This document shows, in pieces, positions 1-64,000 of a DNA stretch of 64,000 nt. A program made the translations under genes and the position numbers. Location: assembly GCF_015265455.1 (NCBI RefSeq), contig NZ_CP054492.1, positions 992,001 through 1,056,000 on the forward strand, given 5' to 3'. Origin of the DNA: Candidatus Sulfurimonas baltica. Its GTDB lineage: Bacteria > Campylobacterota > Campylobacteria > Campylobacterales > Sulfurimonadaceae. Position 1 is the first letter of the stretch. The number at the start of each line of letters is the position of its first letter. Under the pieces are notes generated by a model. That model did no database searches. It was not told the DNA's origin and saw only the letters and a program-made list of their open reading frames with translations.

Positions 1-332
1 TTTTTATATCTATTTTCTTCATTCTTAGTCGATTTCTCTGAAGCTTCTTTATCTCTAAGGTGCTGAAAGTATGTACTTGCGTGTGTATCTAACGTTATGG
101 GGTTAGTCTTTCTAAACTGACTTACAGATTTATCTCCTAGTCTTATTTTATTTAAAATATCACTTCTCATATTTTTACAAAATACCTCATTGATACCTTC
201 TGAGCGTTTTCCCACTTTTAATTGTACATTTTTTTTCAGATCTGTATCAAAATAATTAATATAGTATGTGATGTCTGTGCCGTTTTTAAGGTGGTTTAAT
301 TGTACCCCTGTAAAACGTTTTGATGTAATCAT
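1..332 (-). CDS. Tyrosine recombinase (phage-type integrase), N-terminal part, cut by window edge
   Basis: The reverse strand is open from an ATG at 332 to the left edge, giving about 110 residues that start MITSKRFTGVQLNHLKNG. A good ribosome site (GAAGGGG, 4 bases before the ATG) supports this start. The segment resembles the arm-binding N-terminus of Campylobacterota integrases (a K-x-F-T-G-V...NG-x-x-x-Y-Y-I pattern, then G-K-x-S-E-G-I and C-x-x-x-R-x-D-I), followed by the start of a core-binding domain near residue 90. The catalytic domain lies outside the window, so activity cannot be judged. An excisionase-like gene lies 60 bases upstream and tRNA genes about 1 kb upstream, which fits an integrated element. 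The family call is from resemblance only. Confidence 0.75.
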   Translation of the reverse strand, partial: MITSKRFTGVQLNHLKNGTDITYYINYFDTDLKKNVQLKVGKRSEGINEVFCKNMRSDILNKIRLGDKSVSQFRKTNPITLDTHASTYFQHLRDKEASEKSTKNEENRYK

Positions 333-391
333 AGTACCCCTTCTGTGTTTATATAATAATATAAAGATTGCAGTGACGATGAACTGAATCA

Positions 392-637
392 TTATGCAAC
401 CTTTACTTTATCAGTGTCTAGAAACAAAGCCACATCCAATAAGTCAAATACAACTCTGCTGTGTTCTTCTGATCCCAGTTTCTTCCATTGAGGTACACCC
501 GTACCCATTGCCATATATCGATTGACTGTTGAGAGAGATACACCAAGTACTTCTTTAGCCAGTTCAGATTTTGTAATCGTGTACTTCTTAAAGTGTTGCG
601 TTAATAACTTGTATCGATCTTGTGCAAAATTCTCCAA
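392..637 (-). CDS. Small helix-turn-helix protein, excisionase/AlpA-like
   Basis: This is an 81-residue protein. Residues about 22-45 form a helix-turn-helix (KSELAKEVLGVSLSTVNRYM), followed by a short wing ending in an aspartate-rich tail. This is the layout of excisionases and AlpA-type regulators that accompany integrases. The start is a TTG at 637; it is chosen because a strong AGGAG lies 8 bases upstream and no ATG is available. The gene lies just upstream of, and codirectional with, the truncated integrase, so it probably controls integrase expression or excision direction. A plain transcriptional repressor is an alternative. Confidence 0.7.
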   Translation of the reverse strand: MENFAQDRYKLLTQHFKKYTITKSELAKEVLGVSLSTVNRYMAMGTGVPQWKKLGSEEHSRVVFDLLDVALFLDTDKVKVA

Positions 638-1349
638 AATTTCTTCTCCTTTTCGTTTTGAATTGGCGTATTGAATTGACGTATTGTAATGTAATAAATT
701 TTGAATGTAAAGTGTTTTAAATGCCTGTGTACTGGGAATACAACAGCCTTTGTCGTGTAAATATAAGACAAAAAAAAGAGTTGAAATTATTGACTGTAAA
801 TTATTAGAATAATCACGAAAATCTTATTAATTTTATCGTGAAATATATACTGAAATAGGAATGATGTATTTCGCTACAGCTTTAAAAGAGAAAATCACGA
901 AATTAATAAAAGTGCTAAATATACTAAATTTGTAACAAAGGTTTTGTGAGAAGAGTAGTATTAAATGCTTTTTCTTAGAAAATAATATCAGGATATATCT
1001 CATATGCTAATGCGTAATATGTAGACTAAATAGAGAAAGTTGATTCGAGAAGACAATAAGGGTAAGAAGACAGTTCAATAATGAAAAATTTAGGTTACAT
1101 AGGAAATAGCCTAGAAAAACATTTTTTACACATTTATCAAAAAGTTGAAAGGTTACTTTTTGAGCCATTTTTAAATTGCTCAATATAGTGTAGTTAGGGA
1201 AAATATTTGTATTCAATAAGAGCAAGGTACTTTTAATATTTTAAAAATGTAAAATTGTGTTTTAAATAAATGATAGTGATTTTCATAGGTTTTTCTAGAG
1301 GATTTATGTTTTGATAAAAGTGATTGAAATGCGTATTTTAGGGGATATT
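638..1349. other. Gene-free AT-rich stretch at the element end
   Basis: About 0.7 kb between the excisionase-like gene and the tRNA cluster. I see no convincing gene. A 72-residue reverse open frame (1007-1225) is low-complexity, lacks a clear ribosome site and resembles nothing I know. The stretch is very AT-rich and holds three copies of an ATCACGA-type motif (812-903), plausible protein-binding sites. It probably contains the promoter for the element genes and one attachment-site arm. Confidence 0.5.
812..903. repeat. Three ATC(AC/GT)GAAA(A/T) motifs, possible operator or integrase arm sites
   Basis: The motif occurs as ATCACGAAAA at 812-821, ATCGTGAAAT at 835-844 and ATCACGAAAT at 894-903. 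The first two cores (TCACGA and TCGTGA) form an inverted pair 23 bases apart. Spaced short repeats upstream of an excisionase/integrase pair are commonly regulator or arm-type sites, but this role is inferred. Confidence 0.35.
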
Positions 1350-1426
<77 letters not shown>

Positions 1427-1438
1427 ATATTTAAAAGG

Positions 1439-1513
1439 TGGATGGGGATACAGGATTCGAACCTGTGAATGCTAGCACCAAAAGCTAGTGCCTTACCACT
1501 TGGCGAATCCCCA
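1439..1513 (-). tRNA. tRNA-Gln (TTG)
   Basis: This is a 75-base cloverleaf with encoded CCA. The acceptor stem TGGGGAT pairs with ATCCCCA, and the anticodon stem CTAGC/GCTAG encloses a loop with TTG. The T-arm GGTTCGAATCC is canonical. It sits between the two identical initiator tRNAs on the same strand, probably cotranscribed with them. Confidence 0.96.
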
Positions 1514-1532
1514 TCATTTGTATAGTAAAAAT

Positions 1533-1609
<77 letters not shown>

Positions 1610-1792
1610 ACACGTATTAAAAGCAAGTAGTGCGTTTAATGGAGCGGAATTATAGGTTTATTACTTCTATTTGTCAAGTGTTATAGGCTTAAATTTTAAT
1701 ATTCACAATAAAATAAGTTTTATAGTAGCAGTTGAACTCTTTTTAAATAAGTTTTATATATAATAAATGAATAATTTATACAAAGAGAAAAT

Positions 1793-2821
1793 ATGACACC
1801 TATACAAAGAGTATTAGAAGCAATTGATGAAATTAAAAAGGGTAAAATGGTCATCATGTGTGATGATGAAGATAGAGAAAATGAGGGTGATTTAGTTTAT
1901 GCCTCTGCTTTTTCAACTCCTGCGCATGTAAACTTTATGGCTACACATGCGAGAGGACTTATCTGCGTTGCTCTTAGTAAGGCCATAGCTACTAGACTTG
2001 AACTTAACCCAATGATAAGTTCAAATACATCCTCATATGAGACAGCTTTTACTGTGTCAGTTGATGCAAAAAATGCTTTAACCGGTATATCGGCTTCTGA
2101 GAGAGATGATACTATTAAGATTTTAGCAAATCCGATTAGTCATGCGGACGATTTGGTTAAACCGGGTCATATTTTCCCCCTTATTGCTAAAGATGGCGGT
2201 ACTCTTGTAAGAACTGGTCACACAGAAGGTTCTGTAGATTTATGTCGTTTAGCTGGACTTAGTGAGTCTTCTGTTATATGTGAAATCATTAAAGAAGATG
2301 GAACAATGGCTAGACGTGATGATTTGGATATTTTTGGTGAGAAGCATAATCTTAAAACAGTTTTCATATCTGATATTGTTGAGTACCGTTTAGCAAACGA
2401 GAGGCTTGTAAATGAGACAGACGTTCAGGAGATAGAGTTCTTTGGCACTAAAGTCAAGCAACACACTTTCACAGATCATGACAGAGTAGAGCATACTGCT
2501 ATTGTATTTCACAATGCAGGAGCTGTTGCAAATGTTAGGGTTCACAATGTTATACCAGATATAGAACTTCTTTTAAATCAAAAAAAATACAATAATCTTG
2601 TATCTTCTATAGAGTACTTAAAACTAAACAGCGGAGTTTTAGTCTTTATAAATAAAACAAATCATCAAGACAACGCTGCCATGAAAGAGATAGGTACCGG
2701 TGCTCAAATACTAAAAAGTCTTGGAATCTCAAAGATGAATTTACTAACATCTTTAAAACAGACTGAGTTTGTAGGTTTGGGCGGATTTGGATTAGAAGTT
2801 AATGAGGTAATTGATATATAA
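1793..2821 (+). CDS. ribBA: RibBA-type 3,4-dihydroxy-2-butanone-4-phosphate synthase with degenerate GTP cyclohydrolase II domain
   Basis: The enzyme makes the four-carbon riboflavin precursor from ribulose 5-phosphate in the cytoplasm. The N-terminal ~200 residues carry the RibB signature DDEDRENEGDL (from about residue 25), THARGLIC and RTGHTEGSVDL, so this half looks active. The C-terminal ~135 residues resemble GTP cyclohydrolase II (IGTGAQILKSLGI near the end) but lack the three zinc-binding cysteines of that family, so the second activity is probably lost. A separate ribA elsewhere is expected. apbE follows after 3 bases, linking flavin synthesis to flavin attachment. Confidence 0.92.
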   Translation: MTPIQRVLEAIDEIKKGKMVIMCDDEDRENEGDLVYASAFSTPAHVNFMATHARGLICVALSKAIATRLELNPMISSNTSSYETAFTVSVDAKNALTGISASERDDTIKILANPISHADDLVKPGHIFPLIAKDGGTLVRTGHTEGSVDLCRLAGLSESSVICEIIKEDGTMARRDDLDIFGEKHNLKTVFISDIVEYRLANERLVNETDVQEIEFFGTKVKQHTFTDHDRVEHTAIVFHNAGAVANVRVHNVIPDIELLLNQKKYNNLVSSIEYLKLNSGVLVFINKTNHQDNAAMKEIGTGAQILKSLGISKMNLLTSLKQTEFVGLGGFGLEVNEVIDI

Positions 2822-2824
2822 CTT

Positions 2825-3775
2825 ATGTCTAAAATAGTTTTACTTTTCTTTGTTTTAGTACTCTTTTTAGAGGCTGAAACAATCTCTCGCACTCAAATAA
2901 TCATGTCAACATTTATAACAATATCAGTAGAAGAAAAAAATAAAAACTACATTGAAAATGGTTTTAATATTATAAAAGATGTAGACAACTCTATATCTTC
3001 ATACAATCCAAATTCTATAATTTATGAACTAAATAAAAATTTATTTAAAATAGGTTTAGACGAGTATAGCTACGAAGCGCTGAAACTGAGTCAAAGATAC
3101 TATAAACGGACAGATGGTTACTTTGATATAACAATCGGTTCTATTACAAAATCTCTATATAGATTTGGAGAAGAGCAAAGAGTGGCTACAAGAAAAGAGT
3201 TGAGTGGCGCAATAGTTAAAATACAAGGGCTACATGTAGAAAAAGAAAAAGCTTGTATTGAGTACGGTATGCAGGTTGATTTGGGTGGAATGGGCAAAGG
3301 TTTCGCCGTTGACAAAGTGGCAGAATATTTTAGAAACAAAGATATTGAAAATGCAACTATTCGTGCTAGCGGAGATATAAGATGTTTATCTACATGTAGC
3401 ATACATGTACAAGACCCTTTTAGTGAGACTCATCTTTTATCATTTGAGACAAGCAAAAAAGATTTAGGTATAACAACAAGCGGAAATTATAACAGGTATG
3501 TAAAAACTACTAAGAATAATCACTTAATAAATCCAAAGCTAAAAGCACCACAGACTAAGTTTATATCTATAACATTGATTGGAAGTATGCCTAGCGCTGA
3601 TTTAGATGCTTATGCGACAGCTGCAAGTGTAATGCCGACCAATAAGGCGTATAAGTTTTTAGACTCTCTTGGTGTAGGTTATATTGTGATGCAGAGCGAT
3701 AAGAAGATTATAATAAGTAAAAATATATCTAAGTTTACAAAAAATCTACTCATAAATAATGCTGTAAAAGATTAG
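2825..3775 (+). CDS. apbE: FAD:protein FMN transferase (ApbE family)
   Basis: ApbE enzymes attach FMN from FAD to threonine or serine of extracytoplasmic proteins. The 316-residue protein begins with a signal peptide (hydrophobic residues ~4-17). It has the family marks: a VDLGGMGKGFAVD motif (about residue 155), HLINPK (about 235), and DLDAYATAASVM near the C-terminus, which supplies the magnesium-binding acidic residues. It follows ribBA closely. Its last 30 bases overlap the end of the convergent membrane-protein gene, and an FMN-binding protein with a TGATLT target motif lies 0.9 kb further on, its likely substrate. Confidence 0.92.
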   Translation: MSKIVLLFFVLVLFLEAETISRTQIIMSTFITISVEEKNKNYIENGFNIIKDVDNSISSYNPNSIIYELNKNLFKIGLDEYSYEALKLSQRYYKRTDGYFDITIGSITKSLYRFGEEQRVATRKELSGAIVKIQGLHVEKEKACIEYGMQVDLGGMGKGFAVDKVAEYFRNKDIENATIRASGDIRCLSTCSIHVQDPFSETHLLSFETSKKDLGITTSGNYNRYVKTTKNNHLINPKLKAPQTKFISITLIGSMPSADLDAYATAASVMPTNKAYKFLDSLGVGYIVMQSDKKIIISKNISKFTKNLLINNAVKD

Positions 3776-4192
3776 CCAAGATATATATAGTATAAGCGTT
3801 AGGAAAAGAAAAAAAGATAGCAGTTTTACATAAGCAAAAAACTCAAACCCATTAACTATTAAAAATGGTGCAGCAATCTCTAAAAATGCAGTTATGAAAG
3901 TTAGATATATTAGAGTTAATGTGCTTTTTTTATAGCGAAGTTTTGTAAAAACTAAAAAGTGTGTAAGAACCATAGTTATTAGTCCAAATACAAAGATATG
4001 CGGCAGTATTGTTTTTAAAATTCCACTACTGTTTTTAGCAGGTATAAATTTCTCCTCATTGCCAATATAATACTCTAAAATATTGTTTAAACTAAAACCT
4101 ATTTTATGCTCAAAAAGCATTACAGCACTAGCAATAAGTAGCAGCGAGAATATAAGATAGTAAAGTATTGAGAGTTTATACGCTTCTTGCAT
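3746..4192 (-). CDS. Four-helix membrane protein of unknown function, paralogue of its upstream neighbour
   Basis: I do not recognise the family. The 148 residues form about four membrane helices (~8-26, 62-82, 90-112, 118-145), with a short loop containing GNEEKF between helices 1 and 2. The loop and helices align by eye with the adjacent 157-residue protein, which has GFGISIETINTTLFGNEETY where this one has IGFSLNNILEYYIGNEEKF, so the pair looks like a tandem duplication. Histidines in helix 2 (LPHIF, LTHFL) could bind haem, but this is speculation. It is the last gene of the porin/FMN-protein cluster and overlaps its neighbour by 17 bases. Confidence 0.75.
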   Translation of the reverse strand: MQEAYKLSILYYLIFSLLLIASAVMLFEHKIGFSLNNILEYYIGNEEKFIPAKNSSGILKTILPHIFVFGLITMVLTHFLVFTKLRYKKSTLTLIYLTFITAFLEIAAPFLIVNGFEFFAYVKLLSFFLFLTLILYISWLIFYSIIYE

Positions 4193-4649
4193 GTAGCTTC
4201 CAAAATGAGTAAGAGACCATATAAGCAGCTACAAGATGCCAAGTAAAAAAAGTGACTAAATATATATTTACAAATATAGTAGAGGCGTAAAAAGCTAGCG
4301 GAAGAGATATAAGAGAAGCGATAGCACTAATCATAAGCATATTTGTTATTATAACTCTGCTTCTTTTTGCCACTCTAATAAAAATAGCGTTTAGAGTAAG
4401 CAGAATCATCATTATAAAAAATATCTGTGTATGCCAAAACTCTAAAAAAGCAGACTCTGTTAAGGGATCCGCATATGTCTCTTCGTTACCAAAAAGTGTT
4501 GTATTAATTGTTTCAATAGATATACCAAAACTTGACTTCATTACTAAAACATCTGCTATTAAATATAAAAATATAAAAATCAAAAAGCCCTTTAATATAA
4601 GACTCATAGCACTGTCTTTTTGTATGTTTTTGACTAGTGTAAATTTCAT
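4176..4649 (-). CDS. Four-helix membrane protein of unknown function (paired with downstream paralogue)
   Basis: The protein has 157 residues, about four membrane helices (~17-37, 73-92, 101-122, 127-150) and a GNEETY loop shared with the downstream paralogue. Histidines sit at the edges of helices 2 and 4 (FWHTQIF, FTWHLVAAY). The start overlaps the stop of the FMN-binding protein by one base, so the two are almost certainly cotranslated. Context suggests the pair anchors or passes electrons to the exported flavoprotein. No family name can be given. Confidence 0.75.
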   Translation of the reverse strand: MKFTLVKNIQKDSAMSLILKGFLIFIFLYLIADVLVMKSSFGISIETINTTLFGNEETYADPLTESAFLEFWHTQIFFIMMILLTLNAIFIRVAKRSRVIITNMLMISAIASLISLPLAFYASTIFVNIYLVTFFTWHLVAAYMVSYSFWKLHARSV

Positions 4650-5176
4650 TATTTACCTTTTAGCATCTCTTCATAAAAAGCGAAGGCAACTCTTGAACCA
4701 TCCACTAATCCTCTAGCAGTAAGTGTAGCACCGGTAATAGTAGGGATATCTTTAGAGACTCTAAGTCTTTTGTCAGTAGATAGATTTTCAAACTGTTTAA
4801 GCCAAGTTTTTGAAGGAAGGTACTCCATTGGCTCATTAAAAGCGATTATTTCACTACTCTTTAAAACAGAATCTTTAGTGATTATATATAAAACTACTAC
4901 GGTTTTTGTTCTCATAGTTCTGCTTATTAAGATGCCATGTCCTAGTAGCTCATTGTCTTTTTTAGCTGTAAAAACTCTAATGATTTTACTATAAAGTTTA
5001 ACTTTTGCATCTTGAGAGATTTTTTTAGCTTGAGTGTTTTTTAATACAATGTTTTTTTTACTTATTTCGCTTGTCTCACCATAAGCAGCTATCATTGCAT
5101 CATAAGGCGAAATAAGCATTTTAGCGCTTAAGTTAGTTGTTAAAAGTATAAGTAAAAGTATAAAAATTTGTTTCAT
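4649..5176 (-). CDS. Exported FMN-binding domain protein, probable ApbE flavinylation target
   Basis: The start is taken at 5176 (MKQIFILLLILLTTNLSAK) because this gives a clean signal peptide; an ATG 16 codons upstream at 5224 would bury it behind a polar leader. The mature domain ends with DIPTITGATLTARG, matching the (S/T)GAT-x-T motif to whose threonine ApbE attaches FMN in NqrC/RnfG/NosR-type domains. The protein has only ~175 residues and a single FMN domain, so it is a minimal periplasmic flavoprotein. It lies between the porin and two membrane proteins. A Fur-box-like site (5209-5223) lies just upstream. Confidence 0.85.
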   Translation of the reverse strand: MKQIFILLLILLTTNLSAKMLISPYDAMIAAYGETSEISKKNIVLKNTQAKKISQDAKVKLYSKIIRVFTAKKDNELLGHGILISRTMRTKTVVVLYIITKDSVLKSSEIIAFNEPMEYLPSKTWLKQFENLSTDKRLRVSKDIPTITGATLTARGLVDGSRVAFAFYEEMLKGK

Positions 5177-5208
5177 AATTGTGTGCTCTTTAATTTTTTG
5201 TTGATTGT

Positions 5209-5223
5209 ATATAATAATCATCA
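5209..5223. promoter_or_regulatory. Fur-box-like site upstream of the FMN-binding protein
   Basis: ATATAATAATCATCA matches the 7-1-7 Fur core TGATAAT-N-ATTATCA at 12 of 15 positions. It lies 33 bases upstream of the chosen start at 5176. On its own it would be weak in AT-rich DNA, but a better match (6700-6714) precedes the porin of the same cluster. Confidence 0.35.
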
Positions 5224-5254
5224 TTTTGTCAATAAATTAGGTAAAGATTTATAT

Positions 5255-5286
5255 GGCGCTCCACAACAGGAGAGAAAAGGAGCGCC
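5255..5286. terminator. Hairpin between porin and FMN-protein genes
   Basis: GGCGCTCC (5255-5262) pairs perfectly with GGAGCGCC (5279-5286) around a 16-base loop. It lies just downstream of the porin stop. No T-run follows on the reverse strand, so it may be an RNA-stability or partial-termination hairpin that sets porin expression above that of the downstream genes. Confidence 0.5.
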
Positions 5287-5306
5287 AAAAAGGAGAATAA
5301 AACTTT

Positions 5307-6608
5307 TTAGAAAATGAAACCCATAGAAAGACTAAAGATATTTGTCTCATCTTCATTATTAAGAGGGTTACCATTATCTTTTTCCATTGCATAATCAGCT
5401 TTAAGTACAACTTGTTCATGTGGGAAGTAGTTGATACCTACAGTGATTGTATCTGTAGAATCAACTGAATCTCCACCGTGTAATTCGTCTTGCGCAGATA
5501 CCGTTTCGTACTGAACAAAAACAGGCATTTTATTTTTAGACTGTGTTAATGATAGTACATCATAACCAAGATTTATAAAACCACCTTTTGCTTTTTTTGC
5601 TTCATTCACAATTTTATTTGGTGTTAAAAGATCATCATCATGATCCCAACCATAAGTTCTAGCACCTGAGCGATTAGTTTGTGTATAAACACCATAAGCT
5701 CTAAAAGCGTCTATGCTATAATCAAAATGAACATCAGCCATAGTTACATCTGAATCTAAATAAGCAGAAGCACCAACAAGCAAACCATTGATTCCAGTAT
5801 AGTCAACTCTTGTAACAACAGCTAGTCCTAATCTTTCAGTTTTTTCATCTGCTCTAAATGAACCAAGACGACTTTCTCTTAACCAATTATTACCTTCTTT
5901 AGATCCTCTTTCTAATTGTAGAGCAGAAAAACCACCAACTTTATATGATAAATCATCTGTGATATTACCATATGCCATTAGACCGTTTTCATGCCAAGTA
6001 GAAGGAATTAGTTTTTTAGATGTATTTGGTCTTTGAACAGTAGTAAAAAGTGTTGGTTCATGTCTCTCATTTACTAGCCCCATTGGCACTAGCATATTAC
6101 CAACTCTTAGGTTTATGTTTTCATTGAAAAGAAAGTCAAGGTACATAAACTCAATGATTACATAACCATCACCAGTAGCACCATCTTCGGCACCACCATG
6201 CTCAAACTCTATTTCAGCATTCATAATGATGTTATCTGTAAACTTATAACCTATATAAGGGATAAATCTGTAAACATCAATATTATCAGCATTTTTTGAG
6301 CCTTCTTTTGACTTGTGGTAGTAATCCATCTTTCCATAACCACCGATACTTAGTGGAGATTTAGAGTAGTATACTTTAGAAGCTGCTGCACCCATACCGC
6401 TGTATGATTTAGTAGAATCTACTTTAGTATAGTTAAAACCAGTTTTAAGATCACTTGTCTCATCAACCAAAGTTCTTGAAAGCTCTTTAAGATCTGCTAT
6501 CTCTTTTTTTAACTCTGCTATGTCTGAAGCTGTATCTGCAAATGCAGAAGTTGAAAGTAAAAGTGCTGTTGCTACACTTAATCCTAATTTGTTATTTAAT
6601 AATTTCAT
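5307..6608 (-). CDS. Outer-membrane porin, phosphate-selective porin (OprO/OprP)-like
   Basis: The 433-residue protein has a signal peptide (MKLLNNKLGLSVATALLLSTSAFA), a short coiled-coil segment (SDIAELKKEIADLKELSRTL), then an alternating beta-strand pattern and a terminal phenylalanine (SLSMGFIF) typical of outer-membrane barrels. The coiled coil after the signal resembles trimerisation segments of porins. A Fur-box-like site at 6700-6714, about 90 bases upstream, suggests iron control. Downstream lie the FMN-binding protein and two membrane proteins on the same strand. The substrate is unknown. Confidence 0.8.
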   Translation of the reverse strand: MKLLNNKLGLSVATALLLSTSAFADTASDIAELKKEIADLKELSRTLVDETSDLKTGFNYTKVDSTKSYSGMGAAASKVYYSKSPLSIGGYGKMDYYHKSKEGSKNADNIDVYRFIPYIGYKFTDNIIMNAEIEFEHGGAEDGATGDGYVIIEFMYLDFLFNENINLRVGNMLVPMGLVNERHEPTLFTTVQRPNTSKKLIPSTWHENGLMAYGNITDDLSYKVGGFSALQLERGSKEGNNWLRESRLGSFRADEKTERLGLAVVTRVDYTGINGLLVGASAYLDSDVTMADVHFDYSIDAFRAYGVYTQTNRSGARTYGWDHDDDLLTPNKIVNEAKKAKGGFINLGYDVLSLTQSKNKMPVFVQYETVSAQDELHGGDSVDSTDTITVGINYFPHEQVVLKADYAMEKDNGNPLNNEDETNIFSLSMGFIF

Positions 6609-6699
6609 AATTTTCCTTTTTAATGATTAAAACAAATGTTGTCTTAATCTTTTGTTGTATGGAAATTATATATTAAATTTTCTTAAATGAATATTAAAA

Positions 6700-6714
6700 T
6701 GATAATTATTATTA
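6700..6714. promoter_or_regulatory. Fur-box-like operator between porin and DUF695/RraB gene
   Basis: TGATAATTATTATTA matches the 7-1-7 Fur core TGATAAT-N-ATTATCA at 14 of 15 positions. It sits about 92 bases upstream of the porin start and 68 bases upstream of the divergent gene at 6782, so it could control either. The surrounding DNA is AT-rich, which raises the chance of a fortuitous match. Confidence 0.5.
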
Positions 6715-6781
6715 AAAAGCTTTTGCACTCTATTTTATGGCTAAGTTTGTTATAATAAATAAAAAATAAATGAAGTGAAAT

Positions 6782-7492
6782 ATGAGAGAAACATTTAGTA
6801 GATTAGAAGATAACGAAGTTGTTAATATAGAAGTATATTTGGATGCCAAAGAGCATAAAGAGGATTGTCCTTGGATATTTAGTGTTTTTATAAAGTTTGA
6901 CGCAATTAATGATGAACTTGATTCATTTTTTGAGACTAAAGAGTCTCTTATTATTGCATTAGAGCTTGAAAACAGAGCATATTATGTTGGAAATAGAATA
7001 GTTGGCGAGTGGAGTGAAGTCTACTTTTATGCATCCGATACAAAAAAGTTAGACTCTATAGTGACAGAAATATTAAAACCGACAGGCTACATATATGAGA
7101 GCAATGCTGCAAGAGATAAAGATTGGCAGTTCTTTGATTTCAATATTTTTCCAACCGACTTAGAACTCTGTTTAATGCAGAGTGAGCATATTATCTCTCT
7201 TATGAAAGAAGAGGGTGATGATAAATCTATCTCTAGAGAAGTAGAGCACTATGCTTCATTTGATACTTTTACGCAAAAAGAGAGATTTATTAAAAAAGCT
7301 TTAACATGCGGATTTACTTTTAAAGATGATATTAGCAGTGAAGAGCTTGAGTATGGAGTGGCATTAACAAAAGAGCATAGTCTAAACGAAGATGAACTAA
7401 GAGAGGTGATAGCTCCATTATTGGAGTCTATAAAAGAAGAACATGGCGAGTACGAACTTTGGAGTACAATATTAGTTGAGACTCAAAGCTAG
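6782..7492 (+). CDS. DUF695 domain protein with C-terminal RraB-like domain
   Basis: The 236-residue acidic protein looks like two domains. Residues ~1-125 resemble DUF695 (WIFSVFIKFDA...ELDSF, then DWQFFDFNIFPTD). Residues ~128-236 resemble RraB, the protein inhibitor of RNase E, with LMKEEGDDKSISREVEHYASF, a helix ending ALTCGFTFKDD, and YELWSTI near the end. RNase E is generally absent from studied Campylobacterota, so the partner is unclear. It precedes the MFS-PlsC gene by 5 bases, a likely operon. Domain calls are from resemblance. Confidence 0.7.
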   Translation: MRETFSRLEDNEVVNIEVYLDAKEHKEDCPWIFSVFIKFDAINDELDSFFETKESLIIALELENRAYYVGNRIVGEWSEVYFYASDTKKLDSIVTEILKPTGYIYESNAARDKDWQFFDFNIFPTDLELCLMQSEHIISLMKEEGDDKSISREVEHYASFDTFTQKERFIKKALTCGFTFKDDISSEELEYGVALTKEHSLNEDELREVIAPLLESIKEEHGEYELWSTILVETQS

Positions 7493-7497
7493 ATAGA

Positions 7498-9315
7498 ATG
7501 AGAGATATGTTTAGAGTTGCCGGTGTTGTAAACTATCTTTTAGTTATATTTTTAAATGCTTTTACAGATTTAGGACATAAAATAATAGTTCAAAATACTG
7601 TCTTTAAAGTTTATGACGGAAGCACTCAGATAGTCTTAACAGCAATAGTAAATTCACTTATGCTCCTTCCGTTTATCTTAATGTTCTCTCCAGCAGGTTT
7701 TTTAGCAGATAAGTTTCCTAAAAATTTAATTATGAAATACGCTTCAATATCTGCTGTCTTTATAACACTTTTGATTACCTACTCATACTACCAAGGGTGG
7801 TTTTTAGTCGCATTTGCTTTAACTTTTCTATTGGCTCTTCAAAGTGCAATATATGGACCTGCTAAGTATGGATATATAAAAGAGCTGGTCGGCCTAAAGT
7901 TTATAAGTGCTGGAAATGGGGCGGTTCAAGCCATAACTACATCAGCAATACTGATAGGCATTATTTTTTACACTGCACTCTTTGAAGGTATGATCGGTGA
8001 TGTTATTTACACAAAAGAGGAGATTTTAAAAGTAATAGCACCTCTTGGGTGGCTTTTAGTCTTAGGTTCAGTTATTGAATGGTATTTGGCTTCTAAACTT
8101 CCAAATAAAATGATTGAAAAAAGTGCCAGAAAATTTAGATTTAAGAGGTACGTATTTGGTGCATATTTAAAGAAAAACATGATTATGATAAAAAGAAAAA
8201 AAGAGATATTTGATAACATTATAGCTCTTGGTCTCTTTTGGTCTATCTCTCAAGTTATTTTAGCAATTTTCGGTGAGTATGCAAAGAGTGAGCTTGGTAT
8301 TACTAATGCGTTAGTTGTTCAAGGCATTATGTCATTGGCAGTGTTTGGCATAGTGTTTGGTTCAATACTGGCCGCAAACTTTTCAAAATATTATATAAAT
8401 ACAGGGCTATCAGCTCTTAGTGCAATAGGAATTACCCTTGTAGTACTATCAATTCCATTTACAACTTCGGTTATATTTTTAGCGATTGAGTTTATACTCT
8501 TTGGTATCTTTTCAGGTCTCTTGATGGTTCCTCTCAATGCAAAAATTCAGTATTTATCACCAAATGTTCATCTGGGCACTATACTCGCCGGAAATAATTT
8601 TATACAAACTATTTTTATGTTTGTATTTTTAATGATAACAACACTATTCGCATATTTCGGTGCTAACGCAAAGATACTCTTTTATATTATGGCTATTGTA
8701 GGGCTTTATCTTAGTGTAATGCTTTTTAGACGCTACTTTGTAATGCTATTTTGGGTAATTTTTGAGTTAATGTTAAAGAGTCGTCACAGTTATAAATATG
8801 TAGGATTAGAAAATATTCCAAAAGATAAAGGTGCGCTTCTTATGGGTAACCATGTAAGCTGGGTAGATTGGCTGATTGTTCAACTTCCAATAGAGAGAAG
8901 GATTAACTATATGATAGATAAAGACATTTATAACTGGAAGTATTGTAACGCTATATTTAAAAAAGCTGACTTAATACCACTTTCATCAAAAGCATCTAAA
9001 AATTCTTTTTTTGAGGCTTCAAATAGACTAAAAAATGGTAGAATTATAGCAATATTTCCAGAAGGTCAAATATCTAGAAATTCTGATGTTGCAAAATTTT
9101 ACAGAGGTTACGAGTTTATTGATAGAAATGGTGTGGATATAGTACCTTTTTATATAGATGGTGTATTTGGAAGTATATTTTCAAGACACAATGGCAAAAC
9201 GAAAAAAAGTTTTTTCAAAAAAAGAGAAATAACTGTTTACTTTGGAAAGCCTATCTCAGATGAAATTAAAGCGGATGAGCTTAGAAATAAAATTATTAAA
9301 TTAAAAGGGATATAA
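7498..9315 (+). CDS. MFS transporter fused to PlsC-type acyltransferase (LplT-Aas-like, no acyl-ACP synthetase)
   Basis: Residues ~1-410 form a 12-helix major facilitator resembling the lysophospholipid flippase LplT. Residues ~430-605 form a glycerophospholipid acyltransferase with NHVSWVD (the H-x4-D catalytic motif) and IFPEGQISRNSD. In LplT-Aas fusions an acyl-ACP synthetase domain normally follows; here the protein stops after the acyltransferase. The likely job is importing and re-acylating lysophospholipid at the inner membrane. The start could instead be the ATG three codons downstream. It is in one run with the upstream DUF695/RraB gene. Confidence 0.85.
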   Translation: MRDMFRVAGVVNYLLVIFLNAFTDLGHKIIVQNTVFKVYDGSTQIVLTAIVNSLMLLPFILMFSPAGFLADKFPKNLIMKYASISAVFITLLITYSYYQGWFLVAFALTFLLALQSAIYGPAKYGYIKELVGLKFISAGNGAVQAITTSAILIGIIFYTALFEGMIGDVIYTKEEILKVIAPLGWLLVLGSVIEWYLASKLPNKMIEKSARKFRFKRYVFGAYLKKNMIMIKRKKEIFDNIIALGLFWSISQVILAIFGEYAKSELGITNALVVQGIMSLAVFGIVFGSILAANFSKYYINTGLSALSAIGITLVVLSIPFTTSVIFLAIEFILFGIFSGLLMVPLNAKIQYLSPNVHLGTILAGNNFIQTIFMFVFLMITTLFAYFGANAKILFYIMAIVGLYLSVMLFRRYFVMLFWVIFELMLKSRHSYKYVGLENIPKDKGALLMGNHVSWVDWLIVQLPIERRINYMIDKDIYNWKYCNAIFKKADLIPLSSKASKNSFFEASNRLKNGRIIAIFPEGQISRNSDVAKFYRGYEFIDRNGVDIVPFYIDGVFGSIFSRHNGKTKKSFFKKREITVYFGKPISDEIKADELRNKIIKLKGI

Positions 9316-9319
9316 ATAA

Positions 9320-10504
9320 ATGAAAACAACACTTATTATTGGAGCAGGCGGAGTTAGCCGTGTAGTTGTATATAAATGTGTGCAAAACAGTGATGTGTTT
9401 GGCAAAATTGTACTTGCGAGCAGAACTCTCTCTAAATGTGAAGATATAAAAAAAGAACTACCAAATGCAAATATTGAAGTTGCTCAAGTTGATGCAGATA
9501 GTGTTGAAGAATTAGTAAAACTTATCTCTACATGTAAAGCTGATATTGTTATAAATGTAGCTCTACCATACCAAGATTTAACTATTATGGACGCATGTGT
9601 TGCTACTAAAACACCTTATTTAGACACAGCAAATTACGAACACCCTGATGAGGCAAAATTTGAATATAAACTTCAGTGGCAAAGAGACGAAAAATTTAAA
9701 GAGGCCGGTATTATGGGCTTACTTGGAAGTGGATTTGACCCAGGTGCTACAAATATGTTTTGTGCTTATGCTCAAAAACACTATTTCGATGAGATTCATA
9801 CTATAGATATTTTAGACTGTAACGCCGGTGACCATGGTTATGCATTTGCTACAAACTTTAATCCAGAGATAAATCTTAGAGAAGTTAGCTCAAAAGGTCG
9901 TTACTGGGAAAATGGAGAATGGATAGATACTGAGCCAATGGAGATAAAAATGGTTTGGGACTACCCGGAAGTTGGACCTAAAGATTCATACCTGCTTTAC
10001 CATGAAGAGTTAGAATCACTTGTTAAACATATTAAAGGTCTTAAGAGAATACGATTTTTTATGACTTTTGGTCAAAGTTATTTAACACATATGAAGTGTT
10101 TAGAAAATGTTGGTATGTTGGGAATTAAAGAGGTTGAGCATAAGGGGCAAAAGATAGTTCCAATGGAGTTTTTAAAGACTCTTTTACCAGACCCTGCATC
10201 TTTGGGGCCAAGAACTAAAGGCAAAACAAATATAGGTATTGTCGCTGAAGGTATAAAAGATGGAGTTAAAAGAAAAATCTATATCTATCAAGTAAAAGAC
10301 CATGAAGAGTGTTTTAAAGAGACAAATTCTCAAGGTGTGTCTTATACAACAGGTGTTCCTGCTATGATTGGTGCAAAGTTAATGCTAAAAGGTATTTGGA
10401 GTGGGCAGGGAGTATTTAATATGGAACAACTAGACCCAGATCCATTTATGGTTGAGATGAATACTCAAGGTCTTCCTTGGGAAGTTAAAGAGCTAGAAAT
10501 TTAG
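9320..10504 (+). CDS. Carboxynorspermidine/carboxyspermidine dehydrogenase (saccharopine dehydrogenase family)
   Basis: The 394-residue enzyme has an N-terminal Rossmann motif (TLIIGAGGVSRVV) and the saccharopine dehydrogenase fold (GSGFDPGATNMFCAYA). In this family and context it condenses aspartate semialdehyde with a diamine to a carboxy-polyamine, the first step of the alternative (nor)spermidine route. The decarboxylase for the second step lies two genes downstream, which decides the assignment over lysine metabolism. Whether the product is spermidine or norspermidine cannot be told from sequence. Confidence 0.87.
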   Translation: MKTTLIIGAGGVSRVVVYKCVQNSDVFGKIVLASRTLSKCEDIKKELPNANIEVAQVDADSVEELVKLISTCKADIVINVALPYQDLTIMDACVATKTPYLDTANYEHPDEAKFEYKLQWQRDEKFKEAGIMGLLGSGFDPGATNMFCAYAQKHYFDEIHTIDILDCNAGDHGYAFATNFNPEINLREVSSKGRYWENGEWIDTEPMEIKMVWDYPEVGPKDSYLLYHEELESLVKHIKGLKRIRFFMTFGQSYLTHMKCLENVGMLGIKEVEHKGQKIVPMEFLKTLLPDPASLGPRTKGKTNIGIVAEGIKDGVKRKIYIYQVKDHEECFKETNSQGVSYTTGVPAMIGAKLMLKGIWSGQGVFNMEQLDPDPFMVEMNTQGLPWEVKELEI

Positions 10505-10538
10505 TTAAAAAGTGATTTTATGAACAAAAAGGGCAAAT

Positions 10539-10793
10539 ATGTATAACGATAACATGCGTTGTGTTATTGAAAAATCAATGGACTACGCAGTTAAAAATAT
10601 ACATACTTATAAAGGTTATGCCGGTGCTGATATATTAAAATTAACATTTCATGACAATCAAGAGTTACTTTTAGTTAGAGACCATTGCAAAAGTAGAGGT
10701 ATTCAGACAGCGGTAAAACTTCATAAAGAACTAGAGTTATACTGTATATATGAGACTGAAAAAAATGATGAAATATATCCACTAAAACCATAA
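10539..10793 (+). CDS. Small conserved-looking protein between the two polyamine genes
   Basis: An 84-residue soluble protein that I do not recognise. It has one internal cysteine (RDHCKSRG), no signal peptide or membrane helix, and a mixed alpha/beta look. It sits between the dehydrogenase and the decarboxylase on the same strand with short gaps. An AAGGG lies about 9 bases before the ATG. Position suggests a role linked to polyamine synthesis, but this is inference only. Confidence 0.65.
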   Translation: MYNDNMRCVIEKSMDYAVKNIHTYKGYAGADILKLTFHDNQELLLVRDHCKSRGIQTAVKLHKELELYCIYETEKNDEIYPLKP

Positions 10794-10804
10794 ATGAGAT
10801 AGAT

Positions 10805-11956
10805 ATGATATTTAATGATACAACTCTAAAAACACCATGCTATATATGTGAAGAAAAACTTTTAAAAAACAATCTTGAATTACTTGATTATGTACAAAAA
10901 CAAAGTGGTGCTAAAATCATTTTAGCACTTAAGGGTTTTGCAATGTGGAGTACATTCCCTTTGGTAAAACAATACCTTAAAGGGTGCACAGCAAGCGGAC
11001 TTCATGAAGCACTTCTAGCCAGAGAAGAGTTTGCCAAAGATGATAAAACCAAAGAAGTTCATACATACTCTCCGGCTTTTAAAGATGAAGACATAGATGA
11101 AATTGCAAGAGTTTCAGACCATATTGTCTTTAACTCACCAAGTCAACTCTTTAAATATTGCAACAGAGTTAAGAGCATAAATCCAGATATAAGTTTATCT
11201 CTTCGAATAAACCCGGAAGTATCATCCTCTCCAAAAGATATTTACAACCCATGCGGAATTTATAGCCGTTTAGGGACAACTCTGGCAAACTTTGATGAAG
11301 GCGTCTTAGAGCATATTGATGGATTGAATTTTCATGCACTGTGTGAGCAGAATGTTGATGCCCTTGAAGAGGTTTTGGTCTCTTTTGAAGATAAGTTTTC
11401 AAAATATTTTAAGGGTTTAAAATACATAAATTTTGGCGGTGGACATCATATAACCAAAAAAGGTTATGATGTTGAGAAGTTGATTTGTATTATAAAAGAG
11501 TTTAAAGCCAGGTATGATGTAGAGGTATATTTAGAGCCTGGAGAGGCTATTGGCTGGGAAACAGGAGTATTGGTTAGTACTGTTTTAGATATCGTTCACA
11601 ATGGTATAGATATAGCGATACTTGATACTTCGGCAGAGGCACATATGCCTGATACGTTAGCTATGCCTTATCGTGCGGATGTAAGAGGAAGCGGTGAAGC
11701 AGGTGAAAAAAAATATAATTACAGACTAGGCGGCAATACATGCTTGGCCGGTGATATAATGGGCGATTACTCTTTTGATGAGCCGTTGAAACTTGGAGAC
11801 AGGATAATCTTTGAAGACCAGATTCACTATACTTTTGTTAAAAATACAACTTTTAATGGTATTAAACTCCCCTCTTTGGCAATACTAAAAGAAGATAATA
11901 CTCTGCATGTAGTAAAAGAGTTTGGGTATGAAGAGTATAAAAGTAGATTGTCATAA
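10805..11956 (+). CDS. nspC: Carboxynorspermidine/carboxyspermidine decarboxylase
   Basis: The 383-residue PLP enzyme has the fold-III barrel of the ornithine/DAP decarboxylase family. The PLP lysine lies in LALKGFAMWS (residues ~40-49), the glycine-rich phosphate site is INFGGGHH (~205), and the C-terminal active-site stretch begins GGNTCLAGDIMGDY, with the conserved cysteine of alanine-racemase-fold decarboxylases. It removes CO2 from carboxy(nor)spermidine. It completes the two-step pathway begun by the dehydrogenase upstream. Confidence 0.9.
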   Translation: MIFNDTTLKTPCYICEEKLLKNNLELLDYVQKQSGAKIILALKGFAMWSTFPLVKQYLKGCTASGLHEALLAREEFAKDDKTKEVHTYSPAFKDEDIDEIARVSDHIVFNSPSQLFKYCNRVKSINPDISLSLRINPEVSSSPKDIYNPCGIYSRLGTTLANFDEGVLEHIDGLNFHALCEQNVDALEEVLVSFEDKFSKYFKGLKYINFGGGHHITKKGYDVEKLICIIKEFKARYDVEVYLEPGEAIGWETGVLVSTVLDIVHNGIDIAILDTSAEAHMPDTLAMPYRADVRGSGEAGEKKYNYRLGGNTCLAGDIMGDYSFDEPLKLGDRIIFEDQIHYTFVKNTTFNGIKLPSLAILKEDNTLHVVKEFGYEEYKSRLS

Positions 11957-11995
11957 TTGAACAATGTCGCTAAATAATTCTGCTATAATAAAACT

Positions 11996-14281
11996 ATGAT
12001 TTTTAAAAAAAATGTGTGGAGCATATTTTACTTTATATTTATTGTAGTCTTGTTCCTATACTCAGCGCTGTTGTATATAAGATATCATGAAATCAAAGAC
12101 AGACATTTACTATCGTATAAATACTATACAGAGATTATAGCTCAAGCTGCTAACTCAATATTCACTCAAGAAGATATGCTATTAACTATTTTGGGAAATC
12201 AACTTCTTGGAAACAGTGTCTATAAAAACATACAAGAGAGCAAAAAAATATTAGATGGGGCGCTAGATAAAGACTCACTATTGCTTGGGTTCGGATTGGC
12301 AGATATTGACGGTAATATTATTTTAACAAGTTCAAATATTAAGTTGCCAAAAAAATCAAATCTTCTAAAAAATGAAATTACTAAGGAATCTTTTAAAGAA
12401 GCTCTTAAGAGTAGCAATATGGTTGTTGGCAGAGCTATGTTTATGAAATCCATTGATGCGTGGGTTGTACCGCTGAGAAAGGCAATTAGAGACGTTGAGG
12501 GAAATGTTATCGGTGTTTTAAACGCAGCGTTAAACTTGAACGGAGAAAATAGTTTTTTAACCAACTTAACATTATCCAAAAATAAGTCTGTGATTATTAT
12601 AAAGGATTCTATTAATATAAACGAATTTTATAGGCTGTATGACAACAATAAAAACAATTTAGACTATGAATTCTTATATAATAAGCCTATTTCTGAAATG
12701 ATTATTAATTCATCGTTTCAAAATATAAGACAGAAGCATAATCTTTCAATAAATGGTTTAAGAGATACAAATTCAATAATTGTTTTTGAAATAAAAGATA
12801 TGTTGGATAAAGAAGCTATTGTCGGCTTGACCTACAATAAAAAATTTAGACTGTGGTATTTAATAAAAAATAGCTCTGATGAAATTTATAATGAATTCAT
12901 ATCTGTTTTAGCAGTATATTCGTTAATCTTTATCTTAAGTTTTATTCTATTTTATTTGCTTTTTAAGTATATCTCTACTTCAGAAAAACGCAAGAATGAT
13001 GCACTGGTTTTTCAGACCTTGCATGATACCCTGACTCTGCTGCCAAATAGAACTTACATGTACAAGAATATAGATAGATGGAGTCTAAACAATACAAATG
13101 GATATTATGTAATGTTTATTGACTTGGATAATTTTAAAAACATAAATGATAAATTCGGTCATATCGTTGGAGATAATGTTTTAGTAGAAGTTGCAAATCG
13201 ACTAAGATCTTTTTTCACCGATAACGAGATGATTGTGCGACAGGGCGGAGATGAGTTTATTATTTTAAAAAAGTGTCAAGATGAAAAAGTTCTTAATAAA
13301 AAGTTTTTAGAATTAATAAATGAAATATCTAAAACATATCATATTGATAATAAAGAGTTTAGAGTAGGTCTGAGCATTGGAATTTCAGTATATCCTAAAG
13401 ACGCTCAAACCATTGAGGAGTTGTTAAGCCTGGCAGATACTGCTATGTATGAGGCTAAAAAAAGAAAAAATTCATATTGTTTTTTCTCGGAAAAAATGCG
13501 CCACAACAATATTTTAAAAGCTGATATTGAGCAAGAGCTTCGCTCTGCCATAGAGAAAAAAGAACTTTGGATGGCATATCAACCACAAATAAATGCAGAT
13601 GGCTCTCTTCATGGCGTAGAAGCATTGGCAAGATGGGAGAATGAAAAGCTTGGTTTTGTAGGACCTGATAAGTTTATAGGGGTTGCTGAAGAGACAGGAC
13701 TTATGAGAGAGCTTGGAGAGTTTATTATAACTACTTCACTAAGAGAGATTAAAAAAATTCAATCTGAGCTAAATCTACACTTTAATCTATCAATAAATAT
13801 CTCTGTTGTTCAACTTATGGAAGCCGATTTTTTAGAATATATTTTAAGGTTGATAGATAATGAAGCATTTAATAAATCTATGTTGACTTTGGAGATTACA
13901 GAGAGTCTATCTATAGAGGATTTAGATGAAGTTTTACCAATTTTAAATGCAATAAAAGAGCATGGCATAGAGATGTCTTTGGATGATTTTGGTACAGGTT
14001 ATTCATCACTTAGTATTTTAAAAAAACTACCAATAAATGAACTTAAAATAGATAAAAGTTTTATCGATAAAATATTATATGATAAAAGTGAAAGAGCCTT
14101 GGTTCAAAGCATTATCAACATAGGAAAAAATTTCAATATGAAAACTCTTGCAGAAGGAGTTGAAACACAAGAACAGGTAGATGTGTTGAAAAACTATAAG
14201 TGTGATATCTTTCAAGGTTACTACTATTCGAAACCACTTTCATACGATAATCTGCTACAATATTTAAAACATAACAAATAA
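11996..14281 (+). CDS. Membrane sensor with GGDEF and EAL domains (c-di-GMP cyclase/phosphodiesterase)
   Basis: The 761-residue protein has a membrane helix at ~8-27, a periplasmic Cache-like sensor domain, a second helix at ~300-322, then GGDEF and EAL domains. GGDEF is intact (RQGGDEFI, residues ~415-422) after DTLTLLPNRTYMY. EAL is intact (GVEALARWE, ~540) with DDFGTGYSSLSIL and AEGVETQEQ, the metal and catalytic motifs. Both activities are therefore possible. The methyltransferase follows after 10 bases, and the pilus operon with an MshEN-type ATPase lies just beyond, a plausible c-di-GMP target. Confidence 0.9.
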   Translation: MIFKKNVWSIFYFIFIVVLFLYSALLYIRYHEIKDRHLLSYKYYTEIIAQAANSIFTQEDMLLTILGNQLLGNSVYKNIQESKKILDGALDKDSLLLGFGLADIDGNIILTSSNIKLPKKSNLLKNEITKESFKEALKSSNMVVGRAMFMKSIDAWVVPLRKAIRDVEGNVIGVLNAALNLNGENSFLTNLTLSKNKSVIIIKDSININEFYRLYDNNKNNLDYEFLYNKPISEMIINSSFQNIRQKHNLSINGLRDTNSIIVFEIKDMLDKEAIVGLTYNKKFRLWYLIKNSSDEIYNEFISVLAVYSLIFILSFILFYLLFKYISTSEKRKNDALVFQTLHDTLTLLPNRTYMYKNIDRWSLNNTNGYYVMFIDLDNFKNINDKFGHIVGDNVLVEVANRLRSFFTDNEMIVRQGGDEFIILKKCQDEKVLNKKFLELINEISKTYHIDNKEFRVGLSIGISVYPKDAQTIEELLSLADTAMYEAKKRKNSYCFFSEKMRHNNILKADIEQELRSAIEKKELWMAYQPQINADGSLHGVEALARWENEKLGFVGPDKFIGVAEETGLMRELGEFIITTSLREIKKIQSELNLHFNLSINISVVQLMEADFLEYILRLIDNEAFNKSMLTLEITESLSIEDLDEVLPILNAIKEHGIEMSLDDFGTGYSSLSILKKLPINELKIDKSFIDKILYDKSERALVQSIINIGKNFNMKTLAEGVETQEQVDVLKNYKCDIFQGYYYSKPLSYDNLLQYLKHNK

Positions 14282-14291
14282 AAGGTTTCAT

Positions 14292-14846
14292 ATGTTGGAA
14301 GATAAAAAAAGATGGAATGAAAGATATCTAGAAAATCCTATGCCTCAAACAGTTTCTCCTTTACTTGAAAAGTACATAGAACATGTAAAGATTGGAGAAG
14401 CTCTTGATGTTGCATGTGGCACAGGTAGAAATACTCACTATTTAGCTGATTTGGGCTTTTATATTGATGCAATAGATATATCAGACTATGCACTAGCACG
14501 TGTAAAGAAAAGCTCTACAATAAACAAGATTGAGACTGATTTAGACAAGTATAACATCACACCAAACAAGTATGATTTAATTGTCAATATAAACTACTTA
14601 AATCGTCGCTTGGTCTCGCAAATGAAAGATGCATTAAAGATTGGAGGAGTAGTTGTGTTTGAGACATTTATAGTTGCTCACGGTGACTTTAATTTACCAA
14701 CTACAAACCTAGACTATCTTTTGAGAAAAAATGAACTCTTACACTCTTTTATCGGGATGGATATAATCTACTATGAAGAGAGAATTGACACAAACCTAAG
14801 GGGTGAAAGAGTTAAAGTTGCTTCTTTAGTTGCTAAGAAGTCTTAG
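14292..14846 (+). CDS. SAM-dependent methyltransferase, TehB-like
   Basis: The 184-residue class I methyltransferase starts with KKRWNERYLE, has motif I EALDVACGTGRNTHYLA (~38-54), then AIDISDYALARVK and NINYLNRRLV. The overall layout matches the small TehB/thiopurine-type group. The substrate is unknown. It follows the GGDEF-EAL gene by 10 bases and is followed by a convergent hairpin. Confidence 0.82.
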   Translation: MLEDKKRWNERYLENPMPQTVSPLLEKYIEHVKIGEALDVACGTGRNTHYLADLGFYIDAIDISDYALARVKKSSTINKIETDLDKYNITPNKYDLIVNINYLNRRLVSQMKDALKIGGVVVFETFIVAHGDFNLPTTNLDYLLRKNELLHSFIGMDIIYYEERIDTNLRGERVKVASLVAKKS

Positions 14847-14884
14847 AGTTTTAGAAGTTTTTTTATATAGTTAAAAGTAAATAT

Positions 14885-14907
14885 TCTCACCATATTTTAT
14901 GGTGAGA
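14885..14907. terminator. Hairpin between convergent methyltransferase and pilin genes
   Basis: TCTCACCAT (14885-14893) pairs with ATGGTGAGA (14899-14907) around a 5-base loop. It lies midway between the stops of two convergent genes. T-runs are weak on both sides, so bidirectional termination is likely but unproven. Confidence 0.5.
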
Positions 14908-14926
14908 GACAGTGCGTTGTTAACTA

Positions 14927-15520
14927 TTATAGATTAAGTGTTACATCCACCGTTAATGTTACAGCTGGATCAGGCCATTTTGCAGCTGAATTGTCAGGGT
15001 ACCTTCTAAAAAACCCAGACACAGGGTCTAATTTACCATCTGATAGTCTATCAAATGCCATAGCAACATCAGTAGGTACTCCTGTAATATATAGTTTATT
15101 TTTACTTCCACCATCCGTGTGGCTTTGTAAGTATTGTAGTATAGCAATAGAATTTGAAGTAGAATATTTACCACTTATTCCATAGCTACCACCATTATTT
15201 AAACCAACAGCCGGTGCATCTAGTCCAACAGATTTTAAAATATTTTGAACTCCTGTTGTTGAAGAAAGGTTTATAGTGTCAAATCTGCCATCTTCATTTG
15301 CCTGAGTACCACCATTTACTACTCCGTCTCCAAGTGTTCCGCCAGTTCGATCCTCATAAGCATTGACCGCTACTACCCATGCCTGAATCCAAGTGCTGTA
15401 GATGTTTTTTTGTTTGGCATTTGAAATTAAATCTTTACCTTTCATAACACCTCCGATAATTAAACCAATAATAATTAGTACAATAGATAGCTCTATTAGA
15501 GTGAAACCGTGTCTTTTCAT
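14927..15520 (-). CDS. Type IV prepilin-like protein (pseudopilin/major pilin candidate)
   Basis: The 197-residue protein has a short basic leader MKRHG followed by FTLIELSIVLIIIGLIIGGV, the class III prepilin signature with glycine cleavage site and Glu5. The mature part is soluble and glycine/asparagine-rich. It is the last gene of the reverse-strand pilus operon, 112 bases after the inner-membrane platform gene, so it may be expressed separately and at a higher level. It contains no cysteine and has a C-terminal VTLTVDVTLNL strand. Confidence 0.88.
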   Translation of the reverse strand: MKRHGFTLIELSIVLIIIGLIIGGVMKGKDLISNAKQKNIYSTWIQAWVVAVNAYEDRTGGTLGDGVVNGGTQANEDGRFDTINLSSTTGVQNILKSVGLDAPAVGLNNGGSYGISGKYSTSNSIAILQYLQSHTDGGSKNKLYITGVPTDVAMAFDRLSDGKLDPVSGFFRRYPDNSAAKWPDPAVTLTVDVTLNL

Positions 15521-15632
15521 GATGTATAACCTTAAAATGTATTTTCAGGAGTATACCTTAAATATATAAATAAATGCAAGAAACTAACATTAGCTTTAGT
15601 TATTAATATTTTTTTGTGTAAAACACACTTGT

Positions 15633-16844
15633 TTACTGGTCTATTTGCCCAATAAGGTCATACATAGGCCCCATAAGACCAACCATAATTAAAGCCATGA
15701 AACTACCAACAAATATCAAAACTACAGGTTCGATAACCTTTCCAATATTTTCAGCATAATAATCTACTTTTGAATAATAAAATTCAGAAATAAGTTCTAG
15801 TTGAGTGTCCAGAGACCCAGAACTTTCACCAACGCTTATCATTCTAAGCATAAATGGTGTAAATAGTTTCGTTTTTTTTAAAGCTTCTGAGAGTTGATTT
15901 CCACCTGCTACATCAGCAGTAGCATCGATAAGCGCTTTCTTGTAAAGCTCATTATTTGTAGTCTCTTTTAATATTTCAAGCGCAGTATACATTGGTACTC
16001 CAGAAACAATAGCTAAACGAAGATACTCTGCTATAAAAGCAATATTGAAGCCTGAAATAATATGTTTTATTACAGGTACTTTTAACAATAATTTATCTGT
16101 ATGCCAGCGTATTATTTTATATTTAGCGTGTAATATTTTAAATAAAATTATAAAAACAACTAAGCTTATTACCATATAACTAATATAATCTGTGAAAAAA
16201 TCTGAGGTAGCCATAATTAATAAAGTTAATGGAGGTAATTTAATACCCATCTCTGTAAAAAGTTCTGTCATTTGCGGCACAACATATATCATCCATACAA
16301 GCATTGCTCCAAATACTGCAAAAAAAGCAAATGAGGGGTAAATTAAAGCAGATTTAGCTTTCTTTTTTAGGGCCATTGTTTTTTTTAAAAAAGCTGCTCC
16401 TCTTTTAAGAGTTGTCTCCAATTGTCCTGTCTCTTCACCAATCCTAATTAGATTTAGTAACATTTTACCTATAACTTTTTCATATGATTTAAATGCTTCT
16501 GATAATGATTTACCTGCATTAATCTCATCTGCAATTTGTAGCAACATGTTTTTAAATCGAGCATTCTCACTATCTTCCGCTAAGTCTACTATTCCTTGGT
16601 GCAGTGGTAATCCTGATTTTATAACTAAATACATGTTATCAATAAGTTCTATCACCTCTTCTTGAAGTATTTTTTTCCCGCTAGATGGAACAATAAAAGA
16701 TAAAAAACTTGGTAATTCTATAATATTTAATGGCAAAACACCTTGTTTTTCTAATCTTGAAACAAGTTGTTTATAGTCCTTTGCTTCAGCAAAATTAATA
16801 CTTCTTTGCCCTTTAGTATTTAAACCTTGTATGAAATAATACAT
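15633..16844 (-). CDS. Inner-membrane platform protein, GspF/PilC/MshG family
   Basis: The 403-residue protein has two tandem T2SSF domains. The first spans ~60-185 (LHQGIVDLAEDSENARFKNM, then IRIGEETGQLETTL); the second spans ~270-385 (RLAIVSGVPMYTALEIL, then ISVGESSGSLDTQLE). Membrane helices follow each domain. It anchors the assembly ATPase to the membrane and helps insert pilin into the growing fibre. Its start overlaps the ATPase stop by one base, which shows translational coupling. Confidence 0.92.
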   Translation of the reverse strand: MYYFIQGLNTKGQRSINFAEAKDYKQLVSRLEKQGVLPLNIIELPSFLSFIVPSSGKKILQEEVIELIDNMYLVIKSGLPLHQGIVDLAEDSENARFKNMLLQIADEINAGKSLSEAFKSYEKVIGKMLLNLIRIGEETGQLETTLKRGAAFLKKTMALKKKAKSALIYPSFAFFAVFGAMLVWMIYVVPQMTELFTEMGIKLPPLTLLIMATSDFFTDYISYMVISLVVFIILFKILHAKYKIIRWHTDKLLLKVPVIKHIISGFNIAFIAEYLRLAIVSGVPMYTALEILKETTNNELYKKALIDATADVAGGNQLSEALKKTKLFTPFMLRMISVGESSGSLDTQLELISEFYYSKVDYYAENIGKVIEPVVLIFVGSFMALIMVGLMGPMYDLIGQIDQ

Positions 16845-18499
16845 TAGTTAATAACTCTATCTATCTCACTAAAAGTTGTAATTCCAGTGAGAACTTTAAT
16901 GTACCCATCTTCTTTCATGGAAAGCATCCCTTTTTTGTGAGCTAATTTTAAAATTTCTAGTGATGTTGCTTTAGCAGCAATCATTGACTCTATCTCTTCA
17001 TCAATCTCTAGTATCTCTATAATTGCCTGTCTTCCAATATAGCCGGAGTTTTTGCAAACAGGGCATCCAACAGCTTTATATAATTCTCTTTCTTTGTGTA
17101 AATCTAAAATACGTTCTGACACTCCAAGTTCTTTAAGCTCTTCGTCGGTAACATCAAAAGGTTCCTTACATGTTTTACATAGTTTACGGACAAGGCGTTG
17201 AGCAAGAACAGCTAATAAACCAGAACCTATAAGATATGGCGGAACGCCCAAATCTTCTAATCTAGGTATTGTACCTATTGCATCATTTGTATGTAATGTC
17301 GACAATACTAAGTGACCCGTAATTGAGGCACGTATGGCTAGCTCTGCTGTTTGAGAGTCTCTTATTTCACCTACGAGCATTACATCTGGATCTTGACGCA
17401 TAAAAGCACGAATTGCAGCATTAAAGGTGTATCCAGCTTTTTCGTTTAATTGCGTTTGCTTGATAAATGAAAATTTATATTCAATAGGATCTTCTATTGT
17501 CATAATATTTTTTTTGAGTGAGTCAACTTTACGAAGTGCGGAATATAGCGTAGTAGTTTTACCACTACCAGTTGGTCCTACAACAAGTATAATTCCATAT
17601 GGTTTGTTGACAATTTTTTCAACTTTTTTACTGTTTTGTTCTGAAAGACCAAGAGATGTTAAACTAAAAAGTGAGGAGTTCTTCCCCAATACTCTCATTA
17701 CAATGTTCTCGCCATGGTTTGTTGGAAGAGTAGAGATACGAATATCAAAACCTTCATTTAAAAAATTATAGCTAAATGCTCCATCTTGAGGTACTCTTTG
17801 TTCTGATATATTTAAATCACTGAGAATTTTTAATCTTGCACAAATTTGAGCATGTAGCTTGAATGGCAATGAATAGTAATGGCTAAGCACTCCATCAATA
17901 CGAAAAAAAACATTAGTAACTGAGTGTTCAGGTGTTATATGAATATCAGTAACATTATCTTTAATCGCATTATTAATTAAAAGATTTACTAAATTAGGTA
18001 AGTTTATCTCAACACCATCTACTGTTTGCTTAACAGCACTTCGTATCTCAGCTCTAATTGGATTAATCAATTCATTGTAGTGTATTTGTACATGTCTAGC
18101 TATTGCTTTTTTATCTCCAACTACAAACTTAACCTCTCTATTTGAAATTTTTTTAATATAATCTTGTGTTACAAGGTCATTAACATCTTGAGTTGCTACA
18201 ACTATATGCTTTTCATCAATACTTATTGGTAATATATTTCGTGCTACGGCTATGTCTTGCGATATAATTTTTAAAACATCCGGTGATGGTATTATGTCAT
18301 CAAGGTTTAAATATTCTAACTTATTTTGAAAGGCAATAGCCTCGGAAATTTCACTAGATGTTACTATGTCTAAATCTTGAAGAATTTCTCCCAAAAAACT
18401 TGGATTTGCTTTTTGAACGTCAAGGGCAATAGCAATTTGGTCTTTTGTTACAAAACCAAGCTCTTCTAAAATCATTCCAATTGGTCTATAATCTGTCAT
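16844..18499 (-). CDS. Pilus/type II secretion assembly ATPase, GspE/PilB/MshE family, with MshEN-like N-terminus
   Basis: The 551-residue ATPase has Walker A VGPTGSGKTTTLYSA (~310), the Asp box MTIEDPIEY, Walker B LVGEIRDSQTAELA, the His box LSTLHTNDA, and a four-cysteine zinc site (CKTC...CPVC, ~450-485). The N-terminal ~130 residues look like an MshEN domain (RPIGMILEELGFVTKDQI, then FLGEILQDLDIVTSSEI), the fold that binds c-di-GMP in MshE. Key positions differ slightly from the consensus, so ligand binding is not assured. Confidence 0.92.
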   Translation of the reverse strand: MTDYRPIGMILEELGFVTKDQIAIALDVQKANPSFLGEILQDLDIVTSSEISEAIAFQNKLEYLNLDDIIPSPDVLKIISQDIAVARNILPISIDEKHIVVATQDVNDLVTQDYIKKISNREVKFVVGDKKAIARHVQIHYNELINPIRAEIRSAVKQTVDGVEINLPNLVNLLINNAIKDNVTDIHITPEHSVTNVFFRIDGVLSHYYSLPFKLHAQICARLKILSDLNISEQRVPQDGAFSYNFLNEGFDIRISTLPTNHGENIVMRVLGKNSSLFSLTSLGLSEQNSKKVEKIVNKPYGIILVVGPTGSGKTTTLYSALRKVDSLKKNIMTIEDPIEYKFSFIKQTQLNEKAGYTFNAAIRAFMRQDPDVMLVGEIRDSQTAELAIRASITGHLVLSTLHTNDAIGTIPRLEDLGVPPYLIGSGLLAVLAQRLVRKLCKTCKEPFDVTDEELKELGVSERILDLHKERELYKAVGCPVCKNSGYIGRQAIIEILEIDEEIESMIAAKATSLEILKLAHKKGMLSMKEDGYIKVLTGITTFSEIDRVIN

Positions 18500-18508
18500 A
18501 CATCATCC

Positions 18509-19417
18509 TTATTTAAGTGAAACTGAGTAACTTCTTATGTCAGAGTTCCCATAGTTATCTGAAACATTAATATCAACTCTATTTGCTTGTTCAGAATCTC
18601 CAAAATATATATCTAACATAAAAGAGCTACAAGAGTGATTTCTGTAATAGCTATCTAGTTTCAATGGCTGCAAAGCACCATTACATTTCACTCTAATGTA
18701 AGATGCAGATGTGATGTTTTCTGCTATTTTGGCTTGCCAAGTGTATGAGGTAGGTGTGTCGTCATCAGTGTAGATTGGTACACTCTTAGATATATTGATA
18801 TCAAGCAACGGAATATTATTTGTTATTAATCTTAAACTATCTTTGCATTGAATACTGCTTTTTAATTGGCTTAAAGTTACCCAATCAACTACATCGTCAT
18901 ATTCATCTGATTGTTTGTCAATAGGAGTTGTATTATCGTCTGTTTGTATAAACGAGGCATGAATATTAACCACCCTAGGGGTACCATTAATGGTTGCAGT
19001 TTGCATATTATAGTTTGCTCCAGCAGAAGCTACTACAAAGGCTACATTATCAATAGTGCGAGCTGGCACGCTTGGATTAATTTCATTAGGACTGTTATCT
19101 ATAACTATTAACTTTGTTGATGTATAAGTACAGATGTCATCATTAACTAAATCAGAGTCTGGAGAATATAGCATTATTGCTTGATTTCCTTTTACTGGTG
19201 AAAGATTTTTACTAAATTCACTTTGGTTTGGTAAATAAGAATTTTCTAATGCAGCACCTATTATCGCATTTTTTGCAGCAATTACATTCTCTTTGGCTTC
19301 ATAAATTTTACTTTTTTCTCTCATAGATTTCACAGCTTTAAGAGAACCACCAACAATCAAACCAATGATTGTCAAAGTTATTGCCATTTCTATTAGTGTA
19401 AATCCGTGCTTTTTCAT
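18509..19417 (-). CDS. Prepilin-like protein (minor pilin), 302 residues
   Basis: The leader MKKHG is followed by FTLIEMAITLTIIGLIVGGS, a class III prepilin signature with Glu5. The long mature region (~270 residues) has four or five cysteines (for example DDICTY, IQCKD, RVKCNG, NHSCSS) that could form disulphides, and a C-terminal domain with an Ig-like strand pattern. The size and unusual C-terminal domain suggest a tip or minor pilin rather than the major subunit. It lies between the TPR protein and the ATPase. Confidence 0.85.
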   Translation of the reverse strand: MKKHGFTLIEMAITLTIIGLIVGGSLKAVKSMREKSKIYEAKENVIAAKNAIIGAALENSYLPNQSEFSKNLSPVKGNQAIMLYSPDSDLVNDDICTYTSTKLIVIDNSPNEINPSVPARTIDNVAFVVASAGANYNMQTATINGTPRVVNIHASFIQTDDNTTPIDKQSDEYDDVVDWVTLSQLKSSIQCKDSLRLITNNIPLLDINISKSVPIYTDDDTPTSYTWQAKIAENITSASYIRVKCNGALQPLKLDSYYRNHSCSSFMLDIYFGDSEQANRVDINVSDNYGNSDIRSYSVSLK

Positions 19418-19418
19418 A

Positions 19419-20381
19419 TCAGTTTCCTATTTGTACTAATCTTTGTTTAGTAATTTTATAAATCTGATTTTCAAAGTCTACTTTTTCAAATACCTTATTA
19501 TAAAGTTTTTTTGCTTTTTGTTTATCATTTTGAATATCTGCACTTCTGGCATATGAATAAATTATATAAGGATTTGTAGGATTTTTTTCGTATGCCAATT
19601 TATAAAAAGATGAAGCTCTTTGCATATCATTTTTTCTCTCAAAATAAGTAGCAGTTAATAACATTAAAAGACCACTATTGTCTACTGAAATATAGGGTAA
19701 AAGATTACTATAGTAATCTTTTTGCAAGCTTTGTACCGCTCCGTAAGCATATGCATATAAAAATTTTGATTGATAGTGCTCTTTATCTATTAACTCTTTA
19801 GCATTTAACCAAGCTCCTCTTTTTCCATAAAGATAACATAAATTATTTTTAATTTTATTGTTACTGTAGCCAGATGCTGATAACATTTCATAGTACATAA
19901 TTGCCTCATACTCATCTCCCCTTTTATATGCATCATTTGCTTTAAGAGTTATATTTGATTTAGAGATTTTAGGAACAGTTATAGTATTTTGACTTATTTC
20001 AATAGGTTCTTTTTTTATTGTTTTATTGTCTTTTATTAATTCTCTTTGCATTTGTTCTAAAGTCAATTCTGAAATATATGCTGTTTTATATCCCATATTT
20101 TGCATTGTAAAAACAAAAGGTTTTAAATATTTATATGATCTATCTTGAGCAAATCTTGCAACATAATATTCGCCAGATTTATATACATGTGTTTTATTTT
20201 GAAATTGACTATTCATATTTTCAACTAATTCATTTGCATATTTTAAATCTTTAGTGGTAAAAAGTTGAATAGTGTAAACAGGCGTATGTTTGTTAGCAAC
20301 AGCTTCATTGTCGTTTGAAAAAGACAAATCATCTGCTAGCAAAGATACTAATGTAAAAACAGTAGCTAATAATATTTTCAT
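19419..20381 (-). CDS. Exported TPR protein with SPOR-like N-terminal region (MshN-like position)
   Basis: The 320-residue protein has a signal peptide (MKILLATVFTLVSLLADD). Residues ~35-105 resemble a SPOR domain (YTIQLFTTKDLKYANELVE, then YVARFAQDR...GYKTAYI). TPR-like helices follow from ~155 to the end (AYKRGDEYEAIMYYEML, then AYEKNPTNPYIIYSYAR). In MSHA clusters a TPR protein (MshN) occupies a comparable place next to the secretin. SPOR domains bind denuded peptidoglycan, so it may help the pilus cross the wall. Confidence 0.78.
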   Translation of the reverse strand: MKILLATVFTLVSLLADDLSFSNDNEAVANKHTPVYTIQLFTTKDLKYANELVENMNSQFQNKTHVYKSGEYYVARFAQDRSYKYLKPFVFTMQNMGYKTAYISELTLEQMQRELIKDNKTIKKEPIEISQNTITVPKISKSNITLKANDAYKRGDEYEAIMYYEMLSASGYSNNKIKNNLCYLYGKRGAWLNAKELIDKEHYQSKFLYAYAYGAVQSLQKDYYSNLLPYISVDNSGLLMLLTATYFERKNDMQRASSFYKLAYEKNPTNPYIIYSYARSADIQNDKQKAKKLYNKVFEKVDFENQIYKITKQRLVQIGN

Positions 20382-21853
20382 TGTTCTTCTATATTTAATT
20401 TAAGTAGAATGATTAGTTCTCTTTTTTCTTCAGTGTATACAGTTCTGCTAAATAGTGCGCCAAGGTATGGAATGTCACCAAGTAGAGGTACGCTTTCTAC
20501 TTTTTTATTTTTCACATTACTTATAAGTCCACCAATCATTACTAAATCGTTGTCTTTAGCATAAATTGTTGTACCTGCTTCTTTAATATTAATAACTGGC
20601 GCTGTGGCAACTGTAACACCATCTTCATCAACATAAATAGCGTTACTTTCTATGCTTGAGCTGACTGGAATGATATTTAGCATAATGTTTCCATTCTTCA
20701 TAATACTGGGAGTAACACCCATTGTAATTCCATCAAGAATATCTCGTCTATCATATGTAATAGTTCGTGTTTCAGGAGATCCTGAGGTTGCAGGTGTAAT
20801 TAAAAGATTTTTTTCCCAATAAGGGATAAGTTTACCAGATGTAATTAAAGCTGATTGTCCGCTTAAAACCTTGATTCTAGGGTTAGATAGCGTATCAATG
20901 TTTCCGGCTGAATCTAGAGCAGATATAATCGCAGAAAAATTATTATGATTGTAAGTCGCTACTCCGGCAGTAGCACCGCTAAGACCTAATGTTTGAGACA
21001 TAGCTAGTGTATCTCCAGATGTTAAGATGCTTTTACCTAAGGCACTCCAGTCTACACCAAGAGAGTGTCCATTATTTAGAATAACTTCTAAAATTCTAGC
21101 TTGAATTACAACTTGTTGACTTGATTTTCTTTTTATAGAATTTATCATTTTTTCAATAGCATCAACATTGTGTTTTTTATCATATACCGTTAAAGTTCCA
21201 GTAAAGGCATTAAGTGCATAATTACCATCTTTGCTTAGAATAGATTTAATATTGTTTTCAATTTCTTCGTAAAAATTATTTGATTTTTCAGGATTATTAA
21301 ATTTTAGTTTAAAGTTGCCTTTAATCCCTTGTGTAGAATTTAGTGTATCACCTCCTAATTCCGAATCAAATGATGTTGTTGAATGAACATAGGGAATATC
21401 AAAGTTTTTTCTTATAAATTGTTTTACATGTAACATATTGCCTTGTAAAACATAATAATTTCCAGAAATATTCATAATAATTTCCAGAACTTCTTCAATT
21501 AAAGCATCCTGAACAGACATAGTTATTGGAATATTTGTATCAATATCATTGTCAATAACTAAATTAAGTCCTGATGTTTGAGATAATAGGTATAAAAGTT
21601 TACTTAAGCTTGTGTTCTCAGCAGAAAATGTAATTTTTTCTTCACTAAAAATAGATGGCTCTTGATATACTGATGGAAGCATAATTTGTGGTATGTCACC
21701 ATTTTGTTTTTCTTGGGTTGATTGAAAATCTTTTATCATTTCAGCCCCACTTACATCCTTTATTTTATAATCATCTTTACTTAAAGAATTAGTATTAATT
21801 GAACAGCCACTAAGTAATAGTATTGTTGTGATTAGTTGAACATATATAACCAT
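20378..21853 (-). CDS. Secretin lipoprotein, MshL/GspD/PilQ family
   Basis: The 491-residue outer-membrane secretin has a lipoprotein signal (LLLSGC near residue 16). An N-domain with a secretin/TonB short-domain look spans ~75-130. The C-terminal secretin barrel includes GVDWSALG, LSNPRIKVLSGQSALI, and the ending VPLLGDIPYLGALFSRTVYTEEKRE. It forms the outer-membrane channel for the pilus. Four bases overlap the next gene, so the operon is tightly coupled. Its size and lipobox fit MshL better than GspD. Confidence 0.9.
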   Translation of the reverse strand: MVIYVQLITTILLLSGCSINTNSLSKDDYKIKDVSGAEMIKDFQSTQEKQNGDIPQIMLPSVYQEPSIFSEEKITFSAENTSLSKLLYLLSQTSGLNLVIDNDIDTNIPITMSVQDALIEEVLEIIMNISGNYYVLQGNMLHVKQFIRKNFDIPYVHSTTSFDSELGGDTLNSTQGIKGNFKLKFNNPEKSNNFYEEIENNIKSILSKDGNYALNAFTGTLTVYDKKHNVDAIEKMINSIKRKSSQQVVIQARILEVILNNGHSLGVDWSALGKSILTSGDTLAMSQTLGLSGATAGVATYNHNNFSAIISALDSAGNIDTLSNPRIKVLSGQSALITSGKLIPYWEKNLLITPATSGSPETRTITYDRRDILDGITMGVTPSIMKNGNIMLNIIPVSSSIESNAIYVDEDGVTVATAPVINIKEAGTTIYAKDNDLVMIGGLISNVKNKKVESVPLLGDIPYLGALFSRTVYTEEKRELIILLKLNIEEQ

Positions 21854-22332
21854 TTTTGTTTCTCCTTAAATTGTAGTAGTACTCGTCTTTGCTCAATAGA
21901 AATAAGCTTAGCATTGTGTATTGTATTGTTTAACTTAACAATTTTTCCGCTAATGATAGCCATATCTTTCTTGGGAAAACTCATTTGTAAGATTAGTGGA
22001 TAATCTTGCGATAGCTGTTTTGCTGGCTGTGTAGTAGTGTCCGTGTTGGAATCATTTTTTGATATTGCATTATAAAGTACATTATTACTTACCCATTGTG
22101 AATTTTTATTCCTATTTTCAACATCTTTAATAACTTTCATATATGATTCATTCTGAGCTTCTATTTGTAGATAAATTTCGGCTTTATTTTTCAAATTTTT
22201 ATCAGCATACTCTTCATACACAGGAAAAAAATATCTTGCATGTTGTGCAATGGCGTCAGAAAATATATATGTTAATATTGCAATAATAAAAGGAAGCAGC
22301 AAGATTGTTATTTGACGATTGTCAAGATTCAT
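21832..22332 (-). CDS. Single-pass pilus assembly protein, MshK/GspC-like
   Basis: The start at 22332 (MNLDNRQITILLL) is preferred over an ATG 13 codons upstream because AAGGGG lies at normal spacing before it and the membrane helix then follows directly. The ~166 residues comprise one helix (~8-26), a periplasmic coiled region, and a small beta domain at the end (SGKIVKLNNTIHNAKLISIE...RRVLLQF) like the homology region of GspC, GspB or MshK. It likely contacts the secretin encoded next. Sequence conservation is low, so the family call rests on layout. Confidence 0.65.
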   Translation of the reverse strand: MNLDNRQITILLLPFIIAILTYIFSDAIAQHARYFFPVYEEYADKNLKNKAEIYLQIEAQNESYMKVIKDVENRNKNSQWVSNNVLYNAISKNDSNTDTTTQPAKQLSQDYPLILQMSFPKKDMAIISGKIVKLNNTIHNAKLISIEQRRVLLQFKEKQKWLYMFN

Positions 22333-22810
22333 TATTATCCCCTTTATATATCTGTAATATTTGAATTTCACCAGTAATTATTTTCTCTCTCACATTCAGC
22401 TCTTTAAAGCGTATAAAACCTTTTTGATATTGAATTTCGATAAGTGCTTTTAATTGTGCCTTATTATCCCTGTCTATTTCATAATACACATCTAGATGTT
22501 TTGATACTCCCTGATCATAAATATATTTGTTAACTTTAAAGTTAAGATTTTTAGCATTACTGTCAAAAAAACTAACTAAATTCTCTTCTGCAAGATAATC
22601 ATTTTCTGGAAGAGATACTATAGATGGTTTTATATTGTCGTCAAGCCAAGTGTTGATCTGAGAAATTTTCTTTAATTTTCTTATATCTCTTATATGCTCT
22701 TTATTTATCTGAATAATTTTTTGTTGTTCACTCTCAAACCAAGATATACTGTTAAACAACATTGCAGATAGAGTTAAACTTAAAGTTATTATTAACGATT
22801 TAATTATCAT
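22322..22810 (-). CDS. Single-pass pilus assembly protein, PilO/MshJ-like
   Basis: The 162-residue protein has an N-terminal membrane helix (~7-23) followed by a coiled-coil segment (QQKIIQINKEHIRDIRKLKK) and a periplasmic ferredoxin-like domain ending INVREK-type strands (FIRFKELNVREKIITGEIQI). This is the layout of PilO, GspM and MshJ. It overlaps the genes on both sides by a few bases. Identity is by position and topology. Confidence 0.65.
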   Translation of the reverse strand: MIIKSLIITLSLTLSAMLFNSISWFESEQQKIIQINKEHIRDIRKLKKISQINTWLDDNIKPSIVSLPENDYLAEENLVSFFDSNAKNLNFKVNKYIYDQGVSKHLDVYYEIDRDNKAQLKALIEIQYQKGFIRFKELNVREKIITGEIQILQIYKGDNNES

Positions 22811-24207
22811 AATTTTCTTTTTCTTTTTGAGTTTTGTATGTCAGTATTACTCATTTTTAGTGTGCTAATAATGGCATTAAACTCAAGTGTAGTGTAATCT
22901 GTTTTATTGATATTTTCTGCAGAAATAGAAGAGTTTATATCATTAAATAATTCATTGAATTTTTTTTCAAATCTATATAGCGATTCTAATGAACTAAACT
23001 GCTTTTTAAAAGTTATTTTAAAAGTTGAATTATCATTTTCATTTTTCCAATCTATTGATTCTGGTTTGCGTAGTTCTATCAATGGTCTTAAAAGTAAAAA
23101 AGTGTCAGATGGATAATCTTTCAAATATTTTTCTGCAATTTCAATATGTGTCCAACTTTTTTGAAGATCAACTTGTGAATATGTGCTTGTTCTTTGAATC
23201 ATACTTAGTAAATTATTTTTATTTCCTTCGTATTTAACTAGAATATCTTTATATTGTGAATATGCATCGTACGCAAAATATAAAGTGGTGAAAAAAACTA
23301 ATATTGAAAATATCAAACTTGCACGCACGCCTATAAGATATTGCCTTGCACTAATTATAAATGTTGGAATAAAATTAAATTTTTTATTTACAAAGTAATT
23401 TCCAAGAGGAAGTATATAGTGTTGAAATTCTTCGTTGGATAAACCTTTAAATTTTGTGTTTGGATACAAAACACAAATAGGAATATTTACTATTAAAGAT
23501 ATTTGTTCGCACACGACATTATCTATAGATATTGAACCACTTAATGCTATTAATGAAAATTTTACATCTCTATACTGTTGCCCAATATATGCAATCGTTT
23601 TATTAATTTCATTAATCATTGCATTATGACGCTCCATGGGATCGTCAACAACAATTGAACTAGCACGCACATATCCTACTAATTTGTTGTCTTGCACAGC
23701 TAAAATCATTATTTTATTTGCATGCGTGTAAACTGATAAATAGTTATCTGCTTTTATACACTTTTGCGATATAGAAAAAAGTGAATATCTGCTAATTGTC
23801 GCATTTTTTATCTCACTAGTATCATTAAAATATTGAAACATCTTTAAATATTCTTCTTCATAAACACCAACAACTTTATAAGTTGTTGTTTCATCCTGCT
23901 TATTTTTAGATAACTTAGTGTAATTCAGTAATATATTATTGCTAAATAGTAAGTTTTTTAATTTACTTAAAATTAAATTTTTTATAACTTTGTCGTTTTT
24001 AATTGCTGAAGCGATTGTAACTTCTTCATCTAAAATATTATCTTGAGTTGAACTGACATAAAAATTTTTTTTGTCAATTAAATAATCTTTCAATTCTGAC
24101 AATTCTAAAACTTCATCTTTAATGACTGTAAAAAAACCATCCTTCTTGTCAATTGTTAAGACAGATGCAAAGTTATTTTGAATATTAATTGAATTAAAGA
24201 GCGCCAT
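22807..24207 (-). CDS. Pilus assembly protein combining PilM/GspL-like cytoplasmic and PilN-like periplasmic parts (MshI-like)
   Basis: The 466-residue protein has ~270 cytoplasmic residues with an actin-like character (LSVYTHANKIMILAVQDNKLVGYVR...), a single membrane helix at ~292-312 (RASLIFSILVFFTTLYFAY), and a periplasmic part that starts with a coiled coil and ends with a PilN-like ferredoxin fold (FKITFKKQFSSLESLYRFEKK). GspL and MshI have this arrangement. It is the first gene of the pilus operon; its promoter should lie in 24208-24300. AT content and sequence divergence are high. Confidence 0.7.
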   Translation of the reverse strand: MALFNSINIQNNFASVLTIDKKDGFFTVIKDEVLELSELKDYLIDKKNFYVSSTQDNILDEEVTIASAIKNDKVIKNLILSKLKNLLFSNNILLNYTKLSKNKQDETTTYKVVGVYEEEYLKMFQYFNDTSEIKNATISRYSLFSISQKCIKADNYLSVYTHANKIMILAVQDNKLVGYVRASSIVVDDPMERHNAMINEINKTIAYIGQQYRDVKFSLIALSGSISIDNVVCEQISLIVNIPICVLYPNTKFKGLSNEEFQHYILPLGNYFVNKKFNFIPTFIISARQYLIGVRASLIFSILVFFTTLYFAYDAYSQYKDILVKYEGNKNNLLSMIQRTSTYSQVDLQKSWTHIEIAEKYLKDYPSDTFLLLRPLIELRKPESIDWKNENDNSTFKITFKKQFSSLESLYRFEKKFNELFNDINSSISAENINKTDYTTLEFNAIISTLKMSNTDIQNSKRKRKL

Positions 24208-24465
24208 TTACATCTTTCTACATAATTTTTTGTATTATAACAGTTTAATTATTAATTAATTTTTTATGTACATTAAATAAATTTATAGATATTTTATTTT
24301 TAAGATATATTGAATAATTAAGTGTAAATAATATTTCTTTTAAAGATGTTTTTGTGCTGTGTTAGTGATTACAAAGTATAATACAAAAACAGTATAAATA
24401 ATTGTTTATTAAAGGATTTAAAATATTAGTTTATCCCCATACGCTAGCGCTTTTAAAGAGTTTAA
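24208..24465. promoter_or_regulatory. Divergent intergenic region between pilus operon and bioV
   Basis: These 258 very AT-rich bases separate the pilus operon (leftward) from bioV (rightward). I see no gene or strong hairpin. It must hold the pilus operon promoter and probably the bioV-mog promoter, but I cannot place the -10 boxes with confidence. Confidence 0.4.
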
Positions 24466-24987
24466 ATGAAATATTTTAACGGGTTTTCTCTTAAAAATGA
24501 GGAGTATCTTTTTAAGAAGTTTATAAACTCATCTGAATATACTACATGTGGATTTAGCTACGGAGCCATTAAAGCATTAGAACATGTTAAGCAAGAGCTG
24601 TCTTGTTCCAATAGAGTTGACACCCTTGTGCTAATATCACCGGCTTTTTTTCAAACAAAAAATGAAAAGTTTAAGAGATTACAGCTACTGTCTTTCACTA
24701 AAAATACAAGCCAGTATATAAGGCAATTTGTTGATTTGTGTTTCTCTCCACATGAAAAGAAAATAGTTGAACAGACAAGCACTAAAAAAGAAGAGCTTGA
24801 AGAGTTACTGAACTATGAGTGGGATTTGCAAGAGTTAAAAATAATATCTCAAAAAGGTATAAAAATAGAAGTCTATCTTGGAAGTGAAGACAAAATAATA
24901 GATGTCTGCGGAGCAAGAGAATTTTTCTTACAAATTGCTACTGTAACTTATATAAAAAATGCAAACCATTTTTTACAAATAAATTAA
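24466..24987 (+). CDS. bioV: Pimeloyl-ACP methyl ester esterase, BioV-like
   Basis: The 173-residue alpha/beta hydrolase is small, like Helicobacter BioV. The nucleophile elbow is GFSYG (residues ~28-32), with a probable acid residue in LGSEDKIID (~143) and histidine in NANHFLQ (~167). BioV frees pimeloyl-ACP for biotin synthesis where BioH is absent, and N-terminal FNGFSLKNE is typical of the group. It lies 11 bases before mog. The function is by family resemblance. Confidence 0.75.
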   Translation: MKYFNGFSLKNEEYLFKKFINSSEYTTCGFSYGAIKALEHVKQELSCSNRVDTLVLISPAFFQTKNEKFKRLQLLSFTKNTSQYIRQFVDLCFSPHEKKIVEQTSTKKEELEELLNYEWDLQELKIISQKGIKIEVYLGSEDKIIDVCGAREFFLQIATVTYIKNANHFLQIN

Positions 24988-24998
24988 TAGGAAAATAT

Positions 24999-25532
24999 AT
25001 GAGTGAAATAAAAATAGGTGTTATAACAGCAAGTGACAGAGCAAGCAAAGGGATATATGAGGATATATCCGGTGTTGCGATACAAGATACCATGAAAGAT
25101 TATTTATCCAGCGAATTTGAAATAGTTTATAGATGTATCCCCGATGAGCAAGATATACTTGAAGAGACAATGAAAGAGTTATGCGACGAAGCAGGGTGCT
25201 GTTTGGTTGTTACCACAGGAGGAACAGGCCCTGCGCTACGTGATGTCACACCTGAGGCTACTGAAAATGTTTGTCAGAAGATGATGCCAGGCTTCGGTGA
25301 ACTTATGAGACAAGTTAGTTTGAAGTATGTGCCAACGGCTATTTTATCACGTCAAACAGCTGGCATAAGAGGAAAAAGTCTAATTATAAATCTACCGGGA
25401 AAACCAAAATCAATTCGTGAGTGTTTAGATGCAGTTTTTCCGGCAGTTCCATATTGTATAGATTTGCTTGAAGGTCCGTTTATTGAGACTAACGAGAGTG
25501 TTATTAAGGCTTTTAGACCAAAAGCTAAATAA
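24999..25532 (+). CDS. mog: Molybdopterin adenylyltransferase
   Basis: The 177-residue protein adenylylates molybdopterin before molybdenum insertion. It has the MoeA/Mog fold marks GVITASDRAS (~7-16), TTGGTGPALRDVTPEAT (~70-86), and INLPGKPKSI (~138-147). Length and motifs match Mog rather than MoaB. It ends 8 bases inside the end of the convergent cation transporter gene. Confidence 0.93.
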   Translation: MSEIKIGVITASDRASKGIYEDISGVAIQDTMKDYLSSEFEIVYRCIPDEQDILEETMKELCDEAGCCLVVTTGGTGPALRDVTPEATENVCQKMMPGFGELMRQVSLKYVPTAILSRQTAGIRGKSLIINLPGKPKSIRECLDAVFPAVPYCIDLLEGPFIETNESVIKAFRPKAK

Positions 25533-26478
25533 CCGCTCCGTTGTAATCACAATGTGTCTGGTTTTTGAGATGTTTGCTTGAATCAACTTGAATCAATATA
25601 TGATTAAATCCAATATGTTCGAGTTTATGTTTTATACTATGTGTGATTTTTTCTATATTTGAAAGACTTAATTCGTCATCATCTAAAACTATGTGAAACG
25701 ATATAAAGTTGAATTTTGAACTTGGTCTAGAGATATGTAGGTCATTATATTCTAGAATCGACTTATCACTCTTTATAATCTCATCCAAACTCTCTTGAGA
25801 TACATCTGTCGTATTTACATCCATCAGTGATAAAAAACTTTTTTTAAGCAGTGGATATGAGTGTTTTAAAATGTAAATTGAGAAAATTATAGTTAATACT
25901 GAATCTATATAATAAATTTTAAAATAATATATAAATATACCTGCAACAACAACACCAACGGATATAAGAGCATCACTTAGCATATGTAAGTAAGCAGATT
26001 GAATATTTGCATCTCCATGGTGGTGGTGATTATGTTCATGAGAATGGTCGTGAGAATGGTCATGACCGTGATCATGTTCAACTCCAAGAGAGTGCAATAT
26101 GTAGGCGCTGACACCATTAGCTATTACAGCAATTGTCCCAACAACTATCATATATCCAGGTTCTATTACTTCTGGATTTAAAAACCTATTTATTGATTCA
26201 TAAATCATATATAACATAGTTATAAATAGAAACATCGTATTTGTAAATGCTGCCATCATTTCAGCTTTTATAAAACCAAACGTATATTTAAATGTAGTTT
26301 TTTTTGCTCCTAGCTTTATTGCCATATATGTAATTGCAATAGCTAAAACATCACCAGTATTATGTAAAGCATCAGCAATTAGAGCAAAAGAGTTTGAAAT
26401 AATTCCAAAAAATATTTCAGAAATTACAATTAATGAGTTAAATATAATAATCCAAAATATCTTTTTTTCTTTACTCAT
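25525..26478 (-). CDS. Cation diffusion facilitator (zinc/cobalt/cadmium efflux, CzcD-like)
   Basis: The 317-residue transporter has six membrane helices and a cytoplasmic C-terminal domain. Metal sites are ADALHNTGD in helix 2 and HMLSDALISVG in helix 5. The loop between helices 4 and 5 is strikingly histidine-rich (DHGHDHSHDHSHEHNHHHH, encoded near 26010-26075), the zinc-collecting loop of this family. It exports divalent metal by proton exchange. It lies 15 bases after frdB on the same strand and may be partly cotranscribed. Confidence 0.92.
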   Translation of the reverse strand: MSKEKKIFWIIIFNSLIVISEIFFGIISNSFALIADALHNTGDVLAIAITYMAIKLGAKKTTFKYTFGFIKAEMMAAFTNTMFLFITMLYMIYESINRFLNPEVIEPGYMIVVGTIAVIANGVSAYILHSLGVEHDHGHDHSHDHSHEHNHHHHGDANIQSAYLHMLSDALISVGVVVAGIFIYYFKIYYIDSVLTIIFSIYILKHSYPLLKKSFLSLMDVNTTDVSQESLDEIIKSDKSILEYNDLHISRPSSKFNFISFHIVLDDDELSLSNIEKITHSIKHKLEHIGFNHILIQVDSSKHLKNQTHCDYNGAVI

Positions 26479-26493
26479 TTTATCTCTTTTATA

Positions 26494-27231
26494 TTATTTC
26501 ATTGATGTTTTAATCATCATTCTTCTAAGATAAGCAATCTTTACTTGTAGTGGTAAACTCTTAGGGCAGACATCTTCACATCCTAAAAGTGACATACATC
26601 CAAATACACCATCTTCATTTCCGATAAGGTTATAATACTCTTCATCGCTTCTCTTGTCTCTTGGATCTAGGTGGTATCTTGCTACTTTATTAAGACCAAC
26701 AGCCCCAATAAATTCTTGTCTCATCTGAATGGTACCACACCCTGCTACGCAGCACCCGCACTCTATACAACGTTCAAGTTCATAAATTTCATCAGCAAGT
26801 TCTGGCTCCATTCTCTCTTCGAGTTTATCAACATTTAATTCTTTTTCTCTATTGTGTATCCAAGTCTCTAGGTGCTGATTTAAGTAGCGCATCCATTGCC
26901 CGGTGTAAACAGAGAGATCACCTATAAGTTTAAATAAAGGGAGTGGTGCCAAAGATATATTTACACCAAGTTTTGACGTTAGTGTTTTACATGCTAAAGT
27001 AGGAGTTCCGTTTACAAGCATAGAACAACTTCCACAGATTCCAGCACGACATACAAAATCAAATTTTAGTGAATTGTCGTGATGCTCTCTAATCTCATTA
27101 AGCGCTATAAAGAGCGTCATACCATGTGCTTCTTCAATTTCAAAAGTTTGCATATGAGGAAAATCTTCTGGATCATTTGGATCAAATCTTAAAATACTTA
27201 TTTTTAAAATTCTATTTTTTTCTTCACTCAT
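26494..27231 (-). CDS. frdB: Fumarate reductase iron-sulfur subunit
   Basis: The 245-residue subunit carries all three clusters. The 2Fe-2S site is [15 protein letters not shown]...LAC (~60-82), the 4Fe-4S site is [11 protein letters not shown] (~153-163), and the 3Fe-4S site is [16 protein letters not shown] (~212-227). It passes electrons from menaquinol-linked FrdC to FrdA. Its start overlaps the frdA stop by 4 bases. The order frdC-frdA-frdB is that of Wolinella and relatives. Confidence 0.96.
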
Positions 27232-29216
27232 ACATTTTCTCCTAATCTTTCATTAACTCCCTGATATTTTTTTGGAAGTTTATCAATAAACGGCATGAGA
27301 GCATTTTGAATATCAAAACGAGATGCTCCCTGTGCCTCAAGTTTTTCTGTTATATCGTCAACAATTTTTTGTCTCTCTTGCGAATCCGGATGAGGGTTTG
27401 TCAAATCTTTTCCATAACCGCGAAAACCGGGAGGTATCTCCATTTTTGATATATCGATATCTTCATAGCTTACCGTTGGCAGTACTTGTTTTTCATCTTC
27501 CCAGCTTGTTATGGTTCTTTTTAGCCAGTTTTCATCATCACGTTCAAGATAGTCTTCTCTGGAGTGTGCCCCGCGGCTCTCTTTTCTTAGCAGTGCTCCA
27601 TAAGCTACGCAAAGTGCTACTTTAAGCATTTTTTGAGTTCTGTACGCATTTACTAAAGCTGGATTTGCTGCTTTACTTTTGGAGCGAAAAACTTCTATGT
27701 TCTCACTTCTTTTTAGAAGTTCTGATAGTTCATCTACAGCATTTTGAAGGTCATCTCCATTTCTGAATATTCCAACTTTTTCCATCATAATCTCTTCCAT
27801 TCTACGACGAAGAATATACGCATCCTCGCCATTCTCTTTTTTAAGAAGAGCCTCTAGTTTATCATCCTCAGTTTTTAATGCTTCTTCAACAACGGCAGTA
27901 TTTATTTGTATGTCACTATCTTTGCTATCTAGATAATCAGAAATATATTCACCAACTAGCATACCAGCTACAACTGTTTCACTAACAGAGTTTCCGCCAA
28001 GTCTATTAAAGCCGTGCATATCCCAGCAAGCTGCCTCGCCACATGAGTATAAACCTTTTAGTGTTTGTGATTCACCTGTGAATTTTGTACGAATTCCACC
28101 CATTGAGTAATGCTGCGTAGGGCGAACGGGTATCCAGTCCACTGCAGGATCTATACCTAGAAAATTTTCACAAATCTCTTTTACTTCTCTAAGATTTTTT
28201 TCAATGTGAGCACGTCCAAGTATAGTTATATCTAACCATAGATGATCGCCATAGCGAGACTTAACGCCTTTTCCTTTTCTGATATGCTCAGTCATTCTAC
28301 GACTGACAACATCACGAGATGCAAGCTCTTTTTTTTCTGGTTCATAATCTGGCATAAATCTATAGCCATCTTTATCAAGAAGCAGTCCGCCATCACCGCG
28401 ACAACCCTCTGTAGTTAAAATTCCTACAGGAACAATAGCTGTTGGATGAAACTGTATGGCTTCCATATTCCCAAGTGTCGCAACACCTGTTTCTAATGCT
28501 ATAGCTTGCCCTATGCCTTGACAAATAACAGCGTTAGTAGAAACGCTATAAATTCTACCATATCCGCCAGTAGCTATAGTAGTTGCTTTTGCAACATAAG
28601 CAACTAACTCACCAGTCATTAAATTTCTTGCGACTGCACCATAACAACGACCATTTTCATGTATAAGTGATATAGCTTCAAGCCTTTCATGAATTTCAAT
28701 TTTATCTTCATGTGCCTTGTTGTCCATAGCATAAAGCATACTATGTCCAGTCCCGTCAGATGTGTAGCAGGTTCTCCACTTTTTAGTACCGCCAAAATCT
28801 CTGGCTGTGATAAGACCATGTGCCTCATCTCTTTCTGTGATAGTGACTTTTTTTGCATTGATTACAGATTGTCTGTCACCTCTTTGAACTCTAGTCCAAG
28901 GAACTCCCCATTGTGCTAACTCTCTAATTGCTTTTGGAGCACAGTGTGTAAACATTCTGGCAACTTCTTGATCGGCTCCCCAGTCACTACCTTTGATAGT
29001 GTCATTAAAGTGTACATCTTCGTTGTCGCCTTCGCCCATTTTAGAGTTGGCTAAAGATGCTTGCATCCCACCTTGTGCTGCTGCAGAGTGTGAACGCTTT
29101 GGCGGTACTAGTGTTAGTACAATTACATCATGTCCGCGTCCTTTAACTCCTGTTGCAACTCTTAATCCTGCAAGTCCACCACCAATGATTAGCGAATCAG
29201 TGTAAATTATTTTCAT
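27228..29216 (-). CDS. frdA: Fumarate reductase flavoprotein subunit
   Basis: The 662-residue subunit has the FAD-binding N-terminus [17 protein letters not shown], the covalent-FAD histidine region [14 protein letters not shown], the substrate site QFHPTAIVP, and [13 protein letters not shown] with the catalytic arginine region SRDVVSRRM. No Tat or Sec signal is present, so the catalytic face is cytoplasmic. It reduces fumarate to succinate, also needed for the reductive TCA cycle typical of Sulfurimonas. It overlaps frdC by 4 bases. Confidence 0.96.
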
Positions 29217-29953
29217 TGTTGTGCCCCTTGTTGAACAGTCTTTGTAACTTGATGATATCTCTCTCCGGCCTTATCTTTGTGCTCAATACCTATCTTGATA
29301 TAAGCTGCTAAAGTTAAAAATCCTAGAGTAAGAAAAAATATTGTAATTGCATATTTTAGTTTACGCAGATTGTTTCTGCTTTTTTTAGTGTCACTGCCTT
29401 CAAACCATCCCCATTTTAGTGCAAGACGATATATACCTACAGAACCATGTATTTCTACTGCCAATAACAGTAGTATATACAGCGGCCACATCCACTCAGT
29501 TACAACACGATCAGCTGATGCATATGGACCAATTTCTGAAGGGTTTGTCATAATGATATAGAGGTGAACAGAGCCTAAAAAGAACATTGCAAAACCAGTG
29601 AAAACTTGCCAAAACCAAAGAGTAGTGTCAGTATGATTTAGCGATTTAATATGATTTTTCATAATCGCATATTTCTTATAATTTGATGGAAACTTTCGTA
29701 ACGCAACTAGAGCATGTACTATAAAAATTATAAAAATAGCTCCTGCTGCAATTGTCACTATAATTGGATATGATTCTCCAAAAAAGTATTCACCTTCAAA
29801 AAACTTTGTTACGCTGTACATAACATCTTTTCCAAGTAATATTGTAGATACAAAAAACATGTGCGCCCACATAAAGAGTGCGAGTATAAGACCACTTGCA
29901 CTTTGGATAAAGTCTAGTCTAGCCGGTATTTTATCTATTTTTATCTGCTTCAT
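29213..29953 (-). CDS. frdC: Fumarate reductase diheme cytochrome b subunit
   Basis: The 246-residue protein has five membrane helices. Four histidines at 31, 80, 130 and 169 have spacings of 49, 50 and 39, identical to the haem ligands H44, H93, H143 and H182 of Wolinella FrdC. Glu167 lies two residues before His169, matching the E-pathway glutamate E180 of that enzyme. So it is a true diheme menaquinol-oxidising subunit with the transmembrane proton pathway. It is first in the operon. Confidence 0.96.
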
Positions 29954-29997
29954 ATTACCCCATATAATTAATTGTTTGAATTATATTGTTTTTTTTA

Positions 29998-30774
29998 TTA
30001 AATACTAATTATTATCCCAACTGGACAGTGGTCTGAGCCGGTAATTTCGTCAAGTATAAAAGCATCTTCAAGATTCTCACATAAATCTTCACTGATAAAG
30101 AAATAGTCAATTCTCCATCCAATGTTTTTCAATCTTGCTCCTGAACGGTAAGACCACCAGCTGAACCTATTTGTTTCATCACCATTGACATATCTAAAAG
30201 TATCTATATAGCCATGCTCTATCAGTTTATCTATCCACGCTCTCTCAGCCGGCAAAAAACCAGATGTTTTAGAGTTTGCTTTTGGATTACTAAGATCTAT
30301 CTCTCTGTGAGCAGTATTAACATCTCCACATATGATTATGGATTTTCCTTCTTCTCTTAGTTTTTCGCTGTAAGATAAAAAATCATCATAAAATTTCATC
30401 TTATGGGCTAACCGTTCATCATCTTTTTGACCATTAGGAAAATATATGTTAAAAAGCACTATATCTCCATAGTGAGTTTCAACTATTCTCCCCTCGCTGA
30501 GGGTGTCAATATCTCTACATGTAGAGTTGTAGTCACTTTTAATTGAACTATAAGTCATAGTCCCGCTGTAGCCTTTTTTTGTTGCAGAATTAACTAATGT
30601 ATCGGCATATTTTTTATCAAATAAATCAATAGGTATCTGTTCTTCTAGCGCTTTTATCTCTTGAAGGCATAAGATGTCTGGATTTCGTTCATCAATCCAT
30701 TTAAGAGCCTCTTTATTGCCTACAGCACGAATGCCATTGACATTCCATGAGATTATTTCTATTGAGTTTGACAT
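29998..30774 (-). CDS. xth: Exodeoxyribonuclease III / AP endonuclease
   Basis: The 258-residue enzyme of the EEP fold has ISWNVNGIRA at the start, the metal ligand in LCLQEIKA (~36-43), ICGDVNTAH (~147-155), and GSDHCPVGI at the C-terminus. It removes abasic sites and 3' blocks during base excision repair. It lies between the two succinate/fumarate operons on the same strand, with hairpins separating it from sdhE upstream. Confidence 0.94.
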   Translation of the reverse strand: MSNSIEIISWNVNGIRAVGNKEALKWIDERNPDILCLQEIKALEEQIPIDLFDKKYADTLVNSATKKGYSGTMTYSSIKSDYNSTCRDIDTLSEGRIVETHYGDIVLFNIYFPNGQKDDERLAHKMKFYDDFLSYSEKLREEGKSIIICGDVNTAHREIDLSNPKANSKTSGFLPAERAWIDKLIEHGYIDTFRYVNGDETNRFSWWSYRSGARLKNIGWRIDYFFISEDLCENLEDAFILDEITGSDHCPVGIIISI

Positions 30775-30817
30775 TATTTATTCTTTTTTTATTGATGTGT
30801 TTGTTTGTAGGTGAAAA

Positions 30818-30829
30818 GCACCGAGGTGC
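30818..30829 (-). terminator. Small terminator-like hairpin downstream of sdhABE
   Basis: On the reverse strand GCAC (complement of 30826-30829) pairs with GTGC (complement of 30818-30821) and is followed directly by TTTT (30814-30817). It lies about 70 bases past the sdhE stop. The stem is short, so it probably works together with the larger hairpin at 30867-30890. Confidence 0.4.
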
Positions 30830-30849
30830 GTGAGTCTTCTGCTGAGAAA

Positions 30850-30895
30850 AACCAAGCGCTAGTGCAACTAAAGGAATTGCTTCCTTTAGTGTGAT
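30850..30895. repeat. Structured intergenic repeat, copy 1 (hairpin 30867-30890)
   Basis: ACTAAAGGAA (30867-30876) pairs perfectly with TTCCTTTAGT (30881-30890) around TTGC. It is preceded by AAGCGCTAGTGCAA. A similar arrangement, GCGGCGCCAGCGAA then AGTAAAGGAAC/GTTTCTTTACT, occurs at 58935-58975. The shared block and stem suggest a dispersed repeat or structured RNA element, here at the 3' side of sdhE. Confidence 0.5.
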
Positions 30896-30898
30896 AAA

Positions 30899-31780
30899 TT
30901 ATATAAAGTTTACTTCTGCAACGTGATGCTTAAGGCCAAGTTCCTCGGAGCTACATCCAAGTGCAAGACCAACCATTTGTTGCATATGTAAAACTGGAAG
31001 CTCTACTTCACGACCTATAGCTTTTGAAGCATGATCTGCCTGAGTATCCAACTTTAGATGACAAAGTGGACATGGAGTTACCATCCAGTCAGCATTTTGA
31101 TCAACTGCGCCAGCTATTGCGTTGCCTGTTAAGACCGCAGCAGTATGAGGAGCTTGAAGCTCTACATGGAAACCGCAACATTTATTTTTTTGTTCATAAT
31201 CAACATTCTTACCACCACAAGCGATTATTAAATCATCAAGCGAAGTGGGGTTATAAGGATTCTCTTTTGTTTTATGAGTCTCATTTTGAAGCTCTGAAGG
31301 GCGAATATTATGACAGCCATAAAATGGTGCAATGTTAAATTTGCTAAGTGGAGTAACAACCATCTCTTTTAGTTTATCAAGGCCAAAATCATCAATTATT
31401 GCATATAAAAAGTGAGTGATAGTGGAAGTACCTTTGTACTCTAATCCAACTTCATTTAGCTTCTCATTAACCTTAGCCTTTAGCTTTGAGTTGTGATCTA
31501 ATCGGTGCTTAGTCATGGCAGTATTAAGTTGACATGTATTACATATAGTTACCATTGTTAAGCCGTGCTTTTCAGCATAAGCAATATTCCTAGCATTTAA
31601 AACTAAAGATAAAAAATCGTCAAAGTCTTGAAGATGAGAAGCTCCACAGCATGAAGCTTCTGTTAATTCAATTAACTCAATATTAAGTTTTTTTGCAACA
31701 GCATAAGTTGACATTAATTGCTCTGGAGTACTCTGTTTTGCTGTACAACCAGTAAAAAGTGCGTATTTTAATTTTTTCAT
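30899..31780 (-). CDS. sdhE: SdhE/MfrE-type CCG-domain subunit of succinate dehydrogenase/fumarate reductase
   Basis: The 293-residue protein has two complete cysteine-rich CCG domains like HdrB. The first uses GCTAKQ, EASCCGASH and TICNTCQLN. The second uses YGCHNIRPS, NKCCGFHVE and TPCPLCHLKLD. The pattern C...CC...C-x-x-C in each half is intact. In SdhABE/MfrABE complexes this subunit replaces the membrane anchor and reacts with the quinone pool. It follows sdhB after 10 bases. Confidence 0.92.
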   Translation of the reverse strand: MKKLKYALFTGCTAKQSTPEQLMSTYAVAKKLNIELIELTEASCCGASHLQDFDDFLSLVLNARNIAYAEKHGLTMVTICNTCQLNTAMTKHRLDHNSKLKAKVNEKLNEVGLEYKGTSTITHFLYAIIDDFGLDKLKEMVVTPLSKFNIAPFYGCHNIRPSELQNETHKTKENPYNPTSLDDLIIACGGKNVDYEQKNKCCGFHVELQAPHTAAVLTGNAIAGAVDQNADWMVTPCPLCHLKLDTQADHASKAIGREVELPVLHMQQMVGLALGCSSEELGLKHHVAEVNFI

Positions 31781-31790
31781 CTATTTACTC

Positions 31791-32771
31791 CTAGAACTTT
31801 ACTGTTGATGATGATTTTATAAGTTGTTGAATCTCATCTAAATTATCAGATTTTGGTATTGCCCATGGCATAACAATTTTGCCTTTTCTAAACATCTTAA
31901 GTGCAACAGGGATGTGCTTTATAATAGCCGGTCCTTCAGAATAAAGAACTAATCCACCCTCATCAAGTACGCCATGTTTAGCGATTGAGTGTTTAAACCC
32001 TACTGCATGACGAGTTGCTACATTACTAGTTGCAACTCCCTCTTTAAACAGCATTTGGTGTAGTTTAGTAATCTTGTCTATCGGATTCACCTCTTTTGGA
32101 CAAACCTCTGCACACTCAAAACATTTAACACAATCCCAAAGACCTTGTTTCTCTTCATGTAGTTCTTCAAGTCTTGTAATATGGGCATCATCACGAACAT
32201 CTGCCTCAAAACGGTAAGCTTTTGCAAATGCAGCAGGACCAAAAAAGTCTTCGTTTACTTCAACAACAGGACAAGCATAGTGGCAAGCGCCACACTGAAT
32301 ACATAAATCTGCGTCATTTAACTCATCAGCTTGTTCTGGAGTAACAGCACACTCCATTTCTGGATGTTCATCAATATGAGATATTAGATATGGATGAATA
32401 GCATCGTGCTTTTTCCAAAAATCACCCTTATCGATTATTAGATCTTTAACAGCTCTTTTTATACTTAGTGGCTCAAGTGTTAAATCAGTTCCAAACCAAT
32501 CTATCATAGTAGTCATACTCTCTTTACAAGCAAGAGTTGAACGACCATTTACTTTAATGGCACATGCACCACAAATACCGTGACGACAGCTGCGACGATA
32601 TGAAAAACTACCATCGAAATCCCATTTAATTCTATTTAATATATCTAAAACAACTTCTTCTGATGTAACTTCCATAGTGTAATTTTCATAATATGGAAGG
32701 TAATCATCACCAGCATTAAAACGAAATACTCTGAAGTTTACTTTTTGTGTAGTTATTGAATGTGTACTCAT
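31791..32771 (-). CDS. sdhB: Iron-sulfur subunit of SdhABE-type succinate dehydrogenase/fumarate reductase
   Basis: The 326-residue subunit has a 2Fe-2S site SCRHGICGACAIKVNG...LAC (~59-82) and two ferredoxin-type motifs, CIQCGACHYACP (~151-162) and CVKCFECAEVCPKEVNP (~215-231). The extra C-terminal ~80 residues, compared with classical SdhB, fit the Mfr/SdhABE type. The 358-residue divergent protein at 34674 copies this sequence plan without cysteines. Confidence 0.93.
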   Translation of the reverse strand: MSTHSITTQKVNFRVFRFNAGDDYLPYYENYTMEVTSEEVVLDILNRIKWDFDGSFSYRRSCRHGICGACAIKVNGRSTLACKESMTTMIDWFGTDLTLEPLSIKRAVKDLIIDKGDFWKKHDAIHPYLISHIDEHPEMECAVTPEQADELNDADLCIQCGACHYACPVVEVNEDFFGPAAFAKAYRFEADVRDDAHITRLEELHEEKQGLWDCVKCFECAEVCPKEVNPIDKITKLHQMLFKEGVATSNVATRHAVGFKHSIAKHGVLDEGGLVLYSEGPAIIKHIPVALKMFRKGKIVMPWAIPKSDNLDEIQQLIKSSSTVKF

Positions 32772-32780
32772 AAGTTCTCC

Positions 32781-34493
32781 TTAGTATGTTCTTGCTTTAA
32801 GTTCATGTTTGCCAAGTACAACATCCATGTAGTCAAGTGTAATATCGCCATTTTCAGACATGTAAGCCATAGTGTGCTTTAAAAACTCTTCATCATTTCT
32901 AGTGTCAAAGTCTTCTCTGAAGTGAGCACCACGACTCTCATTTCTAGCTATTGCACTCTCAACAATAAAAGCAGAATAGTCAATCATATGACCAAACTCT
33001 ATTGCTTCTTGCAGTTCTGTATTAAATATTTTTGATTTATCTTTTATTCTTATATCTTTAAATCTTTGGCGAAGTTCTTTAACTTTTGCTACTGCTATTT
33101 CTAAAGTATTTTTTGTTCTGAATGCACCGGCATTAGCTGTCATACACTGCTGTAACTCTTCTCTTAAATTTGTAATTGTTTCTTTACCATTATTGTTTAA
33201 GATAAAATCAATCTCAGCAAGTGCTGTTTTTGCATCTTCTTGTGTTGCAACACGCAGTTCAATATTTTCAACTTCTGCAGCCATTGTTTTACCAACATAG
33301 CGACCAAAAAGAAGAGCTTCAAGTACAGAGTTTGCACCTAAGCGATTGGCACCATGAACTGAAACACAAGCACATTCACCAGCTGCATAAAAACCTTCAA
33401 TAAATTCAGTATTATTTTTACGAACATTTCCAGCTATGTTTACCGGAATTCCGCCCATAGAGTAGTGTGCAGTTGCTGATATAAGAATAGGCTCTTTAAT
33501 CATATCAAGACCTAAGAAAGTGATTGCCAAGTCACGTAGCTCAGGTAGCCTCTCCATAATTAAATCTTTACCAAGGTGAGTTACGTCTATGTAAACTGCA
33601 TCTTTTCTTGGTCCTACACCGCGACCTTCTCTGATTTCATTGAGAATTGCACGACTTACAACATCACGAGATGCAAGCTCCATAGCGTTAGGAGCATATT
33701 TTTCCATAAATCTTTCACCAAGAGAGTTAAATAACTTACCACCTTCACCGCGAGCAGCTTCAGAAATTAAAACACCATTTCCTGAAAGTCCTGATGGATG
33801 AAACTGTACAAACTCCATATCTTCTAGAGGGAGGCCATGGCGAGCAACTATAGAGAGTCCATCGCCTGTATTTGCATGTGCATTAGAGTTTATTTTATAT
33901 GAACGTGCATATCCGCCAGTAGCAAACATCACAGATTTAGCATTAAAAATTGCCATTTGCATATCACGAATATTAAAGGCTACAACACCTGAAACTTTAC
34001 CATCTTTATATATGACATCTGCTGCATACCATTCGTCCCAAAACTTTACACCTGAACGATGAGCTTGCTCATAAATAGTTTGGAGCAGTGTTAATCCAGT
34101 TCTGTCTTTTGCATAGCAGGCACGAGGTGAAGATTGTCCACCAAAAGGTCTTTGAGCAATTTTTCCATCAGCTGTACGGCTAAATGCTGCACCCATTCTC
34201 TCAACCCAGCGAATAGTACCGGGAGCTTTTTCACACATAAAAGCAACAGCATCTTGATCAGCTAAATAATCAGAGCCCTTAACTGTGTCAAATTCGTGAA
34301 GCTCTACACTGTCCTCATCACTAAATGCTGCATTTACGCCGCCTTGAGCTGCCCCGGAGTGGCTTCTGAGAGGGTGTAGTTTTGTTATGACAGCAACTTT
34401 TTTCCCTGCATTTTGTAGTTCTCTTGCTGCTGCGCAGCCAGCAAGACCAGCTCCAACAATAACTGCATCGTAAGTATAAATAGGAATACTCAT
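32781..34493 (-). CDS. sdhA: Flavoprotein subunit of SdhABE-type succinate dehydrogenase/fumarate reductase
   Basis: The 570-residue subunit has FAD motif AVIVGAGLAGCAAARE (~10-25), covalent-FAD histidine region RSHSGAAQGGVNAAF, substrate region QFHPSGL and [10 protein letters not shown]. The protein starts directly at the FAD motif and has no twin-arginine signal, unlike periplasmic MfrA of Wolinella and Campylobacter. It should therefore be cytoplasmic and is more likely a succinate dehydrogenase, or a cytoplasmic fumarate reductase, than a true Mfr. The operon order is sdhA-sdhB-sdhE. Confidence 0.93.
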   Translation of the reverse strand: MSIPIYTYDAVIVGAGLAGCAAARELQNAGKKVAVITKLHPLRSHSGAAQGGVNAAFSDEDSVELHEFDTVKGSDYLADQDAVAFMCEKAPGTIRWVERMGAAFSRTADGKIAQRPFGGQSSPRACYAKDRTGLTLLQTIYEQAHRSGVKFWDEWYAADVIYKDGKVSGVVAFNIRDMQMAIFNAKSVMFATGGYARSYKINSNAHANTGDGLSIVARHGLPLEDMEFVQFHPSGLSGNGVLISEAARGEGGKLFNSLGERFMEKYAPNAMELASRDVVSRAILNEIREGRGVGPRKDAVYIDVTHLGKDLIMERLPELRDLAITFLGLDMIKEPILISATAHYSMGGIPVNIAGNVRKNNTEFIEGFYAAGECACVSVHGANRLGANSVLEALLFGRYVGKTMAAEVENIELRVATQEDAKTALAEIDFILNNNGKETITNLREELQQCMTANAGAFRTKNTLEIAVAKVKELRQRFKDIRIKDKSKIFNTELQEAIEFGHMIDYSAFIVESAIARNESRGAHFREDFDTRNDEEFLKHTMAYMSENGDITLDYMDVVLGKHELKARTY

Positions 34494-34673
34494 CTAGCTT
34501 TCCTTTGTTAATTAAAATATTTTGGATTGTACAATTATTACCCTTTGTAACGCATAAAAAGATCTTATATACTCCATTTTGTTACCTTTTGAGACATTAT
34601 ATTTTATATATTGTTGTTATTATTTTGTGATATACTCCTCTCTTATTTTTAATATAATGCTAGAAGGAAAATT
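34494..34673. promoter_or_regulatory. Divergent promoter region of sdhABE and the cysteine-less SdhB-SdhE-like gene
   Basis: These 180 AT-rich bases are shared by two divergent units. A plausible -10 element TATACT (34631-34636) serves the rightward gene, whose ribosome site is GAAGGA just before ATG 34674. The arrangement would allow co-regulation. I could not define the leftward promoter. Confidence 0.4.
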
Positions 34674-35750
34674 ATGATTAAAGAACTACATGTAGAACTC
34701 TTTAGGTTTGATTCTAAGGTTGATTATCTCCCTTACTATAAAAAATACACCATAGAGTATAAGCAAAGAGACACTATCTTGAGTATTCTCAATAAAATAA
34801 ACAATATTGAAAAATTTAGTTTTGAGCCTACAGTTGATTTTAATCTAAAAATAAATAATCTTTATATGAATGCAAATGAATTTATTGTAAATATAGTTGA
34901 TGCAACTTCAAATGAGTTTATCATCGAACCTATTAGTATATATAGAGCTACAAGAGACTTAATAATAGATAAGAAGGATTTTCTAGAAAAAATTGTTTCA
35001 TTTAAAGAGTATGTAACCCCAATGGACATGGATGAGTATGCGAAAAATTATGAATTGGATTATTATGCTTCAAATACATATGATATAAATAGAGATTATA
35101 TTGGAGACCATTCGCTGCTTATAGCCAGTGATATTATTGAACAAAATCCTGAGTTGAAACAAGATATTTTAAGTAAAATTTCTAATGCAGACAATGGTAT
35201 CTGGTATCATACATCACTTGAAAATAGAGTTTTTAATTATGACATAAGTAAAGAGCATAGAATAAAAACACTTTTATCAATGTTGCCAAAAGTTACTTAT
35301 TCAGGAATTAGTGCATCTGTAAATACTAAAACACATAGTGCAGATATTTCTCAATATTTCAATGGTTTTAATATTGCATCTTTTGATGGTTTAAATAAGA
35401 ACTCTGCAAGCGCTATGATAAAAGAATCAAAAGCTAATTATGTTGATATAAGCCTAAAATATGAAGATCTGGCGCCATATTCAACATTGGTTAGTAAAGA
35501 CTTTTCACTTAAGATAGCCGGTAATATTTTAATTCAAGCCAAAGACGAAAATGCTGATTTTATTATCGTAAGGGGCAAAAGCGATGTTATGTTGTTTGAT
35601 GGTGAGCAAAAAAGAATAGAAAAAGCAGTAGGAAGAGAGATTAACCTTCCCGTTATATCTCAGGAGCAGTTTGTAAAGTTGCTGCAAGGAGAAAAAGACA
35701 GCTCACTGCTGGGTTTTGATAAGCATAAAGTTAAAGTCTCATTTTTATAA
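34674..35750 (+). CDS. Cysteine-less protein resembling SdhB fused to the C-terminal half of SdhE
   Basis: The 358 residues contain no cysteine. Residues 1-110 follow the SdhB ferredoxin domain encoded next door: YLPYYKKYT (18-26) against YLPYYENYT, and IEPISIYRATRDLIID (84-99) against LEPLSIKRAVKDLIID. Residues ~113-206 keep the outline of the SdhB helical domain, with VTP, IGD and GIW landmarks. Residues ~225-358 follow the second half of SdhE: FNIASFDG against FNIAPFYG, and AVGREINLPV (319-328) against AIGREVELPV. Every cluster ligand is lost, so it cannot carry these iron-sulfur clusters. It may be an assembly, regulatory or structural subunit. It may belong to a catalogued uncharacterised family; I could not check. 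Confidence 0.85.
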   Translation: MIKELHVELFRFDSKVDYLPYYKKYTIEYKQRDTILSILNKINNIEKFSFEPTVDFNLKINNLYMNANEFIVNIVDATSNEFIIEPISIYRATRDLIIDKKDFLEKIVSFKEYVTPMDMDEYAKNYELDYYASNTYDINRDYIGDHSLLIASDIIEQNPELKQDILSKISNADNGIWYHTSLENRVFNYDISKEHRIKTLLSMLPKVTYSGISASVNTKTHSADISQYFNGFNIASFDGLNKNSASAMIKESKANYVDISLKYEDLAPYSTLVSKDFSLKIAGNILIQAKDENADFIIVRGKSDVMLFDGEQKRIEKAVGREINLPVISQEQFVKLLQGEKDSSLLGFDKHKVKVSFL

Positions 35751-35764
35751 AAAAGTTTTTGCTT

Positions 35765-36949
35765 TTAGAGTTCACTTTTAGCCAAATCTTTTATTTGACA
35801 TATGCTGCAAGTTCCTTGTTCTTTAGCAAATTCTAAAACTTTTTTTGCTTCTATTATGGAGTTTTCAAGAGAGACATTGTTTGGTTTAACAACGAACCCG
35901 CCACTCACTGTTATCTTCACTGTTCCTGTAGTTGGTGATTGCAGTCTTAATTCAGAAATACTTTGACGAATAGCCTCAATATCTTTAAATGACTGCTCCT
36001 TTTTCTCACGTGAAAGTATTATAGTAAATTGGTTGTAATCAGTTCTTGCTATAACATCCAATGCCTGTTCATGCAGAGATATTGTAAAAGCAACTTTTTT
36101 GAGTATAGTTTGCACAAATTCCTGTGGATAGACTCTGTTTGTTTTTGAAAAATTATTAATCTCAATAATAGTAATGGTTGTAAAATTTCCATCCTTTACA
36201 CCTTTTTTCTCAGAGTATGCGTTCATCATTCCTTTATGATTATTAATACCTGTAACTGGATCTATCATTGACGGATTATCGGCTGTAACTGGTTTTCTAA
36301 TCATTCTTAAAGCGATAGCATCAACTTCTTCTGAAAATATTACATAATCTTTTTTATTCACGTTGTATAAAAACAGTAAATCTTCGTATATGGCATTAAA
36401 CTTTTTTCTATAAAAAATCAATGCTAACAAGATTATAACAAATGATACGTAAGTGATATTTTTATATATATAAAATTTTTCTTTTGAATATATTATGCTT
36501 TTGAATATTATAGAGTCAATTTTATTGTAAAGCAGGTTGAAGTTTTCATCTAGTTCATCTTTTTTAGTGTTGGTTGTGTAATAGTGACGAGCTTTTATAT
36601 TAAATGAAGTTGTTAGAGTGCTTAGTTCATTTAAATCTGCAAGATACTCATCTTTATTTGAGAGTACATATTGTTCTGTAAAATTATATCTATACAAGTT
36701 ATGTAGTTTCTCTATTTCATAGTGCAGTTGCGTGCTTTTACCATTAAACTGTATTAATGCTAATTCTATGTCATCTTTAGAAAAAGTGGTTAAAGTTGAT
36801 ATGATATGTTTTTGATTGTTTAGATTGTCTATTTTTGTGAAAGTATTACTATGATCTATAGCGACTAATACACCACCAGCGGCAAGTAAGGTGATTAAAA
36901 ATAGAAATAGTATTAAGTTATTGAAAATGTTTTTTATAGATTGTTTCAT
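35765..36949 (-). CDS. Membrane protein with degenerate GGDEF domain
   Basis: The 394-residue protein has membrane helices at ~10-30 and ~165-182 enclosing a helical periplasmic sensor region. The C-terminal domain (~220-385) has the GGDEF layout, starting DPVTGINNHKGM, but the signature is replaced by RTDYNQF where RxGGDEF is expected. It is therefore probably not a cyclase. It could bind c-di-GMP or GTP, or act as a scaffold. It is convergent with the cysteine-less SdhB-SdhE-like gene, 14 bases apart. Confidence 0.8.
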   Translation of the reverse strand: MKQSIKNIFNNLILFLFLITLLAAGGVLVAIDHSNTFTKIDNLNNQKHIISTLTTFSKDDIELALIQFNGKSTQLHYEIEKLHNLYRYNFTEQYVLSNKDEYLADLNELSTLTTSFNIKARHYYTTNTKKDELDENFNLLYNKIDSIIFKSIIYSKEKFYIYKNITYVSFVIILLALIFYRKKFNAIYEDLLFLYNVNKKDYVIFSEEVDAIALRMIRKPVTADNPSMIDPVTGINNHKGMMNAYSEKKGVKDGNFTTITIIEINNFSKTNRVYPQEFVQTILKKVAFTISLHEQALDVIARTDYNQFTIILSREKKEQSFKDIEAIRQSISELRLQSPTTGTVKITVSGGFVVKPNNVSLENSIIEAKKVLEFAKEQGTCSICQIKDLAKSEL

Positions 36950-37035
36950 GAAGTTTTCCTAAAAAATGGTATAATGTACCTTATTTTATATCTATTGGCT
37001 TTAATACTAACTTAAAGCCACTGTAAGAAGTTTTA

Positions 37036-37854
37036 TTGAATCTAGAAAATTATTTTATATCACAATTTAAGAGTAAATATATTGGTGATGATGGGGCTTT
37101 GATAAAACAGAATGTTTATTCAAAAGATGCTTTTTTTGAAAATGTGCACTTCAAGCGTGAGTGGATGAGTTATTATCAAATAGCTTATAAGGCAATGATA
37201 ATAAATATTTCAGATGCAGTTGCCATGAATGCAAAACCAAAATATGCACTATTGAGTGTTTCTATGCCTCGCAGCATTACTAAAACACAGATGAGAGAGC
37301 TATCATCAGGCTTTAAAGATGCTGCGTCCAAATATGCAATTGAAATAATAGGTGGAGATACTATAAGTAATATTAAGCTCGATATTACTATAACGATTGT
37401 TTCACAAACGAATAGACCACTTTTGAGAAGTAATATTAAAGAGGGATATTTAATCGCTTTTACTGGAGAGCTTGGTAGAAGTAAAAAAGATTTAAGAAAG
37501 CTTATGAATTTAGGTAAAATTAATAAGAAATCTAAGTTTGTAGATATAAAACTAAGAGATAAATTTTTATCAAATTCAGAGCGATTTTTAAGCTCAGGAA
37601 TGGATATCTCAGATGGTCTGTTTAGTGACTTAGATAAGCTTGCATCAGTAAATAGAGTAGGGTTTAAATTTAATAAAAACATATCAAAATCTATTGGATG
37701 CAGCGGAGAAGAGTATGAAATGTTGGTTGCATTTGACAAAAGAGATAAAAAAGCTGTTTTAAGACGGGCAGAGCAGAGCAGAACGCCACTAAATATTTTT
37801 GCTAAAAGTGTAAGAAAGAGATATGTAAATTGCTGTAAAGCGAATCATTTTTAA
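37036..37854 (+). CDS. thiL: Thiamine-monophosphate kinase
   Basis: The 272-residue kinase phosphorylates thiamine monophosphate to the active diphosphate. It has the ThiL marks IGDDGALI (~16-23), the AIR-synthase-like INISDAVAMNAKPKYALLSV (~56-75), GGDTISN and SGMDISDGLFSDL (~190-202). The start is TTG at 37036, which matches the family N-terminus; TAAGAAG lies ahead. It is shorter than E. coli ThiL (~325) but normal for this phylum. It leads a run with truD and psd. Confidence 0.88.
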   Translation: MNLENYFISQFKSKYIGDDGALIKQNVYSKDAFFENVHFKREWMSYYQIAYKAMIINISDAVAMNAKPKYALLSVSMPRSITKTQMRELSSGFKDAASKYAIEIIGGDTISNIKLDITITIVSQTNRPLLRSNIKEGYLIAFTGELGRSKKDLRKLMNLGKINKKSKFVDIKLRDKFLSNSERFLSSGMDISDGLFSDLDKLASVNRVGFKFNKNISKSIGCSGEEYEMLVAFDKRDKKAVLRRAEQSRTPLNIFAKSVRKRYVNCCKANHF

Positions 37855-37871
37855 ATAAGGATTATAAAAGT

Positions 37872-38945
37872 ATGGATAGATTTTATTCGTTAAACCACTC
37901 TAGTATTGAGTTTCATTTTAAGCAAACACCTAGAGATTTTGTTGTTGAAGAATTACCACTTTATGAGTTTTCAGGCGAAGGCGAGCATCTTGTATTATTT
38001 GTAAGAAAGAAAAACCTCTCTACACTTGAACTTGTAAGTATGATTGCTAAATATTTAGGAATTAAAAATAAAGAGATAGGTTACGCAGGTCTTAAAGACA
38101 AGCATGCTATGACTAAACAATATATATCCTTGCATAAAAAATATGAAGAAGCAATGGATAATTTTTCACATGAAAATATAAAGATTTTATCAAAAGCATA
38201 TCATAATAATAAGATTAGAATAGGGCACTTAAAAGGTAATAGATTTTATATCATACTTAAAAAAGTAAATCCAACTTCTGCTCAAAAAATAGACGAAGCT
38301 CTTAAAAATATTTCTAAATTTGGTATGCCAAACTTTTTTGGTTATCAACGTTTTGGAAATGACGGTGATAATCATATAGATGGTGAAAAAATAGCTAAAG
38401 GTGAAAAAAAAGAGCGTAATCCGAAAATAAAAAAATTACTTATAAATGCTTATCAGAGCCATCTATTTAACCTATGGCTAAGTAGAAGATTAGAGATAAA
38501 TACTCTTATCCAAAATTTTGAAGCCAAAGAGCTAGAATCACTTTTGAATATGACAAACGATGAATTAACAAAAATGAAGTCTCAAAAACATCCATTTAAG
38601 CTCATTAGAGGTGACATAATGGAACATTATCCACATGGCAGGCTTTTTGATTTTGATGGGCAAGAGGAAGATTCTAACAGGTTTAATGATAAAACAATAT
38701 CCCCCACAGGTCTCTTATGCGGTGGTAAGGTTAAGATGTCATCAGACTCTGCCGGAATAATAGAAAAAGATTACAACGATGAAATTAATGTTGACGGTGC
38801 AAGAAGATATGCTTGGGTTTTTCCTGAAAAAATAGAGGGCAGGTTTAAGAAAGAGGAAGCTCAGTATGAGTTAAACTTTTCTCTTCCAAAAGGGTCATAT
38901 GCAACGGTTCTTATAGAAGAGTTAGCAAAGCGAAAGCTTATTTAA
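37872..38945 (+). CDS. truD: tRNA pseudouridine(13) synthase
   Basis: The 357-residue enzyme has the catalytic aspartate in GYAGLKDKHAMTKQY (~75-89), the N-terminal FKQTPRDFVVEE and NFFGYQRFGNDG (~155-166), all diagnostic for TruD. It modifies U13 of tRNA-Glu. It lies 17 bases after thiL and is followed by psd after 27 bases, a probable operon of unrelated housekeeping genes. Confidence 0.94.
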   Translation: MDRFYSLNHSSIEFHFKQTPRDFVVEELPLYEFSGEGEHLVLFVRKKNLSTLELVSMIAKYLGIKNKEIGYAGLKDKHAMTKQYISLHKKYEEAMDNFSHENIKILSKAYHNNKIRIGHLKGNRFYIILKKVNPTSAQKIDEALKNISKFGMPNFFGYQRFGNDGDNHIDGEKIAKGEKKERNPKIKKLLINAYQSHLFNLWLSRRLEINTLIQNFEAKELESLLNMTNDELTKMKSQKHPFKLIRGDIMEHYPHGRLFDFDGQEEDSNRFNDKTISPTGLLCGGKVKMSSDSAGIIEKDYNDEINVDGARRYAWVFPEKIEGRFKKEEAQYELNFSLPKGSYATVLIEELAKRKLI

Positions 38946-38972
38946 AAAAATAAATAATCAGGATAAATATAT

Positions 38973-39791
38973 ATGAGTAGACATATAACTTCGGCAATTT
39001 CACAAAGTTTTGCAAAATTTGCAAATAAAGAGTTTTCAAAAACAATTCAAAATTTTATAAATAATTCCTATGTAAATTTAATGGGTTTAGATATGAGTGA
39101 ATTTAATTCACCAAATACTTATAGCAGCTTAAATGCTCTTTTTACGAGAAAGTTGAGAGAAGATAGAATATATTCACTAGATGCAGATGATTTCATATCC
39201 CCTTGTGATTCTCTTATATCGGAGTGCGGAGAACTACAAGAAGAGTATGCGCTTCAAATTAAAGGAATGAGGTATAAATGTGATGAGCTTTTAGGTGATA
39301 ATTTTTCTCAAGAAGAGAAAAACAGAGTTCACAATGGAACTTTTGTAAACTTTTATCTTTCACCAAAAGATTACCATCGTTATCATATTCCTACAAACCT
39401 CAAAGTCCTTAAAGCTACACATATTCCAGGTAAATTTTACCCTGTAAATATTCCATCTCTTAAAAAGAGAGTTAACCTTTTTATAGAAAACGAGAGAGTA
39501 GTTTTGATGTGTGAAACTGTATCTAAAAAAAGATTTTATATTGTGCTAGTAAGTGCGTTAAACGTCGGTGTTATGCAAGTTGCTTTTGAGGCAAATATAA
39601 AAACTAATGCCGATGCACTTAAGAGCAGTACCTATAGTTATAGTGATTTAAATCTTAACAAGGGTGATGATTTTGGTTGTTTTGAGATGGGATCGACTAT
39701 AGTAATATTAGCCGAAAAAGGGATGTTGGAATTAAATATTAAAGCTGGCGATAATGTTAAGTATGCTGACACTATCGCAAAAGTTAATTAA
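38973..39791 (+). CDS. psd: Phosphatidylserine decarboxylase proenzyme
   Basis: The 272-residue enzyme makes phosphatidylethanolamine at the inner membrane. It has the histidine site NFYLSPKDYHRYH (~128-140) and the self-cleavage motif FEMGSTIV (~243-250), where the serine becomes the pyruvoyl group. The N-terminal FTRKLR is conserved too. It is convergent with, and overlaps by 4 bases, the unknown gene at 39788. Confidence 0.94.
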   Translation: MSRHITSAISQSFAKFANKEFSKTIQNFINNSYVNLMGLDMSEFNSPNTYSSLNALFTRKLREDRIYSLDADDFISPCDSLISECGELQEEYALQIKGMRYKCDELLGDNFSQEEKNRVHNGTFVNFYLSPKDYHRYHIPTNLKVLKATHIPGKFYPVNIPSLKKRVNLFIENERVVLMCETVSKKRFYIVLVSALNVGVMQVAFEANIKTNADALKSSTYSYSDLNLNKGDDFGCFEMGSTIVILAEKGMLELNIKAGDNVKYADTIAKVN

Positions 39792-40387
39792 TTATCTTTA
39801 ATAATAAGTTTTGTTAGTAATTTACCATCTTCTTGGTAAATCTCTAGTTTTGTGTCTATTGGATTTTTCCCTTTTCTGAGACTTCCCTGCACAGAGTGAA
39901 GAACATGTGCAAATTTTTGAAACATAGGGACAATTATAAAGCCAATTTTTTCATTTCTAACTACATCAGCAAGCAAATCCACAGCACAGTAATAAATAGT
40001 TTTATTTATTGAACGCTGAATCATATAGTCACTCATGATTTTTATATTGTTTTCTAGTGTTTTTTTATCTTCATCAGTTAATATAGTATTTTCTTCAGCT
40101 CTTTTAATATCATGGTCTATTTCTTCTTGTGTAGTTTGGCGTTTTTCTTCAATTAATGAGCTTATTTTAGGGCAATACTTCTTTAATTCCTGATATAAGT
40201 CACCAATAGATAACCTGGAAGTATCTGTCTGGTATGTATATATTTTATCTTTTATATAGTTGTGATTTAGAGACTTTAGAAGCTGAACGACAATATTTAG
40301 ATAGACAAACTTGTCTTCCTTATTATTGTCAAAATCGATGCCAGTGTGTGAAATAATTGGTTTTGGACCAACATATTTAATCTCCAT
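39788..40387 (-). CDS. Hypothetical soluble protein, 199 residues
   Basis: I do not recognise this protein. It begins MEIKYVGPKPIISHTGIDF, is predominantly helical and charged in the middle (RQTTQEEIDHDIKRAEEN), and has no signal peptide, membrane helix or cysteine motif (one cysteine at YCPK and one at YYCAVD). A hydrophobic helix region KTIYYCAVDLLADVV may pack internally. It lies between ychF and psd on the ychF strand, 46 bases after ychF. A real gene is likely from its length and codon use. Confidence 0.7.
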   Translation of the reverse strand: MEIKYVGPKPIISHTGIDFDNNKEDKFVYLNIVVQLLKSLNHNYIKDKIYTYQTDTSRLSIGDLYQELKKYCPKISSLIEEKRQTTQEEIDHDIKRAEENTILTDEDKKTLENNIKIMSDYMIQRSINKTIYYCAVDLLADVVRNEKIGFIIVPMFQKFAHVLHSVQGSLRKGKNPIDTKLEIYQEDGKLLTKLIIKDN

Positions 40388-40433
40388 AATAACTCCTATT
40401 TTATATTATTACTTGTTAAATCGGCATTTATTA

Positions 40434-41534
40434 TTAAACATTAAATCTAAAGTGCATTATATCTCCGTCTTGCACGATATACTCTTTGCCTTCTAGTCTC
40501 ATCTTTCCAGCTTCTTTAGCTTTAGATTCTCCACCAAGTTCTACATAGTCATTATAAGCTATAACTTCTGCACGAATAAAACCTTTTTCAAAATCGTTGT
40601 GTATAGCTGCTGCCGCTTTTGGTGCAGTAGAGTTTTTACGAATAGTCCAAGCACGTACTTCTTTAACACCTGCAGTAAAGTAACTCATAAGTCCAAGTTT
40701 ATCAAACCCTTTATGGATTATTTGTTCTAATCCTGATTCTTCAACGCCGAGATCGTTCAAAAATTCTTGTGCTTCATCTTCTTCAAGACCGATTAATTCT
40801 TCTTCTATTTTTGCGCATAACTTGATAATCTCACAGTTGTTTTTAGAAGCGTGCTCTTTAAGTCTGATAACATAATCATTATCCTCAAGTAATCCATCTT
40901 CATCAACATTGGCACCATACATTATCTCTTTGTTGGTTAAAAGTCTAACTTCATTATTGAGTTGAATATACTCTTCTGTATCTTTTTTTACGAAATTTCT
41001 TGCTAAGTTTCCATCAGCTAAAAATTCTAAAAGTTCTTCGGCAATAGTTAAAATAGCTTGAGCATTTTTATCAAATTTTGCTTGTTTTTTCAATCTGTCT
41101 ATTCTGTTTTGTAATACTTCTATGTCAGCAAGTATTAGCTCACCCTCAATTATGTCAACGTCTCTTAAAGGGTCAATATTCCCTTCATTGTGAACGATGT
41201 TGTCATTGTCAAAACATCTAACAATTTGAAGTATAACTTCTGTTTCACGAATATTTGATAAAAATTTGTTTCCTAATCCTTCACCCTTACTAGCACCTTT
41301 AACAAGACCAGCAATATCTACAAAGTCAAGTGTTGAGTATTGAATTCTCTCAGGATTAACAATTTTAGCAAGTTCTGCCAGTCTTTTATCTGGAACAGGA
41401 ACTACTGCTTTGTTTGGCTCAATTGTACAAAAAGGATAGTTAGCTGCCTCTGCATTTTGTGCTTTTGTTAGTGCATTGAAAGTTGTTGATTTACCTACGT
41501 TTGGAAGTCCTACTAGACCTATACTTAAACCCAT
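40434..41534 (-). CDS. ychF: Ribosome-binding ATPase YchF/Obg-like
   Basis: The 366-residue P-loop ATPase starts at MGLSIGLVGLPNVGKST; an ATG 12 codons upstream (41570) only adds a non-conserved leader and is rejected. It has NYPFCTIEPN (switch I), DIAGLVKGASKGEGLGNKFL (switch II) and a C-terminal TGS domain ending VQDGDIMHFRFNV. It binds ribosomes and hydrolyses ATP in preference to GTP. Length and motifs are as expected for the family. Confidence 0.96.
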   Translation of the reverse strand: MGLSIGLVGLPNVGKSTTFNALTKAQNAEAANYPFCTIEPNKAVVPVPDKRLAELAKIVNPERIQYSTLDFVDIAGLVKGASKGEGLGNKFLSNIRETEVILQIVRCFDNDNIVHNEGNIDPLRDVDIIEGELILADIEVLQNRIDRLKKQAKFDKNAQAILTIAEELLEFLADGNLARNFVKKDTEEYIQLNNEVRLLTNKEIMYGANVDEDGLLEDNDYVIRLKEHASKNNCEIIKLCAKIEEELIGLEEDEAQEFLNDLGVEESGLEQIIHKGFDKLGLMSYFTAGVKEVRAWTIRKNSTAPKAAAAIHNDFEKGFIRAEVIAYNDYVELGGESKAKEAGKMRLEGKEYIVQDGDIMHFRFNV

Positions 41535-41680
41535 TTTAGCCCTTTTTATAATAAAAAAATAATTATGCAATAATATCTTAAGTATGCAAAAATAACTCTT
41601 ATGAGTAAAATATATTTCAATGCTATTCCTGTGCTATGCAAATTAGATAAAATATATCAATTATATTTAAAGGTTGTAGC

Positions 41681-41986
41681 ATGAGAAACATTAAAATATT
41701 TAGTTATGGAACACTCCAAAAGAGTAAATTTGCTAGAAATAGAGAACATAAAGAAGCAACCCTTACTGGTATGTACGAGATTATGGAAGGAGACTTTCCA
41801 CTACTTGTGTATACACATAGAGGTAATAAAACTATAAATGGCATTTTATTTGAAGTTACACAAGATGAAATAGATGAAATAGATGATTATGAAAGTTTGC
41901 CACATTTGTTTAAAAGAGAAGAAAAAACGATTGTATTGACTGACGGTACTAAAGAAACGGCATGGGTTTATTTGCTAAATGATTAA
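41681..41986 (+). CDS. Gamma-glutamylcyclotransferase-like (AIG2/GGCT family) protein
   Basis: The 101-residue protein has the GGCT-fold opening FSYGTLQKSKF (~6-16) with the YGTL loop, a GMYEIMEGDFPLLV strand, and the catalytic-type glutamate region ITQDEIDEIDDYE (~63-75). Small bacterial members such as YtfP are of this size and mostly uncharacterised. It stands alone, divergent from ychF. Confidence 0.8.
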   Translation: MRNIKIFSYGTLQKSKFARNREHKEATLTGMYEIMEGDFPLLVYTHRGNKTINGILFEVTQDEIDEIDDYESLPHLFKREEKTIVLTDGTKETAWVYLLND

Positions 41987-42006
41987 GAATAATTTGCTGG
42001 ATTAAT

Positions 42007-42942
42007 TTACATTCCTTTAATTAACTCAGCTTCAATCTTTTTGGCTTCATCGTCTTGTTTATATATATAAATAAAATCAGATTTACCATGTAAAACATTA
42101 GTGTAAATTTTACGCTGTGGTAGTATTGTCACAAATGGCATTTTAGACTCTCTTGCAAATCGCATGTTAACACCAAGCCCATTACTTAAATGCATCTCTC
42201 CAGCAAAAACAATAAGTTTATCTTTGCTCGAGAGCAACATGTTTTTTGCTATTTTAGCACTCTCGTTTGCCATTTTACTGTCCCATGCTACCTGAACCCG
42301 ATACATTCTATTTATACACTCTGAAGTGCTTTGAGTGCCTCTTGCTTGTTGACAATGATTGAAAAATGGTGATAGAAATTCTTTATGTGCAAATACATCT
42401 AAATCAAGTGTGTCGAAAAAATTTCTTTCCTCCGTGCTCATTTGAGAAATATTTTTATTTGAAATAAGTTTACGCTGTGTTTTTGATAGATTAATTCCGT
42501 AAAGTTTCCCTTTTGTTTTAATGATAGAGTGGTATATTGGTGAAAAAAGATTAAATTTAAAGTACTTTCTTTTTTCCCAGTTTATTTTTTTAGTAAACTC
42601 TTCATCATTTAGTAATCCATTTGCATAATCGTCCAAAATATCATTGTCCGCAGGTGTAAACCACTCGTTGGCAAGATGAATTCGGTAGCCTTTCTTAGAT
42701 AGACTGTAGATTATATCCGCAACATTTTCATGGTGCTTTTTACTACTATGATGATCTCCTATAAATATTACTTTATAGGGTTCAAGTCTCTCAATAAACT
42801 CTTCATGGTTTATGCATTCGGCACTTTTTAACGAATAGATACCCTCTTTACAATCTAGTGAATGATAGAGTTGCTTTGGAGTAATTGGCTCTGTACACCC
42901 AATAAATAGCATAGATATAAACAATGTTAAAATAAATTGCAT
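42007..42942 (-). CDS. ChaN-like lipoprotein (DUF399, haem-binding family)
   Basis: The 311-residue protein has a lipoprotein signal (LFISMLFIGC, Cys16). The domain resembles C. jejuni/Vibrio ChaN, with KVIFIGDHHSSKKHHENVA (~60-78), EWFTPADN (~97) and a C-terminal IVFAGEMHLSNGLGV. ChaN proteins are Fur-linked, bind cofacial haems and are related to TIKI proteases. It lies 17 bases downstream of an 11-haem cytochrome gene on the same strand, an apt pairing for haem handling. Confidence 0.82.
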   Translation of the reverse strand: MQFILTLFISMLFIGCTEPITPKQLYHSLDCKEGIYSLKSAECINHEEFIERLEPYKVIFIGDHHSSKKHHENVADIIYSLSKKGYRIHLANEWFTPADNDILDDYANGLLNDEEFTKKINWEKRKYFKFNLFSPIYHSIIKTKGKLYGINLSKTQRKLISNKNISQMSTEERNFFDTLDLDVFAHKEFLSPFFNHCQQARGTQSTSECINRMYRVQVAWDSKMANESAKIAKNMLLSSKDKLIVFAGEMHLSNGLGVNMRFARESKMPFVTILPQRKIYTNVLHGKSDFIYIYKQDDEAKKIEAELIKGM

Positions 42943-42959
42943 ATTGATTCCTTGTATAA

Positions 42960-44045
42960 CTATTTTTTAGCCTCAGGCCCTCTTTTATATTCTCTTTTGT
43001 TATGACAAATTGGGTTACAAGAACCGCCATCTATATTTTTCATATAGTTTAAAGAGAATTTTGTACCTGCAAATGTTGTTTTATCCTTAAGCAGAGGTAT
43101 TTGCTCTTTTACGGCATGAAATTCATGACAGGTTCCGCATACAATCGAAGATTTCTGTACATGTACGGTATGAAGATTTTTATCATTTCTTCTAAAATTT
43201 GTAAATGTTGTTGTAAATGCCTGAGTTATTTTTTCACTGTCGTGACAAATAAAACAGAAATAACTCTCAGGTTTAAATTTTTCAATACTTTTAGAAGGGT
43301 AAGGGCCCTTTAGCATTCTATGATTATCAGAACCATGTGGATTGTGACACCCAACACAATTTCCAGTTATTATTGGACCATGCCACTTAGTGTTATTTTC
43401 TAGATGCTCTTTCATATTTAGAAGCATTTTACCGTCTTCATCTCTCTTTAGCGGTTTGTTGTGACATGAAAGACATAAATCTTTAGATGTTGGAGCTTTT
43501 AACATTTTTGGTCTATTTGTACCGTGTGGATCATGGCAAAAGAAACATCCGCCATCTTCTAAAAATATCGCACCATGTTTATTTTTAACACTGTTAATCC
43601 ACTCTTTTTTTTCTGTATGACAACTTAGACACAGATCTTTTCTTTTATCATGTTTTAGTCTAAATTGACGTTCACCGGAATGTGGGTCGTGACAGCCTGT
43701 GCAGCCTCTTTGTTTAATAGCAGGGTGCTGATATTTATCTTCGTAGTAAGTAGTTCTTTTTGAAGAGTGACATAATATACACATTTCAGGAGATTCTTTT
43801 ATTCTAAGAAGATCTTTTGTATCAGTATTAACATTATGACATGCAGTACAAGTTCCTATTTTTACAGGCATGTGGAAGTATTCGTTTCCTTCACGCATAT
43901 CATGGCATGTATCACACTTGTTTTTAAGTTCCTCTTTTGAATGTTTGTAAACTTTTTGAGTAGTTTGGAGTTGTTTATTTTCAGCTTGTAAATAACTCCA
44001 AGCCATTAAAATTATAATAGGTATTACGAATATTGAATGTTTCAT
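42960..44045 (-). CDS. Exported multihaem cytochrome c with 11 haem motifs
   Basis: The 361-residue protein has a signal peptide (residues ~1-21) and ten CxxCH motifs (CDTCH, CTACH, CILCH, CTGCH, CLSCH, CFFCH, CLSCH, CVGCH, CFICH, CGTCH), plus a final CNPICH with three intervening residues. Several are followed by DPHG or NPHGS, the doubled-CxxCH arrangement of cytochrome c3/NrfB-like proteins. It is periplasmic and lacks an anchor. Redox partner and substrate are unknown. ChaN follows in the same operon. Confidence 0.92.
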   Translation of the reverse strand: MKHSIFVIPIIILMAWSYLQAENKQLQTTQKVYKHSKEELKNKCDTCHDMREGNEYFHMPVKIGTCTACHNVNTDTKDLLRIKESPEMCILCHSSKRTTYYEDKYQHPAIKQRGCTGCHDPHSGERQFRLKHDKRKDLCLSCHTEKKEWINSVKNKHGAIFLEDGGCFFCHDPHGTNRPKMLKAPTSKDLCLSCHNKPLKRDEDGKMLLNMKEHLENNTKWHGPIITGNCVGCHNPHGSDNHRMLKGPYPSKSIEKFKPESYFCFICHDSEKITQAFTTTFTNFRRNDKNLHTVHVQKSSIVCGTCHEFHAVKEQIPLLKDKTTFAGTKFSLNYMKNIDGGSCNPICHNKREYKRGPEAKK

Positions 44046-44075
44046 TTTCTCTCTAATTGTTTGTTTTATTGTCGG

Positions 44076-45488
44076 TTATATATTTTTCAAGTAGTGAGTC
44101 ACCATACGTACGCCGGCACCTGTTGCACCGTATACGTTACAGTCCCATGGAGTTTCTGTGTAAGCAGATCCAGCTATGTCAAAATGCATCCATTTATCTT
44201 TCATGTCATCTTGTATAAACTTATCTAAAAAAAGTCCGGCTGTAATAGCTCCACCATATGGTTTTGAAGATGTGTTGGAGATGTCTGCTATTTCACTTTT
44301 TAGAAGTTTTTTAAGATGTTTATTAAATGGTAAGAACCCTACTAACTCACCAGATTCAGTTCCGGCTTTTAAAAAGTCATTTTTTATCTTATCTGAATGC
44401 CCCATAACCCCGGTTGTGTACTGACCTAGGGCAACCATACATGCACCGGTAAGTGTAGCAAAGTCAAATATATAGTCAGCTTTTATCTTGTCTTGAGCAT
44501 AAGCCAATACATCTGCTAAAACTAATCGACCTTCGGCATCTGTATTTCTAACCTCTATAGTAGTTTTACTTCTTGATACTAATATGTCGTCAGGTTTGTA
44601 TGCGTTTGCCCCAACCATATTCTCAACCGCACCAATAAAGGCGTGAATTTCAACTTCAAGCTTCAATTCACTTGCTGCTTTTATCATCCCCATAACTGCA
44701 CATGCTCCAGCTTTATCCATTTTCATAGTTACCATGGCTGTTGGAGCTTTTAGGCTAAGTCCGCCACTATCATACGTTAGACCTTTTCCAACAAGAGATA
44801 TTATTTTTTTAGGGTTGGCAGGTTTGTATGAGAGGTGTATTAAAGCACTTCCATGAACAGAGGCACGACCAACAGCCAGCATAGCACCCATGTTCTCTTC
44901 TTCTAACTCTTTTTCCTGAAGGATACTGCACTCTAGTGAGTTGTCAGCTGCCAATTTTCTAGCTACTTCTACCATAGATTGTGGGTGCATCTCTTGAGGT
45001 GCTGTGTTTACAATGTCACGTGTAAAACATGTAGCTTTTGCAACAATCATACCTTCATTGAAAGTGTTTTCAAGTTCTTCAAAATTTAATTCATTTGATG
45101 CTATTGAAACATCTTTAAGTGTTATCTCTTTTGGCTTAGATTTATAATCATTAAATTCATAACCACCTAAAACAATACCCTCAACTATAGCAGGTAGTGT
45201 AGAATTAGAAATAGCACTTAGCTTAGCACTTTCATAGTTAGAACTCTTAAGTGCTTTAATCATGCTAACCGTAGCACTTCTTACATCTTCACTGTTTTTG
45301 CTTTCAACACCACAAAGAAGTAAACCTTTTTCATGTAAAAAACATATAGAGTCTTGTTCTGCTTTAAAGCCGGCTAAGTTTAGTAATTTGTACTCTGCAT
45401 GTAGAGATAATTCATCTTCAGTTAAAAACTCAACTAAGATATTCGCTGATATATCTGATATATTTTTATTTAGTATTTTTGTGTTCAT
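44076..45488 (-). CDS. pepA: Leucyl aminopeptidase (M17)
   Basis: The 470-residue metallopeptidase has VGKGLTYDSGGLSLK (~233-247), MKMDKAGACAVMG (~254-266), and the signature NTDAEGRLVLADVL (~311-324), which gives the two-metal site and the catalytic arginine. The N-terminal ~150 residues are the variable domain. It processes N-terminal residues in the cytoplasm and forms hexamers. It is separate from the cytochrome gene by 30 bases. Confidence 0.95.
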   Translation of the reverse strand: MNTKILNKNISDISANILVEFLTEDELSLHAEYKLLNLAGFKAEQDSICFLHEKGLLLCGVESKNSEDVRSATVSMIKALKSSNYESAKLSAISNSTLPAIVEGIVLGGYEFNDYKSKPKEITLKDVSIASNELNFEELENTFNEGMIVAKATCFTRDIVNTAPQEMHPQSMVEVARKLAADNSLECSILQEKELEEENMGAMLAVGRASVHGSALIHLSYKPANPKKIISLVGKGLTYDSGGLSLKAPTAMVTMKMDKAGACAVMGMIKAASELKLEVEIHAFIGAVENMVGANAYKPDDILVSRSKTTIEVRNTDAEGRLVLADVLAYAQDKIKADYIFDFATLTGACMVALGQYTTGVMGHSDKIKNDFLKAGTESGELVGFLPFNKHLKKLLKSEIADISNTSSKPYGGAITAGLFLDKFIQDDMKDKWMHFDIAGSAYTETPWDCNVYGATGAGVRMVTHYLKNI

Positions 45489-45682
45489 ATTATTCCGTAA
45501 GAGGTTAATTTTAAAAAATAATAATATCCAAAAATGTATAAAGAAGAGTTGACATGTAGTTTAATTGGGAGACAATTTAGTTTTTAACTTATGTCTTTAA
45601 GTTTTACATAACAATCGTTTAAAAGTGTAGATTTAATTGAGGTCTATTTTATATTTATGGTCGCGTAACGGCAGATAATGTT

Positions 45683-46072
45683 TTACAGCTCAAAGTGTGC
45701 AAATGCACCTTCTACACTTAACACATTTTTATAGCTGGTATTTGTAATTCTTACATTTTTTGTAGTTAAGTCACACACAGCGATGCGAAAATTTTGACCC
45801 ATATATGGCTCAACAATGCATATTATCTTATCTTCGATTTGTCTTGTTGCATGGATGATACCTTTTAGAGTGTGAAAAAAGTACTTTGGGTAACTAAGTG
45901 GTGTAATCTCAATAACATCTGCAGTTCTTTTTTTGTCAAGACTCTTTGCAATAATACTAGCATCTTCAAGGCTGTCAAACTGAACACACCAGTCATCAAA
46001 CTCTTTGTTAAACCGTTTTAGTTCTTCATCTAAAAAACCACCCGCAGGTGATTGTAGGGCAAAAATACTCAT
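45683..46072 (-). CDS. Hypothetical protein upstream-adjacent unit of trpB, 129 residues
   Basis: I do not recognise this protein. It starts MSIFALQSPAGGFLDEELKRF, is soluble, and has three cysteines (DWCVQF, IICIVEP, AVCDLT) and mixed alpha/beta character (DDWCVQFDSLEDASIIAKSL resembles a ferredoxin-like fold). It is 6 bases after the trpB stop, so it is cotranscribed with trpB and apt. Between it and pepA lie 194 bases with no recognisable feature. Confidence 0.7.
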   Translation of the reverse strand: MSIFALQSPAGGFLDEELKRFNKEFDDWCVQFDSLEDASIIAKSLDKKRTADVIEITPLSYPKYFFHTLKGIIHATRQIEDKIICIVEPYMGQNFRIAVCDLTTKNVRITNTSYKNVLSVEGAFAHFEL

Positions 46073-46078
46073 ATGATT

Positions 46079-47278
46079 TTAATCGAAATGAAGAATATCT
46101 TTAGCTTGAATCATATCTTTGTCACCGCGACCGGAGAGGTTAACGATTATTAGTTTATCTTTTATGTTTGGTAGTTTTTTAAGGTAAGCAACAGCATGCG
46201 CACTTTCAAATGCAGGAATTATCCCCTCTTTTCTAGACAACCATACAAAAGCATCAAGTGCTTCTTGGTCTGTCACATTATCATAACTTACAGATTTGTT
46301 GTCATTATGAAAAGAGTGTTCCGGCCCAATGCCCGGGTAGTCAAGTCCAGCTGAGATAGAGTGTGCTTCTAAAATTTGGCCATCTTCATCTTGGAGTGTG
46401 TAGCTCATTTGACCATGTAAAACACCCGGACGCCCTTTTTTAAGTGAACAGCCATGCTTGTTAGTTTCTATTCCAAGTCCACCTGCTTCAATACCTATAC
46501 ATTCAACTTCTTCATCTTCTAAAAAGTGCTGAAACATCCCTATTGCATTTGAACCACCACCAATACAAGCTATTACATGATCTGGCAGACGGTTCTCTTT
46601 TTCAAGTATCTGCGCTCTTGCTTCATAGCCTATGATAGCTTGAAAATCTCTAACCATCATCGGGTATGGATGCGGACCGGCAACTGTTCCTATAATATAA
46701 AAAGTATCCCTCGCGTTTGTGACCCAGTGACGTATTGCTTCATTCATTGCGTCTTTTAGTGTGCGTGAACCGCTCTCTACAGAGTTCACTTTAGCGCCAA
46801 GAAGCTTCATTCTGAAAACATTAAGTTCTTGTCTTTGAACATCTTTTGCACCCATAAAAACTTCACATTCTAGGTCCAAAAGTGCGCAAATAGTAGCAGT
46901 TGCTACACCGTGTTGACCAGCACCGGTTTCGGCTATAATTTTTTTATAACCGAGTCTTTTTGCCATTAGCCCCTGAGCTATTACATTATTAACTTTATGT
47001 GCACCGGTATGGTTTAAATCTTCTCTTTTTATATAAATTTTTGCACCAAGCTCATTTGAAATATTTTGCGCAAAATATAGCGGGGAAGGGCGACCTACAT
47101 AATCTTTAAGATAGTAGTCAACTTCACTCCAAAACTTTTTATCAAATCGAATAGAATCATATTCAACCTTCAGCCTTAATAGTGCTGGCATAAGTGTTTC
47201 AGGAACATACCTACCACCAAAGATACCAAAATGTCCATTTTCATCTGGGTCGTATTTAGAAGCCGATGGTATATACAT
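46079..47278 (-). CDS. trpB: Tryptophan synthase beta subunit
   Basis: The 399-residue PLP enzyme joins serine and indole. PLP lysine lies in HTGAHKVNN (~88-96), the catalytic glutamate in ETGAGQHG (~113-120), and the phosphate loop in [11 protein letters not shown] (~234-244). The N-terminal COMM-type region ([12 protein letters not shown]) is of the classic TrpB1 kind. It lies outside a trp operon, between apt (1-base overlap) and an unknown gene; trpA is not in the window. Confidence 0.95.
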
Positions 47279-47826
47279 TACTCAACCTCTATCAGAGAAT
47301 AAACAGCAGTTTTACTCTCTAAGCTTTTTATTCCGTCTAAGAAACTAAGACCGATTATAAAACAAGCTTCTATGCACTGTGCACCTGCTTGTTTAACAAG
47401 TGTAGCAGCAGCATTTGCAGTTCCACCAGTAGCTATTAAATCATCGATAAGAAGAACTCTCGCATTTTCTATACCGCTAAAAGCGTCAATATGAACTTCA
47501 ACTTCATCTACTCCGTACTCAAGAGAATATTTTTCACTTATTGTTGTATATGGAAGTTTCCCTTTTTTGCGAATAGGGACAAAACCAATTCCAAGCATCT
47601 GTGCAAGAGCTGCACCAAAAATAAAACCTCTTGCGTCAATACCGGCAATAAAATCTAGGTTGTACTCTTTGTATCTCTGATAAAGATGGTTCATCAAGAC
47701 ACCGTAAGCTTCTTTGTTATTTAACAAAGTTGTTATGTCTTTAAAAACAATTCCAGGTTTTGGAAAATCCTTTATGTCTCTTATAGAGTTTTCAATTATT
47801 TTTCTCTCAATATTGCTAAGTTTCAT
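47278..47826 (-). CDS. apt: Adenine phosphoribosyltransferase
   Basis: The 182-residue enzyme salvages adenine to AMP. It has [11 protein letters not shown] (~26-36), [14 protein letters not shown] (~62-75) and the PRPP loop [17 protein letters not shown] (~123-139). Length and motifs are canonical. It lies between the coiled-coil protein and trpB on one strand. Confidence 0.95.
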
Positions 47827-47837
47827 GATTTATTCCT

Positions 47838-48170
47838 TTATAATAGAGCGTCAATACGACTCTCTAGTGCTTTTATTTTACTGTTTAAGCGGTCTGTCTC
47901 TTGTCTGTGCTTAGTATTTCTCGTTTTTAGTATTTTAAGCTCATTTCTTAGTTTTGTTAACTCATCGCTTAAAATATCAACATTCCCTAAAGCACGCTGT
48001 AACTGAATCTGATACTTTCTTATAAGTATCTCAGCCTCTTTAAGAGTTAGCTTCATCAACTCATTGCTTCTTTGTTCTTTGTTTGTAATGCTTTTAAAGT
48101 AAAACATTTTAACAAATAGATATATAGAAACTATTGATAGTATTGTTAAAAATGACCATTCCCAAAACAT
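47838..48170 (-). CDS. Membrane-anchored coiled-coil protein, 110 residues
   Basis: One N-terminal membrane helix (~4-25, WSFLTILSIVSIYLFVKMF) is followed by a long coiled coil (~40-110) with regular leucine/isoleucine spacing. No family is recognised. The geometry resembles small division or scaffold proteins. It lies 12 bases before apt and 9 after rpiB, in the same run. Confidence 0.7.
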   Translation of the reverse strand: MFWEWSFLTILSIVSIYLFVKMFYFKSITNKEQRSNELMKLTLKEAEILIRKYQIQLQRALGNVDILSDELTKLRNELKILKTRNTKHRQETDRLNSKIKALESRIDALL

Positions 48171-48179
48171 AGCTTTCCT

Positions 48180-48617
48180 TTAAGAGTTAATTGCTTCTAT
48201 CTTTGCCACTCGTCCCACATGTCTTTCACCATCAAAACCACCGGCTATCCAAGCATCAAGAATAGACTCACACACACCGCGACCTATAATTCTCTCGCCA
48301 AAGCAGAGAATATTTGCATCATTATGTCCACGAGCTACAGTTGCAGTGTATGCGTCATGACAAAGTGCTGCTCGTATTCCTGTGTGTCTATTTGCAGCCA
48401 TGCTCATGCCGATGCCTGAGCCACATATCAAAATCCCTTGTGCATCGCCATCTGCCAGAACAGCTTCTGATACTTTAACTGCATAGTCAGGATAGTCAAC
48501 TCTCTCTTTTGAAAAAGGACCTAAGTCTACAACTTCGTGCCCTTTTTCTTTGAGCAGTTCAACTGTGTAGTCTTTTAAATCAATTCCAGCATGGTCTGTA
48601 GCTATGTAAAATTTCAT
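48180..48617 (-). CDS. rpiB: Ribose-5-phosphate isomerase B
   Basis: The 145-residue isomerase has DHAGIDLKDY (~8-17), the phosphate- and catalytic-cysteine region ILICGSGIGMSMAANR (~62-77), and GIRAALCHDAYTA (~80-92). It interconverts ribose and ribulose 5-phosphates, the latter being the substrate of the RibB domain at 1793. Canonical length. Confidence 0.95.
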   Translation of the reverse strand: MKFYIATDHAGIDLKDYTVELLKEKGHEVVDLGPFSKERVDYPDYAVKVSEAVLADGDAQGILICGSGIGMSMAANRHTGIRAALCHDAYTATVARGHNDANILCFGERIIGRGVCESILDAWIAGGFDGERHVGRVAKIEAINS

Positions 48618-48626
48618 TTTTTTCCT

Positions 48627-49310
48627 TTATGATATTAGTAAGTTTAAAACTGTTTGCACAGGCATAAGCAACAGATAATTTTTTAAAGGGGTCATAAGAA
48701 CAATAAGCACTATAATTATCCCATACCTCTCGTTCTTGTAAAAGAATTCCGCAATTGCATTTAGTTTGTATTTCAGAGATAAGTGCATAATAAAGTGAGC
48801 ACCATCGAATTGAGGTATAGGAAGAAGGTTGAAAATACCTAAAACAACGTTTATAATTAATAGTTGAAATACAAATATATATGCAAATATATAAGCCAAG
48901 CTGTCAGCACTACTTGGTTGACTCATAGAAACAATCGCTATAGAGGCAAAAACTGCCAATGTGAAATTATATACAATCCCAGCTAAATCAACCTGCATAG
49001 CTCCGTTGTATCCAGCTCTTTTAATAACGGTTGCTGTATTTATAGGAACCGGCTTTGCCCAACCAAATAAAAAGCCACTTTCTCCACCTAGAAGCATTGG
49101 TAAAAAGTACAAACTTAACGGAACTATGATTGTTCCAACCAAATCTATATGAGAGAGAGGATTTATAGTTAATCTGCCTGCATTTTTTGCAGTTGAATCG
49201 CCGTACATGTAAGCAACCCAGCCATGCATTATTTCATGTCCTATAATTGCTACTGCAAGCGCCAATACGGCTGCTAGTATTTTAAGTAAATCAATAGATT
49301 CCATGGTCAT
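48627..49310 (-). CDS. Site-2 protease family (M50) membrane metalloprotease
   Basis: The 227-residue membrane protein has the zinc motif GHEIMHGW (HExxH, ~24-31) in the first helix and NLLPIPQFDGAH (~163-174) for the third ligand, as in the short Sll-type M50 group. About six membrane helices are seen. It overlaps the lepB end by 20 bases, so both are translated together. The substrate is unknown; the start could be ATG two codons later. Confidence 0.88.
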   Translation of the reverse strand: MTMESIDLLKILAAVLALAVAIIGHEIMHGWVAYMYGDSTAKNAGRLTINPLSHIDLVGTIIVPLSLYFLPMLLGGESGFLFGWAKPVPINTATVIKRAGYNGAMQVDLAGIVYNFTLAVFASIAIVSMSQPSSADSLAYIFAYIFVFQLLIINVVLGIFNLLPIPQFDGAHFIMHLSLKYKLNAIAEFFYKNERYGIIIVLIVLMTPLKNYLLLMPVQTVLNLLIS

Positions 49311-50100
49311 CTTTGTCTTTTTTTATTCGTTCTGCTATTGCTTTATCTAAGTGTTCAGGTGATTCCAAGTCTGTAGGAGTTTTACCGATTCTATCCCATC
49401 TGATTTCCCAATGCTCATCAACGCTGAAGTAAATAAACCAAGGAGTTCCTTCAATGTTATCATAAGGCACTGCTCCCCAAAAACGGCTGTCATTTGAGTG
49501 GTCACGATTGTCACCCATCATAAAGTAGTTGTCCTCTTCAATCTTAATAGGGGCAAAGTTAAACAGCTGAGCGTGGTATTTGCCATTATCAACTATTTTA
49601 TCATCATTATGAATACCTGGATGTTGTTTTCTGTAAGGATTTTTAACCCACAGTCTTCCTGCAAAAACAACTATTTCAAAATCTTTGAAGTTCTCTTTTA
49701 TCCATTCATCACCTTCACTGAAATGAATAAACAAATTTTTCTCATGTAAGAAAAGTTCATCACCAGGAGTTGCTACACATCTTTTTACGAAATGCTGCTT
49801 AGTGTTGTTTGGCGGTCTGAAAATCACTATATCGCCTCTTTTTGGCTTGTCTCCGTCTATAAGACGAAGATTATCGCTCCAAGGCATAATTGACATTTCA
49901 AGGAATGGTATATGCGGCATAGAAATACCGTAGGCAAATTTTTTAGCAAAAAGATGGTCACCAATAAGAAGTGAATCTTTCATTGAGCCACTAGGTATTC
50001 TAAACGCTTGAGCTATAAAAAATATAACAAATAAAACTATTATTATAGTACCTGTCCATGAGTTTGAGAATCTATAAGTTTTATGTAAAATCTCTTTCAT
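49291..50100 (-). CDS. lepB: Signal peptidase I
   Basis: The 269-residue enzyme has one membrane helix (~17-33), the catalytic serine in RIPSGSMKDSLLIGD (~34-48), the lysine region NTKQHFVKRCVATPGDE (~101-117), and MMGDNRDHSNDSRFWG (~197-212). It removes signal peptides at the outer face of the inner membrane. It starts one base after the folD stop. Confidence 0.95.
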   Translation of the reverse strand: MKEILHKTYRFSNSWTGTIIIVLFVIFFIAQAFRIPSGSMKDSLLIGDHLFAKKFAYGISMPHIPFLEMSIMPWSDNLRLIDGDKPKRGDIVIFRPPNNTKQHFVKRCVATPGDELFLHEKNLFIHFSEGDEWIKENFKDFEIVVFAGRLWVKNPYRKQHPGIHNDDKIVDNGKYHAQLFNFAPIKIEEDNYFMMGDNRDHSNDSRFWGAVPYDNIEGTPWFIYFSVDEHWEIRWDRIGKTPTDLESPEHLDKAIAERIKKDKDDHGIY

Positions 50101-50958
50101 CTATGCTCTCTTAAGTGCATTGGCATTTGCAGCTTTTAGGGTATTGCTCAGAAGCATAGCTATTGTCATAGGACCAACTCCGCCTGGAACAGGGGTTATG
50201 TAAGAAGATTTTTTACTAACATTTTCAAAGTCAACATCACCAACAAGTTTTCCATTATCAGCTCTGTTTATTCCAATGTCAATTATAATTGCATCTTGCT
50301 TTACCATATCTTCTTTTATAAGGTTGATTACACCGACACCAACTAAAAGAATGTCAGCATTTAGTGTATGTTTTTTCAAATTATCAGTAAATATATGGCA
50401 GATTTCAACAGTTGCATCAGCATTTAAAAGCAGGGCAGCCATAGGTTTTCCTACTATATTAGAAGCCCCTACTACAACGCAATTTTTTCCCTTAACATCA
50501 ATCTTGTACTCTGCTAAAAGCTCCATAACCCCAAGTGGAGTACATGGAACAAATCCATCAAGCCCAGTTGTTAAACGACCAACATTGTAAGGGTGGAAAC
50601 CGTCTACATCCTTGCTTGGGTCTACTAGCTCAAGTATTTTTGTTGTATCTATTTGTGGGGGAAGTGGCAGTTGAATTAATATGCCATCAATATTTGGATT
50701 GTTATTCATCATGGTGATAGTGTTTTCTATTGCTTCTTGTGAAATATCTTCTGGCATTTCATGTGTAACAGAATAAAATCCTACTCTGTCACATGCCTTC
50801 TTTTTCATGCTTACATAAGCAGCACTTGCGGGGTCATGACCTACAAGTACCACGGCTAATCCTGGAACTGAGCCAGAAATTTTTTTAAATTCTTTTACGC
50901 CATTAAGTACAATAGTTTCTATTTTTGTTGAAAGTGCTTTTCCATCGAGAAGTTGCAT
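50101..50958 (-). CDS. folD: Methylenetetrahydrofolate dehydrogenase/cyclohydrolase
   Basis: The 285-residue bifunctional enzyme has YVSMKKKACDRVG (~48-60) with the active lysine, DGILIQLPLP (~94-103), the NAD(P) loop GASNIVGKPMA (~163-173), and the terminal signature PVPGGVGPMTIAML (~258-271). It supplies one-carbon units. It heads a run with lepB and the M50 protease. Confidence 0.96.
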   Translation of the reverse strand: MQLLDGKALSTKIETIVLNGVKEFKKISGSVPGLAVVLVGHDPASAAYVSMKKKACDRVGFYSVTHEMPEDISQEAIENTITMMNNNPNIDGILIQLPLPPQIDTTKILELVDPSKDVDGFHPYNVGRLTTGLDGFVPCTPLGVMELLAEYKIDVKGKNCVVVGASNIVGKPMAALLLNADATVEICHIFTDNLKKHTLNADILLVGVGVINLIKEDMVKQDAIIIDIGINRADNGKLVGDVDFENVSKKSSYITPVPGGVGPMTIAMLLSNTLKAANANALKRA

Positions 50959-51016
50959 TTAAACCTCATAAATTATTTTTTTGTTATTATACCGTTATAT
51001 ATTGAAGGGTCGCTTT

Positions 51017-51367
51017 ATGAGATACATATTATTTTTATTAATACCATTTTACCTATTTGCTAAATCAAGCTTTATAACCCCTATGGAGTACGCATCGTCG
51101 CTCTATAAGAACCCGAGAGGAATAGGATGTCATCTATGTCATGGAGAGAGTGGAGAGGGGAAGCTGGTTGCTTCTTACATGGAAAAGAAAAAGAAAAAAA
51201 GCTTTAGAGGCGCTGTTATAAACAATATTAATTTTAGTAGATTTTACAATGCTTTAAACGAAAGAAAAGATGGTATGCCTAGATACTTTTTAACAAAAAA
51301 AGAGATTCAGGCACTCTATTTTTATTTACAGGAAAAACAGAAAAAAAGCAGCTCAGATGAGAAATGA
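51017..51367 (+). CDS. Exported monohaem cytochrome c, small
   Basis: The start at 51017 (MRYILFLLIPFYLFAKSSF) gives a clean signal peptide with GAAGGG before it; an ATG 12 codons upstream (50981) is rejected. One CHLCH haem site (IGCHLCHGESGEG) follows, with downstream methionines (DGMPRYFLTKKEIQALYFYL) that fit class I cytochrome folds. The C-terminus is lysine/serine-rich. It overlaps the CitE-like gene by 11 bases. Confidence 0.85.
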   Translation: MRYILFLLIPFYLFAKSSFITPMEYASSLYKNPRGIGCHLCHGESGEGKLVASYMEKKKKKSFRGAVINNINFSRFYNALNERKDGMPRYFLTKKEIQALYFYLQEKQKKSSSDEK

Positions 51368-52289
51368 ATTATTAAAAGAGATACAAATTGCGTATGAAAA
51401 CAGAGATTTACAAGCTCTTGATGCTCTTGCAAAACCTAAATACAGAAATATAAACAAAGATAATAATTTTCGTTCAGTATTAATGTTGTCATGTAACAAT
51501 ATAAAGCATTTAAGCAAAATAGAAGATTTAGATGCAGACTGCATAATGCTTAATTTAGAAGATGGAGTAAGCAAGGAAGAGAAACCTTTTGCATTAGTTT
51601 TGTGTGCCATATTTATATCACATTTAGCTACATGTAATAAAAAACTTGTTGTAAGGGTAAACTCTCTTGATGAAACTGGATATGAAGAGATTACATACCT
51701 GAATCAATTTATGCCCGATGCCATAAGAGTTCCTAAAATCAGAACGCCGCAGGAAGTTAAGCAGGTACGTGCACTTTTGAATGACGATATTGAACTTCAC
51801 CTCTCAATAGAAACTGCATCAGCTTGGCACAATTTATCTTCTCTGAGAGTTCATGAAGATGTTACAACATTTTATTTGGGTATTTTAGATTTGTTTGCAG
51901 ATATAAAACTTTCTCATAAGCTTATAAACAGAGATAATCCGACAATGCTTTACATGTTGTCACATTTTTTTATCTCATGTAAAACAATGGGTATAAAACC
52001 TGTCTCTTTTGTTTATCAGGAGTTTAAAAATTTAATAGAGTTCGATAAATGGTTAGAACTTGAAAAGAGTATCGGTTATGATGCAAAAGGGTGTATATCT
52101 CCAGACCAAGTTTTACATGTAAATAAAATCTTTGTAAATGAAGTTAAAGATATCCAAAGAGCACAAGTCATTATAAAGCTTTTTGAAATGCATAAAGAGC
52201 AGGGTATAACAGGCTTTGTAGATGAGGAGTATGGTTTTATAGATGAGCCAATCTATAAAGGCGCTTTAGCTTTACTTGAGAAAAAATAA
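51357..52289 (+). CDS. HpcH/HpaI aldolase/citrate lyase beta-like protein
   Basis: The 310-residue TIM-barrel resembles CitE-like lyases: RSVLMLSCNN start, metal/acid site in DCIMLNLEDGV (~60-70), VVRVNSLDE, LHLSIETASAWHN (~140) with the glutamate ligand, and TTFYLGILDLFADI. Related enzymes cleave citramalyl- or malyl-CoA. Context with a small cytochrome does not reveal a pathway. The substrate remains open. Confidence 0.8.
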   Translation: MRNELLKEIQIAYENRDLQALDALAKPKYRNINKDNNFRSVLMLSCNNIKHLSKIEDLDADCIMLNLEDGVSKEEKPFALVLCAIFISHLATCNKKLVVRVNSLDETGYEEITYLNQFMPDAIRVPKIRTPQEVKQVRALLNDDIELHLSIETASAWHNLSSLRVHEDVTTFYLGILDLFADIKLSHKLINRDNPTMLYMLSHFFISCKTMGIKPVSFVYQEFKNLIEFDKWLELEKSIGYDAKGCISPDQVLHVNKIFVNEVKDIQRAQVIIKLFEMHKEQGITGFVDEEYGFIDEPIYKGALALLEKK

Positions 52290-52307
52290 ACTCTACATGT
52301 AGAGTTT
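52288..52307. terminator. Perfect 20-base palindrome between convergent genes
   Basis: AAACTCTACATGTAGAGTTT is its own reverse complement. It spans the end of the CitE-like gene and the end of the TonB-like gene. With A-rich flanks it can act as a bidirectional terminator. Its centre is the CTACATGTAG motif that recurs elsewhere in the window. Confidence 0.6.
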
Positions 52308-53196
52308 AATATCTCGCTAAATTATAAAAAACATTGTATCTAATCAATGTTTTTTCGCTTGGCCTTGGGTATTTGCTGTATGCATAATCAATAGTCTCTT
52401 TAGTAGTGTTGTCAAGCACAAAATATCCGCTTTTTTGTAAAAATCTAAAATCACTTATGTCACCATTTGGATGAAGATAAAACTCTATAATATTGGTTCT
52501 ATTCACATTTATGTCTCTTGGTAAATTTACACTTGCGACTCTGGTTAAGACCTGTTGAGTAATTCTTCTCATAATCTCCTGATTGTCTATTATATACTGT
52601 TGTTGCCCTGGAGTTAGTTTACCAAACTCCTCTCCGTAAAGCTCTTTTATGTTCTGGTCTATACTACTGCTGTTTTGAACAACAGTTTTTTTCATCTTTA
52701 CCTCTTGCTCTGATTTGTCTTCATACATCCAGGCAAGAGGATCTTTTTTTTCTTCTTTCACCGGCTCTTTTTTAGGCTCTAAAACTACATGCTTCTCTTT
52801 TGGTGGAAGAGGCTCTGTTTTATTTGTGTGTTTTACTTCTTCTTCAGGCTCTTCTTTTGGGGGATTTATTGGCTGTTTTTTTATTTCTGGTTGCTCTTGT
52901 ATCTTTTTTTGATCATACAAGATTGGCTGTTGGTTTATCGGCTTAACAATCTCTTTAAGTTGTTTTCCTTTTGGCATAGGTGGAGCTATATTTGGTGGTT
53001 TTATTACTTCTTTTGTAACTCCTGCATCTTTAAACTTTTTAGGCATCTCTTTTAGAGATACTTTCATCCTTTGTTCCTCTTTTTCTTTTATTGGTTTTTT
53101 TACTTCAGGCGTTATACTACCAAGCAGCCAAAAGAGCAAGATAAGTAAAAAATGAATTAAGAGTGCCACAAAAAGGGCAAAAGATGAGCGATTCAA
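52306..53196 (-). CDS. TonB-family energy transducer-like protein
   Basis: The 296-residue protein has an N-terminal membrane helix (~6-29), a long proline/lysine/glutamate-rich spacer (~33-150), and a C-terminal domain (~205-296) with the TonB/TolA-type pattern NIIEFYLHPNGDISDFRFLQ then DYAYSKYPRPSEKTLI. It would couple the inner-membrane motor to the outer membrane. TolA-like function is possible, given the lack of exbBD or tolQR in the window. Confidence 0.75.
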   Translation of the reverse strand: MNRSSFALFVALLIHFLLILLFWLLGSITPEVKKPIKEKEEQRMKVSLKEMPKKFKDAGVTKEVIKPPNIAPPMPKGKQLKEIVKPINQQPILYDQKKIQEQPEIKKQPINPPKEEPEEEVKHTNKTEPLPPKEKHVVLEPKKEPVKEEKKDPLAWMYEDKSEQEVKMKKTVVQNSSSIDQNIKELYGEEFGKLTPGQQQYIIDNQEIMRRITQQVLTRVASVNLPRDINVNRTNIIEFYLHPNGDISDFRFLQKSGYFVLDNTTKETIDYAYSKYPRPSEKTLIRYNVFYNLARY

Positions 53197-53291
53197 ATAT
53201 TTCCATTTATTATAAATTTTTGAATGATTATAACTAATATAGATTAATAGTTATTGGCTATAATAACAAAAAAAATTACGAAGGTCATTCA

Positions 53292-54584
53292 ATGGGTACA
53301 GAAGCATCACTTAAAGCGTTCAATCAAGCAAAAGAATTAATCCCAGGCGGAGTTAACTCTCCAGTAAGAGCATTTAGAAGCGTTGGAGGTTCTCCTATAT
53401 TTATTACAGAAGGCAGCGGAGCGTATTTAACTGATGTTGATGGAAACAAGTATGTCGACTTTGTACAAAGTTGGGGACCGCTTATTTTTGGTCACAGAGA
53501 TGAGGCAATTGAGAGTGCTGTTATAGAAGCTGTAAAACATGGTCTTAGCTTTGGAGCACCAACGCAGGCTGAGACAGACTTAGCACAGCTTGTTATATCT
53601 ATGTTTGACTCAATTGATAAGATAAGATTTGTAAGCAGCGGAACAGAGGCAGTTATGAGTGCTATCCGTTTGGCTCGTGGATTTACAGGTCGTGATGATA
53701 TTGTAAAGTTTACAGGTTGTTACCACGGGCACAGTGACTCACTACTTGTTGAAGCTGGAAGCGGTGCTGTTACTTTTGGAAATCCTAGTTCACCAGGTGT
53801 TCCTGCTGATTTTACTAAACATACTTTACTTGCAACTTATAATGATATAGAGAGTGTAAAAAAATGTTTTGCAGACAGCAAAGATATAGCATGTGTGATT
53901 ATTGAGCCAATAGCAGGGAATATGGGATTGGTTCCGGCAGATAAAGAGTTCTTACATGAGTTAAGAAAGCTTTGCGATGAAAATGCAACTCTGCTTATTT
54001 TCGATGAAGTTATGAGTGGTTTTAGAGCTTCTATTAATGGTGCAGAGTCTATAACTGGTGTTAAGCCGGATATGCTTACTCTCGGTAAAGTTATAGGTGG
54101 CGGTATGCCGGTTGGTGCATTTGGCGCAAGAGCAGAGATTATGGCAAAACTCTCCCCTGAAGGTCCTGTATATCAGGCTGGAACACTTAGTGGAAACCCG
54201 GTTGCAATGGCAGCTGGACTGGCTGCTATTAGTAAACTAAAGAAAAATGCTCAAGTGATGTCCGTATTAAACGCAAGAGCAACTAGATTGGTTGAGGGGA
54301 TGCAAAAGGAAGCAGAGGCTTGCAAAATTACAATGCAGATAGATACACGCGGAAGTATGTTTGGATTTTTCTTTAATGAAAAACCGGTGAAAAACTTCGC
54401 TGATGCATGTAACTCAAATGCGGAACTTTTTGCCAAGTTTCACTCAGGTATGCTTAAAGAAGGTTTTTACTTTGCATGTTCACTTTATGAAACAGGTTTT
54501 ATATCTACAGCAATTACAGATGAGATGATTGAAAATACAATTGCTGCAAGTGCAAGAGTATTTAAGGCAATTACAAATGGGTGA
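53292..54584 (+). CDS. hemL: Glutamate-1-semialdehyde 2,1-aminomutase
   Basis: The 430-residue PLP enzyme makes 5-aminolevulinate for haem synthesis by the C5 route. It has [11 protein letters not shown] (~18-28), [16 protein letters not shown] (~117-132), [11 protein letters not shown], and the PLP lysine in [16 protein letters not shown] (~262-277). It overlaps the start of the AtpZ/I-like gene by 8 bases. Confidence 0.96.
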
Positions 54585-54927
54585 AAATAAAGAAGAATCA
54601 AAAGAGGAACACAAGCCTAGAATTAAACCCATAATTGAGGCGGCTGATAGCCTCTCTTTGGGTATTTCAATGGTTGTAGCAGTTGTTATGGGTGTTGGAA
54701 TAGGGTATTTACTAAAAAGCATGACAGGGTATGCCTGGACTTTTTGGATTGGAGTTGCTGTAGGTATAGCAGCTGCTGTCTTGAACGTGTACAAAGCTTA
54801 TTCAAAACAGTATAAAGAGTATGAAGAGTTAGCCAAAGAGCCTCGTTACGCGATTAAAAAGAAACTAGAGGATGATGAAGACGATGATAGTTTTTGGGAA
54901 GATGACTATGGCGAAAAAAGCCATTAA
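54577..54927 (+). CDS. AtpZ/AtpI-family membrane protein
   Basis: The start at 54577 ([15 protein letters not shown]) overlaps hemL by 8 bases and removes a non-conserved leader found with an upstream start at 54529. The ~116 residues have two membrane helices ([21 protein letters not shown] and [22 protein letters not shown]), the AtpZ pattern, and an acidic tail. AtpZ/AtpI assist F-type ATP synthase assembly or ion transport. ATP synthase genes are not nearby. Confidence 0.82.
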
Positions 54928-55414
54928 ATCCTTCTTGACAGTTGAGTTGCTGATTTTGGCTACGCAGCTATTTTCGTTTGAGTTTTTCATAAATCTACAG
55001 GTGGCTTTTTTAAGCAGTTTTTTCATCATTATAGGTTCAACGTTTGCGTATAAGAGAATGGTTGAGATGCAGGTTCAAGCTGAAAATATTAATGAAAAAA
55101 GAGACTTTCTTGATGAGTTGGAAGATCCATATGCACTTTATGAAGATGAACCTGTAAATAATGCCCCATACGAAGAGCTTGATTTAAAAGAGATTGTTAA
55201 ACAAGAGAAAAAGAAGATAAAAATTTTAAATATTAGTGATATTAAAAAAGGCGGGAGGGCAGGTTTTTCACTCTACAGACTTATCCCCTATCTATTTCTT
55301 ATATTGGGGTTTATTGCTCTAAAAAACAATAACCTCTTAGATATTTCAACCTATCTTCCATCTCTGTTACTTGGAATTGTTGTCGGATATATAAGTTCTA
55401 AGAAGTTATCATAG
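54908..55414 (+). CDS. Hypothetical membrane protein, ~168 residues
   Basis: The start at 54908 ([15 protein letters not shown]) is chosen because GGGAAG lies at normal spacing; in-frame ATGs at 54872 and 54902 are also possible. Two N-terminal helices (~8-45), an acidic middle (DELEDPYALYEDEP), and two C-terminal helices (~122-165) are seen. It overlaps the AtpZ/I-like gene by 20 bases and the convergent gene at 55398 by 17. The family is not recognised. Confidence 0.72.
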   Translation: MAKKAIKSFLTVELLILATQLFSFEFFINLQVAFLSSFFIIIGSTFAYKRMVEMQVQAENINEKRDFLDELEDPYALYEDEPVNNAPYEELDLKEIVKQEKKKIKILNISDIKKGGRAGFSLYRLIPYLFLILGFIALKNNNLLDISTYLPSLLLGIVVGYISSKKLS

Positions 55415-56084
55415 GTATATTTATGGTTACATTCTTTTTTATATCTATATAAAAGCTTGTATTTGCAGTTAAAATTTCGAGTTCATTCATCTTATGATTG
55501 TCTATGTTTTGAGCACTTATTTCAACAGAAAATAGACTATACTTTTTATCTTCATATTTTATGTGCTCTCCAACCCTGTAAAATATTTTGGTATTAATTT
55601 TTTCATTATGAATAAAACATAAATATATTTTATTCAGTATTTTTATAAAGCTGTTTGAGTCAATGATAATTTCAGGTATTGTCGGATCAAACTCTTTTGT
55701 AAAAATTATATTTGAGTTAATAGAGTTTGTAGATATACATAAATCTACAAGTGTATAGATATTTGTTAGTTCACCGATGGGTTGAGGAGGTTTATTAATC
55801 TTGAAAGATGGTGATTGGTAGAGTTTAATCCCTACTTCATTTTCATTTTCATACCCTACTGTAACAGCGAAAAACTTATAACGCCCAAACTCTAACTCTA
55901 TAAAAGTTGTCTTGAACCCAAAAGTTACATTCGCATAAGCGGTTGCTATTTTAAAAATCTCATCTGCACTAGTAGCACCAAGCAAGAACTGTGCTTCAGA
56001 GTTAAGTGATATTATTTTACCGATTGAATCAAAGAGTATAAAAGGGTTGTAGTCATACTCTATCCACTGCTGTTCAAATGTCAT
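55398..56084 (-). CDS. PAS-like protein with a degenerate kinase-like C-terminus
   Basis: The 228-residue soluble protein starts with a PAS-like segment (YNPFILFDSIGKIISLNSEAQFLLG, residues ~11-35, read as two parts). The C-terminal half (~140-228) has the helix-strand rhythm of a HATPase domain (DSNSFIKILNKIYLCFI, ending NVTINIPM) but no N, G1 or G2 box that I can see. It may be a non-catalytic sensor partner. It is 12 bases downstream of rpoD on the same strand. Confidence 0.65.
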   Translation of the reverse strand: MTFEQQWIEYDYNPFILFDSIGKIISLNSEAQFLLGATSADEIFKIATAYANVTFGFKTTFIELEFGRYKFFAVTVGYENENEVGIKLYQSPSFKINKPPQPIGELTNIYTLVDLCISTNSINSNIIFTKEFDPTIPEIIIDSNSFIKILNKIYLCFIHNEKINTKIFYRVGEHIKYEDKKYSLFSVEISAQNIDNHKMNELEILTANTSFYIDIKKNVTINIPMITS

Positions 56085-56096
56085 ATATTGTTTCTG

Positions 56097-57962
56097 CTAC
56101 TCTTCTATGTAATTCTTAAGTTTTCTTCCAACTTTAGGATGTTTTAATTTCTTGATCGCACTTGACTCTATTTGACGAACACGTTCACGAGTAACACTTA
56201 GCTCTTTTCCAATCTCCTCTAATGTTCTATCGCTTTCATCGTCCATTATCCCAAAACGAAGTTTTATAACAGCTTTTTCTCTCTCGTTTAATTGTTCTAA
56301 CACACTCTCAATCTGAACTCTTAAATCATCTTTTAATATAGCATCAGATGGAGACAGTGATGTTTTATCTTCTATAAAATCTCCAAAACGACCATCATCT
56401 TCACTCCCTATAGGAGCCTCAAGACTGATAGGCTCTTTTGTAATTTTAATTACATTTTTTACTTTTTCAACTGACAATCCAACCTCTTCAGCAATTGTTT
56501 CAACATCCGGCTCTTTGCCGTGCTCTTGAAGGTGTTTACGCATTATTTTATTAATACGGTTGATTGTTTCAATCATATGAATTGGAATACGGATAGTTCT
56601 TGCCTGATCCGCTATTGCACGGCTAATAGCCTGTCGAATCCACCAAGTTGCATATGTCGAAAATTTATACCCTTTTTGGTATTCAAACTTATCAACAGCT
56701 TTCATAAGACCAATATTTCCCTCTTGTATAAGATCAAGAAAAGGGAGTCCGCGATTAGTATATCTTTTAGCGATAGATACAACAAGTCTTAGATTTGATT
56801 TAGCCATCTTAGTTTTTGAGATTTCAGAAATATTTTTACCACGTTTAATCTGTTCTAAAATATCAGCTAGTTTTTCAGGTTCCATATCAAAGCTGTTTTT
56901 TGAAGCCTCTTTTGTTTGTGCAAGCTTTTTAATTTCCATATATGTACTAACCATAGTAGCTTCTGGAACCATATTGGCAATGTCTTCTTTGTTTAAGTCA
57001 CAAATTTTATCAACTAAAATTCTGTGATTTGCTTTTAAAGTTTTGTTAAATAATGGAAGTTTGTATTCTAGTCTTTTTAATTCTTTATCGTAACCATCAT
57101 CACTTTTAAGTGCAGTTTCCATAGCTTTAACAAGTTCATTTATTAGTTTTGAGGTTGGCCCCAACTCTAATAATTTTTCTCTAAGTGCACCTTTTTTAAA
57201 TGTAACTCCCAAGAAATACATAACTATCTCTTCTGTTATTTCACCATCTAAATTTTCTTTTGATTGATCAGCAAGTTTAATCCACTCTTTTTTTGCTTTT
57301 TCTAATGCTTTAAAACTTACAGTAACTTTTTCAACTCTTGTTTTATCTTTAGCTGTTAAGACTACTTCTTCAACTTCGTCAGATGAGTCATCATTAGAAT
57401 CTGTGTCATCATTAGTATCTGTTTCTTCTTTTTCATCTTCAAAACTTCTAAATAGCTCTTTAACTCTTCTTTCACGGTTTATTAAAGGTTCTCTATAGTC
57501 TAAAATAAAATCTATTAAATATGGAACAGAACAGATTGCATCAATTATAATGCTCTCACCATTTTCTATTTTTTTAGATATCTCAATCTCTTCTTCTTTC
57601 GTAAGAAGAGGAATCTGACCCATTTCACGTAAGTACATACGTACAGGAGAGTCTGAACGAGACCACTCAAGAAGTTCATGCTCTTTTAATATGTCAAATT
57701 TATCAGTTTCATTGTTTTCAAGCATTTTTCTTTGTACAGATCTTCTTGCCTCAGCTTCTTTGTCATTGAGAAGTTTTGCATGTTCTGATGCTGTATATAT
57801 ACAAGCTTTATTTTTTGTAATAAGCTTAAATATATTTTTTGCTTGTGCTGCCGTTGGTTGCTTGTCAAAAAGTTCAATCAGTGATTCATATGTTGAGCAC
57901 TCTTTTGATTTTTGATTGGTAAAGAAAGTTTCAATTGCTTTGTTGAGTTCTTTAGCTGTCAT
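56097..57962 (-). CDS. rpoD: RNA polymerase primary sigma factor (sigma-70)
   Basis: The 621-residue factor has region 1.2 [21 protein letters not shown] (~106-125), an acidic non-conserved insert (~170-200), region 2 [21 protein letters not shown] with [13 protein letters not shown] (~410-450), and region 4 [19 protein letters not shown] (~580-600). It directs housekeeping transcription. It is divergent from the sigma-54 flagellar genes. Confidence 0.97.
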
Positions 57963-58047
57963 ATAAAGTATGCCTTTATGTAGAGTTTGTAAGATTTTTT
58001 AAAGGTGGATTATACCGAAACATTCTTAAAGCCTCCTTTTTTATTTA

Positions 58048-58064
58048 TTGGCACACTACTTGCT
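58048..58064 (+). promoter_or_regulatory. Sigma-54 promoter of flgF
   Basis: TTGGCACACTACTTGCT contains the -24 element TGGCAC (58049-58054) and the -12 element TTGC (58060-58063), separated by exactly five bases, a perfect match to the RpoN consensus. The flgF ATG follows 37 bases downstream. Middle flagellar genes in this phylum are RpoN-dependent. Confidence 0.88.
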
Positions 58065-58100
58065 TTTGTATTTGAAATAAACTAGTAAAAAGGGATTTTT

Positions 58101-58922
58101 ATGCAAAGTGGATATTATAGCTCAACAGCAGGTATGGTGACTCAATTTAATCGTTTAGATACTATTGCAAATAATCTTGCCAATGTAAATACAATTGGAT
58201 TTAAGGAAGATAATCTTGTTGTTGGCGATTTTATGCGTCTTTATAAAGAGGCAAGAGATGAAGTTCCAAACGAAAATAATACCAAAGAAGCGGCTCAGTT
58301 TCTAAACAGAGCCATGAATAAAGCTCCACAAATTGTAGACTCATTTACTAATCATTCGCTAGGAACATTGCAAAAAAGCGATAATCCGCTAGATTTTGCT
58401 CTTTCGAAAGAGGGCATGTTCTTTATGGTTAAAACACCAGAGGGAGTAAGACTTACAAGAGATGGCTCATTTACTGCCGATGATGAAGGTAAGCTTGTGA
58501 CTAAACAAGGTTATGAAGTTTTGCCAAATGATTATTTTGCATCAAAAAGCCCAATAGTTATCAACAGAGAAGACAGCATAATAGAAGTCGATAAAAATGG
58601 AAACATGTACACTAATGTACCAAACGGTGTAAAGCTAGTCGCTGGTTCTAAACTTTTTGTTGCACAGCCAGATAATATGAATCTTCTAAAAAAAGAGGGT
58701 GATAATCTTTATAAATATCCTGGAATTGATGAACTTAAAAGTTTAGATGAGAGTGGAGCTGTACGACAAGGTTTTGTAGAAAAAAGCAATGTTAATGCCG
58801 TTAAAATGATGACAAATATGATAGAGACAAATCGTCTCGTAGGAATGTATCAAAAAGCCATGGATACACAGATGAATGATATGAACCGCGATGCAATTGA
58901 AAAAATTGCTAGAAAATCTTAG
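58101..58922 (+). CDS. flgF: Flagellar basal-body rod protein (FlgF/FlgG2-like)
   Basis: The 273-residue rod protein has the N-terminal motif DTIANNLANVNTIGFKEDN (~20-38) and a C-terminal helix region (VNAVKMMTNMIETNRLVGMY). A middle D1 domain contains DNPLDFALSKEGMFFMV. Compared with the neighbouring FlgG it lacks the FlgG-specific insert and is the proximal rod candidate. RpoN-driven from 58048. flgG lies 110 bases on, with hairpins in between. Confidence 0.9.
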   Translation: MQSGYYSSTAGMVTQFNRLDTIANNLANVNTIGFKEDNLVVGDFMRLYKEARDEVPNENNTKEAAQFLNRAMNKAPQIVDSFTNHSLGTLQKSDNPLDFALSKEGMFFMVKTPEGVRLTRDGSFTADDEGKLVTKQGYEVLPNDYFASKSPIVINREDSIIEVDKNGNMYTNVPNGVKLVAGSKLFVAQPDNMNLLKKEGDNLYKYPGIDELKSLDESGAVRQGFVEKSNVNAVKMMTNMIETNRLVGMYQKAMDTQMNDMNRDAIEKIARKS

Positions 58923-58934
58923 CTTTAGTAGTCT

Positions 58935-59005
58935 AAGCGGCGCCAGCGAAGTAAAGGAACTTTTGTTTCTTTACTGGAATAACAAATGAAGAGTTTTCTT
59001 CATTT
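58935..59005. repeat. Structured intergenic repeat, copy 2, plus terminator-like hairpin
   Basis: AGTAAAGGAAC (58950-58960) pairs with GTTTCTTTACT (58965-58975) around TTTT, preceded by GCGGCGCCAGCGAA, as in the copy at 30850-30895. A second hairpin, AAATGAAGA (58984-58992) with TCTTCATTT (58997-59005), follows. Both lie between flgF and flgG, so they may dampen read-through. Confidence 0.5.
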
Positions 59006-59032
59006 TATGAAATAAAATTAAGGAATAAAATT

Positions 59033-59821
59033 ATGATGCAATCACTTTATACTGCCTCTACCGGAATGCTGGGGATGCAGACACAAATAGATACCACAGC
59101 AAATAATATTGCCAATGTTAATACAATTGGATTTAAAAAATCTCGTGCAGAGTTTGCAGACTTGATGTACAAGGTTATGGAATATGCTGGAACTTCTACT
59201 AGTGATGTAACAAAGAGTCCTACAGGTATAGAAGTTGGTCTTGGTTCTCGTCCTACCGCTATAAATAAGATTTTTTCAGAGGGAAGTCTCAAGCAGACTG
59301 ACAATCAACTGGACTTAGCTATAACTGGTAGAGGATTTTTTAAACTTGAGCTTCCAGATGGAACTGAGGTCTACTCAAGAAATGGTGCATTTAAAATTGA
59401 TGAAAATGGCACGATGGTTAATAGTGATGGATACAAACTAGTTCCTGAAGTTGTTATTCCACCTGATGCAACAAACATCAGTATAGGTACAGATGGAACA
59501 ATGACTGTTGTTCAGCCTGGACAGACTCAGGCTACACAAATCGGACAAGTTACACTAACAAACTTTATAAATCCAGCCGGTCTGCACTCTATGGGAGATA
59601 ACCTTTATATTGAAACAGACAGCTCTGGTCAACCAGTTGAGGGTACTCCTGGTCTTGACGGTCTTGGAGTATTGAGACAAGGTTTTGTTGAGTTAAGTAA
59701 TGTTGAACTTGTTGTTGAACTAACTGACCTTATTACGGGTCAAAGAGCTTATGATTCAAACTCAAAAGTAATCACTACAAGTGATGAAATGCTACAAACT
59801 GTAAATAATCTAAAAAGATAG
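59033..59821 (+). CDS. flgG: Flagellar basal-body rod protein FlgG (distal rod)
   Basis: The 262-residue distal rod protein has QIDTTANNIANVNTIGFKKS (~17-36), the FlgG-specific YKVMEYAG insertion, DNQLDLAITGRGFFKLEL (~92-109), and the C-terminal FVELSNVELVVELTDLITGQ with RAYDSNSKVI. Length is canonical (E. coli 260). It follows flgF at 110 bases. Confidence 0.96.
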   Translation: MMQSLYTASTGMLGMQTQIDTTANNIANVNTIGFKKSRAEFADLMYKVMEYAGTSTSDVTKSPTGIEVGLGSRPTAINKIFSEGSLKQTDNQLDLAITGRGFFKLELPDGTEVYSRNGAFKIDENGTMVNSDGYKLVPEVVIPPDATNISIGTDGTMTVVQPGQTQATQIGQVTLTNFINPAGLHSMGDNLYIETDSSGQPVEGTPGLDGLGVLRQGFVELSNVELVVELTDLITGQRAYDSNSKVITTSDEMLQTVNNLKR

Positions 59822-59882
59822 TAACTCCTTAAATACAGCTTGATACTATTTGATATCAAGCTTATTCAACAATCTCAAATCA

Positions 59883-60083
59883 TTATTTTATATTTAAAAA
59901 TCTGTCAATCTCATTTTTCGGAAGAGGCCTAGAGATTAGATAGCCTTGAATTTAATCACAATTTAAATTTTTAATAAGTTCAAATTGCTCATCAGTATCT
60001 ACTACTTCGGTGATTACTTTAAATGAATATATACTTGCTGTCTCTATAGTCATCTCTATTGATTTTTTATCTTTGCATATTCT
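59883..60083 (-). pseudogene. Remnant of an EAL-domain C-terminus
   Basis: Reading the reverse strand from about 60083 gives YRICKDKKSIEMTIETASIY, then SFKVITEVVDTDEQFELIKN, then LNCD, a TAA stop, IQGYLISRPLPKNEIDRFLN and IK. This matches the last part of an EAL domain (AEGVET-x-EQ, then GCD-x-x-QGY-x-x-S-x-P) with the stop inside the usually conserved CD-x-x-QGY stretch and E/A replacements at the catalytic motif. Nothing upstream restores the rest, so it is a decayed fragment. It fills most of the gap between flgG and tpx. Confidence 0.75.
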
Positions 60084-60149
60084 GTAATTGGTATTTTTTT
60101 TATTAATAGCTATAATGTAAAACTTAATTTAAAATAGAAGGACAATCTC

Positions 60150-60722
60150 ATGAAAAAAATCGCAGTAGTATTACTTATTCTATCAACAACATTCTTAATT
60201 GCTTCTAGCATAGTTGTTAAAAGTGAAGGCAAGGTATTGATGGTTAAAGGAAATTATCCAAATGTTGGTGAAGATGCACCAATAGTACGTGTTGTAAAGA
60301 CGGACTTGTCTATTAAAACAATAGGCGGTAAAAGTGGCAGAGTGCAAGTGATTGCAACAGTTCCATCTATTGATACACCTGTATGTTCTCTGGAGTCAAA
60401 GAGGTTTGATGATGAGATTAAAAACTATCCGAATGTTGATATGACTGTTGTCTCAATGGACCTTCCTTTTGCTGATGATCGTTTTTGTGAAGGACGTGGT
60501 ATAAAGAACATTGATGTTTCTTCAGATTTTGCACATAGGGAAGTTGGTGAAAAATATGGCGTTGTGATTACCGATGGTGAACTTAAAGGGTTGCTGATTC
60601 GTTCAATTTTTGTTATTGGCAAAGATGGGAAAATAATGTACAAAGAGATTGTCCCAGACCTTGGAATGCATCCAGATTACAATAAAGTGATGAACGCTGT
60701 TGAGCTTGCTGAGTTGTTGTAA
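60150..60722 (+). CDS. tpx: Thiol peroxidase with a signal peptide (exported Tpx)
   Basis: The 190-residue peroxidase has the peroxidatic cysteine in PSIDTPVCSLESKRF (~71-85) and a resolving cysteine in DRFCEGRGIKNI (~112-123). A 20-residue hydrophobic N-terminus (MKKIAVVLLILSTTFLIASS) precedes the Tpx domain, so the enzyme is probably periplasmic. The usual Tpx has ~165 residues and no such leader. A good GAAGGA lies before the ATG. It stands alone between the EAL remnant and convergent recO. Confidence 0.9.
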   Translation: MKKIAVVLLILSTTFLIASSIVVKSEGKVLMVKGNYPNVGEDAPIVRVVKTDLSIKTIGGKSGRVQVIATVPSIDTPVCSLESKRFDDEIKNYPNVDMTVVSMDLPFADDRFCEGRGIKNIDVSSDFAHREVGEKYGVVITDGELKGLLIRSIFVIGKDGKIMYKEIVPDLGMHPDYNKVMNAVELAELL

Positions 60723-60726
60723 CTAT

Positions 60727-61344
60727 TTAAAGCCCTTCAAGCAATACATACCAAAGTCTGTTTATTTCTTCGTCACTTAGAAATAGGGTGGACTTGTTTT
60801 GAAATAACTCATTAAATTCTTTTTCTTTTATACTGAAGGTGTGAGAACACTCTTTATGAGTTGGGAGATATGCACGTATAAGTGAAACATCATTTTTTAT
60901 AGGAAGCGAACATAAAAAGCAAACAAGATCTACATGTAGTCTTCCCTCGTGCTCCAACATTTTTATATAAGATTCTATAGCTACTCTTTTTGGGTTTTGT
61001 TTATTCCAATTTTGTGATGCGTTCTCTATTAAGTCAAAGTAAAACTCATCTATCTCCTCTGCATCTTTTAGGTGTTTGTAAAAAAGTGCTAAAAAGTCTT
61101 GCCAAACTTTCAATAACTTATAATCATTCATCCACCTAAAACCAATATGGATTACATCTTTTAATCTTGAAATAGTTGATTTTGTAGAATTGTCTTTTTC
61201 ATAATCAATTTTAAAGCCAAGATTTATCACTCCATGTCTTGCTCCATAGAATCTATAAAGAGTATCTAAGCTATCTCTTGATAATATTGTAACTATCAAG
61301 TCTTCATCTTTAACTTTATTAAGATTTAGAATAAAACCTTGCAT
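60727..61344 (-). CDS. recO: DNA repair protein RecO
   Basis: The 205-residue protein starts MQGFILNLNKVKDEDLIVTIL, the OB-fold opening of RecO, and has the helical middle typical of the family. The C-terminal zinc-finger is reduced to CFLC (~143-146) plus HKECSH, as in other short campylobacterial RecO proteins. It helps load RecA onto SSB-coated DNA. It is convergent with tpx, 4 bases apart. Confidence 0.85.
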   Translation of the reverse strand: MQGFILNLNKVKDEDLIVTILSRDSLDTLYRFYGARHGVINLGFKIDYEKDNSTKSTISRLKDVIHIGFRWMNDYKLLKVWQDFLALFYKHLKDAEEIDEFYFDLIENASQNWNKQNPKRVAIESYIKMLEHEGRLHVDLVCFLCSLPIKNDVSLIRAYLPTHKECSHTFSIKEKEFNELFQNKSTLFLSDEEINRLWYVLLEGL

Positions 61345-61519
61345 ATTTGCTTCTTTTCCCTACATAATTGAAATTTATTAAAAAAATATTTCTAATATTA
61401 TACTTTCTTAAACCTTTAAATAGTACAATACGTGACCTATCTCTAAATATACCAAGTTATATTAAAAAGAGATTAAAATTTGAAAAAATTTGCATAAATT
61501 GTAAAATTTAGGAGTGAAG

Positions 61520-64000
61520 ATGGTTGAATATCGTGATTTGTTAAGATCATTCAAAGATAATTGTGGATTTGGTTTAGTTGCCAACATTAAAAATAAAGCT
61601 TCTCATAAAGTTTTAAACGATGCTGTTACAGCATTGGAGAGAATGATGCATCGTGGTGCAGTAGCGGCTGATGGTAAAACAGGTGATGGTAGTGGACTAC
61701 TTCTCTCTTTGCCGGAGGACTTTCTTCGTAACGAGGCATCCATAAATGGCATCGAACTACCAAAGCAATTTGCAATAGCATCTGTTTTTACAAAAGATTT
61801 AGCTCATCTTGACATAATCGAATCAATCTGTATTAATAATGATCTAAAAGTTGTATTTAGACGTGAGGTACCAGTTGATGTAAGAGCGCTAGGTGCACAG
61901 GCATTAGCATCACTTCCAAATATTGTTCAACTTTTTATAATCCCAAACTCAATTATGGCTACAAACAGATTTGATGCTCTTTTATATCTTTCTCGCAAAG
62001 AGAGCGAACATAAACTAGTAGATGATAGAAACTTTTACATAGCATCAATGAGTTCAACAGTTCTTTCATATAAAGGGCTTGTTATGCCTACTCATATTAA
62101 AGAGTTTTATAAAGATTTACAAGATGAGAACTTTAAAATCTCTTTTTCACTTTTTCACCAAAGATTTTCAACTAATACTCTTCCTGAATGGAGACTTGCA
62201 CAGCCATTTCGTGCAGTTGCTCATAATGGTGAGATTAACTCTGTTGAAGGTAACCGTTTTAATGTTGAGATAAAATCTGAGTCTATAAAAAGTGATGTTT
62301 TTACAGATGAAGAGATGCAAAGAATATTGCCAATTTTACAATTGAACTCATCTGACAGCGCAAGTGCTGATAACTTTTTTGAATTTCTTCTAGTTAATGG
62401 TATGGATTTCTTTAAAGCAGTTCGTGCAGTAATCCCAGGTGCATGGCAAAATGCTCCACATATGGATCCTGAACTTCGTGCATTTTATGAGTATCATTCA
62501 ACAGTATTTGAAGCTTGGGATGGACCGGCTGCATTTTCTGTAACTGATGGACGTTATATTGGTTGTGTATTAGATAGAAACGGTCTTCGTCCGTCGAAAT
62601 ATATAGTAACTAAAGATGATAATCTTCTTATAGCAAGTGAGTATGGTGTTGTAGATATTGCAGAAGAGGATATAAAAGAGAGAGGTCGACTACAGTCTGG
62701 TGAGATGTTGGGGCTAGATCTAAAATTTGGAAAACTACTTAAAAATGATCAGATAAATGATTACCTGAAAAGCTCAAACCCATATATGAAATGGTTAAAT
62801 GAGCATATGATATATCTGCAAGAACATGTAGAAGATCAATATATGACTAATTGTGACTATGAGGGACAAGATCTAATCAACAGACAAAGATATTTCAATA
62901 TTACTCATGAAGTTATTGAACAAGTTATTGAACCTATGATTATTGAAGGAAAAGAAGCTGTTGGTTCGATGGGTGATGATACACCGCTTGCTGCATTTTC
63001 AAATAAGCAAAGAGCATTTACTGACTTTTTTAAACAGAAATTTGCGCAGGTTACAAACCCTCCAATTGATCCTATCAGAGAAAAAGTCGTAATGAGTCTC
63101 AATACAGGGTTTGGTGAAATTCATAATATTTTAGATGAAATTCCAACTCACGCTCATCGTTTAAAGGCTATATCACCAATTATAACTAGAGAAAAATTAG
63201 AAGTATTAAAATCATTCGGAGATAAAAAATCACCTAGCTATCAGGCTTTTTATTGCAATAAAACATTTTCAACTGCTTTTAGTGGTGGGCTTAAAGATGC
63301 ATTAGAAACCTTGGTAGAAAATGTAATAAGCTCTGTTAAAAATGATGGAACTAGAATAGTGATATTGGATGATTATGAGTTTAGTAAAGATAATAAGATT
63401 ATGCCTATGGCAATGGTTATTGGTCGTCTAAATATTGCTCTTCTTAAATCTAAGATTCGTCATCTCGTTTCTATGATTGCAGTTACTGGAGAAGTTACAG
63501 ATTCTCATGGTGCAGCTGTCTTGATCGGGTATGGTGCTTCTGCTGTATACCCAAATCTTCTTTTTGCTACCACTGCTGAACACACTGACAGATCTAAAGC
63601 TATTAATGTGAATTGTCATGAAGCTTTAAAATTAGTTCATGGTTCATTAAATGCAGGACTTCTTAAAATAATGTCTAAAATGGGTATTGCAACAATAGCT
63701 TCTTATCGTAATTCTGGATTATTTGATGTTATGGGTCTTAGTCGTGAAATAGTTAAAGATTGTTTTAGCAGTTCTCACTCTGCTTTAAACGGATTAAACT
63801 ACGATGACATAGATGAAAGACTTACAAAATATCATAAAGATGCTTTTGAAGAGAGTGGTTTTAATAAAATTTTCCCACTTAATATTGGTGGATATTATAA
63901 GTTTTATAACGGACAAGAACACCACGATTTCGGTCCTTCTGTAATTCATGCAATACATGCAGTTGCAGAGAGTGGCAAAAAACAAGATTATGATAAATTA
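61520..64000 (+). CDS. gltB: Glutamate synthase large subunit, N-terminal 827 codons (runs off the window)
   Basis: The start ATG 61520 has GGAG 5 bases upstream. Residues 1-~390 form the class II glutamine amidotransferase: the nucleophile cysteine is Cys15 in DNCGFGLVAN, so a 14-residue propeptide is expected. HRGAVAADGKTGDGSGLL (~45-62), HQRFSTNTLPEW and HNGEINSVEGN follow. The central domain begins near residue 430; residues after ~800 approach the FMN-binding domain, outside the window. It makes glutamate from glutamine and 2-oxoglutarate with GltD. No frame break is seen in this part. Confidence 0.95.
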   Translation, partial: MVEYRDLLRSFKDNCGFGLVANIKNKASHKVLNDAVTALERMMHRGAVAADGKTGDGSGLLLSLPEDFLRNEASINGIELPKQFAIASVFTKDLAHLDIIESICINNDLKVVFRREVPVDVRALGAQALASLPNIVQLFIIPNSIMATNRFDALLYLSRKESEHKLVDDRNFYIASMSSTVLSYKGLVMPTHIKEFYKDLQDENFKISFSLFHQRFSTNTLPEWRLAQPFRAVAHNGEINSVEGNRFNVEIKSESIKSDVFTDEEMQRILPILQLNSSDSASADNFFEFLLVNGMDFFKAVRAVIPGAWQNAPHMDPELRAFYEYHSTVFEAWDGPAAFSVTDGRYIGCVLDRNGLRPSKYIVTKDDNLLIASEYGVVDIAEEDIKERGRLQSGEMLGLDLKFGKLLKNDQINDYLKSSNPYMKWLNEHMIYLQEHVEDQYMTNCDYEGQDLINRQRYFNITHEVIEQVIEPMIIEGKEAVGSMGDDTPLAAFSNKQRAFTDFFKQKFAQVTNPPIDPIREKVVMSLNTGFGEIHNILDEIPTHAHRLKAISPIITREKLEVLKSFGDKKSPSYQAFYCNKTFSTAFSGGLKDALETLVENVISSVKNDGTRIVILDDYEFSKDNKIMPMAMVIGRLNIALLKSKIRHLVSMIAVTGEVTDSHGAAVLIGYGASAVYPNLLFATTAEHTDRSKAINVNCHEALKLVHGSLNAGLLKIMSKMGIATIASYRNSGLFDVMGLSREIVKDCFSSSHSALNGLNYDDIDERLTKYHKDAFEESGFNKIFPLNIGGYYKFYNGQEHHDFGPSVIHAIHAVAESGKKQDYDKL

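Follow-up and report, generated by a model that had tools for sequence, protein, structure and literature searches.

A cluster-less SdhB-SdhE-like fusion protein encoded beside sdhABE in Candidatus Sulfurimonas baltica and its possible docking on the complex II flavoprotein

Why would a bacterium keep, next to the genes for a working SdhB and SdhE, a relative of both proteins in which the sites for every iron-sulfur cluster have been erased? The question is raised by a gene, here called X, within a stretch of 64,000 nucleotides from Candidatus Sulfurimonas baltica (hereafter the window). X is divergent from sdhA, the head of the sdhA-sdhB-sdhE operon, from which it is separated by 180 bp (Table 1). 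The preliminary description of this DNA, made from the letters alone, was accurate about the coordinates of the reading frame, its 358 codons without a single cysteine, its AAGGAA ribosome-binding site and its divergence from sdhA. It took the protein to be a fusion of SdhB-like and SdhE-like parts with a selected, non-redox role, be it template for assembly, cap, regulator or decoy subunit.

Table 1. Features of X and its neighbours, in window positions
Feature	Position	Strand	Basis and remarks
Gene X, cluster-less SdhB-SdhE-like fusion protein, DUF5644/HdrB-like_C family	34674..35750	+	358 aa
Ribosome-binding site AAGGAA of X	34664..34669	+	Sequence; AAGG kept in orthologues
-10-like element TGATATACT of X, between the divergent X and sdhA	34628..34636	+	Putative, from sequence; kept in four Sulfurimonas genomes
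Fer2_3-type domain (SdhB N-terminal, beta-grasp) without 2Fe-2S cluster, residues 7-104	34692..34985	+	Pfam PF13085, 31.9 bits, cut-off 27, E 1.4e-7
Site of the CRHGIC deletion, six residues of the 2Fe-2S loop (SdhB C62-C67)	34830..34835	+	Gap common to aligned members
DUF5644, once the two-cluster ferredoxin domain of SdhB, residues 108-204	34995..35285	+	Pfam PF18712, 30.4 bits, cut-off 25, E 4.1e-7
HdrB-like C-terminal domain, SdhE second half without CCG ligands, residues 275-352	35496..35729	+	Pfam PF22196, 35.2 bits, cut-off 33.4, E 1.3e-8; aligned with SdhE
sdhA, flavoprotein, divergent neighbour of X	32781..34493	-	NCBIfam TIGR01812, 761.7 bits
sdhB, all cluster cysteines	31791..32771	-	Pfam, NCBIfam, ligand columns
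sdhE (CCG, HdrB-like), all cluster cysteines	30899..31780	-	Pfam, NCBIfam, ligand columns
thiL and truD, old neighbours of X and sdhABE across the phylum	37036..38945	+	Pfam AIRS and TruD; gene orders

Domains and family of X

The proposed plan, about 200 residues of SdhB followed by the second half of SdhE, is borne out by Pfam, in which Fer2_3, DUF5644 and HdrB-like_C all score over their cut-offs, and the three sequence matches quoted for it, including YLPYYKKYT/YLPYYENYT and AVGREINLPV/AIGREVELPV, are real. In profile searches against SdhB/FrdB the similarity is thus beyond chance. The NCBIfam SdhB/FrdB models also detect X (E ~1e-8), with scores far under their curated cut-offs (PRK12385, 35 bits against 333; dhsB, 34.5 against 88), and PRK06259 (TfrB) matches weakly, at 26 bits for a cut-off of 385. 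The best phmmer match in the PDB is 3KWL (E 1.6e-17; residues 3-204 and a further match at the C terminus), followed by E. coli FrdB (1kf6_B, E 1.2e-3). Annotated frdB genes were recovered by tblastn with X, and a plasmid collection gave, among the matches listed, ordinary frdB-type genes only. The Pfam CCG domain has no match in X, from which the SdhE ligands and the first half of SdhE are absent, and neither the Pfam model PF03937 (Sdh5/SdhE flavinylation factor) nor PADLOC, run for a link to defence, matched it.

X is a member of a known, uncharacterised family defined by PF18712 (DUF5644) and PF22196 (HdrB-like_C), already on record as domains of unknown function and represented by the solved structure 3KWL. 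HP0468 is the form of X in H. pylori (PMC9570263). Lineages carry X either as two adjacent genes, for a pseudo-SdhB of ~212-261 aa and a pseudo-SdhE of ~234-283 aa, or as a fusion of 323-379 aa, or of 495-496 aa in the H. pylori type (sequence at locus L094); the first half of SdhE, missing from the window protein, is kept in the two-gene forms. The C. jejuni form, judged by gene order and C. jejuni numbering, is probably Cj1459, of which our literature search found no mention; HP0468 was named in two papers and DUF5644 in one, within a table. Among the papers readable without subscription, we found none identifying the DUF5644/HdrB-like_C family as a cluster-less twin of SdhB-SdhE. The PF22196 model itself appears to have been built on the cluster-less family, since pseudo-SdhE of the Helicobacter type scores 86-124 bits against it and the true SdhE of the window 22.6 bits, under the cut-off.

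Two blocks of SdhB, FRF..DYLPYY..YT and EPIS..RA..DLIID..DF (in the family, EPxS..RA.KDLIID..DF), are kept in the N-terminal domain. Both lie outside the cluster loops and have 43-46% family identity to SdhB; elsewhere in the stretch derived from SdhB identity is 12-21%, and in that derived from SdhE 18-24%. Structure prediction, suggested earlier as a check, gave a mixed result. AF2 returned a mean pLDDT of 49.5 for full-length X with four orthologues and 60.9 for its first 209 residues with SdhB rows added; in the homology-aided model residues 1-80 have mean pLDDT values mostly of 58-89, and the beta-grasp N-domain is fairly confident. For both low-confidence models Foldseek ranked 3KWL first and FrdB/SdhB next, but the superpositions are poor (TM 0.2-0.4), so the case for homology rests on sequence.

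Ligand loss, origin and selection

Which cluster ligands have been lost, and how often? Ligand columns were counted over 36 aligned X members in SdhB/SdhE numbering. All lack the 2Fe-2S loop segment CRHGIC. Of the four 2Fe-2S cysteines C62 and C67 are deleted with it; in the window protein, the C70 and C82 columns are replaced or gapped, and those from C157 to C224, which comprise the eight cysteines of two further clusters, hold other residues; the true sdhB and sdhE of the window encode every cluster cysteine. No member keeps a full ligand set, isolated cysteines occurring in a few members only, and just M1, F12, D17, D95 and G175 are invariant in the alignment of 23 members from which the profile described below was built. 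The usual replacements are Y, F or L at C160, S at C167, H at C214, L at C217 and F, L or Y at C224. One could imagine that the former cluster sites of X bind some other metal or cofactor, with redox activity or metal sensing retained, given His at C214 in 19/36 members, Ser at C167 in 27/36 and Asp at SdhE C240 in 16/36. However, these residues, which are scattered or confined to particular clades, add up to no invariant ligand set, and we consider such binding very improbable.

The preliminary description had presented the protein as cysteine-free. It does lack cysteine, and all cluster ligands are gone, but zero cysteine is unremarkable by itself: 14 of the 55 window reading frames of at least 150 aa have none. 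At a background of 1.1%, the probability of finding none in 358 residues is ~0.018. X orthologues carry 0-10 cysteines outside the ligand sites, with a family total of 0.9%. Since the family content is this low and cysteine-free reading frames are common in the window, we attribute the zero count to chance and rejected it as a signal; the family trait is the loss of ligand cysteines, not the absence of cysteine.

With a profile built from 23 members, X (148-260 bits) is well set apart from true SdhB (at most 129 bits); 91 of 150 sampled Campylobacterota genomes have X by this measure, compared with 72 of 150 for PF18712 by itself. Among Sulfurimonas, 17 of 120 genomes have X. In a maximum-likelihood tree all X sequences, on long branches, form one clade of 37 (support 100/99) beside the SdhB of SdhABE and away from FrdB. 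X arose by duplication of an sdhB-sdhE pair in the Campylobacterota ancestor. Since there is one X clade, the ligand loss looks like a single old event that preceded the split of the phylum's families: the 2Fe-2S loop and the ligands of all other clusters disappeared from the copy once, early, and bulky residues fill many of the ligand positions. Purifying selection has maintained the copy ever since, whether as a fusion or as two genes side by side.

Measured against three Sulfurimonas orthologues, dN/dS is 0.07-0.11 for X, 0.06-0.09 for sdhB and 0.03-0.05 for sdhE. It is scarcely credible that X is a decaying duplicate without function. Although it diverges faster than SdhB and has been lost many times within Sulfurimonas, this reading is contradicted by reading frames that are open throughout, by the low dN/dS and by retention across the phylum. 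The selected, non-redox role proposed for X is well supported by phylum-wide monophyly, purifying selection like that on sdhB and uniform ligand loss with bulky replacements.

Gene neighbourhood and occurrence relative to complex II

Is X a partner of the operon beside it? In 19 of 22 loci X and sdhABE are neighbours; X may be on either side of the operon, and its orientation varies. It adjoins the operon in 15 of 18 Sulfurimonas loci. In the group of the window it is divergent from sdhA; in two other groups it lies downstream of sdhE, co-directional with it or reversed. The exceptions are L034 and the genomes G185 and G250, in which X and sdhABE are on separate contigs. (The sdhA of G185 holds a run of N, L114:7615-8436, masked or unfinished.) Outside Sulfurimonas, X and sdhABE are together in all four of the genomes examined that have both: X is first in an X-sdhA-sdhB-sdhE run in G007 and G117, stands just upstream of sdhA in G134 and takes part in an X-truD-..-thiL-sdhABE order in G053. 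As genomes without X still have sdhABE beside thiL (L083, L112) and Campylobacter- and Arcobacter-type genomes without sdhABE have X beside thiL-truD, the order truD-thiL-X-sdhABE looks ancestral and adjacency is modest evidence. Somewhat stronger evidence is that X has changed sides of sdhABE within Sulfurimonas with linkage kept.

Other genes share these neighbourhoods. A complete frdB-frdA-frdC operon (quinol:fumarate reductase; window 26494-29953, minus strand) lies one gene, xth, from sdhABE, so the window genome has two complex II enzymes side by side, as do G180 and G195. On the far side of X a GGDEF-domain protein (window 35765-36949, minus strand; Pfam 53 bits), with RTDYNQF in place of a recognisable GGDEF motif, is conserved between sdhA and thiL in most examined Sulfurimonas loci. 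In Helicobacter- and Campylobacter-type genomes the neighbours of X are unrelated, comprising the rsmD/flgI region, pepF and also superoxide reductase. A protein of 127-131 aa with no Pfam match is encoded ahead of rsmD in the Campylobacter type, in overlap with the end of X or of pseudo-SdhE (L086:10128-10511, L085:8340-8735), and is probably co-transcribed with X. In the Helicobacter type, a protein of 157-162 aa with no credible Pfam match lies between pepF and X (L094:10235-10723, L101:8891-9364), and a TerB-domain protein is found downstream (L095:10920-11807). In two Arcobacter-like genomes the genes for pseudo-SdhB and pseudo-SdhE are closely followed downstream by one for superoxide reductase (PF01880), and G053 has one near the end of sdhABE (L099:11165-11608, L100:10611-10997, L110:14481-14864), hinting at an oxidative-stress setting.

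Occurrence points the other way from linkage. X is present in 5 of the 38 genomes with cytoplasmic SdhABE and absent from 33, present in 64 of 87 with FrdCAB only and in 21 of 24 with MfrABE and FrdCAB, all counts that are confounded by phylogeny. It is thus found in 85 of the 111 genomes having only FrdCAB or MfrABE and missing in 26; neither these enzymes nor SdhABE therefore need X. Nor was X seen beside frdCAB in the Frd-only genomes inspected. Every sampled genome with X has SdhA, FrdA or MfrA, one draft (G148) excepted, but since the same is true of nearly all genomes in the phylum, this co-occurrence is weak evidence. We rejected G148, with X and no frdA, as a counter-example; the draft also lacks frdB and, next to it, tpiA, probably through an assembly gap. 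A link between X and frdCAB inside Sulfurimonas was rejected too, with frdA in 8 of 17 X genomes and 44 of 120 overall. The earlier suggestion that X is a partner of the sdhABE operon, for which conservation and synteny across Campylobacterota were to be a check, holds in part: X is widespread and often beside sdhABE, but gene order is partly inherited and occurrence is opposite, with X absent from most SdhABE genomes.

These observations give rise to a serious rival reading, which we regard as quite possible, namely that X acts independently of complex II. An SdhB'-SdhE' heterodimer or fusion would then be a self-contained structural scaffold or a regulator for another partner, and adjacency to sdhABE a remnant of tandem duplication. 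Such independence would fit with X being commonest where SdhABE is absent, with both halves being kept in genomes of the Helicobacter and Campylobacter types that have no SdhE at all, with the unrelated neighbours there and with the age of the truD-thiL-X-sdhABE block. It fits less well with X having switched sides of sdhABE in Sulfurimonas yet stayed adjacent or, more weakly, with the flavoprotein gene found in all X genomes but the draft.

A possible placeholder, and known systems compared

If X does not carry electrons, what might it do? Our preferred but tentative reading is that it mimics the SdhB-SdhE module without redox activity and, during maturation or storage, docks on the complex II flavoprotein. 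Folded and without redox function, X would imitate the module and dock on free flavoprotein (SdhA here, FrdA or MfrA in other genera), at the face normally occupied by SdhB/FrdB. It would keep the flavoprotein safe and non-transferring through flavin attachment, assembly or storage and depart once the real SdhB-SdhE or FrdB arrives, a role that would be helpful, not obligatory. The face of the flavoprotein that FrdB/SDHB will later cover is bound, in E. coli and human complex II, by the assembly factors SdhE/SDHAF2 and SDHAF4 (PMC5773532, PMC10784507), and loss of FrdB lowers FrdA flavinylation (PMC5773532). By analogy, the cluster-free, B/E-derived X would be a natural candidate for this face. 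PF03937 (SdhE/Sdh5) matched nothing in the 150 Campylobacterota genomes; the E. coli and Caulobacter controls matched.

We count for docking the single origin beside the SdhB of SdhABE, not FrdB, the loss of all ligand sets with the two blocks kept and dN/dS like that of sdhB, together with the X-sdhA-sdhB-sdhE run in two genomes, the 19/22 linkage and the lack of PF03937. Against docking we count the genomes without X (33/38 and 26/111), the partly inherited adjacency, the position away from frdCAB and the SdhE-like half, which is kept where the genome has no SdhE and is needless for a simple FrdB mimic. It is also conceivable that X is a decoy subunit, in competition for the flavoprotein with SdhB-SdhE or FrdB, and so shuts down electron transfer, for instance when cells meet oxygen. 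Retention of SdhB-specific blocks with all wiring lost, a conserved putative promoter region of its own, divergent from sdhA, and superoxide reductase just downstream of the Arcobacter-like pair and near sdhABE in one X genome would all suit a decoy; absence from most SdhABE genomes would not, and we consider this role unlikely.

Campylobacterota mature the covalent flavin of FrdA/SdhA without the flavinylation factor SdhE, and X may bear on how they do so. Its retention across the Helicobacter/Campylobacter/Sulfurimonas phylum despite erased wiring points to a non-electrical job, for which handling of the flavin subunit is our first, provisional, choice. In its widest form the docking proposal is that the whole SdhB-SdhE wiring module, duplicated in the Campylobacterota ancestor, became a cluster-free placeholder on the flavoprotein, a self-derived assembly or off-switch factor for SdhA, FrdA and perhaps MfrA; we find this possible but doubtful. 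The structure of HP0468 was solved in 2010, and the placeholder reading, if true, would give this H. pylori protein a function. That DUF5644 and HdrB-like_C are the cluster-less remains of SdhB and SdhE makes a cheap and concrete test possible in H. pylori, C. jejuni or Sulfurimonas, and X is a clean case of a redox module that has lost all its cofactors with strong selection kept.

Among known proteins, HP0468 is most like X: X exceeds both Pfam cut-offs of this family, and HP0468 gives the best phmmer and Foldseek matches and falls in the same clade. HP0468 differs in its 496 aa and full-length SdhE-like half, of which the window protein has the second half only, and 3KWL is annotated as an H. 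pylori "uncharacterized protein." SdhB/FrdB share with X the domain order and sequence of ~200 N-terminal residues, with the SdhB of SdhABE as the nearest outgroup; unlike them, X has the 2Fe-2S loop deleted and the ligand sets of all three clusters lost; it cannot carry electrons by SdhB-type clusters. To the SdhE/MfrE/HdrB (CCG) anchor subunit X corresponds over its last 130 residues, which align with the second half of SdhE, but X has no CCG ligands, lacks the first half here and is fused to an SdhB part.

TfrB, the SdhB-HdrB fusion of methanogen thiol:fumarate reductase, has the same order of an SdhB-like and then an HdrB-like part. TfrB is a redox subunit with cluster cysteines; X has none of these and scores far under the PRK06259 cut-off. 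Unrelated in sequence to SdhE/SDHAF2 and SDHAF4 as far as compared (no Pfam Sdh5 match), much larger and derived from B and E subunits, X would resemble these assembly factors in a possible mode only, that of covering the side of the flavoprotein where SdhB binds (PMC5773532, PMC10784507).
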